A stretch of 64,000 nucleotides of DNA from Halorubrum cibi. GTDB taxonomy: Archaea > Halobacteriota > Halobacteria > Halobacteriales > Haloferacaceae. Position numbers and translations under genes: made by a program. The stretch lies in the NCBI RefSeq assembly GCF_900182635.1, contig NZ_FXTD01000001.1:1-64000 (forward strand), written 5' to 3'. Below, in pieces: positions 1 to 64,000 of the stretch (within the stretch, counting starts at the first letter, position 1; every line of letters starts with the position of its first letter). The notes beneath the pieces are model-generated. The model had not been told where the DNA came from. It searched no databases and saw nothing but the letters and a program-made list of their open reading frames with translations.

Positions 1-465
1 GAGTCCGGTCTCACCGGCGACCCGGATGACACCGAACGTCCACGGCTCACATCAGATCTCCTCTTACGCCGGAGCGCAGGGGGCGAAATCCTCATCCTTC
101 GCGGACCTGAGTGTTGTCCAGCATGGGTCATAAACCCATCGGACTCCGTCGGTCCTGCGAAACCGGGCCGAGTTGAACGGCCCGAGTTCGCGATGCGTTC
201 TTCGCATTCCATTCGAATCGGGGTATACATTTAACCCCGTCGGAACGCGTCGACCGGCCGCCGAAGCGGCCGGCCGCTACCCCCACCGCGGGGGCCTTCG
301 CATTCCATTCGAATCGCGGTGTACACTTAACCCCGTCGAACCGAACCCGCCACGTCATGCGGTTTCATGGCGCGAAAGACGGCTCGGGTGAGGGCTCCCC
401 CGACGCGTGGCTGGCCGGTCGAGGTGAAAGAAACACGGATCGACGGGAGCGGACGGGTGGACGAG
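1..465. other. Gene-free stretch at the window edge
   Basis: No reading frame here has haloarchaeal-like composition; the short open frames are arginine- and serine-rich. The stretch holds a pair of direct repeats (about 200-245 and 296-341) separated by two perfect hairpins: an 8-bp stem with a CGAA loop at 254-273 and a CCCCC/GGGGG stem at 280-294. Nothing identifiable is seen in 1-199. A partial gene entering from the left cannot be fully excluded, but I see no protein family in it. Confidence 0.5.
200..341. repeat. Two 45-nt direct repeats, 96 nt apart
   Basis: The copies at 200-245 and 296-341 both begin CTTCGCATTCCATTCGAATC and continue to TTAACCCCGTCG, with only a few mismatches. Read on the minus strand each runs from a GGGGTTAA motif to a GAATGGAATGCG motif. 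Between them lie two GC-rich perfect hairpins. The function is unknown. It could be a regulatory element of the neighbouring MC1 gene region or the residue of a mobile element. Confidence 0.7.
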
Positions 466-795
466 CTACTCCTCGTCGAGGTACTCGATACCCTGTTTCG
501 AGACGTTCGCCTTCGTGATGTCGTCGAGGTCGTTGAGCCAGAAGTCCTCGTCGGCGTCGTCGACCTCGGGAGCGCTGTCCTTCCACGCCCACCCCTCATA
601 CTCGTGGACCTTCTTCGTCCCCTTCTCACGAAGTCTGAGCGTGATTCGTTCCGCCTCTTCCTCTGAGGGGCCGGGATCAAGGGTTCGAGCTGCCTTGAGC
701 GCGGCCTGTCTCGGCATGTTCCCGGAGAACTCGCTCGGTTCCGACCCGTCCTCCTCTCGGAGAGCGAAATTTCGCTTACCGTCTTCACGTACCAT
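466..795 (-). CDS. Non-histone chromosomal protein MC1
   Basis: A 109-residue DNA-bending, nucleoid-compacting protein of the MC1 family, which in haloarchaea and Methanosarcina binds DNA as a monomer. The family pattern is visible: NFALREEDG near the start, GNMPRQAALKAA in the middle, then LRLREKGTKKVHEYEGW, followed by an acidic haloarchaeal tail ending YLDEE. A GGAGG Shine-Dalgarno motif lies about seven bases before the ATG, and an AT-rich TATA-like stretch at 832-843 on the minus strand is correctly placed upstream. It is transcribed alone, divergent from the next gene. Confidence 0.9.
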   Translation of the reverse strand: MVREDGKRNFALREEDGSEPSEFSGNMPRQAALKAARTLDPGPSEEEAERITLRLREKGTKKVHEYEGWAWKDSAPEVDDADEDFWLNDLDDITKANVSKQGIEYLDEE

Positions 796-1085
796 GGTTT
801 TACCTCCGTGTCAACTCAACACACAGCCCGTAATAAATATATCGGCGAAATGAAAGCTGATCGGCACGTCATTTATAACTACGTCCGGGTGGGCTGGCGA
901 TTTCGAGACGGAGTCGACGATCGGCCGCTCGGGACGGGCAGCATCTACCGAACACCGGAAACCGGACGTGCGATCCCTCATGCGCGCTCCCGGTGGTCGC
1001 TTCCGGAGGAGGAGCGTTCTCGCATCAATTCTGGTAAACAACACTTATATGTCTCCTGTGGCGAAGTGCGAGCCATACATCCGCG
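796..1085. promoter_or_regulatory. Divergent promoter region of MC1 and AbrB-like gene
   Basis: The 290-nt gap between divergent genes carries an AT-rich TATA candidate for MC1 (about 832-843, minus strand) and a TTATAT box at 1045-1050 for the plus-strand gene, about 36-41 nt before its ATG. A third AT-rich spot, ATTTATAA near 871-878, has no obvious assigned gene. Confidence 0.5.
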
Positions 1086-1289
1086 ATGGTTCGCAAAAAG
1101 AAGCTCAGTCCGAGTGGCGCCAAAGACGACGACGGGGAGTACCACAACGTTCACGTGAACCTCCACGAGGACGAGCTCGCCGTCGCCGGAATGGAGATCG
1201 GGGACGAGGTGTTCGTTCGCGTCCGCGACGGGAAGATCATCATTCAGAAGGCCGACTCCGACCCCGAACAGCTCGAACACGACTTCTGA
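1086..1289 (+). CDS. Small AbrB/SpoVT-like protein
   Basis: A 67-residue acidic protein with a basic start (MVRKKK). The segment VHVNLHEDELAVAGMEIGD followed by VFVRVRDGKIIIQKA has the strand pattern of a swapped-hairpin AbrB/SpoVT domain: a short strand, a helix-like LHEDEL, the characteristic GMEIGD turn, then two strands. Such proteins are usually dimeric DNA-binding regulators or antitoxins. No toxin gene is adjacent, so a transcriptional role is more likely. The TTATAT promoter just upstream supports the chosen start. Confidence 0.7.
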   Translation: MVRKKKLSPSGAKDDDGEYHNVHVNLHEDELAVAGMEIGDEVFVRVRDGKIIIQKADSDPEQLEHDF

Positions 1290-1409
1290 GACCATCGCGA
1301 TCCGCCGCCGCTTCCGGGGATCTCCTTGCCGCGCTCGGATCGAACACCTCCGCGGCTGCGATATCGGCGGGTCGGCGGATTGATACCGGACGACGACGAG
1401 AACCGATCG

Positions 1410-2468
1410 ATGGGTCTCTACGACCTCGTGAAGCCGGCGTTGTTCGCGCTGCCGGCCGAGACGGCACACACCGCGGGACACCGCCTCCTCCGAGAGGTAC
1501 AGGGCACTCCGATGGAGTCGGTCATCCGAGAACGATACACGGTAGAGAACGAGCGGTTGCGGGTGAACGCCTTCGACCTCTCGTTCCCGAATCCGATCGG
1601 CGTGGCCGCCGGGTTCGACAAGAACGCCGAGGTGCCGCGGGCGCTCGCCGCGCTCGGGTTCGGCCACGTCGAGGTGGGCGGGGTGACCGCCGAGGGCCAA
1701 CCGGGGAACCCCCGACCGCGGCTGTTCCGGCTCCGCGAGGACGGCGCGTTGATCAACCGGATGGGGTTCAACAACGAGGGCGCGGACGCCGTCGGCGACC
1801 GCCTCGACCGGGAGCCGATGCCGGACGTGCCGGTCGGTATCAACATCGGGAAGTCGAAGTCGACGCCGCTCTCTGAGGCGGCCGACGACTACCTGTACAC
1901 CTACGAGCGCGTCGCCGGTGCGGGCGACTACTTCGTCGTCAACGTCTCCAGTCCCAACACGCCCGGCCTCCGCGAGCTACAGAACCGCGAGGCGCTCGAG
2001 GAGATACTCGAAACGCTCTCGGAGGCGGGCGCGTCTCCGCTTCTGGTCAAGCTCTCGCCCGATCTCCCGCGGGAAGCGATCGCGGACGCGCTCGCCGTCG
2101 TCGACGACCTCGACCTCGACGGCGTGATCGCGACGAACACGACCGTCTCGCGTCCGGACACGCTCGAGAGCCCGAACCGCGCGGAACGAGGTGGACTCTC
2201 GGGGAAGCCGATCGAGGACGTCTCCACCGATCTGGTCCGGTTCGTCGCGGAGCAGACCGACGTGCCGGTCGTCGGCGTCGGCGGCGTCTCCGACGCGGCG
2301 GGCGCCTACGAGAAGATCCGTGCCGGGGCGTCGGTGGTCCAGCTGTACACCGCCCTCGTCTACGAGGGTCCGAGGCTCGCTCGTGCGATCAATCGGGAAC
2401 TGCTCGACCTGCTCGACCGCGACGGGTTCGAGACCGTCGAGGACGCGGTCGGCGCGGACCTCGAGTGA
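1410..2468 (+). CDS. pyrD: Dihydroorotate dehydrogenase, class 2
   Basis: A 352-residue FMN enzyme that oxidises dihydroorotate to orotate in pyrimidine synthesis, passing electrons to the quinone pool. The start is placed at MGLYDLVKPALFALPAETAH, the membrane-associating N-terminal helix of class 2 enzymes; the frame stays open 84 nt further upstream but that part is unlike the family. Visible motifs are GVAAGFDKNAE, NRMGFNNEG, the catalytic-serine segment NVSSPNTPGLRELQ, KLSPDL, ATNTT and the phosphate-binding GVGGVSDAAGAYEKIRAGA. It ends 19 nt before the convergent valS gene. Confidence 0.95.
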   Translation: MGLYDLVKPALFALPAETAHTAGHRLLREVQGTPMESVIRERYTVENERLRVNAFDLSFPNPIGVAAGFDKNAEVPRALAALGFGHVEVGGVTAEGQPGNPRPRLFRLREDGALINRMGFNNEGADAVGDRLDREPMPDVPVGINIGKSKSTPLSEAADDYLYTYERVAGAGDYFVVNVSSPNTPGLRELQNREALEEILETLSEAGASPLLVKLSPDLPREAIADALAVVDDLDLDGVIATNTTVSRPDTLESPNRAERGGLSGKPIEDVSTDLVRFVAEQTDVPVVGVGGVSDAAGAYEKIRAGASVVQLYTALVYEGPRLARAINRELLDLLDRDGFETVEDAVGADLE

Positions 2469-2486
2469 TCGGGGCGGAGCCGGCGA

Positions 2487-5132
2487 TCAGGCCTCGACCG
2501 CGTTCCGGACGATGACGACGACGTCCTCGGCGTCGAGCAGGTCGCCCTCGCCGGCGTACTGCCTTTCCTCCTCGATCGAGAACTCCCCGTCCTCCAGCGT
2601 TACGCCCGCGACGTGGAGCTCGTCGCCGTCGATCTCGTAGTCGCCGTCCGCGAGCGCGGCGTCGATGTCGCCGACGCGGTCGCCGTATTTCGGCCCGACC
2701 GTGGCGTAATCGAGGTCGATCCCCGTGACCACCGTCTCGACGGGCGCCTCGGCGTCCGGGTGGACCTCCAGATCCTCGACGTGCATCACACCGGTGACGT
2801 CGTCCTCGAACCCGCGGACGTCGGCGTACACCTCGACCGCGTCGAGGTCGGCGTTGAGCGGGAGCTGGTTCTCGCTTTTGTACCGGCGGAGCGCGCCCAC
2901 GACCGCCATCGCGGCGCGGCCCGCGTCGGCGTCGGCATCGAGCCCGAGCGGCACGGGCCAGTCGGCGAGGTGTACCGAGTCGGTCGCGCCCTCGCTCGTG
3001 GCGTTCCCCTCGGCGGCGTCCGCGTACATGTCCTGCCACAGCTCCTCCGTGACGTGCGCGAGCACGGGCGCGAACAGCTTCAGGAACCGGCGGTGGGCGG
3101 TCCGGAGGGTGTACGCGGCCGAGGCGTCCTCGCGCTGTTTGGCGATCTCGAGGTAGTCGTCACAGAACGTGTTCCAGAAGAAGCTCCGGAGCCCGTCGCG
3201 AGCCTTCGAGAACTCGCGGTTCTCCAGCCGCCCCGTGAGCGTCTCGATCTCGCGGTCGAGCTCCGCGAGCAGCCAGCGGTCGATCTCGCGGAGGCCGCCC
3301 TCGGGCTCGTCGGGGTACGGCTCGGGCGCGAGCGACTCGACCAGCTTCGAGGCGTTCCACAGCTTCCGGATGAGCTTCTCGCCCGCGCGGAGTCCCTTCT
3401 CCTGGTAGGGGAGGTCGTCGCCGATCGCGGAGCCGGACGCCCAGTACCGGGCGGCGTCGACGGGGTACTCCTCCAACACCGCGTCGGGGTCGACGACGTT
3501 CCCCTTCGATTTCGACATCTTCTCGCGGTTCTCGTCGAGCACCATCCCGTTGATCATCGTCGATTCGAACGGCACCTCGCCGGTGTGCTCGTAACACTTG
3601 ATCACGGTGTGGAACAGCCAGAAGGAGATGATGTCGTGGCCCTGCGGTCGGACGTCCATCGGGTAGATCTCCGGGCGTTCCATGCCGAACTCGCCGGCCG
3701 CCTCGTCGTAGTCCCAGCCGGCGTTGATCAGTGGGGTGAGAGAGGAGGTCGCCCACGTGTCGAGGACGTCGTCTTCGGCGATGAACTCCCCGTGGCCACA
3801 CTCCGGACAGGCGTCGACTGGCGGGTCGTCGGAGAGCGGGTCGACGGGGAGATCGGCCTTCTCGGCGACGATCTCGTGGTCACAGTCGGCGCAGTACCAG
3901 ACGGGGAACGGGATCCCCGAGGAGCGCTGGCGGGAGATGAGCCAGTCCCACTGGAGTCCCTCGACCCAGTGTTGATACCGCGTGAACATCTTCTCGGGGA
4001 ACCACTCCATCTCGCGGCCCGCCTGGAGGTACTCCTCGCGCTTGTCGAGCACCTCGATGTACCACTGCTCGGTGACGAGGAACTCGACGCTCGTCTCACA
4101 GCGCTCGTGGACGTTGACGGTGTGGGTGATCTCCCAGCGGTCGAGGAGCGCGCCGGCCTCCTCGAGGTCGGAAACGATCGCCTCGCGGGCCTCCGAGGAG
4201 TGGAGCCCCTCGTACTCGCCCGCCACGTCGGTCATGTGGGCGGACTCGTCGATGGCGACCCGGAGGTCCAAGTCGTGCGCCTGGTACCACTCGATGTCGT
4301 TCTGGTCGCCGAAGGTACAACACATCACGATACCTGAGCCCGTCTCCATGTCGACGCGGTCGTCGGCGATGATCGGGACCTCGTGGCCGAACAGCGGGAC
4401 CTCCGCCTCGCGACCGACGAGGTCCTGGTTCCCCTCGTCGTCGGGATGGACGAAGACGGCGACGCAGGCGGGGAGCAGTTCGGGTCGCGTGGTGGAGATG
4501 GTGAAGGCGTCCGCGCTTCCGGCGACCCCGAACTCGATGTCGTGGAAGTGCGAGTCGCGCTCGTCGTCCTCGGTCTCGACCTGCGAGATGGCGGTCTCGC
4601 ACTCGGGACACCAGATCGCCGGGGCCTCCTGGCGGTACTCGCGACCCTTCTCGTAGAGGTCGATGAAGGAGAGCTGGGAGACGCGCTGGACCTCGGGAGA
4701 GATGGTGCGATAGGTGTTGTTCCAGTCGATGGAGAGGCCGACCCCCTGCATCTTCTCGGTGAACTCCTCCTCGTACTCCAGGCACACCTCCCGGCACTTT
4801 CGCTGGAACTCGCGGCGCTCGAAGTCCTGGTGGCGGACGTCGAGTTCGCGCTCGGTGAGCCGCTCGGAGGCGATGCCGTTGTCGTCGTATCCGAACGGGT
4901 AGAACACCTCGCTGTCGTACATGCGGTGGAACCGGGCGACGACGTCCTGGAGGATCGAGCCGTACACGTGGCCCCAGTGGAGGCTCCCGGAGACGGTCGG
5001 TGGCGGGGTGTCGATGGAGAACGCGGTGTTCGGATCGACGGGGTCGTCGGGGTACGCGTACGTCTCCTCGTCGACCCATCGCCGCTGCCAGTGCGGCTCG
5101 GCGGTGTCGGGGTCGTACTCTCCGCTGGGCAT
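2487..5132 (-). CDS. valS: Valyl-tRNA synthetase
   Basis: An 881-residue class I synthetase that charges tRNA-Val. The HIGH-type motif is HWGH at residues 52-55 within VSGSLHWGHVYG, and the KMSKS loop (KMSKSKGNVVDP) lies near residue 535. Zinc-knuckle cysteines are present as WCPECE and CADC with CPECGHG. The editing domain follows the first CPEC segment, with the TTRPE signature. The C-terminal part has the anticodon-binding helices but lacks a long coiled-coil, as usual in haloarchaea. It is transcribed alone, convergent with pyrD. Confidence 0.96.
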   Translation of the reverse strand: MPSGEYDPDTAEPHWQRRWVDEETYAYPDDPVDPNTAFSIDTPPPTVSGSLHWGHVYGSILQDVVARFHRMYDSEVFYPFGYDDNGIASERLTERELDVRHQDFERREFQRKCREVCLEYEEEFTEKMQGVGLSIDWNNTYRTISPEVQRVSQLSFIDLYEKGREYRQEAPAIWCPECETAISQVETEDDERDSHFHDIEFGVAGSADAFTISTTRPELLPACVAVFVHPDDEGNQDLVGREAEVPLFGHEVPIIADDRVDMETGSGIVMCCTFGDQNDIEWYQAHDLDLRVAIDESAHMTDVAGEYEGLHSSEAREAIVSDLEEAGALLDRWEITHTVNVHERCETSVEFLVTEQWYIEVLDKREEYLQAGREMEWFPEKMFTRYQHWVEGLQWDWLISRQRSSGIPFPVWYCADCDHEIVAEKADLPVDPLSDDPPVDACPECGHGEFIAEDDVLDTWATSSLTPLINAGWDYDEAAGEFGMERPEIYPMDVRPQGHDIISFWLFHTVIKCYEHTGEVPFESTMINGMVLDENREKMSKSKGNVVDPDAVLEEYPVDAARYWASGSAIGDDLPYQEKGLRAGEKLIRKLWNASKLVESLAPEPYPDEPEGGLREIDRWLLAELDREIETLTGRLENREFSKARDGLRSFFWNTFCDDYLEIAKQREDASAAYTLRTAHRRFLKLFAPVLAHVTEELWQDMYADAAEGNATSEGATDSVHLADWPVPLGLDADADAGRAAMAVVGALRRYKSENQLPLNADLDAVEVYADVRGFEDDVTGVMHVEDLEVHPDAEAPVETVVTGIDLDYATVGPKYGDRVGDIDAALADGDYEIDGDELHVAGVTLEDGEFSIEEERQYAGEGDLLDAEDVVVIVRNAVEA

Positions 5133-5602
5133 TATCGGGTGGGATTTCCCGTGGTTCCCTCTTAACGGCCTCGGTTACGCCGGAACCGCGGCGGTCGGTG
5201 TAACAGCGGTCGGTGTGATTGTGATGATTGATCTGGCGCGCGCGAGCAACGCGCGCGAGGGAGGCGGGCCGGCCGGCGCAGTTGCGGTGCGGTTTCGTGC
5301 CGGCCGGCTCGCCGAGGTTGGGGAGGCGTGAGGTGCGGTGCTGGGCGGGTGGGACTCAAAGGGGCAGCCACGAGGAGGCCGGAGGCGACGTAAGCACCAC
5401 AGAGAGCGAGCAACGCGAGCGATGAGGAGCGCAACGAGCGTCCGGCCTCCTCGTGGCTGGGGCTTTGGACGTGTTCGTCGCGCCAGCAACCGAGTATAGC
5501 CGAGCGGCTGGGGCTTTGTGGGTGTTCACTGCGACAGAAACGACCTATGGCCGAGCAATTGGGACTTTGGAACCGTCCAATGCTTCGAAACCGACGTTCG
5601 GA
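5133..5602. repeat. Gap holding degenerate element A copy 1
   Basis: The 470-nt gap contains copy A1 of element A, read on the minus strand, at about 5230-5530. The main stem arms are 5366-5383 and 5441-5458, 18 bp perfectly complementary, continued by a C-G pair (5365/5459). The flanking GGGTGGGACTCAAAGGGG and GGGGAGGCGTGAGG motifs are intact. At 5449-5580 the tail is repeated three times with increasing decay (GGCTGGGGCTTTGG, CGGCTGGGGCTTTG, CAATTGGGACTTTGG). No TATA box at the spacing seen in the complete copies was found. Confidence 0.75.
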
Positions 5603-6280
5603 TCAAGGCGCGACGCCGACCGTCAGAAGCGTCCCCCACGTCCGGTAGCGGTCGACCATCGCCTCGCGGCTCTCCCAGTTTTCCGTCGGGAACGCCGACT
5701 TCTCCGGGATCTCGGTCTCCTGGTCGGGGATCGCGTCCTGCTCGGCGACGTACAGCCCGGCCTCGCGGAACGCCTCCCGGTACTCCGCGCGGCTCCACAG
5801 CGTCATGTCGATCGAGATGTTCTCCTGCCACGCGTGGGTCTGCTCGCTCTCGGCGAAGTAGTTCACCGCACAGTAGAACGTCCCGCCGGGTTTCAACACG
5901 CGACGGACCTCCTCGAGGGTGTTTTTCGGGTTCGTCGCGTAGTAGAACGCCTCCATCGAGAACACGTGATCGACCGAGTCCTCGGCGAACGGGAGCGCGT
6001 CGAAGTCGCCCACGAGGAAGCCGACCGCGTCGTCGTCGGTGTACTCGCGGGCGTTCCGGGCCATCTCCGGCGCGCCGTCGAGACCGTAGCCGCGGCCGAT
6101 GTCGCGTTCCCGGAGCGCCCGGAGCGCGTAGCCGGAGCCGGTTCCGAGATCGAGGACAGTGTCGCCCGGCTCCACCGGCATGCGTGCGAGGACGTGTTTC
6201 GCGGTGTGCCAGTGGCGGTCCTCCATCCCGCGGTCCTTCCCGGTGGCCGCCCACTCGTCGAACTCCTCTCTGACGCTCAT
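5603..6280 (-). CDS. Class I SAM-dependent methyltransferase
   Basis: A 225-residue Rossmann-fold methyltransferase. Motif I is VLDLGTGSGYALRAL (about residues 41-55). An acidic residue ends strand 2 (GYGLDGAPEM), followed by FLVGDFDALPFAEDSVDHVF, and the post-motif VLKPGGTFYCAVNYF is typical of the ubiE/SAM_11 group. The start is taken at MSVREEFDEWA; the open frame continues upstream only as arginine-rich sequence. The substrate is unknown. It is transcribed alone and its 3' end faces element A1. Confidence 0.85.
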   Translation of the reverse strand: MSVREEFDEWAATGKDRGMEDRHWHTAKHVLARMPVEPGDTVLDLGTGSGYALRALRERDIGRGYGLDGAPEMARNAREYTDDDAVGFLVGDFDALPFAEDSVDHVFSMEAFYYATNPKNTLEEVRRVLKPGGTFYCAVNYFAESEQTHAWQENISIDMTLWSRAEYREAFREAGLYVAEQDAIPDQETEIPEKSAFPTENWESREAMVDRYRTWGTLLTVGVAP

Positions 6281-6392
6281 ACGCGGAGGACGGCCGCAGG
6301 GGACAAAACCGGATCGACGGCGGCTGGGGAGCCGACGCGAACGGCGACAGCGCGAGCGACGCGTTTTTCTCCCGAGGCCGGGTGGTCGGGGT

Positions 6393-6833
6393 ATGAAACG
6401 CCCGAACCTCCGACGGCCGCGGTTCCGGGTCGCCGACTCCGCCCAGCAGATGGTCGGCGGGTTCCTCCTGGCCGGGCCGTTCGTGGTCACCGAGGAGGTG
6501 TGGGTGCTCGCGAGCGGGATGAACGGGCTCCAGGCGCTCCTCACGACGGTCATGGTCGCCGCGATCGGGTACGCGACGCTGTACCGCGCGGACACCGGAC
6601 GAGACCCCGAGTCCGAACCCGAGGTCATCGGGATCCCGATCCGGTTCCTCTCGTTGATGACCGTCTCGTTCGGGTCGGTGATCGTGCTCGCCGTCCTCTT
6701 CGACGCGCCCGACACGTTCCTCATCGAGCGGGGCGTTACGGGGACGGATCTGTGGGTGACGACCGCCAAGGCGGTCTCCGTCGGCGCGGTCTTCAGCGTC
6801 GTCGGGGCCGCGACCGCCGACAGCGTGTTCTGA
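6393..6833 (+). CDS. DUF2391-like integral membrane protein
   Basis: A 146-residue protein with about four transmembrane segments: FLLAGPFVV near residue 24, ALLTTVMVAAIGYATLY, SLMTVSFGSVIVLAVLF and KAVSVGAVFSVVGAATA at the end. The N-terminal RFRVADSAQQMVGGFLLAGP segment resembles the DUF2391 family of small bacterial and archaeal membrane proteins of unknown role. The start MKRPNLRRPR is preceded by no strong ribosome site. It is convergent with the MgtE-like pair. Confidence 0.65.
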   Translation: MKRPNLRRPRFRVADSAQQMVGGFLLAGPFVVTEEVWVLASGMNGLQALLTTVMVAAIGYATLYRADTGRDPESEPEVIGIPIRFLSLMTVSFGSVIVLAVLFDAPDTFLIERGVTGTDLWVTTAKAVSVGAVFSVVGAATADSVF

Positions 6834-6861
6834 CCCGAGGTCGCCGCCCGACCGGACGCGC

Positions 6862-7497
6862 TCACACCACGACGGCGACGACCGCGAACAGGATCAGTAC
6901 GCCCGCGACGTCACACACGTTCGTCACGACGGGGATCGTCGTGTCGTCGGGGTTGAGCCCGGCCCGATAGGAGACCTCGACGGCGACGACGCTCGCGACC
7001 ACGACGAGCACCGCGAGGAGCATCCCTGAGACGAGCGCGATCAGGAGCACGCGGGCGAGCGCGAGCGTCCCGCCGAGCGCGACGCCGATGGCCCACGCCG
7101 CGACGCCGACGAGCCCGAAGACGGTCCCCGCGAGCGCGAAGACGGCGGTCACGTTGGCGCGGACGTCAGGGTTCGAGAGCCGCGGCTCGTAGGTCCCGAG
7201 GTACAGCTGCGTGGTGAGCCGCGAGCAGGTGATCGACGCGAGGTTCCCGGCCGTGCCGATCTGGACCGGGAGCAGGACGAGGAGCGCGGGGTACTGTAGC
7301 AGGGTCGCCTCGAAGCTGTCGAGGACCGTACCTGAGACCAGCTGGAGGATCGACAGCCCCGCGAGAAGCGGGATCATCGTCCGAACGATGCGGCGGATCG
7401 ACCACTCGTCGACGACGGTCGACCCGTCGGGATAGCCGGGGGTGCCGGAGGCCGCGAGTTCATCGGACGACCCCGGTCCCTCGGGAGCGTCGCTCAC
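6862..7497 (-). CDS. MgtE-type divalent cation transporter, second half
   Basis: A 211-residue membrane protein carrying one MgtE/SLC41 integral-membrane domain: an amphipathic acidic N-terminus, then about five transmembrane helices. The ion-pore motif of the family appears as GLNPDDTTIPVVTNVCDVAGV near residues 178-198. It overlaps the upstream gene by four bases, so the two halves are translationally coupled. Together they form the two-domain arrangement that eukaryotic SLC41 transporters carry on one chain. Mg2+ is the likely substrate. Confidence 0.85.
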   Translation of the reverse strand: MSDAPEGPGSSDELAASGTPGYPDGSTVVDEWSIRRIVRTMIPLLAGLSILQLVSGTVLDSFEATLLQYPALLVLLPVQIGTAGNLASITCSRLTTQLYLGTYEPRLSNPDVRANVTAVFALAGTVFGLVGVAAWAIGVALGGTLALARVLLIALVSGMLLAVLVVVASVVAVEVSYRAGLNPDDTTIPVVTNVCDVAGVLILFAVVAVVV

Positions 7498-8066
7498 GTG
7501 ATCACCCCCACGACGTAGATCCCGACGAGCAGGAAGAAGACGCCGAAGACGTCACCGAGCGTCGTCACGACCGGGCCGATCACGTTGTCGGGGTTGAGCC
7601 CGCGCCGGTACCCGGCGAAGATGACGGTGATCAACACCGAGAGCATCAGAACCGCCGACAGGAAACCGGCGACGAGCATGATGCCGACGAGCTCGAGCAG
7701 GTTCCCCCGGCCGCCGGAGAGGACCAGCGTGAGGGACGTGATGACCGCGATGAACACGGAGACCGACATCCCGTTGATGAAGGAGGCGACGATGGCGTTC
7801 GTGAGCCGCCGGTCGAGCGCGAACGTCGGTTCGATCACCCCCTGGTGGAGGCCCGTCGAGAGCCGAGCTCCGAGCGAGCCGTAGACGCCGCCGCGGGTCG
7901 CGAGAAACGCCGGGAGCAGGAGCAGAATGCCGGGGACGCTCTCGATGCCGGAACGCATGGTCTCGGAGCCGAGGATCGTGCCCGCGAACAGCCCGGCGAC
8001 GAGGCTGACGAGCACGACGGGGAGCGCCTGGCGGTAGATCTCCCGCGCGCTTTCGTGACCGTCCAT
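7494..8066 (-). CDS. MgtE-type divalent cation transporter, first half
   Basis: A 190-residue membrane protein with one MgtE membrane domain and about five helices. The conserved pore signature is GLNPDNVIGPVVTTLGDVFGV near residues 155-175, and LLLPAFLATRGGVYGSLGARL matches the first-helix signature. It lacks the cytoplasmic N-domain and CBS pair of bacterial MgtE, as in other archaeal split forms, so gating by cytosolic Mg2+ must differ. It overlaps the second-half gene by four bases. Confidence 0.87.
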   Translation of the reverse strand: MDGHESAREIYRQALPVVLVSLVAGLFAGTILGSETMRSGIESVPGILLLLPAFLATRGGVYGSLGARLSTGLHQGVIEPTFALDRRLTNAIVASFINGMSVSVFIAVITSLTLVLSGGRGNLLELVGIMLVAGFLSAVLMLSVLITVIFAGYRRGLNPDNVIGPVVTTLGDVFGVFFLLVGIYVVGVIT

Positions 8067-8184
8067 GCGGACGTACCGACGAGAGGGGTCGTGAAAAGCC
8101 GTCCGGCGGCGGGCGCGTCGGGGAGCGGTCAGACGGATCGGTTCCGGACCGCACCGTTAAGTCGATCCGGCCGGTTCCCCGTGT

Positions 8185-8763
8185 ATGGACTACGCGCTCG
8201 CCGTCGAGAACGGACCCGAAACGATCCCAGGGGGGACGGGACTCCTGCTCGTCCACCCGAGCATCGGCGAGACTGACCGGATCGACACGGACTTCCTGAA
8301 GACCGACACCGACGCGTTCCTCGTCGTCTCGACGCGGACGACGGCGCGCGAGGTCGAACAGAAGCTCGAGTACTACGACGTCGACGAGGAGAAGGCGACG
8401 ATCCTCGACACCCTCTCCGTCGAGCGGGGGTACTCCCGGCGCTCCTCCGACGACGTCTACTACGTCTCCGCCCCCGACGACCTCGACGGCGTGGTCGACC
8501 GCGTCGAGCGGTTCCTGAAAGAGACCGAGGGGAAGCGACGCGTCTCCGTCGATTCGCTCACCGAGATGGCGTACTACGCGGACGACGACGCCGTCTACGA
8601 GGCCGCGGCGGAGATCCTCGACCTGTTGAAAGCACACGACGCGGTCGGCATCTTCCACCTCTCCGAGGAGGTCCACGAGGTGGCGACGCTCGACCGCTTC
8701 CGGGAGCTCTTCGACGGGGTCATCTCGCTCGACGGCGACGGCGACGTCGACGTGGACCTCTGA
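8185..8763 (+). CDS. HTR-like protein related to RecA/KaiC-type folds
   Basis: A 192-residue soluble acidic protein of a haloarchaeal family often labelled HTR-like. Its core (TGLLLVHPSIGETDRIDTDF, FLVVSTRTTAREVEQKL, then YYVSAPDDLDGVVDRVERFL and RRVSVDSLTEMAYYA) follows the strand order of degenerate RecA/KaiC-like domains. The P-loop glycine-lysine is missing, so ATP binding is doubtful. No operon partner is evident. The biological role is unknown. Confidence 0.6.
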   Translation: MDYALAVENGPETIPGGTGLLLVHPSIGETDRIDTDFLKTDTDAFLVVSTRTTAREVEQKLEYYDVDEEKATILDTLSVERGYSRRSSDDVYYVSAPDDLDGVVDRVERFLKETEGKRRVSVDSLTEMAYYADDDAVYEAAAEILDLLKAHDAVGIFHLSEEVHEVATLDRFRELFDGVISLDGDGDVDVDL

Positions 8764-8779
8764 GCCGCCGACTGCTCCG

Positions 8780-9619
8780 CTACTCCTCGCGGATCGACGC
8801 GAACGTCTTCTCCGCCCACTTCACCGCGTAGGGGGCGCCTCGGTCGCGGTACGCCGCGGTGTCCAGCGCGGCGAACGGCGCGGGGAGGTCAAGCCCGTGT
8901 CGAACCGCGGAACAGGCGTACTCGGTCGCGCTCGCGAAGTCGGTCTCCCCGCGGGCGACTTCCCTCGGGAGGTCGGCGAGCCGTCCCTCCAGCCGCTCGC
9001 CGGCGTCGGTCCACGCGTCGTACAGCCGGGGGGACTCCCCCTCCCACCCGGCGAAGACCTCGCGGGTGTGGAGGCCGATCCACGCGTCGTACAGCGCGGT
9101 CGCGACCTGGAAGACCTCCGCGGCGCCCGAATCCGGTCGCCGGACCGCCGCGTCGAGGTCGCGGTATCGCGGCCCGAAGAAGGGGAGGAACGTCTCGGGA
9201 AGCCGGTCAGCGGGTTCCTCGGACGAGGCGACCGTCCCCGCGGCCGGTTCGATCCCGACCTGAACCAGCCGGTCGGCGATCAGAAAGGCGAGGAAGTCTT
9301 CGGGCGTCCCCTCCGCGCGGCGCTTGAGGAGGACCGCCTGCGGCTCCGTCTGCGTCGTGCGGACCGCGGTCCCGGCTCCGGGAAGCCCGACGGTGAACGT
9401 CGGTCCCGCGTACCGGCGGAGGGTCTCCGGAGCGTCCGACGGAAGCCAGTCGTCGGGACACGAAAACGGTGCGAGCCCGTCGACGAACAGTCCGAGGTCC
9501 TCCGCGGCCGCGGGCGGCAGCGTCTCGAACTCGGCGTCGACGTCGAGGACCGGCGATCCGGGCGCGTGACGGTCGCGAACCGCCGCCAGGTCGGCGTCGA
9601 GATCGCGAGCCGAGAACAT
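8780..9619 (-). CDS. Conserved haloarchaeal protein, DUF7089-like
   Basis: A 279-residue soluble protein of a family I know only from haloarchaea. Features are an N-terminal MFSARDLDADLAAVRDRHAP, a central segment with FLAFLIADRLVQVGI, and a helical C-terminal half (ALYDAWIGLHTREVF, AVKWAEKTFASIREE). No catalytic motif is recognised. Its ATG overlaps the stop of a 32-residue membrane peptide gene (TGATG), showing coupled translation. The open frame continues upstream of this ATG only as arginine-rich sequence, which supports the start chosen. Confidence 0.65.
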   Translation of the reverse strand: MFSARDLDADLAAVRDRHAPGSPVLDVDAEFETLPPAAAEDLGLFVDGLAPFSCPDDWLPSDAPETLRRYAGPTFTVGLPGAGTAVRTTQTEPQAVLLKRRAEGTPEDFLAFLIADRLVQVGIEPAAGTVASSEEPADRLPETFLPFFGPRYRDLDAAVRRPDSGAAEVFQVATALYDAWIGLHTREVFAGWEGESPRLYDAWTDAGERLEGRLADLPREVARGETDFASATEYACSAVRHGLDLPAPFAALDTAAYRDRGAPYAVKWAEKTFASIREE

Positions 9620-9717
9620 CACCCGGCCGTCCCGAAGACGTACGAGAGGATGATAAGCACCGCGAGCGCGGCGGAGATCCCGACCGTGCCGAGGACGATC
9701 TTGGTGGATTTGCTCAT
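9619..9717 (-). CDS. 32-residue membrane peptide
   Basis: A very short gene encoding MSKSTKIVLGTVGI, a hydrophobic helix rich in A, L, I and V, and the end SYVFGTAG. One transmembrane segment spans about residues 7-27 with a basic N-terminus, so the peptide would sit in the membrane with its N-terminus inside. The stop codon TGA overlaps the ATG of the next gene, which argues that it is a real gene and not noise. Its partner function is unknown. Confidence 0.65.
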   Translation of the reverse strand: MSKSTKIVLGTVGISAALAVLIILSYVFGTAG

Positions 9718-9854
9718 GGTGGAGACGTGCGCGCCGGCGTGTTAAATTCATTCGGTCGGCGACCGCGGCGAGCGCTCCGTGAGGTAGTGCGGCGGGGGGC
9801 GTTCGGGGAGGCGTCCGCCCGCGGACTTAACCGGCCGGCCGAGAGACGACGGGT

Positions 9855-10253
9855 ATGCGGATCCGTGACGCGCTCGAGTCGGACGCCGAGGCGCTCGCCG
9901 ACGCGACCGACCGACCGGCGGACGTGCTCGTGGACACCGTACACGACCGAACCGTCAGGGTCGCGATCGACGATCGCGACGGGGACGAGATCGACGGCTT
10001 CGTCGCGTTCGACGTCCGCGCGGGGACCGTCCACGTGACCGACCTCGCCGGGACGCGTCCGGCGCTCGAGCGGCTGATCGAGGAGCCGAAGCGGTTCGCG
10101 AGACGCGAGGGGATGGACGTGGAGGCGGTCGTCGTCGACGGCGAGGAGCGCCGTGCCGACGCCCTCGAGGCCGCCGGGTTCGCGGCCGCGGGATCGGGAC
10201 CGCGCTTCGAGGGGAGAGCGACGACGCGGTTCCGGCTCGGACGCGACGAGTGA
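9855..10253 (+). CDS. GNAT-family N-acetyltransferase-like protein
   Basis: A 132-residue protein beginning MRIRDALESDAEALADATDR, the usual first strand and helix of the GNAT fold. IDGFVAFDVRAGTVHVTDLAGT resembles the central strands, and the C-terminal ADALEAAGFAAAG is the common GNAT ending. The acetyl-CoA pyrophosphate loop (Q/R-x-x-G-x-G/A) is weak, so activity is uncertain. It is transcribed alone and convergent with hemB. Confidence 0.65.
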   Translation: MRIRDALESDAEALADATDRPADVLVDTVHDRTVRVAIDDRDGDEIDGFVAFDVRAGTVHVTDLAGTRPALERLIEEPKRFARREGMDVEAVVVDGEERRADALEAAGFAAAGSGPRFEGRATTRFRLGRDE

Positions 10254-10292
10254 CGGGATCGATCGACGAGACCGTCGCGACCGACGGGCCGC

Positions 10293-11273
10293 TTACAGCC
10301 GGTCGGCGAGGTCCTCCGCGAAGTAGGTCACGATCAGGTCCGCGCCGGCGCGCTTGAGCGAGAGGAGCGACTCGTAGGCGACCGCCTCCAGATCGAGCCA
10401 CCCCTTCTCGGCGGCGGCGTGGAGCATGGCGTACTCGCCGGAGACGTTGTAGGCGGCGATCGGCCGGTCGAACTCCCGGCGGAGGTCCGAGACGACGTCG
10501 AGGTACGGGAGCCCGGGCTTCACCATCAGCACGTCCGCGCCCGCCTCGGCGTCGAGTCGGGCCTCCCGGAGCGCCTCCCGGCGGTTGGCGGGGTCCATCT
10601 GGTAGTGCCGGCGGTCGCCGAAGGCGGGCGCGCCGTCGGCGGCGTCGCGGAACGGCCCGTAGAAGGCCGACTCGTACTTCGCGGCGTAGCTCATGAGCGC
10701 CACGTCCTCGTGACCCGCGTCGTCGAGCGCCGAGCGGATCGCCCCCACCTGTCCGTCCGCCATCGCCGAGGGTGCGACCATGTCCGCGCCGGCGTCGGCC
10801 TGCGACACCGCGGTCTCGGCGAGCAGTTCCAGCGTCTCGTCGTTCCGCACCGTCAGCGTCGGGTCGGTCTCGGCATCCTCCTCGATCACGCCGCAGTGGC
10901 CGTGGTCGGTGTACTCACACAGGCAGACGTCGCCGATCACGTACGCGTCGGTCGACTCCGAGATCCGGCGGATCGCTCGCTGAACGACGCCGTCGGCGGC
11001 GTACGCGCGGGTGCCTTCGGGGTCCTTGGTCTCGGGGATCCCGAAGAGGATGACCGCCTCCACTCCCGTATCGCGGACCTCCTCGACGCGCGCGACCGCC
11101 TCCTCGACGGGGACGCGCTCGTGGCCCGGCATCGACTCGATCGGCACGCGCTCGTCAGTCGTCGCGTCGACGAAGACGGGCGCGACGAGGTCGGACGCCG
11201 ACAGCGACGACTCGCTGACGAGCGGGCGGATCCCGTCTGAACGGAGCCGTCGCGGGCGGTCGGTGGGATACAT
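10293..11273 (-). CDS. hemB: Delta-aminolevulinic acid dehydratase (porphobilinogen synthase)
   Basis: A 326-residue enzyme condensing two 5-aminolevulinate molecules to porphobilinogen in haem and cobamide synthesis. The catalytic-zinc cysteines lie in DVCLCEYTDHGHCG (about residues 117-130). The two Schiff-base lysines are in SYAAKYESAFYGPF (about 200) and VLMVKPGLPYLD (about 253). ADMVAPSAMADGQ is also family-typical. The three-cysteine motif indicates a zinc-dependent rather than a magnesium-only enzyme. It starts at MYPTDRPRRLR. Confidence 0.96.
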   Translation of the reverse strand: MYPTDRPRRLRSDGIRPLVSESSLSASDLVAPVFVDATTDERVPIESMPGHERVPVEEAVARVEEVRDTGVEAVILFGIPETKDPEGTRAYAADGVVQRAIRRISESTDAYVIGDVCLCEYTDHGHCGVIEEDAETDPTLTVRNDETLELLAETAVSQADAGADMVAPSAMADGQVGAIRSALDDAGHEDVALMSYAAKYESAFYGPFRDAADGAPAFGDRRHYQMDPANRREALREARLDAEAGADVLMVKPGLPYLDVVSDLRREFDRPIAAYNVSGEYAMLHAAAEKGWLDLEAVAYESLLSLKRAGADLIVTYFAEDLADRL

Positions 11274-11351
11274 ACTGGCGGGTTGGTCGCGGACCGTCTT
11301 TTAGCGTTCGTTCGCGCACGACCGGATCGAAAAAGCCGGTCTGTGGACGCG

Positions 11352-11522
11352 TCACTCGCTCTCTCGAGATTCGACGTCGAGTCGGTCCGAGAGCGCCGCC
11401 AGCCCCTCGTCGTCGGCCAGTTCCTCGACGCGATCGCGGAAGTGCTCGGCGCAGAGCCCCACGACGACGCCGGCCTGTTCGGCCTCGTAGGCGGCCTCGC
11501 GGTCGCAGTAGTGACACCGCAT
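11352..11522 (-). CDS. Small zinc-ribbon protein, DUF6757
   Basis: A 56-residue haloarchaeal protein. MRCHYCDREAAYEAEQAGVV has a CxxC pair and GLCAEHFRDR supplies a Cys and His, a plausible zinc site. The acidic helix EELADDEGLAALSDRLDVES follows. The size and the C-x2-C...C-x2-H spacing match DUF6757. The frame is open far upstream but only this portion has protein-like composition, and the ATG is adjacent to the CxxC motif as in the family. The role is unknown. Confidence 0.75.
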   Translation of the reverse strand: MRCHYCDREAAYEAEQAGVVVGLCAEHFRDRVEELADDEGLAALSDRLDVESRESE

Positions 11523-11602
11523 GTCGATCCCTCGGTCGCGCCGAGAGTTAACCTTGTTCCTCGGTCGAAGTCTCCCGCTTCTCGCGGGAGCCCGAAGGCC
11601 GC

Positions 11603-12424
11603 TCAGCGGGGGTCCGGCAGTCGCTCGCGAACCGGCGCGAACGCCGGGGGGGCGAGTCCGGCCGCGCCCAGAGTCCGCTCGTGAGCATCGCTCCCACCCG
11701 TCGCAAGCAGGTCCGCGTCGTCGACGACCGCGTCGATTCGGTCGGCGTCGACCGGTCGACCGTAGGGGTAGAAGCGTTCGATCGCGTCGAGATCGCGGGC
11801 GATCTCGAGCGCGGCGTCGACGTCCTCGTAGCGGAACGGGTGCGCGAGCCCGACGAGCGCGCACGCCTCCCGGAGCAGTTCGACGCCCCGGTCGAGACCG
11901 GTCACGTCGCGGGCGACGTAACACGGGCCGTCGTTGCCGATCAGCTCGTCGAAGGCCTCGCCGTAGTCGTACGGCGCGGCCGACGCCTCGATCGCGCGGG
12001 CGATGTGCGGCCGGCCGAGGCCGGGGCGGGGCTCCACGTCGAGGTCGACGCCGAGCCGCTCTTCGACGCGCCGGAGGATCGCCGCGCCGCGCTCCCTCCG
12101 ATCCCGCTGGAGCCGGTCGGTCTCGGCGTCGAGCGCGTCGGTGTGCTCGACGGCGTACCCCAGCAGGTCGAGCCGCTCGAAGCCGGCGTCGACGCGGAGC
12201 TCGATCCCCCGAACGATCCGGATCCCGTCGCGCTCGACCACGGGCGCGTCGATGCCGGGGTGGATCCGGTCGTGATCGGTGACCGCGACCCAGTCGAGTC
12301 CGGCCTCGCGGGCGGCCGCCGGGACCTCGTCGATGGTCAGCGTCCCGTCGGAGACGGTGGTGTGGGTGTGGAGGTCGGCGACGAGATCGCCGTTGGTCAC
12401 GGAGCCGGATGTTTCGGCGGTCAT
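11603..12424 (-). CDS. PHP-domain phosphoesterase
   Basis: A 273-residue protein of the PHP superfamily. DLHTHTTVSDGT (HxH metal ligands), VTDHD, IRIVRGIELRV and GLAHPFRYED, with the final TGGSDAHE, supply the expected trinuclear metal ligands. Closest in style to the TrpH/RNase AM-like phosphoesterases that hydrolyse 3',5'-nucleotide bisphosphates or trim RNA 5' ends; the substrate is not determined. The start is taken at MTAETSG rather than eight residues upstream because the family begins just before DLHTH. Confidence 0.8.
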   Translation of the reverse strand: MTAETSGSVTNGDLVADLHTHTTVSDGTLTIDEVPAAAREAGLDWVAVTDHDRIHPGIDAPVVERDGIRIVRGIELRVDAGFERLDLLGYAVEHTDALDAETDRLQRDRRERGAAILRRVEERLGVDLDVEPRPGLGRPHIARAIEASAAPYDYGEAFDELIGNDGPCYVARDVTGLDRGVELLREACALVGLAHPFRYEDVDAALEIARDLDAIERFYPYGRPVDADRIDAVVDDADLLATGGSDAHERTLGAAGLAPPAFAPVRERLPDPR

Positions 12425-12593
12425 ACCGCCGATTCTCGCCGGGTCCACTAAGCAACGGCGGAACCGAATCGGGCGCAGTCGTGCGAATTCATGACGTGTG
12501 TCGCACGCGGTATTATGACGTATAAGGAAGTAACATCCGACTAAGGTTGATCATGGACAATCATTAAGAACCTCCGGCGATTCGGCGTAATTG

Positions 12594-12878
12594 ATGCGCT
12601 TGAACGGCGTCGACGACCGGATCGAACGGCACCAGTTCCCGACTACCTCCGAAGAGCTGATCGCGGCTCACGGAAACGCCACCGTAGAGCTCGCCGACGG
12701 CTCGGAGCGGATCGGGGACGTGCTCGAGCGGTTCGGCGATCAGACGTTCGACGCGCCCGAGGAGGTCTTCGACACGCTGCGGGCCGGCGTCTGTCACCGC
12801 GGCGTCGGCCGACGGTTCTACTCGGACCGCGACCCGACGACGGACGGGGAGAACGGCCCGCAGCCGGTCTCATTCTGA
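12594..12878 (+). CDS. DUF5789 family protein
   Basis: A 94-residue acidic haloarchaeal protein. RHQFPTTSEELIAAHGNATV, LADGSERIGDVLERFGDQTF and the end GVGRRFYSDRDP match the DUF5789 pattern. The start is ATG at 12594; a TTG directly before it is less likely. The preceding 170 nt are AT-richer than average and hold a candidate TATA (GTATTATG near 12510). It is followed by element A copy 2. The function is unknown. Confidence 0.75.
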   Translation: MRLNGVDDRIERHQFPTTSEELIAAHGNATVELADGSERIGDVLERFGDQTFDAPEEVFDTLRAGVCHRGVGRRFYSDRDPTTDGENGPQPVSF

Positions 12879-13044
12879 GGCCGCGACGGCCGTATCGGTT
12901 CGTTTTTCGCGACGCTTCACGGCGAGCCGCAGTACCGTCACCGACGGTCGAGTGAACCGAGTCCAGCGGAGCCACCCGATCGCGTCCGCTGACGTTCTAT
13001 TTTCGAATCCGATTACGGATGAAACGCCCGGTAGAACGGGCGTG

Positions 13045-13440
13045 CTTATAGAGCGGGTGTTTCATGAGAGAATCGGATAGATAGAATGAGAGCGTTGCTG
13101 TCGCGGTGAACGTCTCCAAAGCCCCAGCCGCGAGGAGGCCGTACGCTCGCTGAGCTCCTCGGTCGCTCGTTACACTTGCTCCCTCCGGTGCTTACGTCGC
13201 CTACGGCCTCCTCGCGGCTGCCCCTTTGAGTCCCACCCGACCGCAACCGCCCAGCACCTCACGCCTCCCCAGCCTCGCGGCTTCCTCCGCTTCGCTTCGG
13301 TCGCCGCGTCCCTCGCGGGCGGTTCGTGGTCGCCATAGGCGACCACTCACCGGCGCAGGGCGAGAGCGAAGCTCTCGCTTGAAGCCGGCGGCAGAGCCGC
13401 CGGCGACGCCACCGCATCGGCGATCGCTCGTTCCTTCACC
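13045..13440 (+). ncRNA. Element A copy 2: putative structured RNA with promoter
   Basis: CTTATA at 13045 is followed 71 nt later by CCAAAGCCCC (13116). The main stem arms are 13126-13143 and 13202-13219, 18 bp perfect, extended by a C-G pair. After it come the shared linkers GCCCCTTTGAGTCCCACCC, CACCTCACGCCTCCCCAGCC and TCCCTCGCGGGC, then a hairpin GTGGTCGCC-ATA-GGCGACCAC flanked by CGGT/ACCG. Further GAGAGCGAAGCTCTC and GCCGGCGGC hairpins follow. Reading frames inside are proline- and arginine-rich and not protein-like. Confidence 0.65.
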
Positions 13441-13481
13441 TGTATTGAACAGTAGGGATCGAGCATCCGCGAGCGGAGCGA

Positions 13482-13626
13482 GCGGTTCACCGACGGAGCC
13501 GTCGAAGACGGCGGAGTCGGCTTTTTCCCTCCAGGTTTTTCGAGGAGCGGTTCCCGAAGCGAACGCAGTGAGCGCCGGGTACCCAACGAGAAAAAGGTGG
13601 AAGGGTACCCGACGAGAAAAAGGTGG
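13482..13626 (+). repeat. Element B copy 1
   Basis: The sequence runs GGTTCACCG, then a hairpin CCGAC...GTCGG (13490-13520) with inner CCGTC/GACGG, then about 54 nt identical to copy 2 at 29101 (beginning CTTTTTCCCTCCAGG, ending GCAGTGAGCG), and a GAGAAAAAGGTGGA tail. The tail is duplicated in tandem here (second copy 13602-13626). CTTTTTC can pair with GAAAAAG of the tail. It ends at the 3' end of the convergent DUF5784 gene. Confidence 0.75.
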
Positions 13627-13629
13627 AGT

Positions 13630-14679
13630 TCAGTCGATCCACTCGACGGCCGGTGAGAGGTCGATCGGCACCGACCCCTTCCGGTAGGCCTCGATCCGGC
13701 CGCTCGGGCGGGCGCGGAGGACGACCGCGGGCCGGTGGCGCACGTCCGGCTGCGCGTCGCGGACCGCGGCCCAGTCGTCGTCGGGGAACGACGAGCAGTC
13801 GACGAACAGGGTCGCCCCGCCGCCGTGCGCCTCCAGCTGGCCGCTGGTCTTCGTCTCCACGGTGTCGCGGACGGCGGCGACCGGTCCGGACGCCGACCGA
13901 GTCGCGACCGGCTGCGGCCGGGTGACCTCGACGAGCGAGCCGGTCCCCGTGTCGGGGTCGGTCGCGCGGAAGTCGAGCGAGTGGCCGGTCGTTACCTCTA
14001 TCTCGGGGGTCAACGCGTACCCCGAATCCGAGATGAGCTTCGCGGCCGTGAACTCCGCGACGGTCGCGCTCATCCGGACGAGGTCCATCGAGGTGGAGGT
14101 GCCGAGTTTGCCCGCCATCGTCTCGCGGTACTCGTCGAGGATGCCGGGGCGCAGGAGCCGTTCGACGTAGCCGGTACCCTCCTCGCGGGTCGCGTCGGGG
14201 AAGCCGGCGGCGTGGTCACGGAAGAACGCCCTGGTCGTCTCCGCGCCGTCCTTCGAGCAGAACACCGGGAGGAAGAACCACGAGACGTGCGGATAGTCGG
14301 CGAGCCACGGCTCGTCGTCGTGAAGGCCGGCGAGCAGTTCCCGCTGTGCCCACCGCGAGACGGGGTAGGGTACCTCCCCGAAGCCGTACTTCTCCGTGCG
14401 CCAGAGGTCGCTCGGCGTCTCCGTGTTGCCGAGCCAGTAGCCGACGGGGCCGCCGCTCGCGCCCGACGGCGGGTCGGCGTCGTCGTCGGTCCAACAGAAC
14501 AGCGCCCACGAGCCGTCGTCCATGTCGAACCGCCGCGCCTCGTACCGAGCGGGCGACTTGAACCACGGGTCGCTCGCGGTCGCGCCGAGGTTCTCGTCGA
14601 GCGGGCGTTCGATCCGCGAGCGGGCCCGGTTCCCGTCCCACCGACCGGGAGCGCGCCTGAATCGGAGCGGTTGTGCCAC
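13630..14679 (-). CDS. DUF5784 family protein (nuclease-like)
   Basis: A 349-residue haloarchaeal protein. The start is the GTG before AQPLRFRRAPGRW because the family begins there; the upstream open frame is unlike it. Conserved segments are RPLDENLGATA, YEARRFDMDDG, YWLGNTETPSDLW and EVPYPVSRWAQRELL. In the C-terminal half, AKLISDSGYALTPEIEVTTGHSLDFRA followed by LVEVTRP looks like a PD-(D/E)xK core (E...D...ExT). A DNA or RNA nuclease role is an inference. TLFVDCSSFPDDDW is also conserved. Confidence 0.75.
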   Translation of the reverse strand: MAQPLRFRRAPGRWDGNRARSRIERPLDENLGATASDPWFKSPARYEARRFDMDDGSWALFCWTDDDADPPSGASGGPVGYWLGNTETPSDLWRTEKYGFGEVPYPVSRWAQRELLAGLHDDEPWLADYPHVSWFFLPVFCSKDGAETTRAFFRDHAAGFPDATREEGTGYVERLLRPGILDEYRETMAGKLGTSTSMDLVRMSATVAEFTAAKLISDSGYALTPEIEVTTGHSLDFRATDPDTGTGSLVEVTRPQPVATRSASGPVAAVRDTVETKTSGQLEAHGGGATLFVDCSSFPDDDWAAVRDAQPDVRHRPAVVLRARPSGRIEAYRKGSVPIDLSPAVEWID

Positions 14680-14805
14680 GCGTCCGCTACCGCGCGGCTC
14701 GGCTAAGGGCTTCCGGTGAGCCGATCGCGAAGATATCACGGATGAGAAACGTACGCGAATTCGCCGACAGGTATATGTATGAGAGTTGCTAAGTGAAGCT
14801 GTACC
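14680..14805 (+). promoter_or_regulatory. TATA promoter of DUF5786 gene
   Basis: GTATATGTATGAG at 14771-14783 is placed about 25-34 nt before the ATG at 14806, the distance expected for a nearly leaderless haloarchaeal transcript. Confidence 0.6.
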
Positions 14806-14979
14806 ATGTCAATGGGTGCCTATGACGAAGCGGAACACGAGCGTCGTGAGCAGAAGACGAGTGCCGTCGATGCCGATTTCGACGCCGAGCGGCCGGAGTA
14901 TTCGGGTTCGCTCACGTACGACTCCGGCGACTCCGCGGAGGCACTCCTCGACAAGTTCCAGGAGATGAAAGGCGAGTAG
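14806..14979 (+). CDS. DUF5786 family small protein
   Basis: A 57-residue acidic protein beginning MSMGAYDEAEHERREQK, with DADFDAERPEYSG and SGDSAEALLDKFQEMKGE at the end. Length and all three blocks match the haloarchaeal DUF5786 family. It has no cysteines or membrane segment. The strong TATA just upstream suggests high expression from a leaderless messenger. The role is unknown. Confidence 0.85.
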   Translation: MSMGAYDEAEHERREQKTSAVDADFDAERPEYSGSLTYDSGDSAEALLDKFQEMKGE

Positions 14980-15022
14980 GCGAAGCCGGTTTTCTCGGGA
15001 GTTTCGGCGATTCCTTCGACGA

Positions 15023-15697
15023 TCAGCGGCTGGTGAGGAGGATCGCGGCCGAACAGACGACGGCGACCGCGAGCACGTGGCCGACGACCGCACCGAGCAG
15101 GATCGGTTCCTCGAGGAGGAACGGAGTCAGCGCCAGCTGTACCGCCGAAAAGACGACGTTCTCCGCGTCGAGGCGCCGGGCGATCGCGGCGTCCTCAGGC
15201 GAGAGGTCGACGTGGACCGCCCGCCAGAGCGCGACGACCGCGCTCCACCAGGAGGTGCCGATCCGGTAGGTGAGATCCCAGAGGACGAGGAGGGTGACGT
15301 ACACCACCGGCGCGGGCGGGCGCGGACCGAAGAGCCGCCCGAGCAGCGGCCCGTCCCAGACGAAGAGGTACGTCACCAGCGCGATGAACGCGAGCACCCC
15401 CAACACAATCTCGATGCTCGACCCGAACAGCAGCCGCTTGTGCTCCGGCGGCGTCGAGAGCAGTCGGTTGCTCTCGCCGAGCCGGTGCATCTCGACGCTG
15501 CCGACCGCGGCCACGAGCACCGCGACCGTCCCCGCGAGCACCGCGTTCCACAGCCCGTAGTACCAGCCGAGAGCGAGGACGGCGGCCTCGAAGAGGACGA
15601 ACTGGATGGCGACAGCGGCGCGCCGCGATATCGACAGTCCGGGGATCCCCCCGACGAGGCTCTCGTACACCCACGTCTCGCCGTAGCTCCGGCTCAC
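15023..15697 (-). CDS. Multi-pass membrane protein of unknown function
   Basis: A 224-residue protein starting at GTG (VSRSYGETWVYESLVGG). About five to six hydrophobic segments are seen: AVAIQFVLFEAAVLALGWYY, AVLAGTVAVLVAAVG, IVLGVLAFIALVTYLFVW, VVYVTLLVLWDLTYRIG and GAVVGHVLAVAVVCSAAILL. HKRLLFGSSIEI forms a cytoplasmic loop. The start overlaps the stop of the upstream NAD-binding gene by four bases (GTGA), so the two are co-translated. I recognise it only as a haloarchaeal family, possibly DUF7530. Confidence 0.7.
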   Translation of the reverse strand: MSRSYGETWVYESLVGGIPGLSISRRAAVAIQFVLFEAAVLALGWYYGLWNAVLAGTVAVLVAAVGSVEMHRLGESNRLLSTPPEHKRLLFGSSIEIVLGVLAFIALVTYLFVWDGPLLGRLFGPRPPAPVVYVTLLVLWDLTYRIGTSWWSAVVALWRAVHVDLSPEDAAIARRLDAENVVFSAVQLALTPFLLEEPILLGAVVGHVLAVAVVCSAAILLTSR

Positions 15698-16632
15698 GAG
15701 GTCTCCTCCGACTCGCGCGCGGGCGATCCCGCCGCCCGTTCGGCGTCGAGCGCGCGAGCCACGGCGAGGTCGAACGGGGTCGCCTCGACGGGAACCAGCT
15801 CGCGGATCCGGTCGTCCTCGACGACCACCGTGTTGCGGAGCCCCTCGACGAGCGAGCGCGCGAGGTAGGGGTTCACGTCGGTGACGAGACGGAGCCACCG
15901 GGCGGACAGTCCCGGACTCAACACGGGCACGCGAACGATACGGAGGCCGTGACCGAACTGCCGGCGAGTCCGTCGGAGGATCTCCGCGTACGTCAACACC
16001 TCCGGCCCGCCGATCTCGTAGGTGTCACCGGCGGTCTCGGGGACCTCGAGGACGCCGGCGAGATACGCGACCACGTCGTCGATCGCGATCGGCTGACAGA
16101 GCGTGTCGACCCACTTCGGGGTGATCATGAGCGGGAGCCGGCCGGCGAGCCCGCGGATCACCTCGAAGCTGGCGCTGCCCGCGCCGATCACGATCGCGGC
16201 CCGCAGCGTCGTCAGCGCGTACGACCCCTCCGCGAGGACGCGCTCGACCTCGCGTCGGGAGCGGAGGTGTTCGGAGAGACCGTCGCGGTCCTCGCCGAGC
16301 CCGCCGAGGTAGACGACGCGGGAGACGCCCGCCGCGGAGGCCGCCTCCGCGAAGTTCCGCGCGCAGTTCCGGTCGCGTTCCTCGTATCCGGGGCCCCCGT
16401 CCATCGAGTGGACGAGGTAGTAGGCGGCGTCGACGGATCCGCCGTCGACGCGAAACGCGGGCGGGAGGCTCCCCGGATCCAGGAGGTCGCCCTCGACGAC
16501 CCGGACGCCCGCCGGCGGGACGTACCCGTCTGCGTCGCGGACGATCGTGACTACCTCGTGTCCGCGGTCGAGCAGCGCCGGGACGAGCCGACGCCCGACG
16601 AACCCGGTCGCGCCGGTAACGAGCACGCGCAT
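15694..16632 (-). CDS. NAD(P)-binding SDR/NmrA-type protein
   Basis: A 312-residue atypical short-chain dehydrogenase. The dinucleotide-binding loop TGATGFVGRRLVPALLDRGH lies at residues 6-25, with VRVVEGDLLDPGSL and AAYYLVHSMDGG next. VVYLGGLGED stands where the catalytic YxxxK region would be and lacks it, as in the NDUFA9/NmrA branch, so it is more likely a sensor or assembly factor than a classical oxidoreductase. It is coupled to the downstream membrane protein by a four-base overlap. Confidence 0.82.
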   Translation of the reverse strand: MRVLVTGATGFVGRRLVPALLDRGHEVVTIVRDADGYVPPAGVRVVEGDLLDPGSLPPAFRVDGGSVDAAYYLVHSMDGGPGYEERDRNCARNFAEAASAAGVSRVVYLGGLGEDRDGLSEHLRSRREVERVLAEGSYALTTLRAAIVIGAGSASFEVIRGLAGRLPLMITPKWVDTLCQPIAIDDVVAYLAGVLEVPETAGDTYEIGGPEVLTYAEILRRTRRQFGHGLRIVRVPVLSPGLSARWLRLVTDVNPYLARSLVEGLRNTVVVEDDRIRELVPVEATPFDLAVARALDAERAAGSPARESEETS

Positions 16633-16746
16633 ACTCGGTGGAGGGTCGGCGCGACCATAAGCCCCCGCACGGGTCGAGGACCGCCCAGTGGAGCAGGATC
16701 GGCGGTCGACCGATCAGTAAAAGAGCCTGGCCGTCGGCGGACCCGT

Positions 16747-17658
16747 ATGAACGCTGGCGAGTTCGAGCCGGTTAGCGGCGTACCGGACTTGTACGTCCAC
16801 GACACGGGAATGTTCGACACCGACGAATACGGGTCGGTGTACGTGTACGACGCCGAGCGTCCCGCGGTGATCGACACCGGCACGGGGGCGAACCGGGAAG
16901 CGCTGTTCGAGACGATCGATGAGATCGGCATCGGCGTCGACGAGCTGGCGTGGATCGCTCCGACGCACGCCCACCTCGATCACGCCGGCGGCGCGGGCCA
17001 CCTGGCCGCGCGGTACCCGAACGCCGAGGTGACGGTCCCGGAGCGGGGCGTCCGACACCTCGTCGATCCGGACAGACTCGTCGCCGGGACGAAGTCGGCG
17101 GTCCGCGAGCAGTGGACGTACTACGACGAACCCGAACCCGTCCCCGAAGAGCGGATCACGGGGCTCGCCGATGACGACCGGATCGACTTGGGCGACCGCG
17201 AGCTCGTCGTCCACGGCGCGCCCGGACACGCGCCCCACCACGCGGTGTATCACGACCCGGACGCCGGCGTCGTCTTCACCGCGGACGCCGCGGGCATCTA
17301 CGTCCCCGAGATCGATTCGGTCCGCCAGACGACCCCGCCGCCGCAGTTCGACCTCGATCAGTGCCTCCGCGACATCGCGATGATAGCCGACCTGGAGCCC
17401 GAGTACCTCTGTTTCGGCCACTTCGGTCCGCGCGAGTACGATCCCGACCTGCTCGAGGAGGCGAAGCGGGCGTACGTCGAGTGGGTGGAGGCGGTCCGCG
17501 CGAAACGCGAGGAGCTGGACGACGACGGGGCGGTCGTCGAACACTTCGAGGAGACGAGCACCGACGTCGAGTTCTGGAATCCCGAGCGCGCCCGCGCCGA
17601 GGCGAGCCTGAACGCCCGTGGCGTCCTGGCGTTCCTCAACCGGGGAGAAACGCCCTAA
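16747..17658 (+). CDS. Metallo-beta-lactamase-fold hydrolase
   Basis: A 303-residue protein. THAHLDHAGGAGHL is the HxHxDH dinuclear metal motif (about residues 78-91), VVHGAPGHAPHH provides the next histidine, VVFTADAAGIYV the bridging aspartate, and YLCFGHFGP the final histidine. The pattern is that of glyoxalase-II-like or hydroxyacyl-hydrolase members; the substrate is not determined. The start is MNAGEFEPVSGVPDLY. It lies 29 nt before pspAB on the same strand. Confidence 0.88.
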   Translation: MNAGEFEPVSGVPDLYVHDTGMFDTDEYGSVYVYDAERPAVIDTGTGANREALFETIDEIGIGVDELAWIAPTHAHLDHAGGAGHLAARYPNAEVTVPERGVRHLVDPDRLVAGTKSAVREQWTYYDEPEPVPEERITGLADDDRIDLGDRELVVHGAPGHAPHHAVYHDPDAGVVFTADAAGIYVPEIDSVRQTTPPPQFDLDQCLRDIAMIADLEPEYLCFGHFGPREYDPDLLEEAKRAYVEWVEAVRAKREELDDDGAVVEHFEETSTDVEFWNPERARAEASLNARGVLAFLNRGETP

Positions 17659-17687
17659 TCCCCCCGTCGCCTAGGTGGGTCCAACCG

Positions 17688-18293
17688 ATGGGCATCTTCG
17701 ATACGATCCGCGCCGTGTTCGGGACGAGCGCCGAGACGGACGCGACCCGCGAGGCCGACCCCGAGGACCTCTTCGGGATGTCGACGGCGTACGTGACGAT
17801 GGAGGCGGATCTCGGCTACGACCACGTCGGCGAGGCCGCGCTCTGTTTCTCCGGGGTCGACAGCACCCGATTCGACGACGCCGTCTCGATGGTCGAGGAG
17901 ATCCTCGCGGCCGGCGAGATCGAGACCGGGACGGGCTTTCACCGCCACGAGGACGACCACGGCTACCACTGGTTCGTCCTCGAGGACGACGACCCCGAGG
18001 ACCTCGTGACGAGCGTCCACTTCGCCGCGGATCAGTTCATCGAGGAGGGGTTCGGCTCGCGGCTCCTCGCGGCCGTCTTCGGCTTCGAGAACGGCGACGG
18101 TCGCGCCTACTGGATCTACTCGTTCCGCCGCGGGGCGTACTACCCGTTCGCGCCCGACGGGACGAGCGACCGGAATCAGCGCGCCGAGTTCAAGCTCCAG
18201 TCGGTCCTCGACGGGGAGCTCGGACTCGAGGACGACGAGTCCTACTGGTACCCGCTGTGGCCCGACGCTCCCGGGCGGCATCCCTGGGAGTGA
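17688..18293 (+). CDS. pspAB: PspA-associated protein PspAB
   Basis: A 201-residue haloarchaeal companion of the phage-shock-type membrane-stress protein PspA. Conserved blocks are MGIFDTIRAVFGT, ADPEDLFGMSTAYVTMEADL, ALCFSGVDSTRFDD, HYAADQ-like TSVHFAADQFIEEGFGSRLL, YWIYSFRRGAYYPF and the invariant end PLWPDAPGRHPWE. No pspA is in the window, so the partner is elsewhere. The following membrane-protein gene starts four bases after the stop. Confidence 0.87.
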   Translation: MGIFDTIRAVFGTSAETDATREADPEDLFGMSTAYVTMEADLGYDHVGEAALCFSGVDSTRFDDAVSMVEEILAAGEIETGTGFHRHEDDHGYHWFVLEDDDPEDLVTSVHFAADQFIEEGFGSRLLAAVFGFENGDGRAYWIYSFRRGAYYPFAPDGTSDRNQRAEFKLQSVLDGELGLEDDESYWYPLWPDAPGRHPWE

Positions 18294-18297
18294 TCGG

Positions 18298-18810
18298 ATG
18301 GCAGGAGACGGAATCCGGACGGACGGATCCGGGCGTTCGAAGAGCAGCGGCCGGAAGCGCGCGTTCCGGCTCGTGGCGGTCCAAGCGGCGACGGTGAGCG
18401 CGGCGACCCACCTGCTGTGGGCGTGGCCGCGACTGACCGGTCCGTCGGATCCGGCCGATCCCCGCCCGTACGTCTTCGTGCTCGCGGCCGCCTTCACCGC
18501 CGTCGTCGCGGCCGCGACGCTGCGAGCCGACGAGTACCGACGGCTGTACGCGCTCGGCGCGGGGACGCTCGCCGCCTACCTCGTCGGCTACGTGGCCTGG
18601 CACGGCGGGGGGACGGCCGCGGCGTTCTCGGCCGATCCGCTGGCGATCGTCGGGAAGACGGCCGAGGTCGTCGGCGTGGCCGCGTTCCTGGCGCTCTACC
18701 GGCTCGCGCCGCCGACGAGCGTCGTTGTGGCTCGTCGAGCGGGTGACGAGTTCGAGGGGAGCGAGCCGGACGGTGGCGAGCCGGAGAACGGCGGATCGGA
18801 GGACGGCTGA
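18298..18810 (+). CDS. Haloarchaeal membrane protein, unknown
   Basis: A 170-residue protein with a charged N-terminus and about four transmembrane helices: AVQAATVSAATHLLWAW, YVFVLAAAFTAVVAAATL, ALGAGTLAAYLVGYVAW and VGKTAEVVGVAAFLALYRL. An acidic hydrophilic tail follows (EGSEPDGGEPENGGSEDG). It lies immediately after pspAB, so a role near the membrane-stress response is possible but is only inferred from position. Confidence 0.6.
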   Translation: MAGDGIRTDGSGRSKSSGRKRAFRLVAVQAATVSAATHLLWAWPRLTGPSDPADPRPYVFVLAAAFTAVVAAATLRADEYRRLYALGAGTLAAYLVGYVAWHGGGTAAAFSADPLAIVGKTAEVVGVAAFLALYRLAPPTSVVVARRAGDEFEGSEPDGGEPENGGSEDG

Positions 18811-18849
18811 CCGACACGACTTATTAGCCGAGCCCCGGATCGACGGGTA

Positions 18850-19482
18850 GTGAGCGACACCTACCGCACGGTCGCGGGGCGCGCGACGGCGACCTTCGAG
18901 GTCCGCGGCTCCGAGTTCCTCGGCCATGTCGCGCCGGCCGACACCGTCGAGGAGGCCGAGGCGTTCATCGAGGCCGTCAGGGCCGAGTACGCGGACGCGA
19001 CGCACAACGTCCCGGCCTACCGGGTGCCCGCGGGCGAGGCCTCCGAACGGACGCCCGGATCGGAGGTCATGCTCCGCGAGTACGGCGACGACGACGGCGA
19101 GCCGAGCGGCTCGGCGGGGAAGCCGGCGTTGAACGTCCTCGAGAAGCGGGACCTCCGGAACGTCGCCAGCGTGGTCACGCGGTACTACGGCGGGACGAAC
19201 CTCGGGGTGGGCGGGCTCGCCCGCGCGTACTCGCGGGCCGTCAAGGACGCGGTCGACGAGGCGGGCGTCGTCGAGGAGCGACCGCACCGCCGGCTGGTCG
19301 TGCGGACCGACTACGACGACTCCGGGACGGTTCGCGGCGTGATCGAGTCGACGGGCGTCGAGTTCGACGCCGACTACGACGAGCGGGTCCGGTTCGACCT
19401 TCGGATGCCGGTGGGCGACGTCGACGAGCTGGTGGAGCGGCTCAACGACGCGACGAGCGGGCGGGTCGAGATCGACCGGTGA
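18850..19482 (+). CDS. IMPACT/YigZ family protein
   Basis: A 210-residue protein starting at GTG. The UPF0029 N-domain is clear: FEVRGSEFLGHVAPADTVEEA, ATHNVPAYRV, DDGEPSGSAGKP and NVASVVTRYYGGTNLGVGGL, followed by ARAYSRAVKDA. The C-terminal DUF1949-like ferredoxin domain holds VRGVIESTGVEFDADY. Members bind nucleic acid or ribosomes, and the eukaryotic IMPACT protein regulates GCN2; the archaeal role is unknown. Confidence 0.87.
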   Translation: MSDTYRTVAGRATATFEVRGSEFLGHVAPADTVEEAEAFIEAVRAEYADATHNVPAYRVPAGEASERTPGSEVMLREYGDDDGEPSGSAGKPALNVLEKRDLRNVASVVTRYYGGTNLGVGGLARAYSRAVKDAVDEAGVVEERPHRRLVVRTDYDDSGTVRGVIESTGVEFDADYDERVRFDLRMPVGDVDELVERLNDATSGRVEIDR

Positions 19483-19713
19483 GACCGGCCGAGATCGACC
19501 GGCGAGCGTCGGCCGAACCGAGTCGGCGAAACGTCGCTCGGGGAGAGATGGCGGACAGGCGACGCGGGGCGTCACGTGGTCCCGCGGCGGGGCGTCGCGC
19601 TCCCGTCCAGTGCGCCGCGGGCGACGATCAGGTCACGCCGGCTCTGGCTTCGGTTTCGGGGATAAACGTGTGGACGCCGATGCGGACCGCGACCGCGCGG
19701 GCGACGCGGATCC

Positions 19714-21330
19714 TCAGGTGAACTTCCGGACCGTCATCTCCAGCGTGTCGAGGTCGAGGATCGGCGCGTAACCCGCGTCGGGGTCGATGTTGACGGACTT
19801 CTGGAAGTCGGTCTGTGACTGCCAGCAGCCGGAGTTGACCGCGAGCACGTCGTGGTACTTCCCCCAGCCGAGCTTGTGGACGTGGCCGGTGTGGAACACG
19901 TCCGGCACGTCCTCGATCACGAGGTAGTCGCGCTCCTCGGGGGCCACGCGGGTGTGTCCGCCGAACTGCGGGGCGACGTGGCGCTTCTTGAGGAGTTGGT
20001 ACATCGCCTTATGTGGCTCGTCGTAGCTGGCCTTCTCCTCCGGTAGCTCGGCGATGACCTCGTCGAGCGAGACGCCGTGGTACATCAACACCTCGACGCC
20101 CTCGACGGAGACCGTCGCGGGGTTCGAGACGATCCGCGCGTCGTGGACGTCCATGATCTCGCGGATCTCGTCGTTGAACCCGGGCTGCGGCTCCGCGAGC
20201 CGGACGGCGTCGTGGTTGCCGGGGATCATCACGATCTCGGTGTCGGCGGGGACCTCCTTGAGGTACTCCGCGAACAGCTCGTACTGCTCGTAGATGTCGA
20301 CGACGTCCAGCTCCTCGTCCTGGTCGGGGTAGACGCCGACGCCCTCGACCATGTCGCCGGCGATGAGCAGGTACTCGACGGGCGCGGCCTCCGGCGTGTG
20401 GAGCCAGTCGGTGAACCGGCTCCAGGCGTCGGCGACGAACTCCTCGCTGCCGACGTGGATATCGGAGATCAGCGCGGCCTGGACGTGGCGGTCGGCCCCG
20501 CCGGTGACGCGGGTACGCGGGACGTCGGGGAAGTGGAGCGAGTCCGCGAAGAGGATCCCCGAGTCGTCCGCGAGCGTCCCCTCGACCGCGAGACACTCGT
20601 CCATGAGGATCTCGTCGACGACGTCGGCGAGTCCCTTGTCCTTCATCACGAGGGCGGGGAACGTTCCGGTCGTGTCCTCGAGTTCGATCAGCCAGTGGCC
20701 GGACTTGGTGGAGCGCACGTCGTTGACCAGACCGATCATCGCGGCGTCGCTGCCGCCCGGCATGTCGGCTATCGCCTCCGCGGGTCGGTGGTTGACGCGG
20801 CCGCGTAAGAGCCCGGAGAGTCGCTCGTAACGGTCGCGGAACGTCCGGACGAAGTCGGCGTACTCGCCGGTTCCCGTGCTGTGGCCCGTCATGTCGTTGC
20901 CGACCGCGAGCTCGCGGCGAGACGGGTCGCGGTCGTGGGCGGCGCCGCGGTGGTCCTCGTCGCTTCCGGGGTCATCGCGGCCGCCGGCTCGGTCGTCGGC
21001 GCCGACGCCCGCGGTCGGCCCCGTCTCGTTCGCGACCCCTGACCCCTTCGTTTCAACTGGAGATCCGTCGTCGTTGACGGGCGTAGCGGAGGGTTGTCCG
21101 GACGGAGCACCGTCCGAGCCGTCGTTCGAGACGGGTCCGCGATCGTCGAGGGCGGCACGGACGTGGTCGGTCGTGATCCGGAGCGCGTCGTCGGGGGCGG
21201 CCTCGACGGCGGCCTCGAGCGCCGCGGCGGCGTCGTCGGCACCGGCCAGGAGGGTCACGGCCTCGCGTTCGGCGTTGTAGCCACGGCTGGCGAGTTCGCC
21301 CACGATCCGCGCGTTCGACTCCAGCGGCAC
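19714..21330 (-). CDS. polB: DNA polymerase D small subunit (DP1)
   Basis: A 538-residue subunit of the archaeal replicative polymerase PolD, with proofreading 3'-5' exonuclease. The start is the GTG before PLESNARIVGELASRGYNAE. Residues about 70-165 are a low-complexity acidic linker, then an OB-fold. The phosphoesterase core keeps its metal ligands: ALISDIHVGSEEF, LLIAGDMVEGVG, VMIPGNHDAVRL, MYHGVS and FHTGHVHKLGWG. It lies downstream of mutS-mutL on the same strand, 67 nt after mutL. Confidence 0.95.
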   Translation of the reverse strand: MPLESNARIVGELASRGYNAEREAVTLLAGADDAAAALEAAVEAAPDDALRITTDHVRAALDDRGPVSNDGSDGAPSGQPSATPVNDDGSPVETKGSGVANETGPTAGVGADDRAGGRDDPGSDEDHRGAAHDRDPSRRELAVGNDMTGHSTGTGEYADFVRTFRDRYERLSGLLRGRVNHRPAEAIADMPGGSDAAMIGLVNDVRSTKSGHWLIELEDTTGTFPALVMKDKGLADVVDEILMDECLAVEGTLADDSGILFADSLHFPDVPRTRVTGGADRHVQAALISDIHVGSEEFVADAWSRFTDWLHTPEAAPVEYLLIAGDMVEGVGVYPDQDEELDVVDIYEQYELFAEYLKEVPADTEIVMIPGNHDAVRLAEPQPGFNDEIREIMDVHDARIVSNPATVSVEGVEVLMYHGVSLDEVIAELPEEKASYDEPHKAMYQLLKKRHVAPQFGGHTRVAPEERDYLVIEDVPDVFHTGHVHKLGWGKYHDVLAVNSGCWQSQTDFQKSVNIDPDAGYAPILDLDTLEMTVRKFT

Positions 21331-21397
21331 GAACCGACGGAGGGGGGAACGAGTCAAAACGGTTCCGGAGCGGGGAGCGGCCGAACACCGCCGAGGG

Positions 21398-23170
21398 CTA
21401 TCGGTCCCGATCGAACCCGGCGGCGAACGTCGCCTCGTCGACCGAGAGCACCGTCGGGCGGCCGTGCGGGCACGCGAACGGCCGCTCGCACTCGTCGAGC
21501 CGCTGGAGCAGCGCGCGGATCGCCTCCCGGTCGATCGCGTCGCCGCGCTTCAGCGACGGGTGACACGCCAAGTCGGCCAGAAGCCGCTCGCGAGCGTCAC
21601 GCGGCGACTCCCCCTCCGAGAGCGTCGCGAGGGCGTCGCGCAGGGAGCCCGGGTCGGCGGTCCGCCCGAACGGAGCGGGGACCGCCCGCACCCGGACCGT
21701 CCCGCCGCCGAAGGGCTCGGTCTCGAACCCGAGCGCGTCGAGCGTCTCGGCGTGCGCCTCCGCGGCGGCGGCCTCGCCGGCCGACAGCGACAGCGTCGCC
21801 GGCGGGTCGACGGCGGCGGTCGGGATGGGCTCGTCCGCGAACGCGCGGGCGAGTCGCTCGTAGTTCACGCGCTCGTGGGCGGCGTGGGCGTCGATCACGA
21901 GCAGTTCGTCGCCCGACTCGACGAGCGCGTAGAGGTCGCGGAACGTCCCGATCGGCTCCGCGTCCGCGAACGCCGCCGACCGGGAGCCGTCCCCCTCGCC
22001 GACCGGCTCGAGCGCCGTCTCGAGGTCGGTGTCGACGGTCGCCTTCCGCCGGAGGTCCGCGCCGGTGAGTGCGTCGGCGACGACGGACTCGACCGCCTCG
22101 GCGACCGCGTCGGCGTCCCGGAACCCGACCTCGCGTTTCGCCGGGTGGACGTTCGGGTCGACGCGGGCGGGCGGGACCGCGACGTCGACGGCGGCCACCG
22201 GCTCGCGGCCCTCCGGAAGCAGGCGACCGTACCCCGCCCGCACCGCCCCCGCGAGCCGGTCGTCGCGCACGGGCCGGCCGTTCACGGAGACTCGAAGGTG
22301 ATCCCTCGCGGCGCGGGTGACCGAGGGGTACGCGAGCGCGCCGGAGACCTCGACGGTGATCCCTCCCTTCTCGATCCCGACGCTCGCCGACACCTCGGTC
22401 GATTGACTCGCCGTCTCGCGGTCGTAGACGCCGAACAGCGCGTCGGTGACCCCGGTTCCGGGCGTCGACAGCGTCGTCGACCCGTCGTGTTCGAGCGTGA
22501 ACGCGACTTCCGGGTTGGCGAGCGCGTAGTCGGCGACGAGCGTCGAGATCCGCGCGAACTCGGCGCGCGAGCCGGCGAGCGACTCCCGCCTGGCGGGGCG
22601 CGTCGAGAAGAGGTCACGGACGACGACGGTCGTCCCGCGAGCGCGCCCGGCGTCTCCCACCTCGGGCTCGTCGTCCGCGTCCGCGTCGCTCCGCGGGCCG
22701 ACGACGACCCGCGTCCCGACCGCACCGGCGACGTCGCCCGCGTCGTCCGCGCCACCGTCGTTGGTCGTCACCTCGAGGCGCGCGGCGTCGGCGACGGCCG
22801 CGAGCGCCTCCCCGCGGAACCCGAGCGAGGCGACGCCGACCGGGTCCGCGTCGGGCGCGAGCTTGCTCGTCGCGTGGCGCTCGACCGCGAGGCGGGCGTC
22901 GGCGCGGTCCATCCCGCGGCCGTCGTCGGCGACCCGGATCCGGTCAGTGCCGTCGCCGTCGACGCCGACGTCGACCCGCGACGCGCCGGCGTCGAGCGCG
23001 TTGTCGACCAGCTCGGCGACGACCCGCGCGGGACGGGTGATCACCTCGCCGGCGGCGATCCGGTCGACGGTGGCGGGGTCGAGCCGGCGGACGCGGTCGG
23101 CGCCCTCGACGTCTCCCGTGTCGCCGTCGGAGTCGCTTCCCTCATCCGTCCGTTTCCGCTCAGTCGTCAT
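21398..23170 (-). CDS. mutL: DNA mismatch repair protein MutL
   Basis: A 590-residue GHKL ATPase that couples mismatch recognition by MutS to strand incision. ATP-site motifs are [28 protein letters not shown] and [10 protein letters not shown]. The C-terminal half has the endonuclease-type motif as [12 protein letters not shown], in which the usual glutamine of DQHA is alanine, plus ACHPSLKRG and CPHGRPT. Its start overlaps the end of mutS by 11 bases. An acidic insert ([18 protein letters not shown]) interrupts the N-terminal domain. Confidence 0.95.
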
Positions 23171-26126
23171 CGCTCTCGAGCCGGGTTTGGAGGTCGTGAA
23201 GCGCGTTCAGCGCCTCGATCGGGGTCGTGCGAGCGAGGTCCAGATCGCGCAACTCCGCGGCGACCGACGGCGGGAGGTCGCCGGACGCGTCGGCTGCCGG
23301 ATCGGCGACCGAATCCGGGTCACAGTCGGCGGACACGTCGGCGCCGTCCGACTCCTCGGCGTCGTCGGCCGGCTCGATCGCCGGGAGTTCTTCGGCCTCC
23401 TCCTCGGCGAGGAACTCACGGAGCGAGACGTCCTCCGCGTCGGCGTCGGGTCCGCGCTCGGGACCGATCCCGTCGTCCGTCCGCTCCGGACCGGGAGTCG
23501 CGCCGGCCCCCGCCTCGGTCTCGGCGACGAGTTCGCGCGAGCGCTCGACGACGGCCGCGGGCACGCCGGCGAGCTCGGCCACCTCGACGCCGTACGACGA
23601 GGAGGACGCGCCGGGGACGACCCGGTGGAGGAACGTCACCTCGCCGTCCTCGCGGGTGGCGGTGAAGTGGAGGTTGAACGCGCGCTCTCGCTCTTCGGCG
23701 AGGTCGGTGAGGTCGTGGTAATGGGTGGCGAAGAGCGCGGTCGCGCCGAGCTCGTCGTGGACGAACTCCGCAGCCGCGCGGGCGATCGCCCGGCCGTCGG
23801 TGGTGGCCGTGCCGCGGCCGACCTCGTCGAGGAGGACGAGCGAGTCGGGGCTGGCGTCGTGGAGGATCTCCGTCAGCTCGCTCATCTCGCGCATGAACGT
23901 CGACTGGCCGCCGGCGATGTCGTCGGAGGCCCCGACGCGGGTGAAAAGCCGGGAGAAGACCGGAAGCCGGGCGGCCTGCGCGGGGACGAACGAGCCGGTC
24001 TGTGCGAGCACGACCGCGAGCGCGACCGCCCGCATGTACGTCGACTTCCCGCTCATGTTCGGCCCCGTGATCACCGCGATCGAGCCGCGCGGGAGGTCCG
24101 CGTCGTTGGGGACGAACGCGTCCTCGGTCCGCTCGACGACCGGGTGGCGACCGCCCTCGATCTCGATTCCCGCGTCGGGGTCCTCGACCATCTCGGGCCG
24201 GACATAGTCGTGCTCGATCGCGACCGCCGCCAGCGACGCCAGCGCGTCGAGCTCGGCGAGCGCGTCCGCGAGCGCCTGGACCCGCTCGGTCTCCTCGGCG
24301 ACCCGCTCGCGGACCTCGACGAACAGCTCGTACTCCAGGGCGTCCGCGCGTTCTGCGGCCCCGACGATCTCCTCCTCGCGCTCCTTCAGCGCCGGCGTGT
24401 AGTAGCGCTCGCTGTTCTTCAGCGTCTGCCGGCGGCGGTAGTCGTCGGGCACCCGGTCGAGGTTGGCGTCGGTCACCTCGATGTAGTAGCCGTGGACCTG
24501 GTTGTGCCCGACCGACAGCGAGTCGATCCCGGTGCGCTCGCGTTCCCTGGCCTCCAGGTCCGCGACCCACTCGCGACCCTCGCGCTCGGTCGCGCGGAGG
24601 GCGTCGAGGTCGTCGTCGAACCCCTCGCGGATCACGTCGCCCTCCGTGATCTCCTGGGGCGGATCGGACGCGACCGCCGCGTCGATCAGCTCGCGGACCT
24701 CCTCCAGTTCGTCGAGCCGGTCGCGGAGGTCTCGGAGGTGGTCGGTTCGGGGGAGGTTTCCGGAGCGCCCCTCCTCAGATCTCTCGCCACCCTCGCCCCC
24801 TTCGCCTCCCTCTCCTCCCTCGCCTACCTCGCTCCCCTCGGCGAGCGTCGCCTTCAATTCGGGGACGACTGCGAGCGTGGCGTGGAGCGACCGGAGGTCA
24901 CGGGCGTCGGCGCGGCCGCGCGAGACGCGACCGACGAGTCGCTCGAGGTCGTAGGCGGTCGCGAGCGCGTCCGCGATCCCCTCGCGAACGAGGGTCCGGT
25001 CCGCGAGCTCGCCGACCGCGTCGTGACGCGAGGAGATCGCCCCGGCGTCGACGAGCGGCCGGCGGAGCCACCGCTCGAGACACCGCCTCCCGAGCGCACA
25101 GTTCGTCGAGTCGAGGGCGTCGAACAGCGTGTCGCTCGCGCCGAGCCCGCGATTCTCGAACAGTTCGAGGCTGCGCTGGGCGGCCGCGTCCAGCCGAAGT
25201 CGGTCGCGCGGGTCGTACCGCCGGACCCGTGAGACGTACTCAAGCGGGCCGTCGTCGCCCTGCGTGTACTCCGCGTACGCCAGCACCGCGCCCGCGGCCC
25301 GAAGCCCCGCGTCGGCGTCGAATCGGCGCTGGGGCGCGGAGAGGTACGGCTCCAGCCGATCGACCGCGGCCGCGCGCTCGAAGGCGCCGGGGTCGTGACC
25401 GTGGACCGTCCGGTTCGGGTCGCCGGCGGCGGGGTCGAACTCGATGGAGGCGGGTTCGGACTCCGCCGAGCCACGTTCGGCGTCGTCGCGCGTCGCGCGG
25501 TCGCCGGCCACCCCCGGCCCGACGATCACCTCCGCGGGGGCGATCCGGTCGAGCTCCTCGGCGACCGTTTCCGGCTCGCCGGCGGTGACGAGACACTCCC
25601 CGGTGGCGACGTCGACGGCGGCGAGCCCGAGGGTCGGAGCCGAGTCCGGATCGGCGTCGGAGGGGTCACCCGCCTCGCGCGTCACCGCGGCGACGTAGTT
25701 GGTCGTCCCCGACTCGAGCAGGTCGTCCTCGACGACGGTTCCCGGCGTGATCACCTCCGTCACTGCGCGGTCGACGAGCCCGGAGGCCGCCTCGGCGTCC
25801 TCGACCTGGTCGCCGACCGCGACGCGGTAGCCGGCGTCGAGCAGCGACTCGAGGTAGGAGGCGGCGTTGTCGATGGGGATCCCCGCCATCGGGTAGTCGC
25901 CGGTCGAGTCGGAGCGCTCGGTGAGCGTCACCTCGCACACGCGCGCGACGGCCTCGGCGGCCTCGCAGAACGCCTCGTAGAAATCGCCGACCTGAAACAA
26001 AACGAGCGCGTCCTCGTGGGCGGCACACAGCTCCGCGTACTGTGAGAGCATCGGCGTGAGGTCCTCGCGGGCCGCCGCGATCCCGGGCGGAACTCCCGTG
26101 ACCGTCTCCCGATCCGCGGTTGACAT
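23160..26126 (-). CDS. mutS: DNA mismatch repair protein MutS
   Basis: A 988-residue mismatch sensor. The start [15 protein letters not shown] is chosen because the frame upstream is arginine-rich and unlike the family. The mismatch-reading FYE motif appears as [10 protein letters not shown] (about residue 45). The ATPase has [40 protein letters not shown] and [10 protein letters not shown]. An unusual GEGG repeat (about residues 432-443) sits in the clamp region, and a long acidic linker of some 100 residues precedes the C-terminal helix-turn-helix. It forms an operon with mutL. Confidence 0.95.
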
Positions 26127-26259
26127 ACCCGCAAGCGGGTCGCCCGCGAGTATAAACGACACGCTCACCGGACGCTCCGCGAGCGCGAGGAGCGATCCGG
26201 CTCGACACCCACCGGGCACCCCGAGACGCTTAGGGTTCTGGAACCCCCAACGATCCGAC

Positions 26260-26832
26260 GTGGCGAACCGAACGATCCTCGTCGGGATGGCGGCGACGTT
26301 CGTCGGGCTGACGGCGCTTCTCGTCGTCGCCGGCGTCGTCGTCAACCCCCTGCTGTTGGCCGTCGCCGTCCCGTTCGGAGCCGCGGCGTACCTCATGTGG
26401 TTTCACGCCAGCGGTCGGCTCCGAGAGCGGGTGCGCCGCGAGGCCGACCGGATCGGACCGACGGATCGGGAGCGCGCGAGACAGCGCGCCCGCGCCGCGG
26501 AGAACCGACGGGACGCGTATCGCGGCGCCGGGAGCGACGCGGCGGGGTCCGGCCGATCGGCGGCCGGCGGGCGCGGCGGGCGCGCCCGGGCCGGCGCGTC
26601 GCGCGGCAGGTTCGGTGGTGGCTCCCGCGACCCCCGCGACCGAGCGGCCTCGACGCACGGGATGTCTGAGCGTGAAGCGTACGCGACGCTGGATCTCGAT
26701 CCGACTGCCGACGCCGAGACCGTTCGGTCGACGTACCGCGAGCGAGCCAAGCGGCTCCATCCCGACGGCGAGGACGGCGACGAGGAGGCGTTCAAGGAGC
26801 TGAACCGCGCCTACGAGGTCCTGACTGACTGA
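26260..26832 (+). CDS. Membrane-anchored J-domain protein
   Basis: A 190-residue protein with a GTG start. Two transmembrane segments ([20 protein letters not shown] and [17 protein letters not shown]) come first, then a basic helix, then a low-complexity GR-rich linker, and a C-terminal J-domain of about 60 residues: [33 protein letters not shown] with the Hsp70-stimulating HPD, and [11 protein letters not shown]. It probably recruits DnaK to the inner face of the membrane. It is convergent with mobA. Confidence 0.87.
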
Positions 26833-26847
26833 TTCTGACTCTCTCAC

Positions 26848-27525
26848 TCAGACGTACTCGGCGAGGCGCGCCTCAGCCGCCTCGAACTCCTCGCGCGTGT
26901 TGACGTTCGTGAAGGTGTGTTCCGTCGTCCGCTCGCGGACGGTCGCGTCGTCGACGCGGACGACCGACAGTTCGTCGACCGCAGCGAGGATCTTCCCGTC
27001 GCCGCGGGCGAGCGCGCGGTCGCAGGCGGCCGCCGTCGCGTCGGCCCGGTAGACCGCCTGCGTCGTCTGGAACCACCGGTCCTCGAGCCGCGGGATCGCC
27101 GCGTCGGCCCCGGCGTCGACCACGTCCGAGAAGAGCGTCTCGGCGAAGGTGGGATCGACGAACGGGACGTCGCAGGCGACGACGAAGGCGTATTCGCCCG
27201 AGGCGGCCCGGCACGCGTTTCGGATCCCGGCGAGCGGCCCGCGGTCCGGCTCGTCGTCGAGCGCCCACCGGATCGGGAGCGAGTATCCGTCCAAGGCCTC
27301 GGAGATGGCCGCGCGCTGGTCCGGGCGACAGTTCACCACGAGGTCGTCGACGACCGGATCGCCGCCGCTGGCCCGCGCCGCGCCCGGCGGCACCGGGTCG
27401 TCCGCGCCCGCGAGCCGGTCCGCGACCCGGCGGATCATCGGCGTTCCCGCGAGCTCGGCGACCGACTTGTCGGCGTCGCCGAAGCGCGTCGACCGCCCGC
27501 CCGCGATGATGGCACCGGTCGGCAT
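26848..27525 (-). CDS. mobA: Molybdenum cofactor guanylyltransferase
   Basis: A 225-residue nucleotidyltransferase that attaches GMP to molybdopterin. The N-terminal [20 protein letters not shown] is the GTP-binding loop with its conserved lysine. [14 protein letters not shown] and the metal-binding [11 protein letters not shown] follow, then [14 protein letters not shown] near the end. The start is [10 protein letters not shown]. The tungstate transporter genes at the right end of the window would serve the same cofactor class. Confidence 0.9.
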
Positions 27526-27715
27526 ACCGGAGTCCTCGCGGGCGACGGCCTTCGTGTTTGCGGTGGCCGGATCGGTCGAATACCGGAGCGAGAGGCACGA
27601 AAGGAGAGAATGGAGGCGGGAACGGAGGCGGAAACGGAGACCGAAAACGGCGCGGCGACGGGTACCAGTCCGTCGAAAGCGACCCGTTAAGTGGTGCGCT
27701 GTCATACCGTTGGTC

Positions 27716-28624
27716 ATGTCCGAGGCGACTGATCTGGAGGAGCTGAAGCGAGGGACCGAACTCGTCAAGCGCGGCTTCGCGCGGATGCAGAAGGGCGGCG
27801 TCATCATGGACGTCGTCACCCGCGAACAGGCCCGAATCGCGGAGGACGCCGGCGCGGTCGCGGTGATGGCGCTCGAGGCGGTCCCGGCGGACATCCGGAA
27901 GCGCGGCGGCGTCGCCCGGATGCCCGACCCCGCGAACGTGACGGAGATCATCGACGAGGTCTCCATCCCGGTGATGGGGAAATCGCGGATCGGCCACCGC
28001 AAGGAGGCGGAGATACTGGAGTCGCTCGGCGTCGACATGATCGACGAGTCCGAGGTGCTCACGCCCGCCGACGACGAGTACCACACCGACAAGCGAGATT
28101 TCACCTCGCCGTTCGTCTGCGGCGCGCGGAACCTCCCCGAAGCGCTCCGCCGGATCCGCGAGGGCGCGGCCATGATCCGCACGAAGGGCGAGGCCGGCAC
28201 CGGCGACGTCAATCAGGCGGTCAAACACCAGCGGACCATCAAAAACCAGATCCGGACGCTCTCCGGACTCAACCACGAGGAGCGCGAGAAGTGGGCGCGC
28301 GAACACGGCGCGCCTCGCGATCTGGTCCACGAGACCGCCGACCTCGGCCGACTTCCGGTCGTCAACTTCGCGGCCGGCGGGATCGCGACGCCCGCGGACG
28401 CCGCGTTGATGATGTACCACGGCTGTGACGGCATCTTCGTCGGCTCCGGCATCTTCGGCGCGGAGGACCCCGTCGAGATGGGCAACGCCATCGTCGAGGC
28501 GGTCAACAACTGGGACGACCCCGACGAGCTCGCCGACATCGCGAGCGGGATCGGCAAGGGGATGAAGGGACAGTCGAACGAGTCGCTGCCCGAGGAGGAG
28601 CGGCTCCAGGGCCGCGGCGTCTAG
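27716..28624 (+). CDS. pdxS: Pyridoxal 5'-phosphate synthase, PdxS subunit
   Basis: A 302-residue TIM-barrel enzyme that makes PLP from ribose 5-phosphate, glyceraldehyde 3-phosphate and ammonia from PdxT. Motifs are [34 protein letters not shown] with the imine-forming lysine near residue 82, [30 protein letters not shown] and FVGSGIFG. The glutaminase partner pdxT is not adjacent. The start is [13 protein letters not shown]. Confidence 0.96.
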
Positions 28625-28819
28625 ATCTGGGATCGGACGGTATCGGGGGAGGTCGGAGATCATCCCATGCGGGTTGTTTTCGTTATCGAGACGATGATTC
28701 GGCCGTTATATTTCGAGTGCTTATCGACCGAACTGGGGATCGATTGGCACGGGTGACTCGCGTTCCGCATTTGGGTCGTAATGCGAACGGTTATTCCTGG
28801 CCAGACCGAAGGAGGGGAA

Positions 28820-29020
28820 ATGGCGTCCTCCACTTCCGCTACTAAGCAACTGCCCTCCGACAGGTCGATGCTCTATTGCCCTCAGTGCGGCTACGAAAGC
28901 CGCATTAACGACGATTGGCTCATCCACGTTCTTGCCGATTCTCTCAGCTACAGCTGTCCGAATTGTAAGGCGAAGATCCCCGCTCGAATCAAAAATCTGA
29001 TCGAAAAGAGTGGTGAATAG
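28820..29020 (+). CDS. Small double zinc-ribbon protein
   Basis: A 66-residue protein with two CxxC pairs (LYCPQCGYESR and YSCPNCKAKIPARI) flanking NDDWLIHVLADSL, which fits one zinc-ribbon. The start at 28820 is preferred over an ATG 39 nt upstream because GGAGGGG lies directly before it. The codon use is less GC-biased than in neighbours, hinting at horizontal origin or relaxed selection. It is similar in style to haloarchaeal DUF8106 proteins. The function is unknown. Confidence 0.65.
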   Translation: MASSTSATKQLPSDRSMLYCPQCGYESRINDDWLIHVLADSLSYSCPNCKAKIPARIKNLIEKSGE

Positions 29021-29059
29021 TTCGACAGGGCCGTTCGTTTCTAAATAGTCACTCTGTAG

Positions 29060-29180
29060 CGAGCGATTCACCGCCGGCGAGGCGAACGCCGAGCCGGCGG
29101 CTTTTTCCCTCCAGGTTTTTCGAGGAGCGGTTCCCGAAGCGAACGCAGTGAGCGAGGGCACCCGACGAGAAAAAGGTGGA
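29060..29180 (+). repeat. Element B copy 2
   Basis: GATTCACCG leads into a hairpin CCGCCGG (29071-29077) / CCGGCGG (29094-29100) with an inner GGCG-AA-CGCC. About 54 nt identical to copy 1 follow (29101-29154), then the tail CCCGACGAGAAAAAGGTGGA. The hairpin sequence differs from copy 1 but pairing is preserved. It ends 34 nt before the ATG of the next gene, so it could act as that gene's leader. Confidence 0.75.
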
Positions 29181-29213
29181 AGACCTAAGTGCCGGTCGTT
29201 CTCGTTTCCACGT

Positions 29214-29429
29214 ATGAGCGAGGAGCAGAAGGGACTCTCGGACGGCGTCGAGGAGTCGCGAGGCGATCCGCGGGTGCTGCTCGCGATGAACGCCGTCCTG
29301 TCGCTGTGGCTGGGGTGGACGATCGTCTGGGGTCTCGATCTCCTCGAAGTGCTGGAGTACGGACTGGGTACCGTCGCGGGCGTCTCGCTCGGGCTGTTCG
29401 CGCTGACGTACGTCGTCGTGTTACAGTGA
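29214..29429 (+). CDS. Small two-helix membrane protein
   Basis: A 71-residue protein with an acidic N-terminus (MSEEQKGLSDGVEESRGDP) and two transmembrane helices: VLLAMNAVLSLWLGWTIVW and YGLGTVAGVSLGLFALTYVV. No domain is recognised. It lies 34 nt before upp on the same strand and may share its transcript. Element B copy 2 lies immediately upstream. Confidence 0.65.
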   Translation: MSEEQKGLSDGVEESRGDPRVLLAMNAVLSLWLGWTIVWGLDLLEVLEYGLGTVAGVSLGLFALTYVVVLQ

Positions 29430-29463
29430 TAGTTTTTAATCCGAACGCGACCACGCTCCGGTA

Positions 29464-30141
29464 ATGACCATCGAAGACCGCGATAACGCGTACCTCATCA
29501 CCCACGCGCTGGCGAAGGACACCCTCTCGCGACTCCGCGACGTCGAGACCGAGCAGGTCGCCTTCCGGAAGGGGCTGGTGAAGCTGGGTCGGATCTGCGG
29601 CTACGAGGTCATCGACGGGGCGATGGGAACCGAGTACGTGCCCGTCGAGACCCCCCTGGCGGAGACGACCGGCGAGCGCGTGAAGGGGATGGACGACGTG
29701 GTGATAATCAACGTACTCCGGGCGGCGACCCCGTTCGTCGAGGGGCTGTTGAAGGCGTTCCCGCGGGCGAAACAGGGGATCATCTCCGCCGGCCGCGACG
29801 AGACCGCCGGCATGAACGAGGACGGGGAGTTTCCCATCACGATCGACTACGTGAAGCTCCCGGAGATCGGTCCCGACGACACCGTGATCGTCGCCGACCC
29901 GATGCTCGCGACCGGGTCGACGATGTGTGCCGTCCTCGAGCACATCCTCGCGGAGGCCGACGACTTCGAGGACTTGTTCGTGCTCTCCGCGGTCTCCGCG
30001 CCCGACGGACTGGTCCGCGTCGGCGAGGCGTTCCCCGAGGCCGACCTGCTGACGGTCGCGATCGACGACCGCCTCGACGACGACGGCTTCATCGTCCCCG
30101 GACTCGGGGACGCCGGCGACCGCGCGTTCCGGACGACGTGA
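29464..30141 (+). CDS. upp: Uracil phosphoribosyltransferase
   Basis: A 225-residue salvage enzyme converting uracil and PRPP to UMP. The PRPP-binding loop is [18 protein letters not shown] (about residues 141-158), the flexible region is [19 protein letters not shown], and the uracil-binding end is [24 protein letters not shown], as in all Upp proteins. The start is [28 protein letters not shown] stretch at 29431-29438, about 26-33 nt upstream, is a good TATA candidate. Confidence 0.96.
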
Positions 30142-30208
30142 CGGGCTCGGCGTCGACGTCTCGTCGCCCGTGACGAGTTTTTAAGGGCTCGCGCCGCGAG
30201 CGACCCGT

Positions 30209-30427
30209 ATGAGCGACGCGCCGACGACCGAACCCTGCGACGCCTGCGGGGAGCCGACGACGGACGCGCTCGCCCGGACGGTTCGACTCAGCGTCGACCG
30301 GGCGAACATCGACACCCAGCGGCTCTGTCCCGAGTGTTTCGCCGACTGGATCCAGCGCTACCAGGCGGAGATGGGCGGCGGGACCGGGCGGGAGGACGGC
30401 TCCGACTCGGAGATCATCGTCGACTGA
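30209..30427 (+). CDS. Small zinc-ribbon protein, DUF7569-like
   Basis: A 72-residue haloarchaeal protein with CDACGEPTTDALARTVRL and RLCPECFADWIQRYQ, giving two CxxC pairs about 38 residues apart that fit one zinc site. An acidic tail ends SEIIVD. The preceding GTTTTTAAGGG at 30177-30187 is a TATA-like box about 25 nt before the ATG. The function is unknown; many such proteins in haloarchaea are small regulators. Confidence 0.7.
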   Translation: MSDAPTTEPCDACGEPTTDALARTVRLSVDRANIDTQRLCPECFADWIQRYQAEMGGGTGREDGSDSEIIVD

Positions 30428-30511
30428 GTTCGGGATCGTCGTTCGGGCGACCCGAGGCAACGTCGGTTCCCACCGGCCGGCTTAAGGCACGGCGGGACGG
30501 ACGGTGAGTCA

Positions 30512-31795
30512 ATGAGCCTCGCCATCGACGCCGCGACCCCCGACGCGCCCGACCGTGCGGACGACGGGACCTGGCTCGCCTGTATCGCCTGCGGAGAGAC
30601 GTTCGCCCCGTTCGAGGAGGTCCGCTACACCTGTGACGACTGCGACGGCCTGCTCGAGGTCCGCTACGCCGACCCGCCGACGTTCGACGACTTCGGCGCC
30701 GGCGCGTCGACCGACGGCCCCGAGCGGGGCGTGTGGCGCTACCGCGAGGGCCTCCCCTTCGACCTCGGCGTGACGCTTCCGGAGGGCGACACCCCGCTCC
30801 ACCGCGTCCCCCGGATCGAGGAGTCGGTCGGCGTCGACGCGCTCCGGATCAAACACGAGGGAATGAACCCGACCGGCTCGTTCAAAGATCGAGGAATGAC
30901 CGTCGGCGTCCGCGTCGCGGAGGAACTCGGCGTGGGCGCGCTCGCCTGCGCCTCGACCGGCAACACCTCCGCCGCGCTCGCGGCCTATGGCGGCCGCGCC
31001 GACATGCCGACGCTCGTGCTCCTCCCGCAGGGGAAGGTCGCCGCCGGGAAGGTCGCCCAGGCGAGTCTCCACGGCGCGCGCATCCTCGAGGTCGACGGCA
31101 ACTTCGACGCCTGCCTCGACATCGTCCAGGCGCTCGCCGCCCGCGGCGAGGCGTACCTCCTCAACTCGCTGAACCCGTTCCGTCTGGAGGGACAGAAGAC
31201 GATCGGCTTCGAGATCTTAGAGGAGTTCCATGCCGACCACGGGACGTACCCCGACCGGATCGTCCTCCCCGTCGGCAACGCCGGTAACACCTCGGCACTG
31301 TACAAGGGGTTCCGCGAACTCGTCCAGTCGGGCGCGCTCGCCGTCGACGACGTGCCCAAGCTGACCGGCGTTCAGGCCGAGGGGGCCGCCCCGATGGTCG
31401 AGGCGATCGAGGCGGGCAACGACGAGATCCGGCGGTGGGAGGAGGTCGAGACGCGTGCGACCGCGATCCGCATCGGCAACCCGGTCAACGCGCCGAAGGC
31501 CATTCCCGGGATCCGGAACACGGGCGGCACCGCCGTCGCCGTGAGCGACGACGAGATAACCGAGGCGCAGCGCCAGCTCGCGGGCGAAGGCGTCGGCGTC
31601 GAGCCCGCCTCCGCGGCGAGTCTCGCCGGCCTGAAGAAGCTCCGGCGCGAGGGCGTCGTCGACGACGACGAGAACGTGGTGTGTCTCACGACCGGCCACC
31701 TGCTGAAGGACCCCGACGCCGCCTACGAGGCCGGCGGCGACCCGGAGCCCGTCCCCAACGACGTCGACGCGGTCGTCGAGCACCTGGACGGGTAG
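30512..31795 (+). CDS. thrC: Threonine synthase
   Basis: A 427-residue PLP enzyme converting O-phosphohomoserine to threonine. An N-terminal zinc-ribbon (CIACGETFAPFEEVRYTCDDC) precedes the catalytic fold. The PLP lysine is in NPTGSFKDRGMT, the phosphate loop is ASTGNTSAALAAYGG, and VLPVGNAGNTSALYKGF and GVQAEGAAPMVEA follow. With lysC next to it (convergent) and thrB at 54.5 kb, three steps of the aspartate-to-threonine pathway lie in the window. Confidence 0.95.
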   Translation: MSLAIDAATPDAPDRADDGTWLACIACGETFAPFEEVRYTCDDCDGLLEVRYADPPTFDDFGAGASTDGPERGVWRYREGLPFDLGVTLPEGDTPLHRVPRIEESVGVDALRIKHEGMNPTGSFKDRGMTVGVRVAEELGVGALACASTGNTSAALAAYGGRADMPTLVLLPQGKVAAGKVAQASLHGARILEVDGNFDACLDIVQALAARGEAYLLNSLNPFRLEGQKTIGFEILEEFHADHGTYPDRIVLPVGNAGNTSALYKGFRELVQSGALAVDDVPKLTGVQAEGAAPMVEAIEAGNDEIRRWEEVETRATAIRIGNPVNAPKAIPGIRNTGGTAVAVSDDEITEAQRQLAGEGVGVEPASAASLAGLKKLRREGVVDDDENVVCLTTGHLLKDPDAAYEAGGDPEPVPNDVDAVVEHLDG

Positions 31796-31843
31796 TTCGC
31801 TCGGGACGGACCGGGTAGTTCGCTCGAAACGGGATCGAGTGGC

Positions 31844-33025
31844 TCAGTCGAAACCGGACTGGACGATCTCCAGGGCCGCCTCGCGGTCGTCCCAGTCGAC
31901 GAACACCGCGACGGAGGTCGCGCTCGTGATGAGGTCGATGATGTTGATCCCCTCTTCGGCCAGCGGGCCGATGATGTCCTGGATGACGCCGGACTGGTTC
32001 GGGAGCTCGCCGCCGGTGACGCGGATGACCGCGATCGGGTCGTCGACGGTCACCGACGAGAGCGTCTCGTCCTCGACGACCGTCTCGTGTAACACCGCCT
32101 CAGCGCGCTCGGCGACGTCGACGTCGACGTAGAAGGTGACGGAGTCCATCCCGGAGGCGACCGCGTCGATGTTGATCTCCTCGCGTTGGAGACCGTCGGA
32201 GAGGTTCGAGAGGATCCCCGGCCGATTGCGGATCGCCCTGCCGGCGACGGTGAGACACGCGAGCGGCGTCTCGCGCATGTCGATGAGGTTCTCGAACTGC
32301 CCCTCGATCCGCGTTCCGCCTCTGAGGAGGTCACCGTGTTGGTAGTGGACGACGCGGACCGCGAGCTTCTCGCTCTTGTACGAGAGCGCGGACGGGGCGA
32401 CGACCTCGGCCCCGCGGAACGAGAGGTTCCGAAGCTCGTCGACGGTGATCCGGCCGACGTTTCTCGCGCCCTCGACGACCCGCGGGTCGCCGGTCATCAC
32501 GCCCTCGACGTCGGTGACGATGACGACCTCGTCGGCGTCCATGTAGTTGCCGAGCATGACAGCCGTCGTGTCCGAGCCGCCGCGACCGAGCGTGGTGACG
32601 TTGCCGTCGTGGTCCTCGGCGAGGAATCCGGTGATGATCGGAACGACGCCGTCGAGTCGGGCGGCGAGCGCCTCGGCTCGCCGGCGCGTCTCCTCGACGT
32701 CGACCTCGCCGAGCTCGTTCGTGATCACCGGCCAATCGGGGTGGCCGGGCTCGAGGAAGACCGCGTCGATGTCGCGGACCGAGAGGGCGGCCTTCAGCAT
32801 TCGGACGCTGGTTCGCTCGCCCATCGAGACGATCTCGGCGCGGTCCGCGTCGTCCGTCTCGAAGGTGATGTCGTCGAGGAGGTCGTCGGTGGTCGATCCC
32901 ATCGCGCTCGCGACGACGGCGATCTCGTGGCCGGCCTCGACCGCGTTGGCGACCGAGTCGGCCGCGCGGTCGATCCGGTCGCCGCTCCCGAGGCTCGTGC
33001 CGCCGAACTTCGCGACTACGCGCAT
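31844..33025 (-). CDS. lysC: Aspartate kinase
   Basis: A 393-residue enzyme making aspartyl phosphate, the entry to the threonine, methionine and lysine branch. The kinase domain shows VAKFGGTSLGSGDRI, VASAMGSTTDDLL, MGERTSVRMLKAAL and LGRGGSDTTAVML. Two C-terminal ACT domains follow (about residues 260-393: LTVAGRAIRNRPGILSNLS and AVIRVTGGELPNQSGVIQDI), so feedback control by an amino acid is expected. It is convergent with thrC. Confidence 0.95.
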   Translation of the reverse strand: MRVVAKFGGTSLGSGDRIDRAADSVANAVEAGHEIAVVASAMGSTTDDLLDDITFETDDADRAEIVSMGERTSVRMLKAALSVRDIDAVFLEPGHPDWPVITNELGEVDVEETRRRAEALAARLDGVVPIITGFLAEDHDGNVTTLGRGGSDTTAVMLGNYMDADEVVIVTDVEGVMTGDPRVVEGARNVGRITVDELRNLSFRGAEVVAPSALSYKSEKLAVRVVHYQHGDLLRGGTRIEGQFENLIDMRETPLACLTVAGRAIRNRPGILSNLSDGLQREEINIDAVASGMDSVTFYVDVDVAERAEAVLHETVVEDETLSSVTVDDPIAVIRVTGGELPNQSGVIQDIIGPLAEEGINIIDLITSATSVAVFVDWDDREAALEIVQSGFD

Positions 33026-33721
33026 GCGAGACCCCCGAGTCCGTCGGTCTCATCGATCTCGTCTTCCGGTCGTCGTCGAACTCGCAGAGCGGCCGAAGAG
33101 CCCGCGACGTCCCCCGGTCGGGAGCTCGAGACGGTATGGCTGTCACCAAACATGCGACCCCGTAACGGAGGGGACCGGATAACTGTGTCCACTTCGACAA
33201 GGGTCGCCCCAAGCCGTCCGGCGATGGGAACAGATACGATACGCTCGGAACAGGCGAAGCAACGACCGAATGCGGCGGCGCGCCGGTGAGCGGGCTGAAG
33301 GCCCGCGAACCGCCCGCGAGGGACGCGGCGAGCGGTGAAACCGCGAGCCGCAGCGAGGCGCACCGCGCCTCTGGCAGCCGGACGTAGTCCGGCGACGAGG
33401 CTGGGGAGGCGTGAGGCGCGGTTGCGGGGCGGTCGGGTGGGACTCAAAGGGGCAGTCGCGAGGCGGGCGCAGGCGACGTAAGCACCGCAACGAGAGAGTG
33501 AGCGAAGCGAACGATCGAGTGAGGAGCGCAGCGAGCGTGCGCCCGCCTCGCGACTGGGGCTTTGGAGACGTTCACCGCGCCAGCAACGATCCTCTTCTAT
33601 TCTCCTCGATCACTCACGAAACACCCGCCATATAAGCCATCAAGATCTAACGGCCGTTTCACACAATATGTCGTCGAAATATAGGATCCGACGGAGTCGC
33701 CCGTTCGCGACGATCCGACCC
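33026..33721. other. Gap with element A copy 3
   Basis: There is no gene in this 696-nt stretch. Positions 33026-33230 show nothing identifiable, 33231-33636 is element A copy 3, and 33637-33721 is AT-richer leader or terminator sequence of the OapC gene side. Confidence 0.65.
33231..33636 (-). ncRNA. Element A copy 3: putative structured RNA with promoter
   Basis: Read on the minus strand, CTTATAT starts at 33636 and CCAAAG starts 71 nt later at 33565. The stem arms are 33454-33471 and 33538-33555, 18 bp perfect but differing from copies 1 and 2 at several positions with matching changes on the other side. Further perfect hairpins are GCCGGAC-GTA-GTCCGGC (33377-33393) and GAGGCGC-ACC-GCGCCTC (33355-33371), plus a GCGGGC...GCCCGC stem near 33289-33306. 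The linkers of copy 2 are all present. Confidence 0.65.
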
Positions 33722-34441
33722 CTACTCGTCCGTGACGCCCCAGGCGTCGGGCATCTCGATGACGTACCGACCGTCCTCCTGTAGCGAGATGATGTACTCC
33801 TGGCGGTCGTACAGCTCCATCAGGTTGAGCTCGTACTGGCCCGGGCTGACGATCTTGATGCTCTCGAACTGCTCGTTCAGCTCGTCGCGGAGTTCGTCGA
33901 CGCCCGGCTGTGACCCCGGCGGTTCCGCCGATTCCGACCCGTTCGCCGGGGCCTCGATCGCCGGATCCCCCGCCTCCCGGGTCGCGCGGTCGAGTTCGTC
34001 GGGGGTGACGACGTCGGAGCGGGCGCTCGCCTGGGCGGTGTCCTCTGCCTCCTCGTCGTCGATGCGTTCGGCGTCCCCCTCGACGGGGTCCGTCGTGTCC
34101 GGATCCGCCGTGCCGGACGACACCGCCCGCTCGGGCCGCCGATCGACGGGACCCGGCGCGTCAGTTCCGTCGGGCGAATCGAGCGAATCGGATGTGTCGA
34201 CCGGACTCGCGGGATCGGGGGACGATCGCTCGGAGTCGACGTCCGAACTCGAGTCGAAATCGGGGGCGGGTTCGGAGCCGGTCGCAGTCTCGGAGGCGGG
34301 CGTCGCCTCGGGATCGGGCGACTCCGTCACGCCGCCGGGTTTGAACTGGAACTTGTTACCCCCGCAGTCGGGACACCCCGACAGCATCTCCTTGGAGCCG
34401 TCGGGAAACGTCCGGCCGCACTCGATACACTGGTGAGGCAT
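33722..34441 (-). CDS. oapC: Origin-associated zinc-ribbon protein OapC
   Basis: A 239-residue protein. The N-terminal zinc-ribbon is CIECGRTFPDGSKEMLSGCP followed by DCGGNKFQF. A long acidic, disordered middle (about residues 40-160) and a conserved C-terminal domain (VSPGQYELNLMELYDRQEYI, then DGRYVIEMPDAWG) follow. The match to OapC of the haloarchaeal origin-associated operon rests on this layout and on the order oapA-oapB-oapC, with the OapB stop and this ATG overlapping (TAATG). Confidence 0.85.
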   Translation of the reverse strand: MPHQCIECGRTFPDGSKEMLSGCPDCGGNKFQFKPGGVTESPDPEATPASETATGSEPAPDFDSSSDVDSERSSPDPASPVDTSDSLDSPDGTDAPGPVDRRPERAVSSGTADPDTTDPVEGDAERIDDEEAEDTAQASARSDVVTPDELDRATREAGDPAIEAPANGSESAEPPGSQPGVDELRDELNEQFESIKIVSPGQYELNLMELYDRQEYIISLQEDGRYVIEMPDAWGVTDE

Positions 34442-34848
34442 TATTTCCTGGAGACGAGCGTGCTGATCAGGTTCTCGTCCTTGTGGAGGGTCTCGATCCG
34501 GTTGGCCGGGCCGATGACGGTGAGCTTCTGTGTGGACTCGCGTCCCATCAGCTTGTCGAGGAAGCTCTGGCTGCCCGAGTCCGGTTTGGGATACGTCTCG
34601 ATCTCGATGCCGGTAAAGTCGTCCGGACTGATCTCGGTCATCGTCACCTCGATGAGCTTCGACTCCTCGTCGGGCGAGAGCCCCTCCTCTAAGATGACGA
34701 TGTTGCCCTCGCGGACCCCGTCGAGGATGAGCCGGATCTTCTCCATGCTCGTGAGCCCCTCCATCCGGGCCCCGCTTATCATGTCGATTCGGACGCCGTC
34801 GTCGTCGGGGTCGTCACCCCCGTCGACGTCTGGGGTAGCACCCGGCAT
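34441..34848 (-). CDS. oapB: Origin-associated protein OapB (DUF2073)
   Basis: A 135-residue protein of the DUF2073 family. Conserved parts are RIDMISGARMEGLTSMEKIR, VREGNIVILEEGLSPDEESK, LIEVTMTEISPDDFTGIEIE and KLTVIGPANRIETLHKDENL. The start MPGATPDVDGG is fixed by overlap with the stop of oapA (TAATG), and its own stop overlaps the start of oapC. OapB is thought to work with the GTPase encoded upstream; its biochemical role is not established. Confidence 0.88.
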   Translation of the reverse strand: MPGATPDVDGGDDPDDDGVRIDMISGARMEGLTSMEKIRLILDGVREGNIVILEEGLSPDEESKLIEVTMTEISPDDFTGIEIETYPKPDSGSQSFLDKLMGRESTQKLTVIGPANRIETLHKDENLISTLVSRK

Positions 34849-35489
34849 TATCCGAAGTACTCCGCGATCTTCGTGTACACTTCGTCCATGTTCTCGCCCT
34901 CTAACGCCGACAGGGGTATCGTCTCGTGTTGGGGGAACGCGTTGGCGATCTGCTGAACGTCCGAGCCGGGGAGGTCCGTCTTGTTCGCCAAGATGAGCGC
35001 CGGGAGGTCCTGTGACTCGATGATCCCGATGAGCATCGTGTTCACCTGGGTGAACGGGTCCGTCGTGGAATCGAGCACGTAGATGACGCCGTCGACGTCC
35101 TCGCGGAGCCAGTGCATCGCCTCCGCGACGCCCTCGGTCGCCTCGCGGGACCGGCGGACGGCGTCCTCCTTCTCCATGTCGTGGTCGAGGAACTCCTTGT
35201 AGTCGACCTTCGTCGTCACGCCCGGCGTGTCGACGATGTCGATCGTGACCTTCCGGCCGTTCCGTTCGATCTCGACGTTCTCCTTGCGACGAGCCCGCCT
35301 GGTTTCGTGTGGAATGTGGCTCTCCGGTCCGACGGCGTCGCCGGTCCAGTCGCGCGCGATACGGTTGGCGAGGGTCGTCTTCCCGGCGTTCGGCGGCCCG
35401 TAGATCCCGATTCGCTTCGGCTCGTCGGCCGCGAACAGTCCGTCCGTGACCCGTGATATGCTGTCTCTGAGGCTCGTTAACAATCCCAT
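34848..35489 (-). CDS. oapA: Origin-associated Era-like GTPase OapA
   Basis: A 213-residue GTPase. G1 is GPPNAGKTTLANRI, G3 is DIVDTPGVTTKVDY, and G4 is ANKTDLPG. An amphipathic N-terminus (MGLLTSLRDSISRVTDGLFA) precedes the domain. It is the first gene of the oapA-oapB-oapC operon, each pair overlapping at stop and start. In the haloarchaea that named the operon, it lies next to the main replication origin; here the origin is about 8 kb away. Confidence 0.9.
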   Translation of the reverse strand: MGLLTSLRDSISRVTDGLFAADEPKRIGIYGPPNAGKTTLANRIARDWTGDAVGPESHIPHETRRARRKENVEIERNGRKVTIDIVDTPGVTTKVDYKEFLDHDMEKEDAVRRSREATEGVAEAMHWLREDVDGVIYVLDSTTDPFTQVNTMLIGIIESQDLPALILANKTDLPGSDVQQIANAFPQHETIPLSALEGENMDEVYTKIAEYFG

Positions 35490-35783
35490 TCTGACCCTTG
35501 GTCCTGTGTTCTCTCCCGAAGCGGTGTGCGATCCGATGCCGCCAGCCCGAGCGCCCGACGCCCGTCCGGGGAATTACGGTATCCTCCACACCCCTCTCAC
35601 TTAAGAACTGCGTCAGACGTGCCCGATCGGGCGCGTCGCGACCGGACGACCGCGAAACTCGGATACGGGAGGGAGAACGGCGGCCGCGAGAAGGGAAGAA
35701 AACGCGGCCGTGAGTGGAGAGAAAACGCGGCCGCGAGAACGGAAGAGAACGTGGCCGCGAAAAACGCGAATAGGCGTGGTCGT
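35490..35783. repeat. Intergenic region with imperfect tandem repeats
   Basis: Positions about 35671-35768 contain four degenerate copies of a motif GAGAAAACGCGGCCGCGAG at roughly 20-30 nt spacing. The remaining part (35490-35670) is the leader of oapA and shows TTAAGAAC-type AT spots near 35600. No gene is seen. The array probably arose by slippage. Confidence 0.55.
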
Positions 35784-36215
35784 TCACTCCTCGTCGCGGT
35801 CGCTCGCGACGTCGAGGAAGACGAGGGCCGCGCCGAGCAGCGCCAGGTTCTTCAGGAAGTTGATCTTGTTGCCGTGCCGCTCTTTCCCCTCCATGTTCCA
35901 GAAGTCGTGGATCGCGGGCGTCGTCCCCAAAAAGAAGACGACCAGCGCGCCCGCGGCCGCCCGCGGCAGCCGCCAGAGGAGGATCCCGAGGTTGGCGACG
36001 AACAGCATCCCCGTGACGAACGGGACGAACACGTCCGGCATCGGGACGCCCTTCTCCTCGGCGACCGCGACGCGCTTGTCGTTGTTCCGGAACCCGTCGA
36101 CGGCCATGTACGCGAGGACGCCGCCGTACAGCGACCGTCCGAGGAGCGAGGGGGCGTCGCGGCCGGATCCGTCCTCGTCGACGTCGGCGGATCCGGCGTC
36201 CGTCTCGTCGCCCAT
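35784..36215 (-). CDS. DoxX family membrane protein
   Basis: A 143-residue membrane protein with about four helices: GRSLYGGVLAYMAVDGFRNN, FVPFVTGMLFVANLGILLW, AAAGALVVFFLGTTPAIHDF and NLALLGAALVFLDV. The pattern AIHDFWN with NKINFLKNLALLGAAL is typical of DoxX. Its ATG directly follows the stop of the upstream propeller gene, so the two form an operon controlled by the palindrome at 37342-37361. DoxX proteins are linked to quinone or sulfur redox chemistry, but the substrate here is unknown. Confidence 0.8.
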   Translation of the reverse strand: MGDETDAGSADVDEDGSGRDAPSLLGRSLYGGVLAYMAVDGFRNNDKRVAVAEEKGVPMPDVFVPFVTGMLFVANLGILLWRLPRAAAGALVVFFLGTTPAIHDFWNMEGKERHGNKINFLKNLALLGAALVFLDVASDRDEE

Positions 36216-37310
36216 TCACACCACCTCGATCCGGCTGACGTTCGCGTCGACGCGGCCGACCGTCTCGTAGGTCGGGGTCTCGCCGTCTCTCGCCCCATCG
36301 TCGCCCGTCTCGCCGTCGCCACCGCCGTCGGCGCGGCGCATGATCCGCCCCTCGACGTCGTCGCGCTGGTCGGGCACGTCGAAGAGGCCGGAGCCGCAGA
36401 CCACGTCGCCGTCGTGGACCGCCCACGTCTCTATCACCTCGTGGGGCTCGCCGGGGAACGGGACGCGATCGAAGTCGCGGCCGAAGTTCGTCGACTCGAA
36501 CAGCGCGACCCCGTGGTCGTCGTTCACCCAGGCGGGGGGTGCCTCCTCGCCGCCGCAAAAGATCACCCGACCGTCGTGGACGAACACCCGCCGAACGTAC
36601 GAGAAGTCGTTGCCGACGTCGAGGCGGGTCCACGACTCGCCGGCGTCGGTCGTCCGCCAGAGGCCCCCCTCGCCGACCGCGTGGCCGAGCCCGAGGTTTT
36701 CGAGGTCGTGGTCGAGGTAGCCGGTCGTCGCCAGCCAGACGTCCTCGGAGATCGGGAGGACCTGGTGGACGTCGTCGACGATGGCATCCCGGTGGTCGGA
36801 CCAGGTGCGGCCGCCGTCGCGACTGACGTGGATCCCGCCGGCCTCGACGCCCGCGATGAGGTGATCGGGCCGGCCGGGCACCGTCTCGAGCGCGCGAAGA
36901 CGCGCGTAGTGCGGGTCGATCGGTGACTCCCAGTGGCCGCGGGAGGGGAGCTCGCGGAACCCTTTCTGTTCGGTCCACGTCTCGCCGCCGTCGACCGAGC
37001 GGAAGAGGTAGGGGTCGTTGGTGCCGGCGTAGAGCGCGCCGTCCGCGGTCGCGAGGATCGCCCACACCTCGCTCTGCCCGGCGTGCCAGAAGCGGTCGCC
37101 GAGGGGGACCTCAAGGTCCGTCCACGTCTCGCCGCCGTCGACCGAGCGGTACGCGCCCGTCGAGGAGGCGACGAAGGTGCCCTCGGTGTGGTCCCACGAC
37201 TTCACGGCGGTGACCACGCCGCAGTCGAGAACGAATTCGAGCTCGTCGCGGTCGAACGGCACGTCGGGGGCTCGGTACAGGCCCTGATCTGTCCCGATCA
37301 AAAGTGTCAT
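36216..37310 (-). CDS. BNR/sialidase-like beta-propeller protein
   Basis: A 364-residue soluble protein built of BNR-type repeats with the Asp-box pattern S-x-D-x-G-x-T-W: RSVDGGETWTDLE, RSVDGGETWTEQK, VSRDGGRTWSDH, RTTDAGESWTRLD and STNFGRDFDRV. No signal peptide is visible, so it is cytoplasmic. Sialidase activity is unlikely because the catalytic arginine triad is not evident; a sensor or binding role is equally possible. It is the first gene of an operon with the DoxX gene and is divergent from the TatD-like gene. Confidence 0.8.
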   Translation of the reverse strand: MTLLIGTDQGLYRAPDVPFDRDELEFVLDCGVVTAVKSWDHTEGTFVASSTGAYRSVDGGETWTDLEVPLGDRFWHAGQSEVWAILATADGALYAGTNDPYLFRSVDGGETWTEQKGFRELPSRGHWESPIDPHYARLRALETVPGRPDHLIAGVEAGGIHVSRDGGRTWSDHRDAIVDDVHQVLPISEDVWLATTGYLDHDLENLGLGHAVGEGGLWRTTDAGESWTRLDVGNDFSYVRRVFVHDGRVIFCGGEEAPPAWVNDDHGVALFESTNFGRDFDRVPFPGEPHEVIETWAVHDGDVVCGSGLFDVPDQRDDVEGRIMRRADGGGDGETGDDGARDGETPTYETVGRVDANVSRIEVV

Positions 37311-37341
37311 ACGTTGGTACGAGAGTCCGACGCATACTAAA

Positions 37342-37361
37342 GTTTTACCAAGCCGTAAAAC
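37342..37361. promoter_or_regulatory. Operator palindrome 1, GTTTTAC-N6-GTAAAAC
   Basis: A perfect 7-bp inverted repeat lies between the divergent propeller and TatD-like genes. Its inner part reads TTTACC-AAGC-CGTAAA, the same half-sites and four-base spacing as the palindromes at 41067, 41090 and 43244. It lies 32-51 nt before the plus-strand ATG and a similar distance from the minus-strand ATG, a good place to block both promoters. Confidence 0.7.
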
Positions 37362-37392
37362 GCTAAGTGGCCGGGGTCACAACGGGGAACTC

Positions 37393-38454
37393 ATGCCCGC
37401 GTCCGATCCGTCCCGATCCGATCCGCCCGCGCCCCATCCGACGAAACGACCGACCGACGCCGCGTACCTCGACGATAGATCGGCGCCGGACGCCGACGGA
37501 GCGACTTCCGAACTCCCGTCCGAGCTGCTGAACCTGCCGTGGATCGACCCGCACAACCACGCGCACACGCTCTCGTGGTCGGACCGGGAACGGTACGCGC
37601 TCTCCGGCTGTCGGTCGATGATGATGGTGTCGTCGGGGTACCACTGGACCCCGTACAAGCCCGTGGAGGCGAGCGACGTTCGCTTCCTGTGGGACGACGC
37701 GATCAACCGGAGACGGGCCATCGAGCGCAACCACTTCTTCGAGGCGAAACTGGGGCTCGGCGTCCACACCGGCGTCCGGATCGAGGACCCCGACGAGCTG
37801 CTCGCGGCGATGGACGACTACTGCGCGCTCGAGGAGGTCGTCGCCGTCGGCGAGACGGGAGTGACGCCGAGCCAGCACGTCGAGCGCTGGGACGCCGACG
37901 AACAGCAGGCGGTCGTTCAGGCGCAGATGGAACTCGCCGCCGACCACGACCTCCCAGTCCTCCTCCACACGCCGAACACGTCGAGCGAGTCGAAGCGCGA
38001 GTACCGCGACGACCTCGGCGTGACTCCCGGCTACGAGAAGAACGCGGGGCTCGGCGCGGAGCCGGTCCTCGACGGCGAGAACCCGGCGCTGGAGGCGGTG
38101 AAACGCGACTTCGAGGCGGCGGCGGACGCGGGTCTGGACGAGGATCGGATCGTCGCCTCGCACGCGGACGCGAACAACACCGAGTACCTCATGGAGGAGA
38201 CGGACTGCCACCTGAGTTACACCATCGGCCACTCGTGGCTGATCGGGGTCGACGCCGCCGACGTCGCGAACGCCATCGACGAGTACGGTCCCGAGCGGAT
38301 CACCATCGACACCGACTGCGCGAACGTGCTCCGGACCGACCCGTACGCGGTGAAACGGGCGATCTTCGAGCTGTACCGCTACGGGATCGACGTCGACGAC
38401 ATCCGCACCGTCGTGTACGAGAACCCGCGGGACGTGTTCGGACTGGGCGAGTAG
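37393..38454 (+). CDS. TatD-like metal-dependent hydrolase
   Basis: A 353-residue TIM-barrel hydrolase. WIDPHNHAHTLSW supplies the N-terminal metal histidines, VAVGETGVTPS the glutamate, PVLLHTPNTSSESK and IVASHADANNTEYL the further histidines, and ITIDTDCANVL the catalytic aspartate. This is the TatD/phosphotriesterase-type arrangement. The first 55 residues are disordered. The substrate is unknown; position and the shared operator place it in the TetR-controlled cluster. Confidence 0.82.
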   Translation: MPASDPSRSDPPAPHPTKRPTDAAYLDDRSAPDADGATSELPSELLNLPWIDPHNHAHTLSWSDRERYALSGCRSMMMVSSGYHWTPYKPVEASDVRFLWDDAINRRRAIERNHFFEAKLGLGVHTGVRIEDPDELLAAMDDYCALEEVVAVGETGVTPSQHVERWDADEQQAVVQAQMELAADHDLPVLLHTPNTSSESKREYRDDLGVTPGYEKNAGLGAEPVLDGENPALEAVKRDFEAAADAGLDEDRIVASHADANNTEYLMEETDCHLSYTIGHSWLIGVDAADVANAIDEYGPERITIDTDCANVLRTDPYAVKRAIFELYRYGIDVDDIRTVVYENPRDVFGLGE

Positions 38455-38735
38455 GCGATCTGCGGAAGGGGTCGGTAGTGCGGTCGGCGCGCCCGGTCGC
38501 GGGCGGTTGGCCCGCGACCGGCCCGCGAGGGAGTCGCTCGCCCCCGGCGAGCGACGAGGCTGGGGAGGCGTGAGGTGCGGTGTGGAGGTGCGGTGTGGGG
38601 GTTCGGGGCGGGCGTGCGGTGCGGGGTGGGACTCGAAAGGGCAGCCGTGAGGCGGGGGCTTTGGAGGTGATCCCCGCAGGAGCGACACCGGATCGCTGCG
38701 CAATCGGGGAATGAAACGGAGTAGGGTATCGACTA
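38455..38735 (-). repeat. Collapsed element A copy 4
   Basis: In this gap between convergent genes the 3' half of element A is well kept on the minus strand: the GGGGAGGCGTGAGG linker, a hairpin GTCGCTCGCC/GGCGAGCGAC (about 38531-38555), CCCGCGAGGGA and a stem CGGTCGCGGG/CCCGCGACCG (about 38497-38523). The main stem is gone: GGGGTGGGACTCGAAAGGGCAGCC runs within a few bases into GGGGGCTTTGGAG, as if the hairpin had been deleted precisely. No TATA box is found. Confidence 0.7.
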
Positions 38736-39623
38736 CTATTCGGTCTCGAACGAGTTCGTCAGTTCGCCGACCCCCTCGACGCCGATCGTGACGCTATCGC
38801 CGTCACCGAGCAGCACCGGCGGCTCGCGGTAGACGCCGACGCCGGGCGGCGTGCCGGTGAACATGAGGTCGCCGGGCTCGAGCGTGAACGCCCGGCTACA
38901 GAACGAGATCAATTCGTCGACGCCGAAGATCAGATTCGCCGTCGACGACTCCTGAAGCCGCTCGCCGTTGATCTCGGCGAATATCTCGAGGTCGTGCGGG
39001 TCGTCGATCTCGTCGGTCGTGACGAGGTCGGGACCGATCGGCGCGAAGGTATCGAGGCTCTTTCCGCGGACCCACTGCCCGTCGCCGTGCTGGAGGTCGC
39101 GCGCGGAGACGTCGTTGCCGACGGTGAAGCCAGCGACGTGGTCCATGGCGTCCTCGGGATCGACCCGGCGGGCGCGTTCGCCGATCACGGCGACGAGTTC
39201 CGCCTCGTAGTCGACCTTCTCGGTGTACTCCGGATCCCACCGGACCGGGTCGTCCGGGCCGACGACGGAGGTGGGAAACTTCGAGAAGAGGACGGGCTCG
39301 TCGGGGATCGGGTTGTCACCCTCCTCGGCGTGGTCGCGGTAGTTCAGCCCGACGCAGACGACCTTCTGCGGGTCGTCGACGGGCGCGGCGCGGTCGAGGT
39401 CGGCCGGGTCGCGGGTTCCGACGCCGGTCTCTTCCGCGTACTCGACCGCGAGATCGACCTTCCGGCGCCACTGCCAGTCGGCGAGGAGGTCGCTCGTTCG
39501 CTCGGGGATGTCGATTCCGGCGGCCTCACCGGCCTCCGCGAGATCGACGACTGCGCCGTCGTCCGTCGATACGCCGACCCGAGGTGACGCTTCGTCCGTC
39601 GTTCGGTATTGTCCGATTCGCAT
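38736..39623 (-). CDS. Fumarylacetoacetate hydrolase family protein
   Basis: A 295-residue FAH-fold enzyme starting MRIGQYRTTDE. The metal and active-site segments are VCVGLNYRDHAEEGD, EPVLFSKFPTSVVGP, VDYEAELVAVIGE with the E...E ligands, GFTVGNDVSARDLQ, GKSLDTFAPIGP and DLMFTGTPPGVGV. Relatives hydrolyse or decarboxylate acylpyruvates and open ring-cleavage products. It lies 53 nt after the amidohydrolase on the same strand and probably acts in the same pathway. Confidence 0.9.
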   Translation of the reverse strand: MRIGQYRTTDEASPRVGVSTDDGAVVDLAEAGEAAGIDIPERTSDLLADWQWRRKVDLAVEYAEETGVGTRDPADLDRAAPVDDPQKVVCVGLNYRDHAEEGDNPIPDEPVLFSKFPTSVVGPDDPVRWDPEYTEKVDYEAELVAVIGERARRVDPEDAMDHVAGFTVGNDVSARDLQHGDGQWVRGKSLDTFAPIGPDLVTTDEIDDPHDLEIFAEINGERLQESSTANLIFGVDELISFCSRAFTLEPGDLMFTGTPPGVGVYREPPVLLGDGDSVTIGVEGVGELTNSFETE

Positions 39624-39676
39624 GAGTGTGGGTAATGATACCGTGGCGGAGGTAGTGAAACGTTGGGATCCGGTAG

Positions 39677-41032
39677 TTACAGCTCGATGCCGGCCTCGTC
39701 GATGAGGCGCTCGCCGGAGGCGACGAAGCGGTCGAACTCCTCGCGGACCTTGGGGTTCGTCAGCTCGCCGTCGCGTTTGACGACCTCGCCGTCGACGAGG
39801 ACGGTGTCGATGTGGGAGGGGTCCGACTGGAACACGACCGTCTGGACCGGCGAGTGGGAGGGAGCGGTCATGAAGTCGGAGGCGTCGACGAGTACGAGGT
39901 CCGCGCGCTTTCCGGGCGTGATCGTGCCGATCTCGTCGGCCATGCCGAGCGCCTTCGCACCCTCGATGGTGGCCATTTCGAGCGTGTCGCGCGCAGTGAT
40001 GCTCACCTCCGTGACCTCCTCGTCGCCCTCTAAGACCGCCTGGTTGTCGAACATCCGCTGGAGCTGTATGCCGATCCGCATCTGGCTGGCCATGTCGCCG
40101 CTGACGTTCGAGCAGACGTCGACGCCCCACGTCGGGCGGCCGCCCGCCTCGAGCACCTTCCCGGTGACGGGGATTCCGTGGCCCATCTGCATCTCGACCT
40201 CCGGCGTCGACGAGAAGGAGACTCCCTGCTCGACGGCGTGGTCGACGTCATCCTGTGTGAAGTGGTTCCCGTGCGCGACGTTGACGTCGGGACCGAGCAG
40301 GTCCTCGAGACAGCCGAAGCCCTGGTAATCCCCGCCGTAGACGGAGGAGGGCCACAGCGCCGCACCCATGTGGATCGTCGCGAGCGCGTCGAGGTCGCGG
40401 GCCAGTTCCAAGTCGCCGCGAGCGGTCTCGTCGACGCAGAAGTCCGGACCGCGGAGTCCGATACCCAGATCGAGTAAGTCGTCGTCGCGGATCTTCTCCT
40501 CGTTGAGGTCGCGGATCTTCGCTTCGGGGAGGCCGACGTCGCTCTCGTACCACCACTTCGCCGCGTCGTCGCCCGGCGGGCCGTAGGTGTACACCGCGCG
40601 CAGTCCGGCGTCCTTCAGCGCGTCGACGGCGCGTTCGCCGTGTTCGAGCGTGTTGGGGTACGACCAGTCCAGGGCGGTGGTCGTTCCCGTGTGGAGCTTC
40701 TCGAAGGCGCCGAAGAGGCCGCCGAGGTACATGTCTTCTGGTTGATAGAGTCCGGTGATGTTGCCGAGCATGTGGTCGAAGTACTCGCCCATGAGCGACC
40801 AGTCGCCGGCGATGCCCCTGACCTGGGTCTGTGCGAGGTGGATGTGCGAGTCGACGAAACCGGGGACGACGACGTGGTCGGAGGCGTCGATCTCCTCGGC
40901 GTTCGACGCCGAGAGTCCGGGACCCACCTCGACGATCTCGCCGTCCTCGATCAGGACGTCTGCCTCGTCGAAATCGCCCACATCGGGGTCGAGCGAGACC
41001 ACGGTCCCGTTTCGCACGATCGTTTGTGTCAT
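39677..41032 (-). CDS. Amidohydrolase of the deaminase/TRZ-ATZ type
   Basis: A 451-residue metal-dependent hydrolase starting MTQTIVRNGTVVSLDPD. The HxH site is PGFVDSHIHLAQTQVRG (about residues 57-73), with LATIHMGAA, VAHGNHFTQDD and GVDVCSNVSG carrying the later His and Asp. The C-terminal GTITPGKRADLVLVD is typical of the cytosine-deaminase/atrazine-chlorohydrolase group. Deamination or dechlorination of a ring compound is likely; the substrate is not determined. It is divergent from the tetR gene across two operators. Confidence 0.88.
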   Translation of the reverse strand: MTQTIVRNGTVVSLDPDVGDFDEADVLIEDGEIVEVGPGLSASNAEEIDASDHVVVPGFVDSHIHLAQTQVRGIAGDWSLMGEYFDHMLGNITGLYQPEDMYLGGLFGAFEKLHTGTTTALDWSYPNTLEHGERAVDALKDAGLRAVYTYGPPGDDAAKWWYESDVGLPEAKIRDLNEEKIRDDDLLDLGIGLRGPDFCVDETARGDLELARDLDALATIHMGAALWPSSVYGGDYQGFGCLEDLLGPDVNVAHGNHFTQDDVDHAVEQGVSFSSTPEVEMQMGHGIPVTGKVLEAGGRPTWGVDVCSNVSGDMASQMRIGIQLQRMFDNQAVLEGDEEVTEVSITARDTLEMATIEGAKALGMADEIGTITPGKRADLVLVDASDFMTAPSHSPVQTVVFQSDPSHIDTVLVDGEVVKRDGELTNPKVREEFDRFVASGERLIDEAGIEL

Positions 41033-41058
41033 GTTCGATAATAGGGTTTGACCAGGAG

Positions 41059-41106
41059 GGTAAAAGTTTACCGGGCGGTAAAGAAGATCGTTACCGGGCA
41101 GTAAAG
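41059..41106. promoter_or_regulatory. Operator palindromes 2a and 2b
   Basis: Site 2a is TTTACCGGGCGGTAAA at 41067-41082, a palindrome of two 7-bp arms. Site 2b, GTTACC-GGGC-AGTAAA at 41090-41105, repeats it 23-24 nt further on, two helical turns away. GGTAAAAGTTTACC at 41059-41072 adds an overlapping half-site pair. They lie between the amidohydrolase ATG (41032) and the TetR ATG (41158), so the regulator probably controls itself and the catabolic genes. Confidence 0.75.
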
Positions 41107-41157
41107 AAGATCGGAGCGGAGCAATCGTATTATGTTCCCCACCCGTAGAGTATCGGT

Positions 41158-41841
41158 ATGAGCGAATCATCGAGCGGATCGGCGGACGAGTCCGCCGAAT
41201 CCGCCTCCGAGAGATCGTCTTCCGGGGAGCCCACCGCGGACGACGTGGTCTCCTCGAAGGACACGAAGGAGGTGATCATGGAGGCTACCTTCCGAGCGCT
41301 GAGCAAGCACGGCTACAAGGACCTCCGAATGCGCGACATCGGCGAGGAGATGGACCTCACGCGGCAGGTGATCCACTACCACTTCGACGGGAAGTACGAC
41401 CTCATGTCCTCGTTTCTCGAACACATCATCGACCAGTACGAGGGTAGCGTGGTCGTCGACCACGACGCCGATCCCTGGACCGAGCTTCGCGCGCGCGTCG
41501 ATCAGTGCCTCTTCGGCCCCGAGTTCGAGGAGTTCGGCCACTGGGACCGGATGAAGGTGTACCACGAGCTGTACACGCAGGCGCAAAACGACGGGCAACA
41601 CCGCGAGGTGTTCAACGACCACTACGAGCGGATCCGCGGCAGCATCGTCGAGGTCGTCGAAGAGGGCATCGAGGAGGGCGTCTTCCGCGACGTCGACGCC
41701 GAACGGATGGGACAGCTGGTGACCGACGTGATCCACGCCGCCCGCGGTCGACGGATCTCGCTCGGCCACGAGGACGCTCCCGAGGAGGCGCGGCAAGCGA
41801 TGGACGAATTCATCCTGGAGTCGCTGGAGCGAACTGAATAG
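41158..41841 (+). CDS. TetR/AcrR family transcriptional regulator
   Basis: A 227-residue regulator. After an acidic serine-rich tail of about 33 residues comes a TetR helix-turn-helix: KEVIMEATFRALSKHGYKDL, RMRDIGEEMDLTRQVIHYHF, then DGKYDLMSSFLEHII (about residues 36-95). The C-terminal all-helical ligand and dimer domain includes HWDRMKVYHELYTQAQND. A TATA-like TATTATG at 41129-41135 lies about 25 nt before the ATG. It is the likely binder of the TTTACC-N4-GGTAAA sites. Confidence 0.92.
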   Translation: MSESSSGSADESAESASERSSSGEPTADDVVSSKDTKEVIMEATFRALSKHGYKDLRMRDIGEEMDLTRQVIHYHFDGKYDLMSSFLEHIIDQYEGSVVVDHDADPWTELRARVDQCLFGPEFEEFGHWDRMKVYHELYTQAQNDGQHREVFNDHYERIRGSIVEVVEEGIEEGVFRDVDAERMGQLVTDVIHAARGRRISLGHEDAPEEARQAMDEFILESLERTE

Positions 41842-41873
41842 CTACCGACCACGAGAACACCGGTTGCCCGTGG

Positions 41874-43184
41874 TCAGTTCCCATCCTCGTCGAGATCACC
41901 GAACACGCCCAGCTCGGCGAGCCGGTCGATCTCGGCCTCGGAGTAGCCGTGTTCGCGGAACACTTCCCGATTGTGCTCGCCGAGCAGCGGCGGCGGGAGC
42001 TCGAAGCCGCTCTCGGCGTTACGGAACTTGAGCGGGTGTTCGATCACCGGCACCTCGCCGAGTTCGGGGTGGTCGATCTCGGTGATGGTCCCTCTGGCCT
42101 CGATCTGCGGGCTCTCGAGCGCCTCCTCGACGCTGTAGACGGGGCCGGCGGGGACGCCGGCGTCCTCGGCGATGACCTCGATCCACTCGTCGGTCGTCCC
42201 CTCTGCGAGGGTGGCTTCGATCTCCGCCTCCAGCTCGTCGAGGTGTTCGACGCGGTCGGCGTTCATCTCGAAACGCTCGTCTTCCGGGAGGTCGGGACGA
42301 TCGAGCGCCTCGCAGAGCTCGCCCCAGAGCTTCTCGTTGAGGATACAGATGTTGATGAACCCGTCCTTCGTTTCGAACGTCTGATACGGGGCGAGGACCG
42401 GGTCCTTCGTTCCCATCCGCTTCGTCTCCTCGCCCGCGAAGACCATCCCCGCCTGCTTGGTGAGCCACGGGAGCGCGGCCTCCAACATGCCGAGGTCGAT
42501 GTACTCGCCCTCGCCGGTCTGTTCCCGTCGATAGAGGGCGGTCGTCGCGCCGAACGCCGCCCACATCGCCGTGATCAGATCCGTCATCGGTAGGCCGACC
42601 TTCACCGGCTGGCGGTCCGCCTCGCCCGTGACGCTCATTATCCCGCTCATCCCCTGGATGAGGAGGTCGTACCCGGAGCGCTCGCGCCACGGGCCGGTCT
42701 GTCCGAACGCCGATATCGCGAGGTAGATCAGGTTCTCGTTGTGGTCGGTGAGCGTGTCGTAGTCGACGTCGAGTCGTTCGGCAGTTCCCGGACGGAAGTT
42801 CTGGATGAAGACGTCCGCCTCCTCTACGAGTTCGTACAATGCCTCCTTGGCTTTCGGATTCTTCAGGTCGAGTTCGAGGCTCTTCTTACCGTAGCTCAGC
42901 GTCCAGTAGTACGGCGACTCGCCCTTGATGAACGGCGGGCCGGAGTGCCGAACGGCGTCGCCGTATCCGGGTTGCTCGATCTTGACGACTTCCGCTCCTT
43001 GGTTCGCTAACATCGCCGAGCAGAATCCGCCGGTGACGAACGTCGAGAGATCGAGAACGGTAACTCCTTCAAGGATCTTGCCGGATCGAGGCGCATCGGA
43101 TCCACTCTCTCCGGTCATCGTTTCGTCACCGTCCATCGGGTCATCGCTCATCGGGTCACCGTTCGTCGTGCCATCGTCTCCCAT
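41874..43184 (-). CDS. CaiB/BaiF (class III) CoA-transferase
   Basis: A 436-residue enzyme that moves CoA between carboxylic acids. The N-terminal EGVTVLDLSTFVTGGFCSAM, LANQGAEVVKIEQPGYGD and LELDLKNPKAKEAL are family marks; the catalytic aspartate is in SGYDLLIQGMSGIMS. The start could be any of three methionines (MGDD, MSDD, MDGD) in an acidic leader of about 25 residues; the first is given. Palindrome 3 lies about 60 nt upstream. It probably activates the acid produced by the neighbouring hydrolases. Confidence 0.9.
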   Translation of the reverse strand: MGDDGTTNGDPMSDDPMDGDETMTGESGSDAPRSGKILEGVTVLDLSTFVTGGFCSAMLANQGAEVVKIEQPGYGDAVRHSGPPFIKGESPYYWTLSYGKKSLELDLKNPKAKEALYELVEEADVFIQNFRPGTAERLDVDYDTLTDHNENLIYLAISAFGQTGPWRERSGYDLLIQGMSGIMSVTGEADRQPVKVGLPMTDLITAMWAAFGATTALYRREQTGEGEYIDLGMLEAALPWLTKQAGMVFAGEETKRMGTKDPVLAPYQTFETKDGFINICILNEKLWGELCEALDRPDLPEDERFEMNADRVEHLDELEAEIEATLAEGTTDEWIEVIAEDAGVPAGPVYSVEEALESPQIEARGTITEIDHPELGEVPVIEHPLKFRNAESGFELPPPLLGEHNREVFREHGYSEAEIDRLAELGVFGDLDEDGN

Positions 43185-43243
43185 CCGTACCGTATCGTCT
43201 CGTTCGATATGTGGATTCGTACCATGTGTGGCCTATCGTTTGT

Positions 43244-43259
43244 TTACCGGATGGTATAA
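43244..43259. promoter_or_regulatory. Operator palindrome 3
   Basis: TTTACC-GGAT-GGTATA keeps the half-sites and four-base spacing of sites 1, 2a and 2b with one mismatch in the right arm. It lies 60-75 nt before the CoA-transferase ATG on the minus strand, next to the start of the replication-origin region. Confidence 0.65.
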
Positions 43260-43306
43260 CTGTCGACGATGACCGTCACGGCTATGCCGTCGTCTTCGAT
43301 CCTCTT

Positions 43307-43336
43307 GCCCCCCACCCCTTCGTTTCGGGTGGAACG
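43307..43336 (-). other. Origin recognition box, left
   Basis: The sequence CCCCTTCGTTTCGGGTGGAAC preceded by a run of Cs; on the minus strand it reads GTTCCACCCGAAACGAAGGG plus a G-run. This matches the haloarchaeal ORB form TCCACCNGAAACGA followed by a G-string. It is the exact inverse of the right box at 43548-43577. Confidence 0.85.
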
Positions 43337-43392
43337 GGAGGACGGTGTGGGTGGTGGGTGGGGATCCCGGAGAGCGTACTGCCGTGATCAAC

Positions 43393-43500
43393 TCGATAGA
43401 ATATAGTTCCAATCACTATAGACTATAATTAACATATGAACAAACAATATTTATTTTCGAGGATTGTCGAGGGCACTATTTCGGGTATAGTATAATAAAC
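43393..43500. other. AT-rich DNA-unwinding element
   Basis: The segment is far richer in A and T than the rest of the window (TATAGAATATAG-like, ATTAACATATGAACAAACAA, then TATTTATTTTCG and ATAGTATAATAAAC). It lies between the two inverted origin recognition boxes, as expected for the first region to melt under Orc1 binding. Confidence 0.8.
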
Positions 43501-43547
43501 CCACCGGTACTAAATACACGCCTCAACCCCCCACCCCACCTGTTGAG

Positions 43548-43577
43548 CGTTCCACCCGAAACGAAGGGGTGGGGGGG
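43548..43577 (+). other. Origin recognition box, right
   Basis: CGTTCCACCCGAAACGAAGG followed by GGTGGGGGGG, the inverse of the left box. The G-string end points away from the AT-rich element, the usual polarity at haloarchaeal origins. Confidence 0.85.
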
Positions 43578-43873
43578 ATCGTGAGAATCGAGATACGAGA
43601 GCCGAGAGTACGTATAGTAACACGAGTCACTATCCGAGTATCGACGACGGCAGAATGAGTTCGTGCTGAGAAACTCACTCGCCGCTTGCTCGCGGGTCGA
43701 CCGCCGTCCGATCGCCGGTCGATTGTCACTCGATCTCGTCAGTTTACGACTCTGAAGCCGACCGTACGCGATCCACGATACGACTAATCGAGGCCATCTC
43801 ACACGGGTGATGTCGGTGATTGACATCTCCCGCGCTTCGAGCACGGTATTTCTCCTTGAACTTCGAAACTTCG

Positions 43874-43935
43874 TTGACATCCTCCCCGCCCTTCTGGACG
43901 GGATTTTAGCCTTGAATCTTCCATAAACGACACTA
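43874..43935. mobile_element. Possible IS200/IS605-type end relic
   Basis: TTGACATCCTCCCCGCCC followed by TTCTGGACGGGATTTTAGCC resembles the subterminal hairpin region left by IS200/IS605-IS1341 elements in haloarchaea (CCCGCC-N5-GGaCGGG stem). A shorter look-alike TTGACATCTCCCGCGC lies upstream at 43819-43834. No transposase or TnpB reading frame is present, so at most a solo end remains. The identification rests on recall of the motif only. Confidence 0.35.
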
Positions 43936-44117
43936 GGAGTGTCACCAGCTAGTTCCGCAGGCGAAGGAAGGGGGACCGTTTCAACTCGAGAGAGGAACAT
44001 TTTTGTACCTCCTCTTCATCCGGTTCGACTGTATCAACTGGACGTGGTCGGCGTCGAATCCGACCGCGGTTTCGCGTTTCAGGCGGGAGATAGCCTGAGC
44101 CCGCACTTGCGATGACT

Positions 44118-44144
44118 GTCTCCACCTGAAACGAGGGGGTTCAC
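44118..44144 (+). promoter_or_regulatory. orc1: Origin recognition box at orc1 start
   Basis: TCCACCTGAAACGAGGGGGT lies at 44121-44140, ending four bases before the orc1 ATG. It matches the ORB core. Its position over the leader suggests Orc1 represses its own synthesis by binding here, in addition to serving the origin. Confidence 0.75.
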
Positions 44145-45968
44145 ATGGACGAAGGCGAGCATACACCGGGGTCCGACGGCGATACCACACCGTCCGATAG
44201 CGACGAGTCCGACGGGGACGAATCCGACGGGGACGAATCCGACGATAGTGCCGATTCAGCAGGTTCGCCGTCTCCGTCGCCGTCTCCCTCATCGTCACCG
44301 GATCGAACGGAGCAATCGGCACCGAATCGAACGAAGCCACACTCCGACGTACGGGACGGGAGCAGCTCCGAGTTCGCTCTCGACGACGACGACGCTGACG
44401 TGAATTCCGTCCCGTCCAACGACGCGGACGGACCGTCCGGGGCCGGATCCGAAACGTCCGGAATCGGAAACGGTGGTCGAGACCGCTCGTCTCCCGACGT
44501 CGACTTCGACGGCGTCGTCCTCGACAACGACGACGATGACAATCAAGGACTGTTCGACGACCTCCTCTCCGGTGAGCCGATATTCGAGAACAAGGAGGTC
44601 CTCCGGCCGTCGTACACCCCTCACGAACTCCCCCACCGTAACGATCAGATCAACCGGATGGCGACGATCCTCGTCTCCGCACTCCGCGGCGAGACCCCCT
44701 CCAACATCCTCATCTACGGGAAGACGGGGACCGGAAAGACCGCCTCGGCGAAGTTCGTCTCTCAGGAGCTCGAGTCGACGTCACAGAAGTACGACGTCCC
44801 CTGCGAGGTCGAGTACATCAACTGTGAGGTGACCGACACGCAGTATCGAGTCCTCGCCCAGCTCGCGAACACGTTCATCGAGGAGAATCAGGGCGTCATC
44901 GCCGACCGGCTCGCCCGGCTCGAGGACCTCCGGGCGGACGCGGAGGACGTCACAACGGACGCGACGCACGACGCCACGGACGCGATGCGAGACGCCGCCG
45001 CCGCACTCGCCGACACCGAGTTCGATTCGGTCAACGAACTGGACGATCGCATCGAAACGCTCGAGGCAGACGCCGAGGAGATGGAGGAGGTCCCGATGAC
45101 GGGGTGGCCCACCGACCGCGTCTACTCGACGTTCTTCGAGGCGGTGGACTACCACGAACGGGTGGTCGTGATCATGCTCGACGAGATCGACAAGCTCGTC
45201 GAGAAGAGCGGCGACGACACCCTGTATAACCTCTCGCGGATGAACTCCGAACTCGACAACTCCCGCATCTCGATCATGGGGATCTCGAACGACCTGAAGT
45301 TCACCGACTTCCTCGACCCGCGAGTCAAATCCAGTCTCGGCGAGGAGGAGATAGTCTTCCCGCCGTACGACGCGAACCAGCTCCGCGACATCCTCCAGCA
45401 CCGCGCCGACATCGCGTTCAAACGGGACGCGCTCACCGACGACGTGATCCCGCTGTGTGCGGCCTTCGCCGCCCAGGAACACGGGGACGCGCGCCGCGCG
45501 CTCGACCTCCTCCGGACCGCGGGCGAGCTTGCGGAGCGCTCCCAAGCGGAGATCGTCGCCGAGAAGCACGTCCGACAGGCCCAGGACAAGATCGAACTCG
45601 ACCGCGTCGTCGAGGTGGTCCGGACGCTGCCGACCCAGAGCAAGATCGTCTTATTCGCCGTGATCCTCTTGGAGAAGAACGGCGTTCACAACATCAACAC
45701 CGGCGAGGTGTTCAACATTTACAAGCGCCTCTGTGAGGAGATCGACGCCGACGTACTCACCCAGCGGCGGGTCACCGACCTCATCAGCGAACTCGACATG
45801 CTGGGGATCGTCAACGCGGTCGTCGTCTCGAAGGGACGCTACGGCCGAACCAAGGAGATGGGCCTCTCCGTGCCCGTCGAGGAGACCGAGGCGGTCCTCC
45901 TGTCGGATTCGCGGCTCGGCGACATCGAGAACGCACAGCCGTTCGTTCAGGCCCGCTTCGACAACTGA
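44145..45968 (+). CDS. orc1: Origin recognition protein Orc1/Cdc6
   Basis: A 607-residue initiator that binds origin boxes and loads MCM. After a 125-residue acidic, serine-rich N-terminal extension come Walker A (IYGKTGTGKTASA, residues 190-202), Walker B (VVVIMLDEIDKLVEK), sensor 1 (ISIMGISNDLKF), the DPRVKSSL arginine-finger region and sensor 2 (HGDARRALDLLR). The C-terminal winged helix (QSKIVLFAVILLEKNG, RRVTDLISELDMLGIVN) ends the protein. An extra helical acidic insert of about 80 residues lies between Walker A and B. The usual family length is near 400-420. Confidence 0.95.
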   Translation: MDEGEHTPGSDGDTTPSDSDESDGDESDGDESDDSADSAGSPSPSPSPSSSPDRTEQSAPNRTKPHSDVRDGSSSEFALDDDDADVNSVPSNDADGPSGAGSETSGIGNGGRDRSSPDVDFDGVVLDNDDDDNQGLFDDLLSGEPIFENKEVLRPSYTPHELPHRNDQINRMATILVSALRGETPSNILIYGKTGTGKTASAKFVSQELESTSQKYDVPCEVEYINCEVTDTQYRVLAQLANTFIEENQGVIADRLARLEDLRADAEDVTTDATHDATDAMRDAAAALADTEFDSVNELDDRIETLEADAEEMEEVPMTGWPTDRVYSTFFEAVDYHERVVVIMLDEIDKLVEKSGDDTLYNLSRMNSELDNSRISIMGISNDLKFTDFLDPRVKSSLGEEEIVFPPYDANQLRDILQHRADIAFKRDALTDDVIPLCAAFAAQEHGDARRALDLLRTAGELAERSQAEIVAEKHVRQAQDKIELDRVVEVVRTLPTQSKIVLFAVILLEKNGVHNINTGEVFNIYKRLCEEIDADVLTQRRVTDLISELDMLGIVNAVVVSKGRYGRTKEMGLSVPVEETEAVLLSDSRLGDIENAQPFVQARFDN

Positions 45969-45996
45969 CCTCGGCGACGAAAACTCGGCAACCGGA

Positions 45997-46959
45997 TCAC
46001 GCGGCGGCGGAGCCGGCTACCGGTGGATCTACGGATACGCTCCGTGGTTCGCCGACGTCGATCTCGATCCCGGTAGTCGCCGACGCGAAGGCCTCGTTTT
46101 CCGGTGATACGACGACCACGCCGAGCACGTCGCTCACCTCCGCCTGTCCGGTCGTGATCAGCCTGACGTAGCCGAGGTACGGCACTCGAACCCTGGCTAC
46201 TCCGATCACCCACTCGGCGGCGACTGGCTCGGCGAGCCCGTTCGCCTGATCGTACTGGCGGTTGTTGTCGCCGAGCGTGACGAACCCAGCGTGCGGTGCG
46301 GGACAGTTCCGAAGCTCCCCGCAGTCGTCGGCGTTGTGATACCGTTCGTCGGCTCGATCGTACCAGTTCTCACCCTCCTCGACGTGAAACATCGCGCGGT
46401 GGATGATCGGCGACGCCTGCCTCCCCGGCGGCTGGTAGATCACCACCGACCCGTAGTCGCCGAAGGTTCGGTATCCGTTCTCCTCGCCCGCCTCGTGAGT
46501 CACGACGCCGATATCGTTGTCGGAGACGTCGGGGGCGAGCCGTCCGGGTTCCGTGACGAACACGAGGTCGCCGGTGTTCATGTTGGGTTCCATGCTCGGC
46601 GACTCGACCGCGACCATCGGGGGCCACACCCCGCTGACCGCGAACAGGATCAATCCGATCAGGAGCACGACCGCGACGCTCGAGAGCATCTCTCGCAGCC
46701 ACATGAGCGGTCCTTCCATATCGTGACGGAACCGGTAGAACAGCCCCGATTCCTCGTCGTCGATCCGGACCTCCGTCGTCGGATCGGTCTCGTTCGGATC
46801 ATTACCGCTCGGATCGGTACCATCCGGACCACCACCGACCGGATCGTCGCCGTGGTGATCTCCGTTGCCGACAGGATCGTCTCCGTCCGAGCCGCCGTCG
46901 GCCGGATCGTCGCCGATCGGGTCGTCCCCGCTCGACGCCGGCCGATCTTCGGGGTCCAT
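45997..46959 (-). CDS. Signal peptidase I (S26 family)
   Basis: A 320-residue membrane protease that cleaves Sec signal peptides outside the membrane. A helix (MLSSVAVVLLIGLILFAVSG, about residues 89-108) precedes the catalytic serine in VAVESPSMEPNMNTGDLVFV. The archaeal catalytic histidine is in SPIIHRAMFHVEEGENW, and FVTLGDNNRQYDQ is the third box. About 70 acidic residues with repeated GDDPVG and ND-P units form an unusual N-terminal tail. It is convergent with orc1. Confidence 0.88.
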   Translation of the reverse strand: MDPEDRPASSGDDPIGDDPADGGSDGDDPVGNGDHHGDDPVGGGPDGTDPSGNDPNETDPTTEVRIDDEESGLFYRFRHDMEGPLMWLREMLSSVAVVLLIGLILFAVSGVWPPMVAVESPSMEPNMNTGDLVFVTEPGRLAPDVSDNDIGVVTHEAGEENGYRTFGDYGSVVIYQPPGRQASPIIHRAMFHVEEGENWYDRADERYHNADDCGELRNCPAPHAGFVTLGDNNRQYDQANGLAEPVAAEWVIGVARVRVPYLGYVRLITTGQAEVSDVLGVVVVSPENEAFASATTGIEIDVGEPRSVSVDPPVAGSAAA

Positions 46960-47140
46960 CGTGCCGGGTTTGGCGGTTTCCGGTCATAAGCTTCCGGGTC
47001 ATCGCCCGACCCTCGAGTCACCTCTCGGGATGATGACTCCACCGATCCGACGAAAACCATCCGGGACGTCACTTCTCATCCGAAACGTCGGTTCTCCACC
47101 GACACGTCGTCGGCGTCACCGATCTCAGGCGGCGACGGTC

Positions 47141-47437
47141 TCAGTCGTCGACGATCACTTCGACGGGACCGGAGTCCTCGCTCTCGGATTCGCTCGAGCT
47201 TCCTCCGGACCCGCCCGTCTCCGAACCCTTCTGTTGCCAGTAGAGTCCGCCGGCGACCGCGAGAACGACCCAGGAACGCCAGTTCGCGAGGTTCAGCGTG
47301 TAGCCGATCCCGAACGGCTTCTCGACCAACATTCCCTCTTCGGGCTGCCAGTACGACGAGAGGAGCCGACCGAGGCTCGGTCGATCGAAGTTGTACGGGA
47401 TCCCGAGTATCTCTCCCGACGACGGTTTGTCTCCCAT
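47141..47437 (-). CDS. DUF5808 family membrane protein
   Basis: A 98-residue haloarchaeal protein. ILGIPYNFDRPSLGRLLSSY, then WQPEEGMLVEKPFGIGYTLN and LANWRSWVVLAVAGGLYW are the DUF5808 signature, ending in one transmembrane helix. The acidic serine-rich tail (SSSESESEDSGPVEVIVDD) is exposed. It lies 48 nt downstream of kae1-bud32 on the same strand, perhaps at the end of that operon. Confidence 0.82.
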   Translation of the reverse strand: MGDKPSSGEILGIPYNFDRPSLGRLLSSYWQPEEGMLVEKPFGIGYTLNLANWRSWVVLAVAGGLYWQQKGSETGGSGGSSSESESEDSGPVEVIVDD

Positions 47438-47485
47438 ACCCGTACCTCACGCTCCGGGCATAAAAATCGTGTCGACGGGGGCCAC

Positions 47486-49255
47486 TCAGCGATATCGCCC
47501 TCGACGCCGCACCTCGCGGAGCCGATCGAGGACCACCTCGTCGCCCTCCTCCCGATATCCGTCCTCGAACGCGTCGACGAGCCGATCGGAGTCCGTCGCC
47601 GTCGCGGTTACCGACCCCTCGAAGACGTGGAGATCCATCGCGTGGTCCTCCACGTGTCCGGTGTGATACCCCAGTCCGAAGTCGATGAGGTACGTCGGAT
47701 CGGGGGCCGGATCGCCGCCCCGATCCCCTTCGGAGCCGGATCTCCCGCTCCCGACCCTGACGTTTCGCGTCGTAGGGTCGCCGTGAACGAATCCCGCACG
47801 GTGGAGCCGTGCGAGGTGTCGACCCACGGAGCGGACCGCCCGAAGCGTCCGGTCCGATCGGCCCTCGTCACTCCCGTCGCTCCCGCCGCTCTCACCGCCT
47901 CCGTGGAGGATCGCCGCGAGGTCGCGATCCCCGACGTGCTGGAGGGTCAGTGTCGCCTCTGGCACGTCGATGTCGTACACGAGCGGCGTCGGCACGCCGG
48001 CCCGCCGCGCCTCGTTCGTCAATCGGGCCTCGGCGACCGTCCGATCCCGCCGAAGCGAACGGTCCAACGCCGGATGCCGATACTCCTTGGGGATCCGACG
48101 CTTCCGAACGATCGGTCGGTCAACGATCCCCTCGACGAGTCCGTCGTCGTCGGCGTCGACGACCTCGACGACCGCCTCAGCCCCTCGACCGTCGTGGTCG
48201 CCTCCGTCTCCGTTTCCGACCCGCGCGACGGACGACTCGTCGTCCCGCCACGTCACCGGCACCTGGTCCGGCCGGAAGTTCGGGTCGATCCGCGATTCGC
48301 GGATCTCGAGGGTGTCGCCCGCGGCCGCCATCCTCGCGCCGAGCACCGCGATCATCCCGGCGTTGTCGCGGAGGTATCGCGGGTCGGGCGCGTGAAACGC
48401 CGCGCCGCGGGCCGAACACATCTCCGCGAGCATCTCGCGGAGCCGGTCGTTCTGACCGACGCCCCCGCCCAACACGAGCTCGTCGGCTCCCGTCAGCGAG
48501 AGCGCGCGCTCGGACACTTCGGTGAGCATGCCGAACACGTGTTCTTGAAGCGAGAAACAGATCTCCTCGACCGGCTCGCTGTCGTCGTACGCGTCGTTCG
48601 CGGCCGAGCTGATCCCCGAAAACGAGAAGTCCATCCCCTTGACGACGTACGGCAGCTCCAGCAGGTCGGCCGCTTCGGGTCCCCGGCCGTCTCCGGAGAC
48701 CTCCGCGGCGGCGGCCTCCACCTTCGGTCCGCCGGGGTGATTCCACCCGACGTGTCGCGTGAACTTGTCTATCGCGTTGCCGACGCCGGCGTCCATGGTT
48801 TCGCCGAGGACCCGATACCGCCCGTCGTGATAGCCGAGCAGGTGGGCGTTCGCGCCCGAGGCGTTCAGACACACCGGGTTCGAGAATCCCGACTCGTGGC
48901 GGCCGATCTCGAGATGTGCGACCATGTGGTTGACGCCGACGAGCGGCACGTCGAGCGCGCCGGCGAGCGAGCGCGCCGCGGTCCCGACGGTCCGAAGGCA
49001 CGGTCCGAGTCCTGGGCCTCGCGAGAAGGCGACGGCGTCTATCGCGTCCGGGCCGTACTCCGCTTCGGCGGCGTCCAGCACCGTCCCGACGACTTCGGGA
49101 ATCGCCTCGGACATGTGCTCTGCGGCCTCGCGCGGGTGAATGCCGCCGCTATCGGGTTCGTACGGATCGGATTCAATAACGGTCGAGTCGGCCTCGGTGT
49201 CGTGGAGGGCGGCGCTCGCACACCACGCCGTCCCTTCGATACCGAGAACCCGCAT
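47486..49255 (-). CDS. kae1: Kae1-Bud32 fusion (tRNA t6A synthase with KEOPS kinase)
   Basis: A 589-residue fusion of two KEOPS subunits. The N-terminal Kae1 part transfers threonylcarbamoyl to A37 of tRNA; its iron ligands are in GVNHMVAHLEIGRH and its ATPase motifs in AFSRGPGLGPCL and VLGGGVGQNDRLREML. The C-terminal Bud32 part (from about residue 370) is a small kinase with VHGDPTTRNVRVG and YLIDFGLGYHTGHVEDHAMD. Fusion on one chain is common in euryarchaea. It begins 12 nt after the stop of rps24e. Confidence 0.95.
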   Translation of the reverse strand: MRVLGIEGTAWCASAALHDTEADSTVIESDPYEPDSGGIHPREAAEHMSEAIPEVVGTVLDAAEAEYGPDAIDAVAFSRGPGLGPCLRTVGTAARSLAGALDVPLVGVNHMVAHLEIGRHESGFSNPVCLNASGANAHLLGYHDGRYRVLGETMDAGVGNAIDKFTRHVGWNHPGGPKVEAAAAEVSGDGRGPEAADLLELPYVVKGMDFSFSGISSAANDAYDDSEPVEEICFSLQEHVFGMLTEVSERALSLTGADELVLGGGVGQNDRLREMLAEMCSARGAAFHAPDPRYLRDNAGMIAVLGARMAAAGDTLEIRESRIDPNFRPDQVPVTWRDDESSVARVGNGDGGDHDGRGAEAVVEVVDADDDGLVEGIVDRPIVRKRRIPKEYRHPALDRSLRRDRTVAEARLTNEARRAGVPTPLVYDIDVPEATLTLQHVGDRDLAAILHGGGESGGSDGSDEGRSDRTLRAVRSVGRHLARLHRAGFVHGDPTTRNVRVGSGRSGSEGDRGGDPAPDPTYLIDFGLGYHTGHVEDHAMDLHVFEGSVTATATDSDRLVDAFEDGYREEGDEVVLDRLREVRRRGRYR

Positions 49256-49267
49256 TCGGTCGCTGTC

Positions 49268-49573
49268 TCAGGCCTCTTCGCCGTCGTCGCCCTCGGCACC
49301 GATCTTGTTCCGCTCGAGCATGTAGTCCTGCTCGACGTCGAGCGCGTCAGCCGCGGAGTCGTACACCTTCGCGTAGCCGATCGTCTTGCGCATCCCGAAC
49401 TTCGTGTCGAGTTCGTGGACGACGACCTCCTCGGAGGCCTTGTCGAGCTTGGCGGCGAGCGAGTCGCGGACCGAGAGCCGGGAGGGGGTGGCCTCGTCGT
49501 GGACCGTCTCGAATCGGATGTCCGTCCGGTGCAACATGGGGTTTTCTTCCTCGGAGATGATGTCGACGTCCAT
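49268..49573 (-). CDS. rps24e: 30S ribosomal protein S24e
   Basis: A 101-residue small-subunit protein. MDVDIISEEENPMLHRTDIR, PSRLSVRDSLAAKLDK, VVVHELDTKFGMRKTIGYAK and VYDSAADALDVEQDYMLERN follow the S24e pattern throughout. It is followed directly by kae1-bud32 with no intervening rps27ae, the small zinc ribosomal gene usually found at that place in haloarchaea. Confidence 0.95.
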   Translation of the reverse strand: MDVDIISEEENPMLHRTDIRFETVHDEATPSRLSVRDSLAAKLDKASEEVVVHELDTKFGMRKTIGYAKVYDSAADALDVEQDYMLERNKIGAEGDDGEEA

Positions 49574-49888
49574 GGTTCAGTTACGTGTACTACCCTCCGA
49601 ACGCTGTAAAAGGATTTCGAAGCGGGTGGACGGCCGGCCGAACGGTTCTACCGTCGGTTCGTCCGTTCGAGCCACCCGGCGACGCGTGAACCCTTGCCTT
49701 CCACTGGGCGTGAACCCCTTGCCTTCCACTGGAACTCTCGGCGTCGATCGGGCACGAACCGCTTCAGTACGGCGATCCTCGATCCGATGGCGGCCTCCTC
49801 GACCCCGGACGAACACTTTCGCTCCGGAGTATCGGTCGTGCGGATCGCTCCCTGAGGTTGCCATCCATCGGACGCGATCGGATCGAGG
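49574..49888. repeat. Gap with a 24-25-nt tandem duplication
   Basis: No coding sequence is seen in this 315-nt region upstream of rps24e. Positions 49683-49731 hold two adjacent copies of a unit beginning GCGTGAACCC and ending CCTTCCACTGG, differing by one C. The stretch likely contains the rps24e promoter on the minus strand but no clear TATA box was identified. Confidence 0.6.
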
Positions 49889-50467
49889 TCATCCGGACTG
49901 CCCGAGCGCGTCGAACGCGCCGTCGACGTCGCCGTCGAGCCCCTCGAACAGTTCTCGGGCCCGCTCTCGGGCCTCCGGGGTGACTGCGACCCGAACCATC
50001 CCCTCGCCGGGCTGGCCGTACACGACGCTCGAACCGTCGGGAGCGGCGATGATCGCCGGCAGCGCGGCCAGATCCTCCTCGCCGTCGACTTCGATCGTGA
50101 CGGGATCCGAGTCGGTGAGCGCGTCGACGAGCCGCTCGAGGAGCGCGACGGTGAGCGTCGCCGCGGGGTTCTCGACGTGTACTCGTTTCTCGTCGCCGGC
50201 CGCGAGTGCGTCCGAGATCTTCGTCCGGACCGCCTCTCGCTCGGTCTTCCCGTCGACGAGCGCGACGTCCGGAACGCGACCGGCCTCCCGGAGGTGGTAG
50301 GTGACGACGTCGCCGACGGCGACGATCGGCGCGTCGGGAGCACCGTACTCCTCGCGAGTCTCGGCCGCGGCCGCGAGCAGTTCGTCGGCGTCGGTCGTCA
50401 CCGGACCCATCGGCTCTTTGAACGCGTCGCGAAGCGAGTCGGGAAGGGTCACGATCGGGTTCGGCAT
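49889..50467 (-). CDS. GTP-dependent dephospho-CoA kinase (DUF359)
   Basis: A 192-residue archaeal enzyme for the last step of coenzyme A synthesis, using GTP. Typical segments are ITLPDSLRDAFKEPMG-like VTLPDSLRDAFKEPMGPV, PIVAVGDVVTYHLREAG, VPDVALVDGKTEREAV and VYGQPGEGMVRV. In archaea it lies beside spt4 and rpoE, as here. It starts MPNPIVTLPD, 52 nt after the stop of spt4 in the direction of transcription. Confidence 0.93.
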   Translation of the reverse strand: MPNPIVTLPDSLRDAFKEPMGPVTTDADELLAAAAETREEYGAPDAPIVAVGDVVTYHLREAGRVPDVALVDGKTEREAVRTKISDALAAGDEKRVHVENPAATLTVALLERLVDALTDSDPVTIEVDGEEDLAALPAIIAAPDGSSVVYGQPGEGMVRVAVTPEARERARELFEGLDGDVDGAFDALGQSG

Positions 50468-50519
50468 ACCGAACCGTACGGCGTCGTCGTGTGAAGAATC
50501 GTGCGGTCGATCGGGGTGG

Positions 50520-50717
50520 CTATCGGACCTTCAGGGCGTACGATCCCGGCTTCGAGACGTTCATCTCCTCCGCGATCTGGCTCTCCTCGGGGTTCGTGAT
50601 GATGACGTAGCCCGCCCAGTCCTCCGTCAGCGAGGAGGAGCCGCAGTGCTCGCAGGTCTGTGCGTCCGGGTCGTTGACGTAGTGACACTCCCGGCAGGCG
50701 AGCCGATCCTCGGCCAT
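50520..50717 (-). CDS. spt4: Transcription elongation factor Spt4 (RpoE2)
   Basis: A 65-residue zinc protein that partners Spt5 to close the RNA polymerase clamp. The zinc site is ACRECHYVNDPDAQTCEHCG, followed by WAGYVIITNPEESQIAEEMN and the ending GSYALKVR. The start overlaps the stop of rpoE1 (TGATG), so the two are co-translated. Confidence 0.95.
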   Translation of the reverse strand: MAEDRLACRECHYVNDPDAQTCEHCGSSSLTEDWAGYVIITNPEESQIAEEMNVSKPGSYALKVR

Positions 50718-51298
50718 CAGTCGTCCTCCCCGGTCGTGCCGGCCTCGGCCCGCCGGCGGCGGTCGCTCTCGAGCCACTCGTGTTTACCGAGCCCCGGCTG
50801 TTTGGCGGTGAGCCCGATCTTCGAGTCGCGCGGGTTCCGCTCGTCGACGCTCTTCGTGACGACCCGCACCCGGACTCCGTCGTCTACCCCGAGACTCTTA
50901 TCGGAATCCGAGGAGGCCAGCTGCTGGTTCGCCCCGTCGAAGGTGAGGTACTCGTCGGTGATCTGCGAGACGTGGAGCAGGCCGTCGACCGGCCCGATCC
51001 CGACGAACGCGCCGAATTCGACCGTCTCGACGACCGTCCCGTCGACGACCTCCTGCATGTCGGGATCGAAGGTGAGCGCGTCGAACTCGGCCTCGTAGTA
51101 GACGCCGGGTCGGTTGTGAAGCACCGCGCCCTCGCCGATGTCGTGGACCTCGATGACGCTCACGACGCTGCCGACGTCCTCGTCCATTCGTCCTTCCAGC
51201 TTGTCCTGAAGCAGGGCTTTCACCCGCTCGTCGGTGACGTCCGCCAGGTGCTCCGGCGGGACCTCGACCGTGTCCTTGAGTCGAACTCGTTTGTACAT
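50717..51298 (-). CDS. rpoE1: RNA polymerase subunit Rpo7 (RpoE1)
   Basis: A 193-residue stalk subunit of the archaeal RNA polymerase. The N-terminal RNP-like domain is MYKRVRLKDTVEVPPEHLAD and the C-terminal S1 domain is recognised in VDGTVVETVEFGAFVGIGPV and DGLLHVSQITDEYLTFD. The end is basic and conserved (KQPGLGKHEWLESDRRRRAE). It lies in the cluster aIF2-gamma, PIN protein, rpoE1, spt4. Confidence 0.95.
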   Translation of the reverse strand: MYKRVRLKDTVEVPPEHLADVTDERVKALLQDKLEGRMDEDVGSVVSVIEVHDIGEGAVLHNRPGVYYEAEFDALTFDPDMQEVVDGTVVETVEFGAFVGIGPVDGLLHVSQITDEYLTFDGANQQLASSDSDKSLGVDDGVRVRVVTKSVDERNPRDSKIGLTAKQPGLGKHEWLESDRRRRAEAGTTGEDD

Positions 51299-51390
51299 GT
51301 GCGTGGGTTGTGTCTGTGATCGCGTGTGTTCGTCCGCGGCATCCGATCGCGTCGCGTCCGTTCCGTCGTTTCTCCGCCGGTTCCTCTCGG

Positions 51391-51801
51391 CTACGGGTCC
51401 GTTACCGTGAGTGTGTCCCGCCCCCGTAAACAGATTACCGGTGTGTCCGCGTCCAGTACCCGTTCCACGAGGGGCCTGTCGAGCGTGACCACGTACGCGA
51501 CCCGACCCGAGCGAGCGAGGTCGACGAGCGCGTCGTCCGCGTACGCCCCCTCGACGTCGACTGTCTCGGCGCGCTCCGCGAGGTCCGCGCCGACGCTCGC
51601 CGCGGTCGCCGCCTTCCCCGCGCCCGACCCGATCCCGTCGAGTTCCTCGAGCACCGCCGACGGCACGACCGGATCGTAGCTCCCGAGGAGCCGGTCGAGT
51701 TCCTCGAACAGCCGGACGTTCGCCTCGACCGGGGCCATCAGCGCGCTCGCGTCGAGCGCGACGACGGGACGCGTCTCACCTTCGGAGGCCTCGTCGGACA
51801 C
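51391..51801 (-). CDS. PIN-domain ribonuclease (Fcf1/Nob1-like)
   Basis: A 136-residue PIN-domain protein. VVALDASALMAPVEA gives the first acidic metal ligand, PSAVLEELDGIGSGAGKAA the second, and DDALVDLARSGRVAYVVTLD the last two, completing a nuclease site. Its fixed place after aIF2-gamma in archaea suggests a role in rRNA processing. It starts one base after the aIF2-gamma stop. Confidence 0.85.
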   Translation of the reverse strand: MSDEASEGETRPVVALDASALMAPVEANVRLFEELDRLLGSYDPVVPSAVLEELDGIGSGAGKAATAASVGADLAERAETVDVEGAYADDALVDLARSGRVAYVVTLDRPLVERVLDADTPVICLRGRDTLTVTDP

Positions 51802-51802
51802 G

Positions 51803-53047
51803 CTACGACAGCGTTCCGACCCCGATCAGCCGCCACCGCGCGCCGACGCGGCGATTGATCGCGATCTGTGCGCCCTCCTCGGCGCACACCGGTCGCTTGA
51901 GGCTGACCTCGCACTCGTCGTCGCGCGCGCTCGTCACGGCGCCGACGGTGGTCGCGGTGCCGACGGTCAACATGAGCGGCTCGCCGGTCGAGATCTCCTC
52001 GATGTCGCTCTCGCCGCTCTCGTCGTCCTCCTTGCCGACGACGCGGTCGAGGAGGTCGACCTGCATCTCGAACTCGTGTCGGGTCGGCGGGAGCGTTCCG
52101 GGCTCGCCGGCGACCTGGCCGGCGAGCGCGTCCCCCTTCGTCAGGCTGGGGTCGAGCCCCGTCCCGACGCCGAGCAGGCCGCCGGGTTTCGCGGACTCCA
52201 CGTTCTGCGTGCCCGCCTGAAGCGACCGGATCGAGGTCTCGAGCGGCCGCCACTCGGTCTGTCCCTCCTCTTCGACCTCGCGGCCGGGGCGGATCTCGAG
52301 GCCGTCTCCGACCGACAGCTCGCCCTGGACGAGCGAGCCGCCGACGACGCCGCCTTTCAACTCGTCCGCAGTCGCGCCCGGGCGGTTGATGTCGAACGAC
52401 CGGGCCGCGAACATCCGGGCGTCCTCGTCGGGGTCGCGCTCGGGCGTCGGGATCTCCGATTCGATCGCCTGGATGAGCAGATCGAGGTTGACCTCCTGGC
52501 CCGCCGACACGGGGACGATCGGCGCGCCCTCGGCGACGGTGCCCTCGACGAACTCCTGGATCTGCTCGTAGTTGTCGACGGCGCGGTCGCGGTCGACCAG
52601 GTCGACTTTGTTCTGGGCGATGACGATGTTCTCGATCCCGATGAGGTCGAGCGCCATCAGGTGTTCCTCGGTCTGTGCCTGCGGGACGTCCTCGGTCGCG
52701 CTCACGACGAGGACGGCCCCGTCCATGATCGACGCGCCCGAGAGCATCGTCGCCATCAGCGTCTCGTGGCCGGGTGCGTCGACGAACGAGACGGTCCGGA
52801 TCGGCTCGCTCTCGGAGCCGTCGGGACACTCCTCGTCGGTCGTGTAACACTCGGGCTCGTCGACGCCGGGACAGCGGCGGAACGTCGCGTCCGCGTACCC
52901 GAGCCGGATCGAGATCCCGCGTTTCATCTCCTCGCTGTGCTGGTCGGTCCACGATCCGGACAACGCCTGTACGAGCGTCGTCTTCCCGTGGTCGACGTGA
53001 CCGACGAGACCGATGTTCACCTCCGGTTGTGTGTTGGCTTGGGTCAC
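51803..53047 (-). CDS. eif2g: Translation initiation factor aIF2, gamma subunit
   Basis: A 414-residue GTPase that delivers initiator tRNA to the ribosome. The start is GTG ([20 protein letters not shown]) because AGGAGG lies about eight bases upstream and the frame before it lacks family similarity. G motifs are [10 protein letters not shown], the switch-2 [10 protein letters not shown] and AQNKVDLVD. The zinc knuckle (C...[11 protein letters not shown]) and domains 2 and 3 ([32 protein letters not shown]) follow. Confidence 0.96.
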
Positions 53048-53227
53048 TGTTGAACCTCCTAACGGAGCAGTCTTACCCGGATTTTCGCCCCGTGCGAGTG
53101 ATAAAGTTGCTGTTATAGCGGCGTCAGGACTCCTCGTCGCTCCCGTTTCGCGCCGATCCGCCTCCATCGGGGCGCGCGACGCCCTTCCGACGCCGATTTA
53201 CCGCTCACGCCCGTATCCGACGCCACG

Positions 53228-53773
53228 ATGGGATACGCGTGTCCGGTGTGTGCGACTCCGCAGCGCGACGGCGAGCACTTGGCGCACCACCTCGCGTTCA
53301 CGGCGATGCTCCACGGCGACGACCACGCGGCGTGGCTCGACGACCACGCTCCCGAGTGGGAGACGGCCGATCCCGCCGGACTGGCGGAGGTGGTCGTCGA
53401 GCACGCCGAACCCGCGGAGTATCACGAGGTGTTCGAGGACACGACCGACCGCGGTCGCCCGGCGGTGGACGCCGATCTGGCCGGCCACGGGGAGATAGGC
53501 GGCAACCCGAGCGACGCCCACGCCGAACACGCACACGAGCACGGTTCCGGACACGAGCACGGTCACAACCACCGTTCCGGTCACGACCACGGTCACGCCA
53601 GCGGTCACGGAGGCGGGTCCGGTGAGGTGGACCCGGAGACGGCAGCCGCCTTCGAGGAGGCACGCGAACTGACCCGTCAGATGTACGAGGACGACGACGG
53701 GACGGAGAGCGAGGGAGACGCACACGACGGAGCCGACGACGACAACGAAGCGGACGTCGACAACGAAAAGTGA
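53228..53773 (+). CDS. DUF5810 family protein with histidine-rich segment
   Basis: A 181-residue protein. MGYACPVCATPQRDGEHLAH combines a CxxC with two histidines, so a zinc finger is likely; HLAFTAMLHGDDHAAWLDDH follows. The DUF5810 core is residues 1-90. Residues about 98-130 form a low-complexity run of alternating H, G, S and E (HEHGHNHRSGHDHGH) that could bind Ni, Zn or Cu. The end is acidic. The role is unknown. Confidence 0.75.
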   Translation: MGYACPVCATPQRDGEHLAHHLAFTAMLHGDDHAAWLDDHAPEWETADPAGLAEVVVEHAEPAEYHEVFEDTTDRGRPAVDADLAGHGEIGGNPSDAHAEHAHEHGSGHEHGHNHRSGHDHGHASGHGGGSGEVDPETAAAFEEARELTRQMYEDDDGTESEGDAHDGADDDNEADVDNEK

Positions 53774-54224
53774 CCTTCCCGGATCGTATACTCCGTATGC
53801 TTATATGGCGGGTGTTTCGTAAGTGATCGAGGTGAGAAGAAGGGAGTAGTTGCTGGCGCGGTGAACACGTCCAAAGCCCCAGCCACGAGGACTCGCGCGG
53901 CTCGCTGCGCTCCTCGCTCAGTCGCTGTCGCTCCTTCACTGCGGTGCTTGCTTCGCCGGGCTTCGTCCTTCCGAGAGACTTCGTCTCTCGACTTCCCGCT
54001 CGCTGTGCTCGCGGGAATCGCGACTGCCCCTTTGAGTCCCACCCCGCACAGCACCTCACGCCTCCCCAGCCTCGTCGGTCGCCTCCGGCGACCGACTCCC
54101 TCGCGGGCTCCTCGCGCGCGTTGGGCGCTCGGAGGCACGCCACCGCTCAGGCGATCGTTGTTTGGACTGTACCGACCGATCCCGATCCGTTTATTCCTCG
54201 GAGTTTGGTACGAGACACCGTCAC
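53774..54224. other. Gap with element A copy 5
   Basis: There is no gene in this 450-nt stretch. It contains element A copy 5 on the plus strand (53800-54175) and, after it, the promoter stretch of the arginine-deiminase remnant (GTTTATTCC at 54188-54196). Confidence 0.65.
53800..54175 (+). ncRNA. Element A copy 5: putative structured RNA, altered stem
   Basis: CTTATATGGCGGGTGTTTCG starts at 53800 and CCAAAG follows 71 nt later at 53871, as in copies 2 and 3. The left arm begins CAGCCACGAGGACTCG (53879-) and the right arm ends ATCGCGACTG before CCCCTTTGAG. Nine outer pairs form if G-T wobbles at two places are allowed, then the arms diverge and internal hairpins (CGAGAGACTTCGTCTCTCG, TTCCCGC/GCGGGAA) take over. 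The downstream linkers CACCTCACGCCTCCCCAGCC and TCCCTCGCGGGC are intact. Confidence 0.6.
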
Positions 54225-54506
54225 ATGCGGGAGCCCACAGCCGAGGCCGAGTACGACACGCTACGCGCGGTGCGGGTCCACGAGCCCGGAATCGAGGCGG
54301 CGATCGGGGCGATGGATCCCGGACCGAACCACTTCGCCCGGCCGTTCTCCGTGTGCGAGGCGAAACGCGAGCACCGACGCATGGTCGAGGTGCTCGAGGA
54401 CGCGGGCGTCGAGGTGTTACCGGACGGGGAGGGTCTCGACCCGGATCAGCTCACGAACGGCGGCGGCGGGATCCACTGTATGACCTCGCCGATCCGGCGG
54501 GCGTAG
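54225..54506 (+). pseudogene. Arginine-deiminase-family remnant, internal deletion
   Basis: A 93-residue open frame. The first about 65 residues (YDTLRAVRVHEPGIEAAIGA, PNHFARPFSVCEAKREHRRM, VEVLEDAGVEV) match the N-terminus of the arginine deiminase/amidinotransferase family. The last about 16 (NGGGGIHCMTSPIRRA) are its extreme C-terminus with the catalytic cysteine. More than 200 residues that normally lie between, including the other catalytic residues, are missing, and the join is in frame. It is probably a non-functional remnant; a small peptide product cannot be excluded. Confidence 0.75.
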
Positions 54507-54512
54507 AACGCC

Positions 54513-55394
54513 TCACTCCTCCAGCACCGTCGCGCCCCCGCCGATCCGGGTCTGGTAGGCGCGAGCGTCGATGTCGGCCTCGGCGAAGGCGTCGAGCATG
54601 GCGGCCGCGATCCTCTGTCGGTTCCCCTGGCGACAGGCGGCGACCACCGCGGGACCGGCCCCGCTCACCGTGACGCCGGTCGCGCCGGCCGCGAGCGCGG
54701 CGTCGTGGACCGCGTCGTATCCCGTGATGAGCCGAGCGCGTTCCGGGGTGACGACCGGATCGCTCATGCCCGCGCCGACGAGCGCCGGGTCCGAGCGGCA
54801 CATCCCGATCGCGAGCGTGGCGGCGTTGCCGACCGTCTCGACGAGGTCGTCCATCGAGGCGGTCTCGGGGACGACTCGGCGGGCGTCCCGCGTCGAGACC
54901 GCCACGTCGGGGAGACACACCACGAGCGGGACTCGAGCGTCGACGCTGTGGGTGCCGTCGGTCGTGGTGACCGTGAAGCCGCCGAGGATCGAGGGGGCGA
55001 CGTTGTCGGAGTGGGCGACGCCGGAGACGACCGCCTCGCCCTCGGCGGCAATGGGGACGAGCTCCTCTCGGGAGTAGCCCCGATCGTAGAGGCGGTTGAG
55101 CGCGACCGCGGCCCCCGCGGCGCTGGCCGCCGAGGAGCCGAGCCCCGAGGCCGGGCGGACCCCCTTGTCGATGTGGATGTGCGCGGGCGCGTCGAGCGCC
55201 TCGACGACCGCCCCGACGGTGTTGCCCTCGGGGTCCTCCGGGATGTACTGGGCCCCGACGCCGGTCACCTCGATGGTGGTCCGGTCGGCCCGCTCGACCG
55301 TGACGACGTCCGCGGGCCGCGAGAGCGCCGCCCCGAAGACGTCGAAACCGCTCCCGAGGTTCGCGCTGGTCGCGGGTGCCCGTACCGTTACCAT
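54513..55394 (-). CDS. thrB: Homoserine kinase
   Basis: A 293-residue GHMP kinase that phosphorylates homoserine before threonine synthase. Motif 1 is MVTVRAPATSANLGSGFDVF, motif 2 (ATP loop) is GVRPASGLGSSAASAAGAAV (about residues 79-98), and motif 3 is GATGVTVSGAGPAVVA. The adenine and substrate region includes AHSDNVAPSILGGFTV. It is convergent with the arginine-deiminase remnant. Confidence 0.95.
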   Translation of the reverse strand: MVTVRAPATSANLGSGFDVFGAALSRPADVVTVERADRTTIEVTGVGAQYIPEDPEGNTVGAVVEALDAPAHIHIDKGVRPASGLGSSAASAAGAAVALNRLYDRGYSREELVPIAAEGEAVVSGVAHSDNVAPSILGGFTVTTTDGTHSVDARVPLVVCLPDVAVSTRDARRVVPETASMDDLVETVGNAATLAIGMCRSDPALVGAGMSDPVVTPERARLITGYDAVHDAALAAGATGVTVSGAGPAVVAACRQGNRQRIAAAMLDAFAEADIDARAYQTRIGGGATVLEE

Positions 55395-55563
55395 GCCGAG
55401 GCGTTACGCCGGGGCGTCAAAAAGGAGCGGGATCGCGATCGAGGCGAGAACGCGGGACGAGGTGCGGACGCGAGCGTGGCGGACGGAGACCGGAGAGAGA
55501 ACGGAGGCGGTGCGACGGGGAGAACGGAGGCGGTGAGAAGAACGAATCGGGGGAGGAGAACGG

Positions 55564-55845
55564 CTACGAGTCGGCCGTCGTCCACAGGAGCGGCCCGACG
55601 ATCACCAGCCCGACCCCGAGGAGGATGTACGTCGCCGGCATGGTGGTGAACGGCGACATCGAGAAGATCAGCCCGAAGCTGATTATCACCGCGGCGACCA
55701 GCTTCTGTGACTTCAGCGGGAGCACGCCGAGAAGCGAGGCGACGAACGCGAGCAACAGGACGTGCCCGAGGTGATAATCGAGCAGGAACGTGTCGATGAA
55801 CAGCGGCGAGAGCATCTCGTCGGGAAATGGGAGCGATCCTCGCAT
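55564..55845 (-). CDS. Small three-helix membrane protein
   Basis: A 93-residue protein starting MRGSLPFPDEMLSPLF. Three hydrophobic segments are seen: LGHVLLLAFVASLLGVLPL, LVAAVIISFGLIFSM and PATYILLGVGLVIVGPLLW. No family is recognised beyond similar haloarchaeal proteins. It is divergent from the DUF389 gene, with the short AT-rich stretch near 55890-55905 (GCATATAAGAC) as that gene's promoter. Confidence 0.65.
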   Translation of the reverse strand: MRGSLPFPDEMLSPLFIDTFLLDYHLGHVLLLAFVASLLGVLPLKSQKLVAAVIISFGLIFSMSPFTTMPATYILLGVGLVIVGPLLWTTADS

Positions 55846-55925
55846 TAAAGTTCCGTTTCTGCCGACGGGTCGGATCGGCTGACTCGATCCCTCGCATATA
55901 AGACTCGTCCGGGAGAGCACGGATC

Positions 55926-57218
55926 GTGCGACTCGTACAGGTCATGATCCCGGCGGGAAAGCGCGCGGCAGTCGTCCGCGCGCTCGAAGACGAGGGGGTC
56001 GACTACGTCGTCACCGACGAGACGAGCAACCGCGAATACACGGGCGTCGCGACGTTTCCGCTGCCGAAGGCGGCCGTCGAACCCGTCCTCGAGCGCCTGC
56101 GCGAGGCCGGCATCGACGAGCGGACCTACACGGTGATCGTCGCCGCCGAGACGGTCATCTCCCGGCGCTTCGAGGAGTTGGAGGCGGAGTACGCCGAGGA
56201 GTCCGACCGGGACGAAGACCGGATATCGAGACAGGAACTTCAGGCGAAGGCGGACGACCTCGCTTCCGGGATGGGGACGTACGTCCTGATGACGGTGATC
56301 TCGGCGGTGATCGCGACGGCCGGACTGCTCCTCGACTCGCCGGCGACGGTCGTCGGGTCGATGGTGATCGCGCCGCTCATCGGGCCGGCGATGTCGGCGG
56401 CCATCGGCACCGTCGTCGACGACGAGGAGATGTTCCGACGGGGCGTGCGGATGCAGGTGCTCGGCGTCGCGGTCGCGGTCGCGGCCGCGACCCTGTTCGC
56501 CGTGTCGCTCCGGACGCTGGGGCTCGTCCCGCCCGGACTCGACCCGCTCGAGCTCGCCGAGGTCGCGGAGCGGCTCGCCCCGAACGTGCTCGTGCTCGCG
56601 GTGGCGATCGGGGCCGGCGTCGCGGGGATCGTCTCGCTCATGACCGGCGTCTCCGCCACGCTCGTCGGCGTGATGATCGCGGTCGCGTTGATCCCGCCGG
56701 CGGCCGCCGTCGGCATCGGGATCGCCTTCGGGATCCCGCGGCTCGTGCTCGGCGCGGGCGTGATCGTCGCGGTGAACGTGCTCTCGATCAACCTCGCGGC
56801 GCTCGTGATGCTGTGGTACGAGGGGTACCGTCCCGAGCGCTGGTTCCGCGAGGACGACGCGCGGGCGACGGTCGTGAAACGCGTCGCCGTCCTCGTCGCC
56901 GCGATCGCGGTGTTGAGCGTGTTCCTCGGCGGCGTCACCTACGACAGCTACGTCGCGTCCACGACGGAGAGCGACGTTCGGAACGCGGTGGGCGACGAGC
57001 TGGCGACGCTCGATCCGGCGGCCGAACTACTCGAGTTGCGTATCGAACGCACCGGCACGATCCCGCCGCGGGAGACCGACCGCGTGATCGTCACCGTCGG
57101 CGCGCCGCCCGGGGTCTCGATCGACGGCGTGGCGACGACGCTGGAGGAGCGGATCGAGCGAGTGACCGGCGAGGAACCCGGCGTGGAGGTCCGGTTGGTG
57201 ACCGTCGATCGGTCGTGA
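55926..57218 (+). CDS. DUF389/TIGR00341 membrane protein
   Basis: A 430-residue protein with a GTG start. The N-terminal ferredoxin-like domain (VQVMIPAGKRAAVVRALEDE) precedes about seven transmembrane helices; the family signature is TVVGSMVIAPLIGPAMSAAI at about residues 141-160, and SLMTGVSATLVGVMIAVALI follows. A soluble C-terminal domain ends the protein. The final residues (VTVDRS) are encoded by the first copy of a 24-nt tandem repeat. The transport or signalling role is unknown. Confidence 0.88.
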   Translation: MRLVQVMIPAGKRAAVVRALEDEGVDYVVTDETSNREYTGVATFPLPKAAVEPVLERLREAGIDERTYTVIVAAETVISRRFEELEAEYAEESDRDEDRISRQELQAKADDLASGMGTYVLMTVISAVIATAGLLLDSPATVVGSMVIAPLIGPAMSAAIGTVVDDEEMFRRGVRMQVLGVAVAVAAATLFAVSLRTLGLVPPGLDPLELAEVAERLAPNVLVLAVAIGAGVAGIVSLMTGVSATLVGVMIAVALIPPAAAVGIGIAFGIPRLVLGAGVIVAVNVLSINLAALVMLWYEGYRPERWFREDDARATVVKRVAVLVAAIAVLSVFLGGVTYDSYVASTTESDVRNAVGDELATLDPAAELLELRIERTGTIPPRETDRVIVTVGAPPGVSIDGVATTLEERIERVTGEEPGVEVRLVTVDRS

Positions 57219-57268
57219 CTGGTGACCGTCGATCGGTCGTGACTGGTGACCGTCGATCGGTCGTGACT
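57197..57268 (+). repeat. Three tandem copies of a 24-nt unit
   Basis: Three exact copies at 57197-57220, 57221-57244 and 57245-57268, each beginning GGTGACCGTCG and ending GGTCGTGACT. The first copy is the last part of the DUF389 gene and carries its stop codon, so copies 2 and 3 are untranslated. Expansion by replication slippage is likely. Each copy contains the inverted repeat GACCGTCGATCGGTC. Confidence 0.95.
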
Positions 57269-57358
57269 CGTCTCCGGACGGGGCCCGAGCGACCGCGTGC
57301 GATCGAGCGGTAGCGGGAAGAGCAACTCCTTTTTATCGGCGCCTCCCTGTGTAGGGCA

Positions 57359-59572
57359 GTGACGGACCCCACGGGACCCGACGACGACTCGATGCGGGAG
57401 GTGGTCGAGCGATCGCGCAGCGGCGCGCCCGCGGTCGGCGAGGCGGTTCGGGACCGCTTCTCCTCGGACGAGGTGTTCCAGCGGATCGTCGCCGCGGCCG
57501 ACGAGGAAGTGACCTCGGGGCGACGCGAACTGTTCTTCAGCGGCGTCGCCGCGGGGTTGGCGCTCACGATCACGTTCCTCCTGTACGCCTCGTTGACCGC
57601 CGCGACCGACGGTCACCCGATCTTGAGCGTCCTGTTGTACCCGCTGGGGTTCATCTACATCATCATCGGCGGCTACCAGCTCTACACGGAGAACACGCTC
57701 CCGCCGGTGGCGTTGACGCTCGAACGACTCGCCAGCGTCCCGACGCTGTTGCGTCACTGGGGTATCGTGCTCGCGGGGAACTTCGTCGGCGGTGCGGTCG
57801 GCGCGCTCGTGCTCTCGTACGGCGGCGTCTTCTCCGCCGACGCGGTCGACGCGGCGGTGTACATCTCCACTGGGGGACTCTCCGTCGACTTCTGGCCGCT
57901 CTTTTTCAAAGCGGCCGTGGCGGGGCTGATCGTCGCCGGCGTCGTCTGGGTCGGATTCGCCTCCACGAACTCCGTCACCCGGCTGCTCGTCGTCTACCTC
58001 GCGTTCCTCGCGATCCCGCTCGGCGACCTCTACCACGTCGTCATCTCCTTCACCGAGGTGATGTACCTGCTCTTCGCCGGGACGCTCGGAGTCGACGTCG
58101 GCGGACTCACCCTGTACGGCGGGCTGATCGGGTTCGTGCTCCCGGTGCTTCTCGGCAACACGATCGGCGGTGTGGTGCTCGTCACGCTGGTCAACTACTT
58201 CCAGACGAGCGAGGAGCGCTTGGAGGAGGCGCGCTTCGAGGGGATGAATCGTCGGCTCACGCTACCCGAGTGGGTCTTCGGACGGGCGGCCGGCCGGTCG
58301 TACGTTCCCATCCTCGACGCCACCGAGGCGACGCTGTTCGCGAGCGAGGGCCACCGGATCATGGTCCCCATCTCGAACCCCCGGACCGACGGGCCGATAG
58401 TCGAGCTCGCGAGCCGGCTCGCGAGCGATCACGAGGACGGTCTCGTCCACGTCGTCCACGTGGTCCAGGCCCCCGAGCGCATGTCGCTGTCGGCGGGGGC
58501 GGGCCGGATCGCGGACGTCTCCGAGGAGGGGATGGCGGGCCTGCGCGAGACCGCGGAGGGGTACGACGTCGAGGTCTCCACCTCGACGGTGGTCTCGCAC
58601 CGCTCCTTCGAGGAGGTGTTCAACATGGCCCGCCGGACCCGCCCCGAGGCCGTACTGATGGGCTGGGGCGAGGACCAGCTCTGGAACGCGGCCCGCGCGG
58701 AGCGGCCGATAGACGAGCTCACGAACCAGCTCCCGTGTGACTTCCTCATCCTGAGCGAGACGGATCTCGACACCTCGCGGGTCCTCCTCCCCACCTCCGG
58801 CGGCCCGGACTCCCGACTCGGCGCGGAGGTGGCGAGCGTGCTCTCGCGGACCGCTGGCTCCGAGGTGACGCTGTTACACGTCGTCGACGGCCCCGAGGAC
58901 CGCGAGGAAGGCGAGAACTTCCTCGCGGCCTGGGCCGAGGAGAACGACGTGGGCGACGCCGAGCGGATCGTCGACGACGGCGGGGACGTCGAGGCGGCGA
59001 TCGTCCGGGAGGCCGAAGAGAGCACCCTCGTGATCATCGGCGCGACGGAGAAGGGGCTGCTCTCGCGGCTCGTCTCGAACTCGCTTCACCTCGACGTGAT
59101 CCACGACGTGGACTGCTCGGTGCTGCTCGCGGAACGGCCCAGTCGCCGCTCGATCCGCGACCGGCTGTTCGGCTCGGGACGACGGGAGGCCGGGCCGCCG
59201 AACGGGGCCCTCGAGCGCGAAGCGAACGGATCGAGCGGCACGGACGTCCGCGGGACCGACGACGAGTCGCCGACGGAGGGATCCGACGGGGACCGTGGGG
59301 ACGGGAGAAGCGAGGACGACGAGCCGCCGGAACCGGCGGTCGTCACCGACCACGACGACCCCGACGAGGACGGAGAGGAGGGCGGCGAAGGCGACGACGA
59401 ACCGCCGGAACCGGCGGTGATAACCGACCACGACGATCCCGACGAGGGCGGAGAGGATGCCGACGCCGATCCCGACGGGGGCGGAGAGGATGCCGACGAC
59501 GATGACGACAGCGAGGCGGGCGGTGCGGCGGGCGGCGGTGACCCCGACGACGACGAACCGAACTCGACGTGA
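57359..59572 (+). CDS. Formate/nitrite channel fused to two universal-stress domains
   Basis: A 737-residue protein with a GTG start. The first about 310 residues are an FNT (FocA/NirC) channel of six helices: FFSGVAAGLALTITFLLY, LSVLLYPLGFIYIIIGGYQL, GIVLAGNFVGGAVGALVL and VLPVLLGNTIGGVVLVTLVN. Two UspA-type domains follow (about 335-465 and 470-600; the second has VIIGATEKGLLSRLVSNSL). The remaining about 125 residues are acidic and disordered, with the unit DDEPPEPAVVTDHDDPDE repeated twice. Sensing by the Usp domains may gate the channel. Confidence 0.87.
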   Translation: MTDPTGPDDDSMREVVERSRSGAPAVGEAVRDRFSSDEVFQRIVAAADEEVTSGRRELFFSGVAAGLALTITFLLYASLTAATDGHPILSVLLYPLGFIYIIIGGYQLYTENTLPPVALTLERLASVPTLLRHWGIVLAGNFVGGAVGALVLSYGGVFSADAVDAAVYISTGGLSVDFWPLFFKAAVAGLIVAGVVWVGFASTNSVTRLLVVYLAFLAIPLGDLYHVVISFTEVMYLLFAGTLGVDVGGLTLYGGLIGFVLPVLLGNTIGGVVLVTLVNYFQTSEERLEEARFEGMNRRLTLPEWVFGRAAGRSYVPILDATEATLFASEGHRIMVPISNPRTDGPIVELASRLASDHEDGLVHVVHVVQAPERMSLSAGAGRIADVSEEGMAGLRETAEGYDVEVSTSTVVSHRSFEEVFNMARRTRPEAVLMGWGEDQLWNAARAERPIDELTNQLPCDFLILSETDLDTSRVLLPTSGGPDSRLGAEVASVLSRTAGSEVTLLHVVDGPEDREEGENFLAAWAEENDVGDAERIVDDGGDVEAAIVREAEESTLVIIGATEKGLLSRLVSNSLHLDVIHDVDCSVLLAERPSRRSIRDRLFGSGRREAGPPNGALEREANGSSGTDVRGTDDESPTEGSDGDRGDGRSEDDEPPEPAVVTDHDDPDEDGEEGGEGDDEPPEPAVITDHDDPDEGGEDADADPDGGGEDADDDDDSEAGGAAGGGDPDDDEPNST

Positions 59573-59605
59573 TCGACGCCGCGATCCCGGCGACGACGCG
59601 GAACG

Positions 59606-60592
59606 CTACTCCTCGCGGTCGCGGGTCGGGAGGTCCGGCTCGAAGGCGGCCGCCTCGACGGCCATGTCCAGCACCCGCTCGACGTTCTCGTCGTCGGTGA
59701 CGCTCATCGTCGCATCGACGGCCTCGGCGCGAACGGCGTCGAAGCGATCGTGTTTGTTCGCGACGGTGAGCATCGGGATCGACTCGTCGAACAGCGCCCG
59801 AACCTCCTCGCGGAGTTCGAGCTGTACGTCGAGGGGGTAACCGCAGTCGCCGGAGGGGTCGAGCACGAAGAGGACGACGTCCGCGAGGTGTTCGAGCGCG
59901 CTCACCGCCTGCTGCTCGATGTCGTTGCGCTCGTCTTCCGGCCGGTCGAGCAGCCCCGGCGTGTCGACGATCTGGTAGCGGACGTGGTCGCGCTCGAAGT
60001 GGCCGACTTGGACGCCGCGGGTCGTGAAGGGGTACTCCGCGATCTCGTTCGACGCGCGCGTGACCCGGTTGACGAACGACGACTTGCCGACGTTGGGGTA
60101 GCCGGCGACGACGATCGCGGGCTCGTCGGGCCGGATGTCGGGCAGGTCTCGCAGGTCGTCGCGGGAGTCGCCGATGTATCGGAGGTCGTCTTCGATCTGG
60201 TCCATCACGTCCGCCATGCGGGCGAACGCCTGCTTCCGGTGTTTCCGCGCGGCGTCGACGTCCGAGTTGCGGATCTTCGTCGTGTACTCGTCGCGTAGCG
60301 ATTCGATCTGCCGGCTCGCCCACATCACCTGCGAGAGCGCCTGTCGGAGGCGGTCGACGTCGACGATGGCGTCGGCGAGCTCGTAGTAGAACGGGTCGAC
60401 GTCGAAGCCGAAGTCGGGCCAAGAGACGACCACGTTCTCGAGGTTGTCCGAGAGCACGTTGCCGGCCGTCCGCAGCATCGACTCCTGGGCCTCGTGGCCG
60501 CGCTTGGCGCGACCGGCGCGGGCCGCCCGCGAGAACGCCTTGTCGACGAGCTCCTCCGAACGGGGGGTCGTCGGGAGGCCCTCGAATATCAT
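59606..60592 (-). CDS. NOG1-type ribosome-assembly GTPase
   Basis: A 328-residue GTPase of the OBG-HflX/NOG1 class. The helical N-terminal domain (MIFEGLPTTPRSEELVDKAF) precedes G1 AGYPNVGKSSFVNRVT, switch 2 IVDTPGLLDRPEDERNDIEQ and G4 ANKHDRFD. YPFTTRGVQVGHF is the typical G2. It acts in large-subunit maturation in eukaryotes. The start is taken at MIFEGLP; the upstream open frame is not family-like. The stop lies next to the 3' end of the FNT gene, convergent. Confidence 0.92.
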   Translation of the reverse strand: MIFEGLPTTPRSEELVDKAFSRAARAGRAKRGHEAQESMLRTAGNVLSDNLENVVVSWPDFGFDVDPFYYELADAIVDVDRLRQALSQVMWASRQIESLRDEYTTKIRNSDVDAARKHRKQAFARMADVMDQIEDDLRYIGDSRDDLRDLPDIRPDEPAIVVAGYPNVGKSSFVNRVTRASNEIAEYPFTTRGVQVGHFERDHVRYQIVDTPGLLDRPEDERNDIEQQAVSALEHLADVVLFVLDPSGDCGYPLDVQLELREEVRALFDESIPMLTVANKHDRFDAVRAEAVDATMSVTDDENVERVLDMAVEAAAFEPDLPTRDREE

Positions 60593-60992
60593 ACCCCGGT
60601 ATTCCCCGCCGAGGCGTATAAGCGCGTCCGTTTCGGGGCTCCACGACACCGCGCGGCACGGATCGGGGTCTCCGGAACCGCGATCCCGGAACGGAATCAT
60701 CGCGGAACGGAAACGTCCCGGAACCGCGCCGTCGCTAGGTCGATCGATCGCCACGACCGATCGCCACGACCGACCCCACCAAGTCCGATCAGCGTAACCG
60801 ATTTCGGCTACGTTCCGAGAACAGAGCGGATCGCCGAGGGGTCGCCGCCCGCACCGTGCGTCGAACGAAACGGCCCGATACACGCGTTTATACGTGGTTT
60901 TCGGCGGATTCGACCAGACGCCGGCGACCACGTCCGAAGTCGATCCGTCGACGACCACAACCTATTTTCGTGTCGCCGTCGTCGATGTTTCT
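60593..60992. promoter_or_regulatory. Divergent promoter region of NOG1 and tup genes
   Basis: No gene is seen in this 400-nt region. A direct repeat of CGATCGCCACGAC occurs at about 60745-60770. TTTATA at 60887-60892 is one TATA candidate for tupA, with a long leader. CCTATTTTCG at 60961-60970 is a second, giving a leaderless messenger from about 60990. On the NOG1 side a TATAAGCG stretch at 60616-60623, read on the minus strand, is too close and weak to be sure. Confidence 0.4.
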
Positions 60993-61925
60993 ATGCCGAT
61001 ACAACGACGTGAGGTGCTCACCGCACTGGGGACTGGAACGCTCGCCGGCCTCGCCGGCTGTTCGGGGATCACGGGCGGCGGCGAGGAGGAAGCGTCGGCT
61101 GGCGTGACGGGCGAGACGCTCACGCTCACGACGACGACGAGCACCTACGACACCGGACTGCTCGACGAGATCCACGGGAGCTTCGAGGAGCTGTACGGCG
61201 TGAGCGTCGACGCGGTCGCCCAGGGGACCGGCGCGGCCCTCGAATCGGCGCGCAACGGCAACTCGGACGTGGTGATGGTCCACGCCCGCGGGCTCGAGGA
61301 CGAGTTCCTGCGCAACGGCTACGGGGTCAACCGCCGCGACCTGATGTTCAACGACTTCGTCATCGTCGGTCCCGAGGACGACCCGGCCGGGATATCGGGA
61401 ATGGGTTCGGCCACCGACGCGCTCACCGCCATCGCCGACGCGGGCGCGCCGTTCGTCTCTCGAGGGGATAACTCGGGGACTCACACGAAGGAACTCAATC
61501 TCTGGGAGGCCGCGGGCACCGAACCGGGCGGCGACTGGTATCAGGAGATCGGCGGGGGAATGGGGGAGGCACTGAACAACGCCAACCAGCAGGGCGCGTA
61601 CACGCTTTCCGATCGGGGAACGTTCATCTCCCAGCGCTCGGAGATCGACCTCGTCATTCTGGTTCAGGGACCGATCGAGGGCGGCCCGGAGATCCTCTCG
61701 AACCCTTACGGGATCATGGCGGTCAACCCCGGCGTCCACGAGGACACCAACTACGACCTCGCGATGGCGTACATCGGGTGGATCACGAGCCCCGGAGCCC
61801 AGGACGCCATCTCGAACTACCAGATGAACGGGGAACAGCTGTTCTTCCCCGAGGCCGTCTCGGAGGACCCCGACTTCCAGCAGTACGTTCCGGAAGGCTG
61901 GAGTAGCGAGTCCTCGGACGCGTAA
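60993..61925 (+). CDS. tupA: Tungstate ABC transporter, substrate-binding lipoprotein TupA
   Basis: A 310-residue extracytoplasmic binder. The N-terminus has a twin-arginine-like [10 protein letters not shown] and lipobox LAGLAGC, so a Tat-exported lipoprotein is likely. Binding-site segments are [54 protein letters not shown] and [18 protein letters not shown], as in TupA. The start is [10 protein letters not shown], not the upstream ATG in the same frame. It is followed two bases later by tupB. Confidence 0.92.
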
Positions 61926-61927
61926 GC

Positions 61928-62692
61928 GTGCCACTCGAACCGGTCGTCCTGCCGGCGGCCTCCCTGCTCGAGTCGGCGACGGGGCTCGCCGCCGGGGCGA
62001 AGTCGGCGGTTGCCCTCGTCGACCTCCCGTTCAGGGACGGGTACGTCTCGAGTATCATCTACGTCTCGCTGTACGTGAGCCTCGTCGCCGTGACTCTGAG
62101 CACGCTGTTCAGCGTCCCGGTGGCGATCTTCCTGGGCTTCACCGACTTCCCCGGAAAGGGGCTCGTCAAGTCGGTGATCAACACCGGGATGGGATTTCCG
62201 AGCGTGGTCGTCGGACTGATCGTGTTGTTCGCCGTCTCCAATCAGGGGCCGCTCGGGTCGCTGGAGCTGATATTCACGAAGGAGGCGATGATCATGTCGC
62301 AGTTCGTGCTCGCGACGCCGCCGATCACCGCCATCAGCCTCGCGGCGATCACGGGCGTGGGCGACGACGTCCGCGACGCCGCACGCGCCCTCGGCGGAAC
62401 CCGGATCGACGCGGCGCTCGTCGTCCTCAAGGAGGCGCGCTACGGGATCGCGACCGCGGTTCTGGCGGGGTTCGGCCGCGCCATCAGCGAGGTCGGCTCC
62501 GTGCTCATCGTCGGCGGCAACATCACGAGCGCGGACGGGATCTCGAAGACCCGGACGCTGACGACCGCCATCCAGCTCGAGGCCCGACAGGGCCAGTACG
62601 AGACGGCGATGGTACTCGGCGCGGTGCTGGTCGCGCTCGTGTTGACGGTCAACGCCGTCGTCGTCCGCTTCGGTGATCGGGGGGTGCGCTGA
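61928..62692 (+). CDS. tupB: Tungstate ABC transporter, permease TupB
   Basis: A 254-residue membrane subunit with about five helices and a GTG start. The ABC-docking EAA loop is [20 protein letters not shown] followed by [20 protein letters not shown], and [15 protein letters not shown] is typical of tungstate and molybdate permeases. Its stop overlaps the start of tupC (TGATG). Confidence 0.92.
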
Positions 62693-63456
62693 TGCTCCGC
62701 GCGACCGGCGTCGGCCACTCGTTCGGGAACGAGTGCGTGTTCGAGGACCTCTCGATCGACGTCGAGTCCGGCGAGGTCGTCGCGGTCATCGGGCCCTCCG
62801 GCGTCGGGAAGACGACGCTGCTCCGGATGCTCGCGCTCTCTCGCGAGCCCGACGACGGCACCGTGACCTTCGACGGCACCGACGTGTGGAGCCTCGACGA
62901 GGCGGAGCGGCTCGCCCTCCGGCGGCGCGTCGGAATGGTGTTTCAGGAGGCGAGCCTCTTCGACGCCCCGGTCGCCCGCAACGTCGAGTACGGGCTCCGG
63001 ATACGCCGGTCGTGGTCGGAACGGCTCCGGGACGAACTCCAGTCGATCGCGGGGTCGAACGGGACCGCCGCCGCCGTCAGCGACGCGCTCGACGTCGTCG
63101 GGATGGCGGGCAAGGCGGACCAGCACGCGGAGTCGCTCTCGGGCGGCGAGGCCCAGCGAGTCTCGTTCGCGCGCGCGATCGCCTACGACCCGGACGTCCT
63201 GCTGCTGGACGAACCCACGTCGGATCTCGACCCGCGGAACACCGCGGTCATCGAGGACGCGATCGACGAGGCGCGGGACCGGGGGATCGGCGTCGTCGTC
63301 GCGACCCACGACATGCACCAGGCCGAGCGGGTCGCGGACCGCGTCGCGGTGCTTCTCGACGGGGGGATCTCGGAGGTCGGCCCGACCGATCGGGTGTTCG
63401 AGGACCCGCGGGATCCGCGGACCCGACGGTTCATCGAGGGTGAACTGGTGTACTGA
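62692..63456 (+). CDS. tupC: Tungstate ABC transporter, ATPase TupC
   Basis: A 254-residue ABC ATPase. Walker A is GPSGVGKTTLL (residues about 36-46), the Q-loop VGMVFQEASLFDAPVARNV, the signature ESLSGGEAQRVSFARAIAYD, Walker B VLLLDEPTSDLDP and the H-loop VVATHDMHQAERVAD. The last gene of tupABC. Tungsten serves pterin-type oxidoreductases; mobA at 27 kb serves the same cofactor. Confidence 0.92.
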   Translation: MLRATGVGHSFGNECVFEDLSIDVESGEVVAVIGPSGVGKTTLLRMLALSREPDDGTVTFDGTDVWSLDEAERLALRRRVGMVFQEASLFDAPVARNVEYGLRIRRSWSERLRDELQSIAGSNGTAAAVSDALDVVGMAGKADQHAESLSGGEAQRVSFARAIAYDPDVLLLDEPTSDLDPRNTAVIEDAIDEARDRGIGVVVATHDMHQAERVADRVAVLLDGGISEVGPTDRVFEDPRDPRTRRFIEGELVY

Positions 63457-63565
63457 GGGGGCCGGTCGCGACGTCCGACACGAGCCACGGATACACCGAT
63501 CCGGTCTGAAAATTTCACTGGAACTCTCACAAAACCATTACCCGTGTCGGAGATGTTGTGATGTT

Positions 63566-64000
63566 ATGGGTGACTCAGATACCGGCGGTGAACGGCCGAC
63601 CGTGTTGGTCGTCGACGACGACCCGGAGATGGCCGACCTCTACGCGGAGCTGTTGGCCGAGGAGTACACGACCCGCACGGCATACTCGGGCGAGGAGGCG
63701 CTCGATCCGGACCACTTGGACGCGGACGTCTCGGTCGTACTGCTCGGCCGTCGGATGGAGGGGATCTCCGGGGACGAGGTATTGCGGACGATCCGGGCGC
63801 GTGGCATCGGCTGTCGCGTCGTCATGGTCACGGCGATCAAACCCGACACGGACGTCCTCGATCTCCCCTTCGACGACTACCTCGTCAAACCGGTCACGGG
63901 TGAGATACTCCGCGACGCTGTCTCGCGGATGATCGTCCGGAACTCGTGTGACGAGACGATCCGCGGGATCGTCGCGCTCGCCTCCAAGATGGCGACGCTC
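63566..64000 (+). CDS. HalX-type response regulator, 3' end cut by window
   Basis: A partial protein; 145 residues are visible. The receiver domain has the acidic pocket (VLVVDDDPEMADLY), the conserved threonine (VVMVTAIKP) and lysine (DDYLVKPVTG). The phosphoacceptor aspartate, normally before RRM, is glycine here: VVLLGRRMEGISGDEVL, a GAC to GGC change. The sequence after residue 115 begins the helical HalX domain (DETIRGIVALASKMATL). Phosphorylation-independent behaviour is expected. It is 109 nt after tupC. Confidence 0.85.
   Translation, partial: MGDSDTGGERPTVLVVDDDPEMADLYAELLAEEYTTRTAYSGEEALDPDHLDADVSVVLLGRRMEGISGDEVLRTIRARGIGCRVVMVTAIKPDTDVLDLPFDDYLVKPVTGEILRDAVSRMIVRNSCDETIRGIVALASKMATL

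Follow-up and report, generated by a model that had tools for sequence, protein, structure and literature searches.

Dispersed non-coding repeats that share a long stem may be copies of an RNA gene, copies of a mobile element, or both. This question is raised by element A, five copies of which (A1 to A5) an earlier note had described in a stretch of 64,000 nucleotides of the Halorubrum cibi genome, in the following called the window, and had read as a likely structured RNA. With a probability of about 0.7, we consider element A to be a haloarchaea-wide family of short, non-coding, MITE-like mobile elements that carry a hairpin folding on one strand and that would be moved in trans by IS6-type transposases in some lineages.

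Five copies of element A in the window

A covariance model of the core found all five copies where the earlier note had placed them, with E values of 9.7e-29 for A2, 1.5e-27 for A3, 6.3e-25 for A1, 6.4e-16 for A5, and 6.9e-5 for A4, in which 86 model positions were skipped. The next-best match in the window had an E value of 0.35. The scores of A1 to A3 are partly self-matches, because these copies were among the sequences from which the model was built. The 18-bp arms reported for A2 (13126-13143 and 13202-13219) are perfectly complementary. The features of the five copies are listed in Table 1.

Table 1. Parts of element A in the window, with strand and basis of assignment
Feature	Position	Strand	Basis and remarks
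A1 5' box GAGGTTGGGGAGGCGTGAGGTG	5313-5335	+ (folded strand)	Boxes
A1 core hairpin	5348-5479	+ (folded strand)	Covariance model; 5' box and core span 5313..5479
A1 3' side, GGGGCTTTGgagGTGTTC end unit in tandem	5459..5578	+	Units at 5459, 5510, 5561; 51-nt period
A2 core hairpin	13105..13237	- (earlier note: plus)	Covariance model, strand tests
A2 5' region on folded strand	13255..13450	-	End motif ~13434-13450, then variable hairpins
A2 5' box CGAGGCTGGGGAGGCGTGAGGTG	13255-13277	-	
A2 3' end box TGAAACACCCGCTCTATAAGCA	13043..13064	-	Conserved in 22 genomic copies
A3 core hairpin	33436..33576	+	Covariance model, orthologous-site comparison
A3 5' region	33243..33418	+	End motif 33243-33259, then variable hairpins
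A3 5' box CGAGGCTGGGGAGGCGTGAGGCG	33396-33418	+	
A3 3' end box CGAAACACCCGCCATATAAGCC	33617..33638	+	
A4 5' box	38555-38577	+	Whole A4 span 38555..38675
A4 core without hairpin	38625-38675	+	Covariance model
A5 core, interrupted by double-hairpin insert (~53970-54018)	53860..54043	-	Covariance model, boxes
A5 5' region	54052..54177	-	Box 54052-54074, end motif ~54161-54177
A5 3' end box CGAAACACCCGCCATATAAGCA	53798..53819	-	

A TATA-like box, TATAAGCA, is conserved at the 3' end boxes of A2, A3, and A5, close to the folded strand's 3' end. It could be an outward promoter or an inward one on the other strand. Halorubrum (window 5459-5578), Haloarcula rara, and genome G113 (loci L215, left flank, and L167) have tandem arrays of an end unit that is formed by GGGGCTTT and about 10-18 nt and repeats about every 45-57 nt.

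Copy number and range

The genome to which the window belongs (3.18 Mb, 35 contigs) contains about 60 copies of element A. An 18-base anchor, GCCCCTTTGAGTCCCACC, was found there 31 times as an exact match; with 3 or fewer mismatches allowed it was found 64 times, compared to 2 times for the reversed control. In BLAST searches all 52 Halorubrum genomes were positive. With the covariance model element A was detected in 21 of the 28 genera of the family; across the class, 86 genera were sampled and 70 of them contained it. The copy number in 15 other genera was 5 to 74 per genome (E up to 1e-6), copy counts from the larger searches being lower bounds. All 36 positive genomes of a phylum-wide sample belonged to the same order as the H. 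cibi genome, and the named genomes among the matches listed for the flank pattern were all haloarchaeal. An exact-pattern search of viral contigs and a search of phage records gave no match and six haloarchaeal plasmids gave weak ones, and a virus or plasmid origin was rejected on these grounds.

The earlier note had not recognised the family, and neither does Rfam: the window had no match at the gathering score and A3 had none up to E = 10, which led us to reject a known RNA family. Searches of the literature by topic, by sequence, and by the names of elements yielded no description of element A; only the name MITEHarch3 surfaced.

Inverted ends and target duplications outside Halorubrum

In several genera the cores are arranged as back-to-back twins with a spacer of 20-29 nt, which is often palindromic, and with matched outer ends; in one twin (L150) these ends are inverted and nearly perfect over about 47 bp. 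In the metagenome-assembled genomes QH_7_66_36 (G426) and QS_9_67_17 (G427), solo cores are flanked by 17-bp inverted repeats, GGTAGTGTTCAGATAAG, and end sites of this sequence with up to 3 mismatches number 155 and 193, respectively, compared to 0 in the control. The TIR-bounded elements of these two genomes are 121-430 bp long, non-coding, and present in tens of copies. We compared the octamers flanking 42 TIR-bounded elements, mostly from G426 and G427 and some from other haloarchaea. In 15 cases at least 6 of the 8 bases matched, with three perfect matches among them, whereas 0.49 such cases were expected from re-paired flanks.

IS6 elements create target duplications of 8 bp. In G001, a close relative within Halorubrum, GGTAGTGTTCAGATAAG ends flank transposase genes (L328, L333) whose 211-aa product matches the NCBIfam IS6 model with E = 5e-59, and in the H. 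cibi genome similar end pairs lie 680 bp apart (L324, L329); the genomes in which the IS6 transposase was found are not those of the TIR-bounded elements. Because they combine inverted ends, 8-bp duplications, and ends common to IS6-family transposase genes, the TIR-bounded forms of element A can be classified as IS6-type MITEs in those lineages. Among the features of such a MITE, element A is short, non-coding, and multicopy in general, and TIRs common to an autonomous element and the 8-bp duplication are features of the TIR-bounded forms only. The earlier note had said that its reading would be refuted if the family matched a known IS end; this is partly so, since element A has such a match in relatives and not in the H. 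cibi genome.

Archaeal IS6-family insertion sequences have the same 17-bp ends (L328, L333) as the hairpin elements of G426 and G427, as well as 8-bp duplications. Unlike element A, they code for a transposase, have ends about 700 bp apart, and lack such a hairpin. The archaeal IS6 members have been argued to be only distantly related to IS26 (PMC6807381). MITEHarch3 is an ISFinder entry without transposase that is listed under the IS6 family (PMC6807381). Compared by name and listing alone, it is a haloarchaeal IS6-type MITE like the TIR-bounded form of G426 and G427 and could be identical with that form or a relative of it. Our literature search found no paper describing a covarying hairpin in MITEHarch3. 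If MITEHarch3 is element A, the mobile part was already known and the structural part remains new.

Ends in Halorubrum and Haloarcula

The 5' end motif of the Halorubrum copies, GGTCAGTACAGACGAAG, has a loose similarity to the GGTAGTGTTCAGATAAG ends. In these copies, whose 3' boundary is uncertain, we found neither an inverted partner of this motif nor a signal of target duplication, and the IS6 link is therefore supported for the elements of other lineages rather than for the window copies. In 30 loci no autonomous element bearing the end motif of Halorubrum was seen as a partner. For Haloarcula, an end motif chosen by eye, CAGTTCCTAG, was present within 1 mismatch at 4 of 30 flanks, with 0.1 expected, and is suggestive only as an element end. 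A tentative alternative is that a single RNA or single-stranded DNA module, conserved across the Halobacteria and functional in its own right for the element or for the host, forms a structure-selected cassette common to several transposon families, with IS6-type ends in some lineages and other ends in Halorubrum and Haloarcula.

Genomic setting, the A3 site, and loss of the hairpin

In gene calls made with a simple purpose-made gene caller, an overlap with predicted genes was found for 2 of the 239 copies. The orientation of element A relative to neighbouring genes is mixed and there is no constant layout, for which reason a cis-regulator of one gene class was rejected. A linked protein gene was rejected as well, since the neighbours are diverse and largely housekeeping genes; they include some aminoacyl-tRNA synthetase, gatB, and tRNA genes, again in no constant layout. 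No recurrent gene family that would suggest a partner was found among the neighbours, and neither a recurrent recombinase gene nor a RAYT-like one. About five copies (L014, L047, L050, L065, L076) lie within ~500 nt of a tRNA gene, where 0.8 was estimated for random placement uncorrected for intergenic bias.

The presence or absence of element A at an orthologous position was followed at one site, that of A3, in 24 Halorubrum genomes including that of H. cibi. The element was present in 4 of them and absent in 20. The four occupied sites carry different hairpins: in one the loop is inverted, and in one the hairpin has been swapped for unrelated hairpins.

The hairpin is a replaceable part of element A that is deleted, inverted, or swapped in some copies. 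In A4 it is gone, and two very short TIR-bounded elements (L357, L364) have no hairpin at all while their ends are intact. As such hairpinless copies exist, the hairpin is dispensable for the persistence of a copy. In A5 it is interrupted by the double-hairpin insert, which is missing in the otherwise near-identical copy L014. In L008, L090 (298-430), and L290, the inner loop is inverted between the hairpin arms.

These observations bear on the possibility that the copies are independent small-RNA genes, or RNA elements of untranslated regions, with a cellular function and with paralogues generated by duplication or recombination instead of transposition. Strong, strand-specific covariation across the class (see below), conserved loop sequences, the intergenic position of the copies, and the TATA-like box conserved near one end in Halorubrum would all suit such genes. 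Inconstant orientation towards the neighbouring genes, a mostly empty A3 site, hairpins that are lost, flipped, or exchanged, and inverted ends with target duplications in other genomes argue against them, and we regard this explanation as unlikely. Of the structured-RNA reading in the earlier note, the covarying stem, the non-coding character, and the dispersal are real; with its mostly empty orthologous sites, its replaceable hairpin, and the IS6-type MITE ends in relatives, element A is no plain RNA gene.

Strand and architecture of the hairpin

The earlier note had listed A2 as plus; both folding energy and the bias of GU over AC indicate that the opposite strand folds. The better fold was obtained on the reverse complement of the A2 plus orientation for 65 of 66 core copies, with a mean folding energy of -70.7 kcal/mol compared to -60.2 kcal/mol. 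The ratio of G.U to A.C was 356 to 33, 90 to 25, and 67 to 13 in three counts, and because G.U exceeds A.C, the folded strand is assigned to the reverse of that orientation.

On the folded strand the parts of the core are, in order, GGTGGGACTCAAAGGGGC, the long stem, the inner helix, and GGGGCTTTGgagGTGTTCACC. The ladder-like inner helix alternates two-base Watson-Crick steps with GA/GA loops, and in many copies a GAA triloop closes it. Most of the GA, AA, and A loop positions are nearly invariant (52-56 of 56 copies), and the two-base steps between them covary. The flanks read ACTGAAAG / CTTTC outside Halorubrum and ACTCAAAG / CTTTG in Halorubrum, a change that is compensated, and in the 13-bp stem nearly all bases have changed over most of the class with pairing kept.

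Covariation and probable selection on the fold

Covariation in a large cross-genus set confirmed that element A is a dispersed non-coding family with a covarying stem. In a 56-row alignment built independently of the structure, the score for covariation was 0.365, compared to 0.135 in shuffles and at most 0.071 with the arms slid; two columns of helix 5 were wrongly paired in the structure given to the model, an error that lowers the score and does not raise it. For 116 copies of other genera, the score was 0.501 compared to 0.150 in shuffles, in an alignment fitted to the model and hence biased towards it. An independent test of the arms was performed with 125 copies, Halorubrum included, that had been picked by two flanking boxes alone and that contained 112 different left arms. 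In these copies 92% of the arm positions pair (88.5% Watson-Crick and 3.8% GU), compared to 53% (44.3% and 8.9%) after the arms had been re-dealt among the copies. The changes are compensatory on one defined strand, as is characteristic of structured RNA. Since DNA copying from arm to arm gives neither the asymmetry of GU and AC nor conserved mismatches, we infer that the hairpin is under selection as a single-stranded fold, most likely of RNA, action as RNA being likelier than action as DNA.

Such a fold could also be a single-stranded DNA site recognised by a recombinase or transposase, comparable to IS200/IS605 ends or integron attC sites. The strand bias suits any single-stranded fold, as G.T pairs form in DNA too, and the mirrored twins with their palindromic spacer would fit. 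The loop contains mini-hairpins of the GCGAAGC type, which are very stable in DNA. We nevertheless consider this quite improbable: TIRs with 8-bp duplications are the pattern left by a DDE transposase that works on double-stranded DNA, the hairpinless elements (L357, L364) have intact ends, and no recurrent recombinase gene was found among the neighbours. Least credible is an origin of the matched arms in the repair of palindromes at the DNA level (by template switching or arm-to-arm gene conversion) without selection on the fold, of which the loop inversions (L008, L090, L290) and hairpin deletions would be typical products, but which predicts perfect palindromes and equal numbers of G.T and A.C, whereas GA/GA, AA, and A mismatches are fixed in place (52-56 of 56 copies for most) and GU is far above AC. 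The strand asymmetry and the conserved mismatches largely refute it, and it may have contributed to the outer stem.

A probable MITE-like family with a structured cargo

In the preferred reading of element A as a MITE-like family, an IS6-type transposase would move the copies of the TIR-bounded lineages in trans; this is suggested by the 17-bp ends, which also flank the 211-aa IS6-family transposase gene in Halorubrum. The Halorubrum copies would have the same kind of mobility with other ends. The hairpin would be cargo that is kept by selection on its fold and most likely acts as RNA in transcribed copies. Within a transcript it might, as a guess, be a stable block or a site for a protein and so protect either the neighbouring genes or the RNA of the element itself; our best guess is that the hairpin shields or ends transcripts and thereby makes intergenic insertions tolerable.

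The cargo of MITEs is usually assumed to evolve freely. New here would be a MITE-like family whose cargo is under structural selection over most of the class. The alternatives are a mobile element that depends on a folded RNA (or DNA strand) and haloarchaeal cells that hold very many copies of a structured RNA. Naming element A would allow annotators to label part of the unexplained intergenic sequence of haloarchaea.

The PATEs and SMRs of Haloquadratum resemble element A in being short, transposase-free, rich in palindromes, high in copy number, and nested (PMC3119063). PATEs have neither inverted ends nor target duplications, and SMRs have inverted ends and no duplications (PMC3119063), whereas the TIR-bounded form of element A has both. 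An identity with PATEs, which are derived from IS200/IS605, was rejected for this reason. REP/BIME, REPIN, and similar palindromic repeats of bacteria are, like element A, intergenic, multicopy, hairpin-forming, and non-autonomous. Element A differs from REP/BIME and REPIN in its much larger size (about 120-430 bp), its class-wide loop architecture, a stem sequence that changes freely, and the absence of a RAYT-like partner gene among the neighbours.

Nested modules, an adjoining repeat, and contig ends

A double-hairpin module (..GATGACGAGAGAGC..GCTCTCTCGAAC..) is nested in element A in the H. cibi genome (L009, L064) and in other haloarchaea (L174, L176, L245, L258), and the loop of element A looks like a place where secondary hairpins insert. 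Other nested modules, such as GCGCCTCTGGCAGCCGGCG with 11 copies, are almost exclusive to Halorubrum. In the window, a second repeat (GAGCATCCGCGAGCGGAGCGAGCGGTTCACCGACGGAGCCGTCGAAGACGGCGGAGTCGGCTTTTT..) adjoins the end of element A at 13455-13600 on the plus strand. It ends in a terminator-like hairpin with a T-run and was found within ~270 nt of the core in 8 of 61 copies of the H. cibi genome. Several contigs of this genome end at GGTAGTGTTCAGATAAG ends (L319 on C7, L334 on C20, L339 and L344 on C6), because of which IS6-type elements probably break its assembly.
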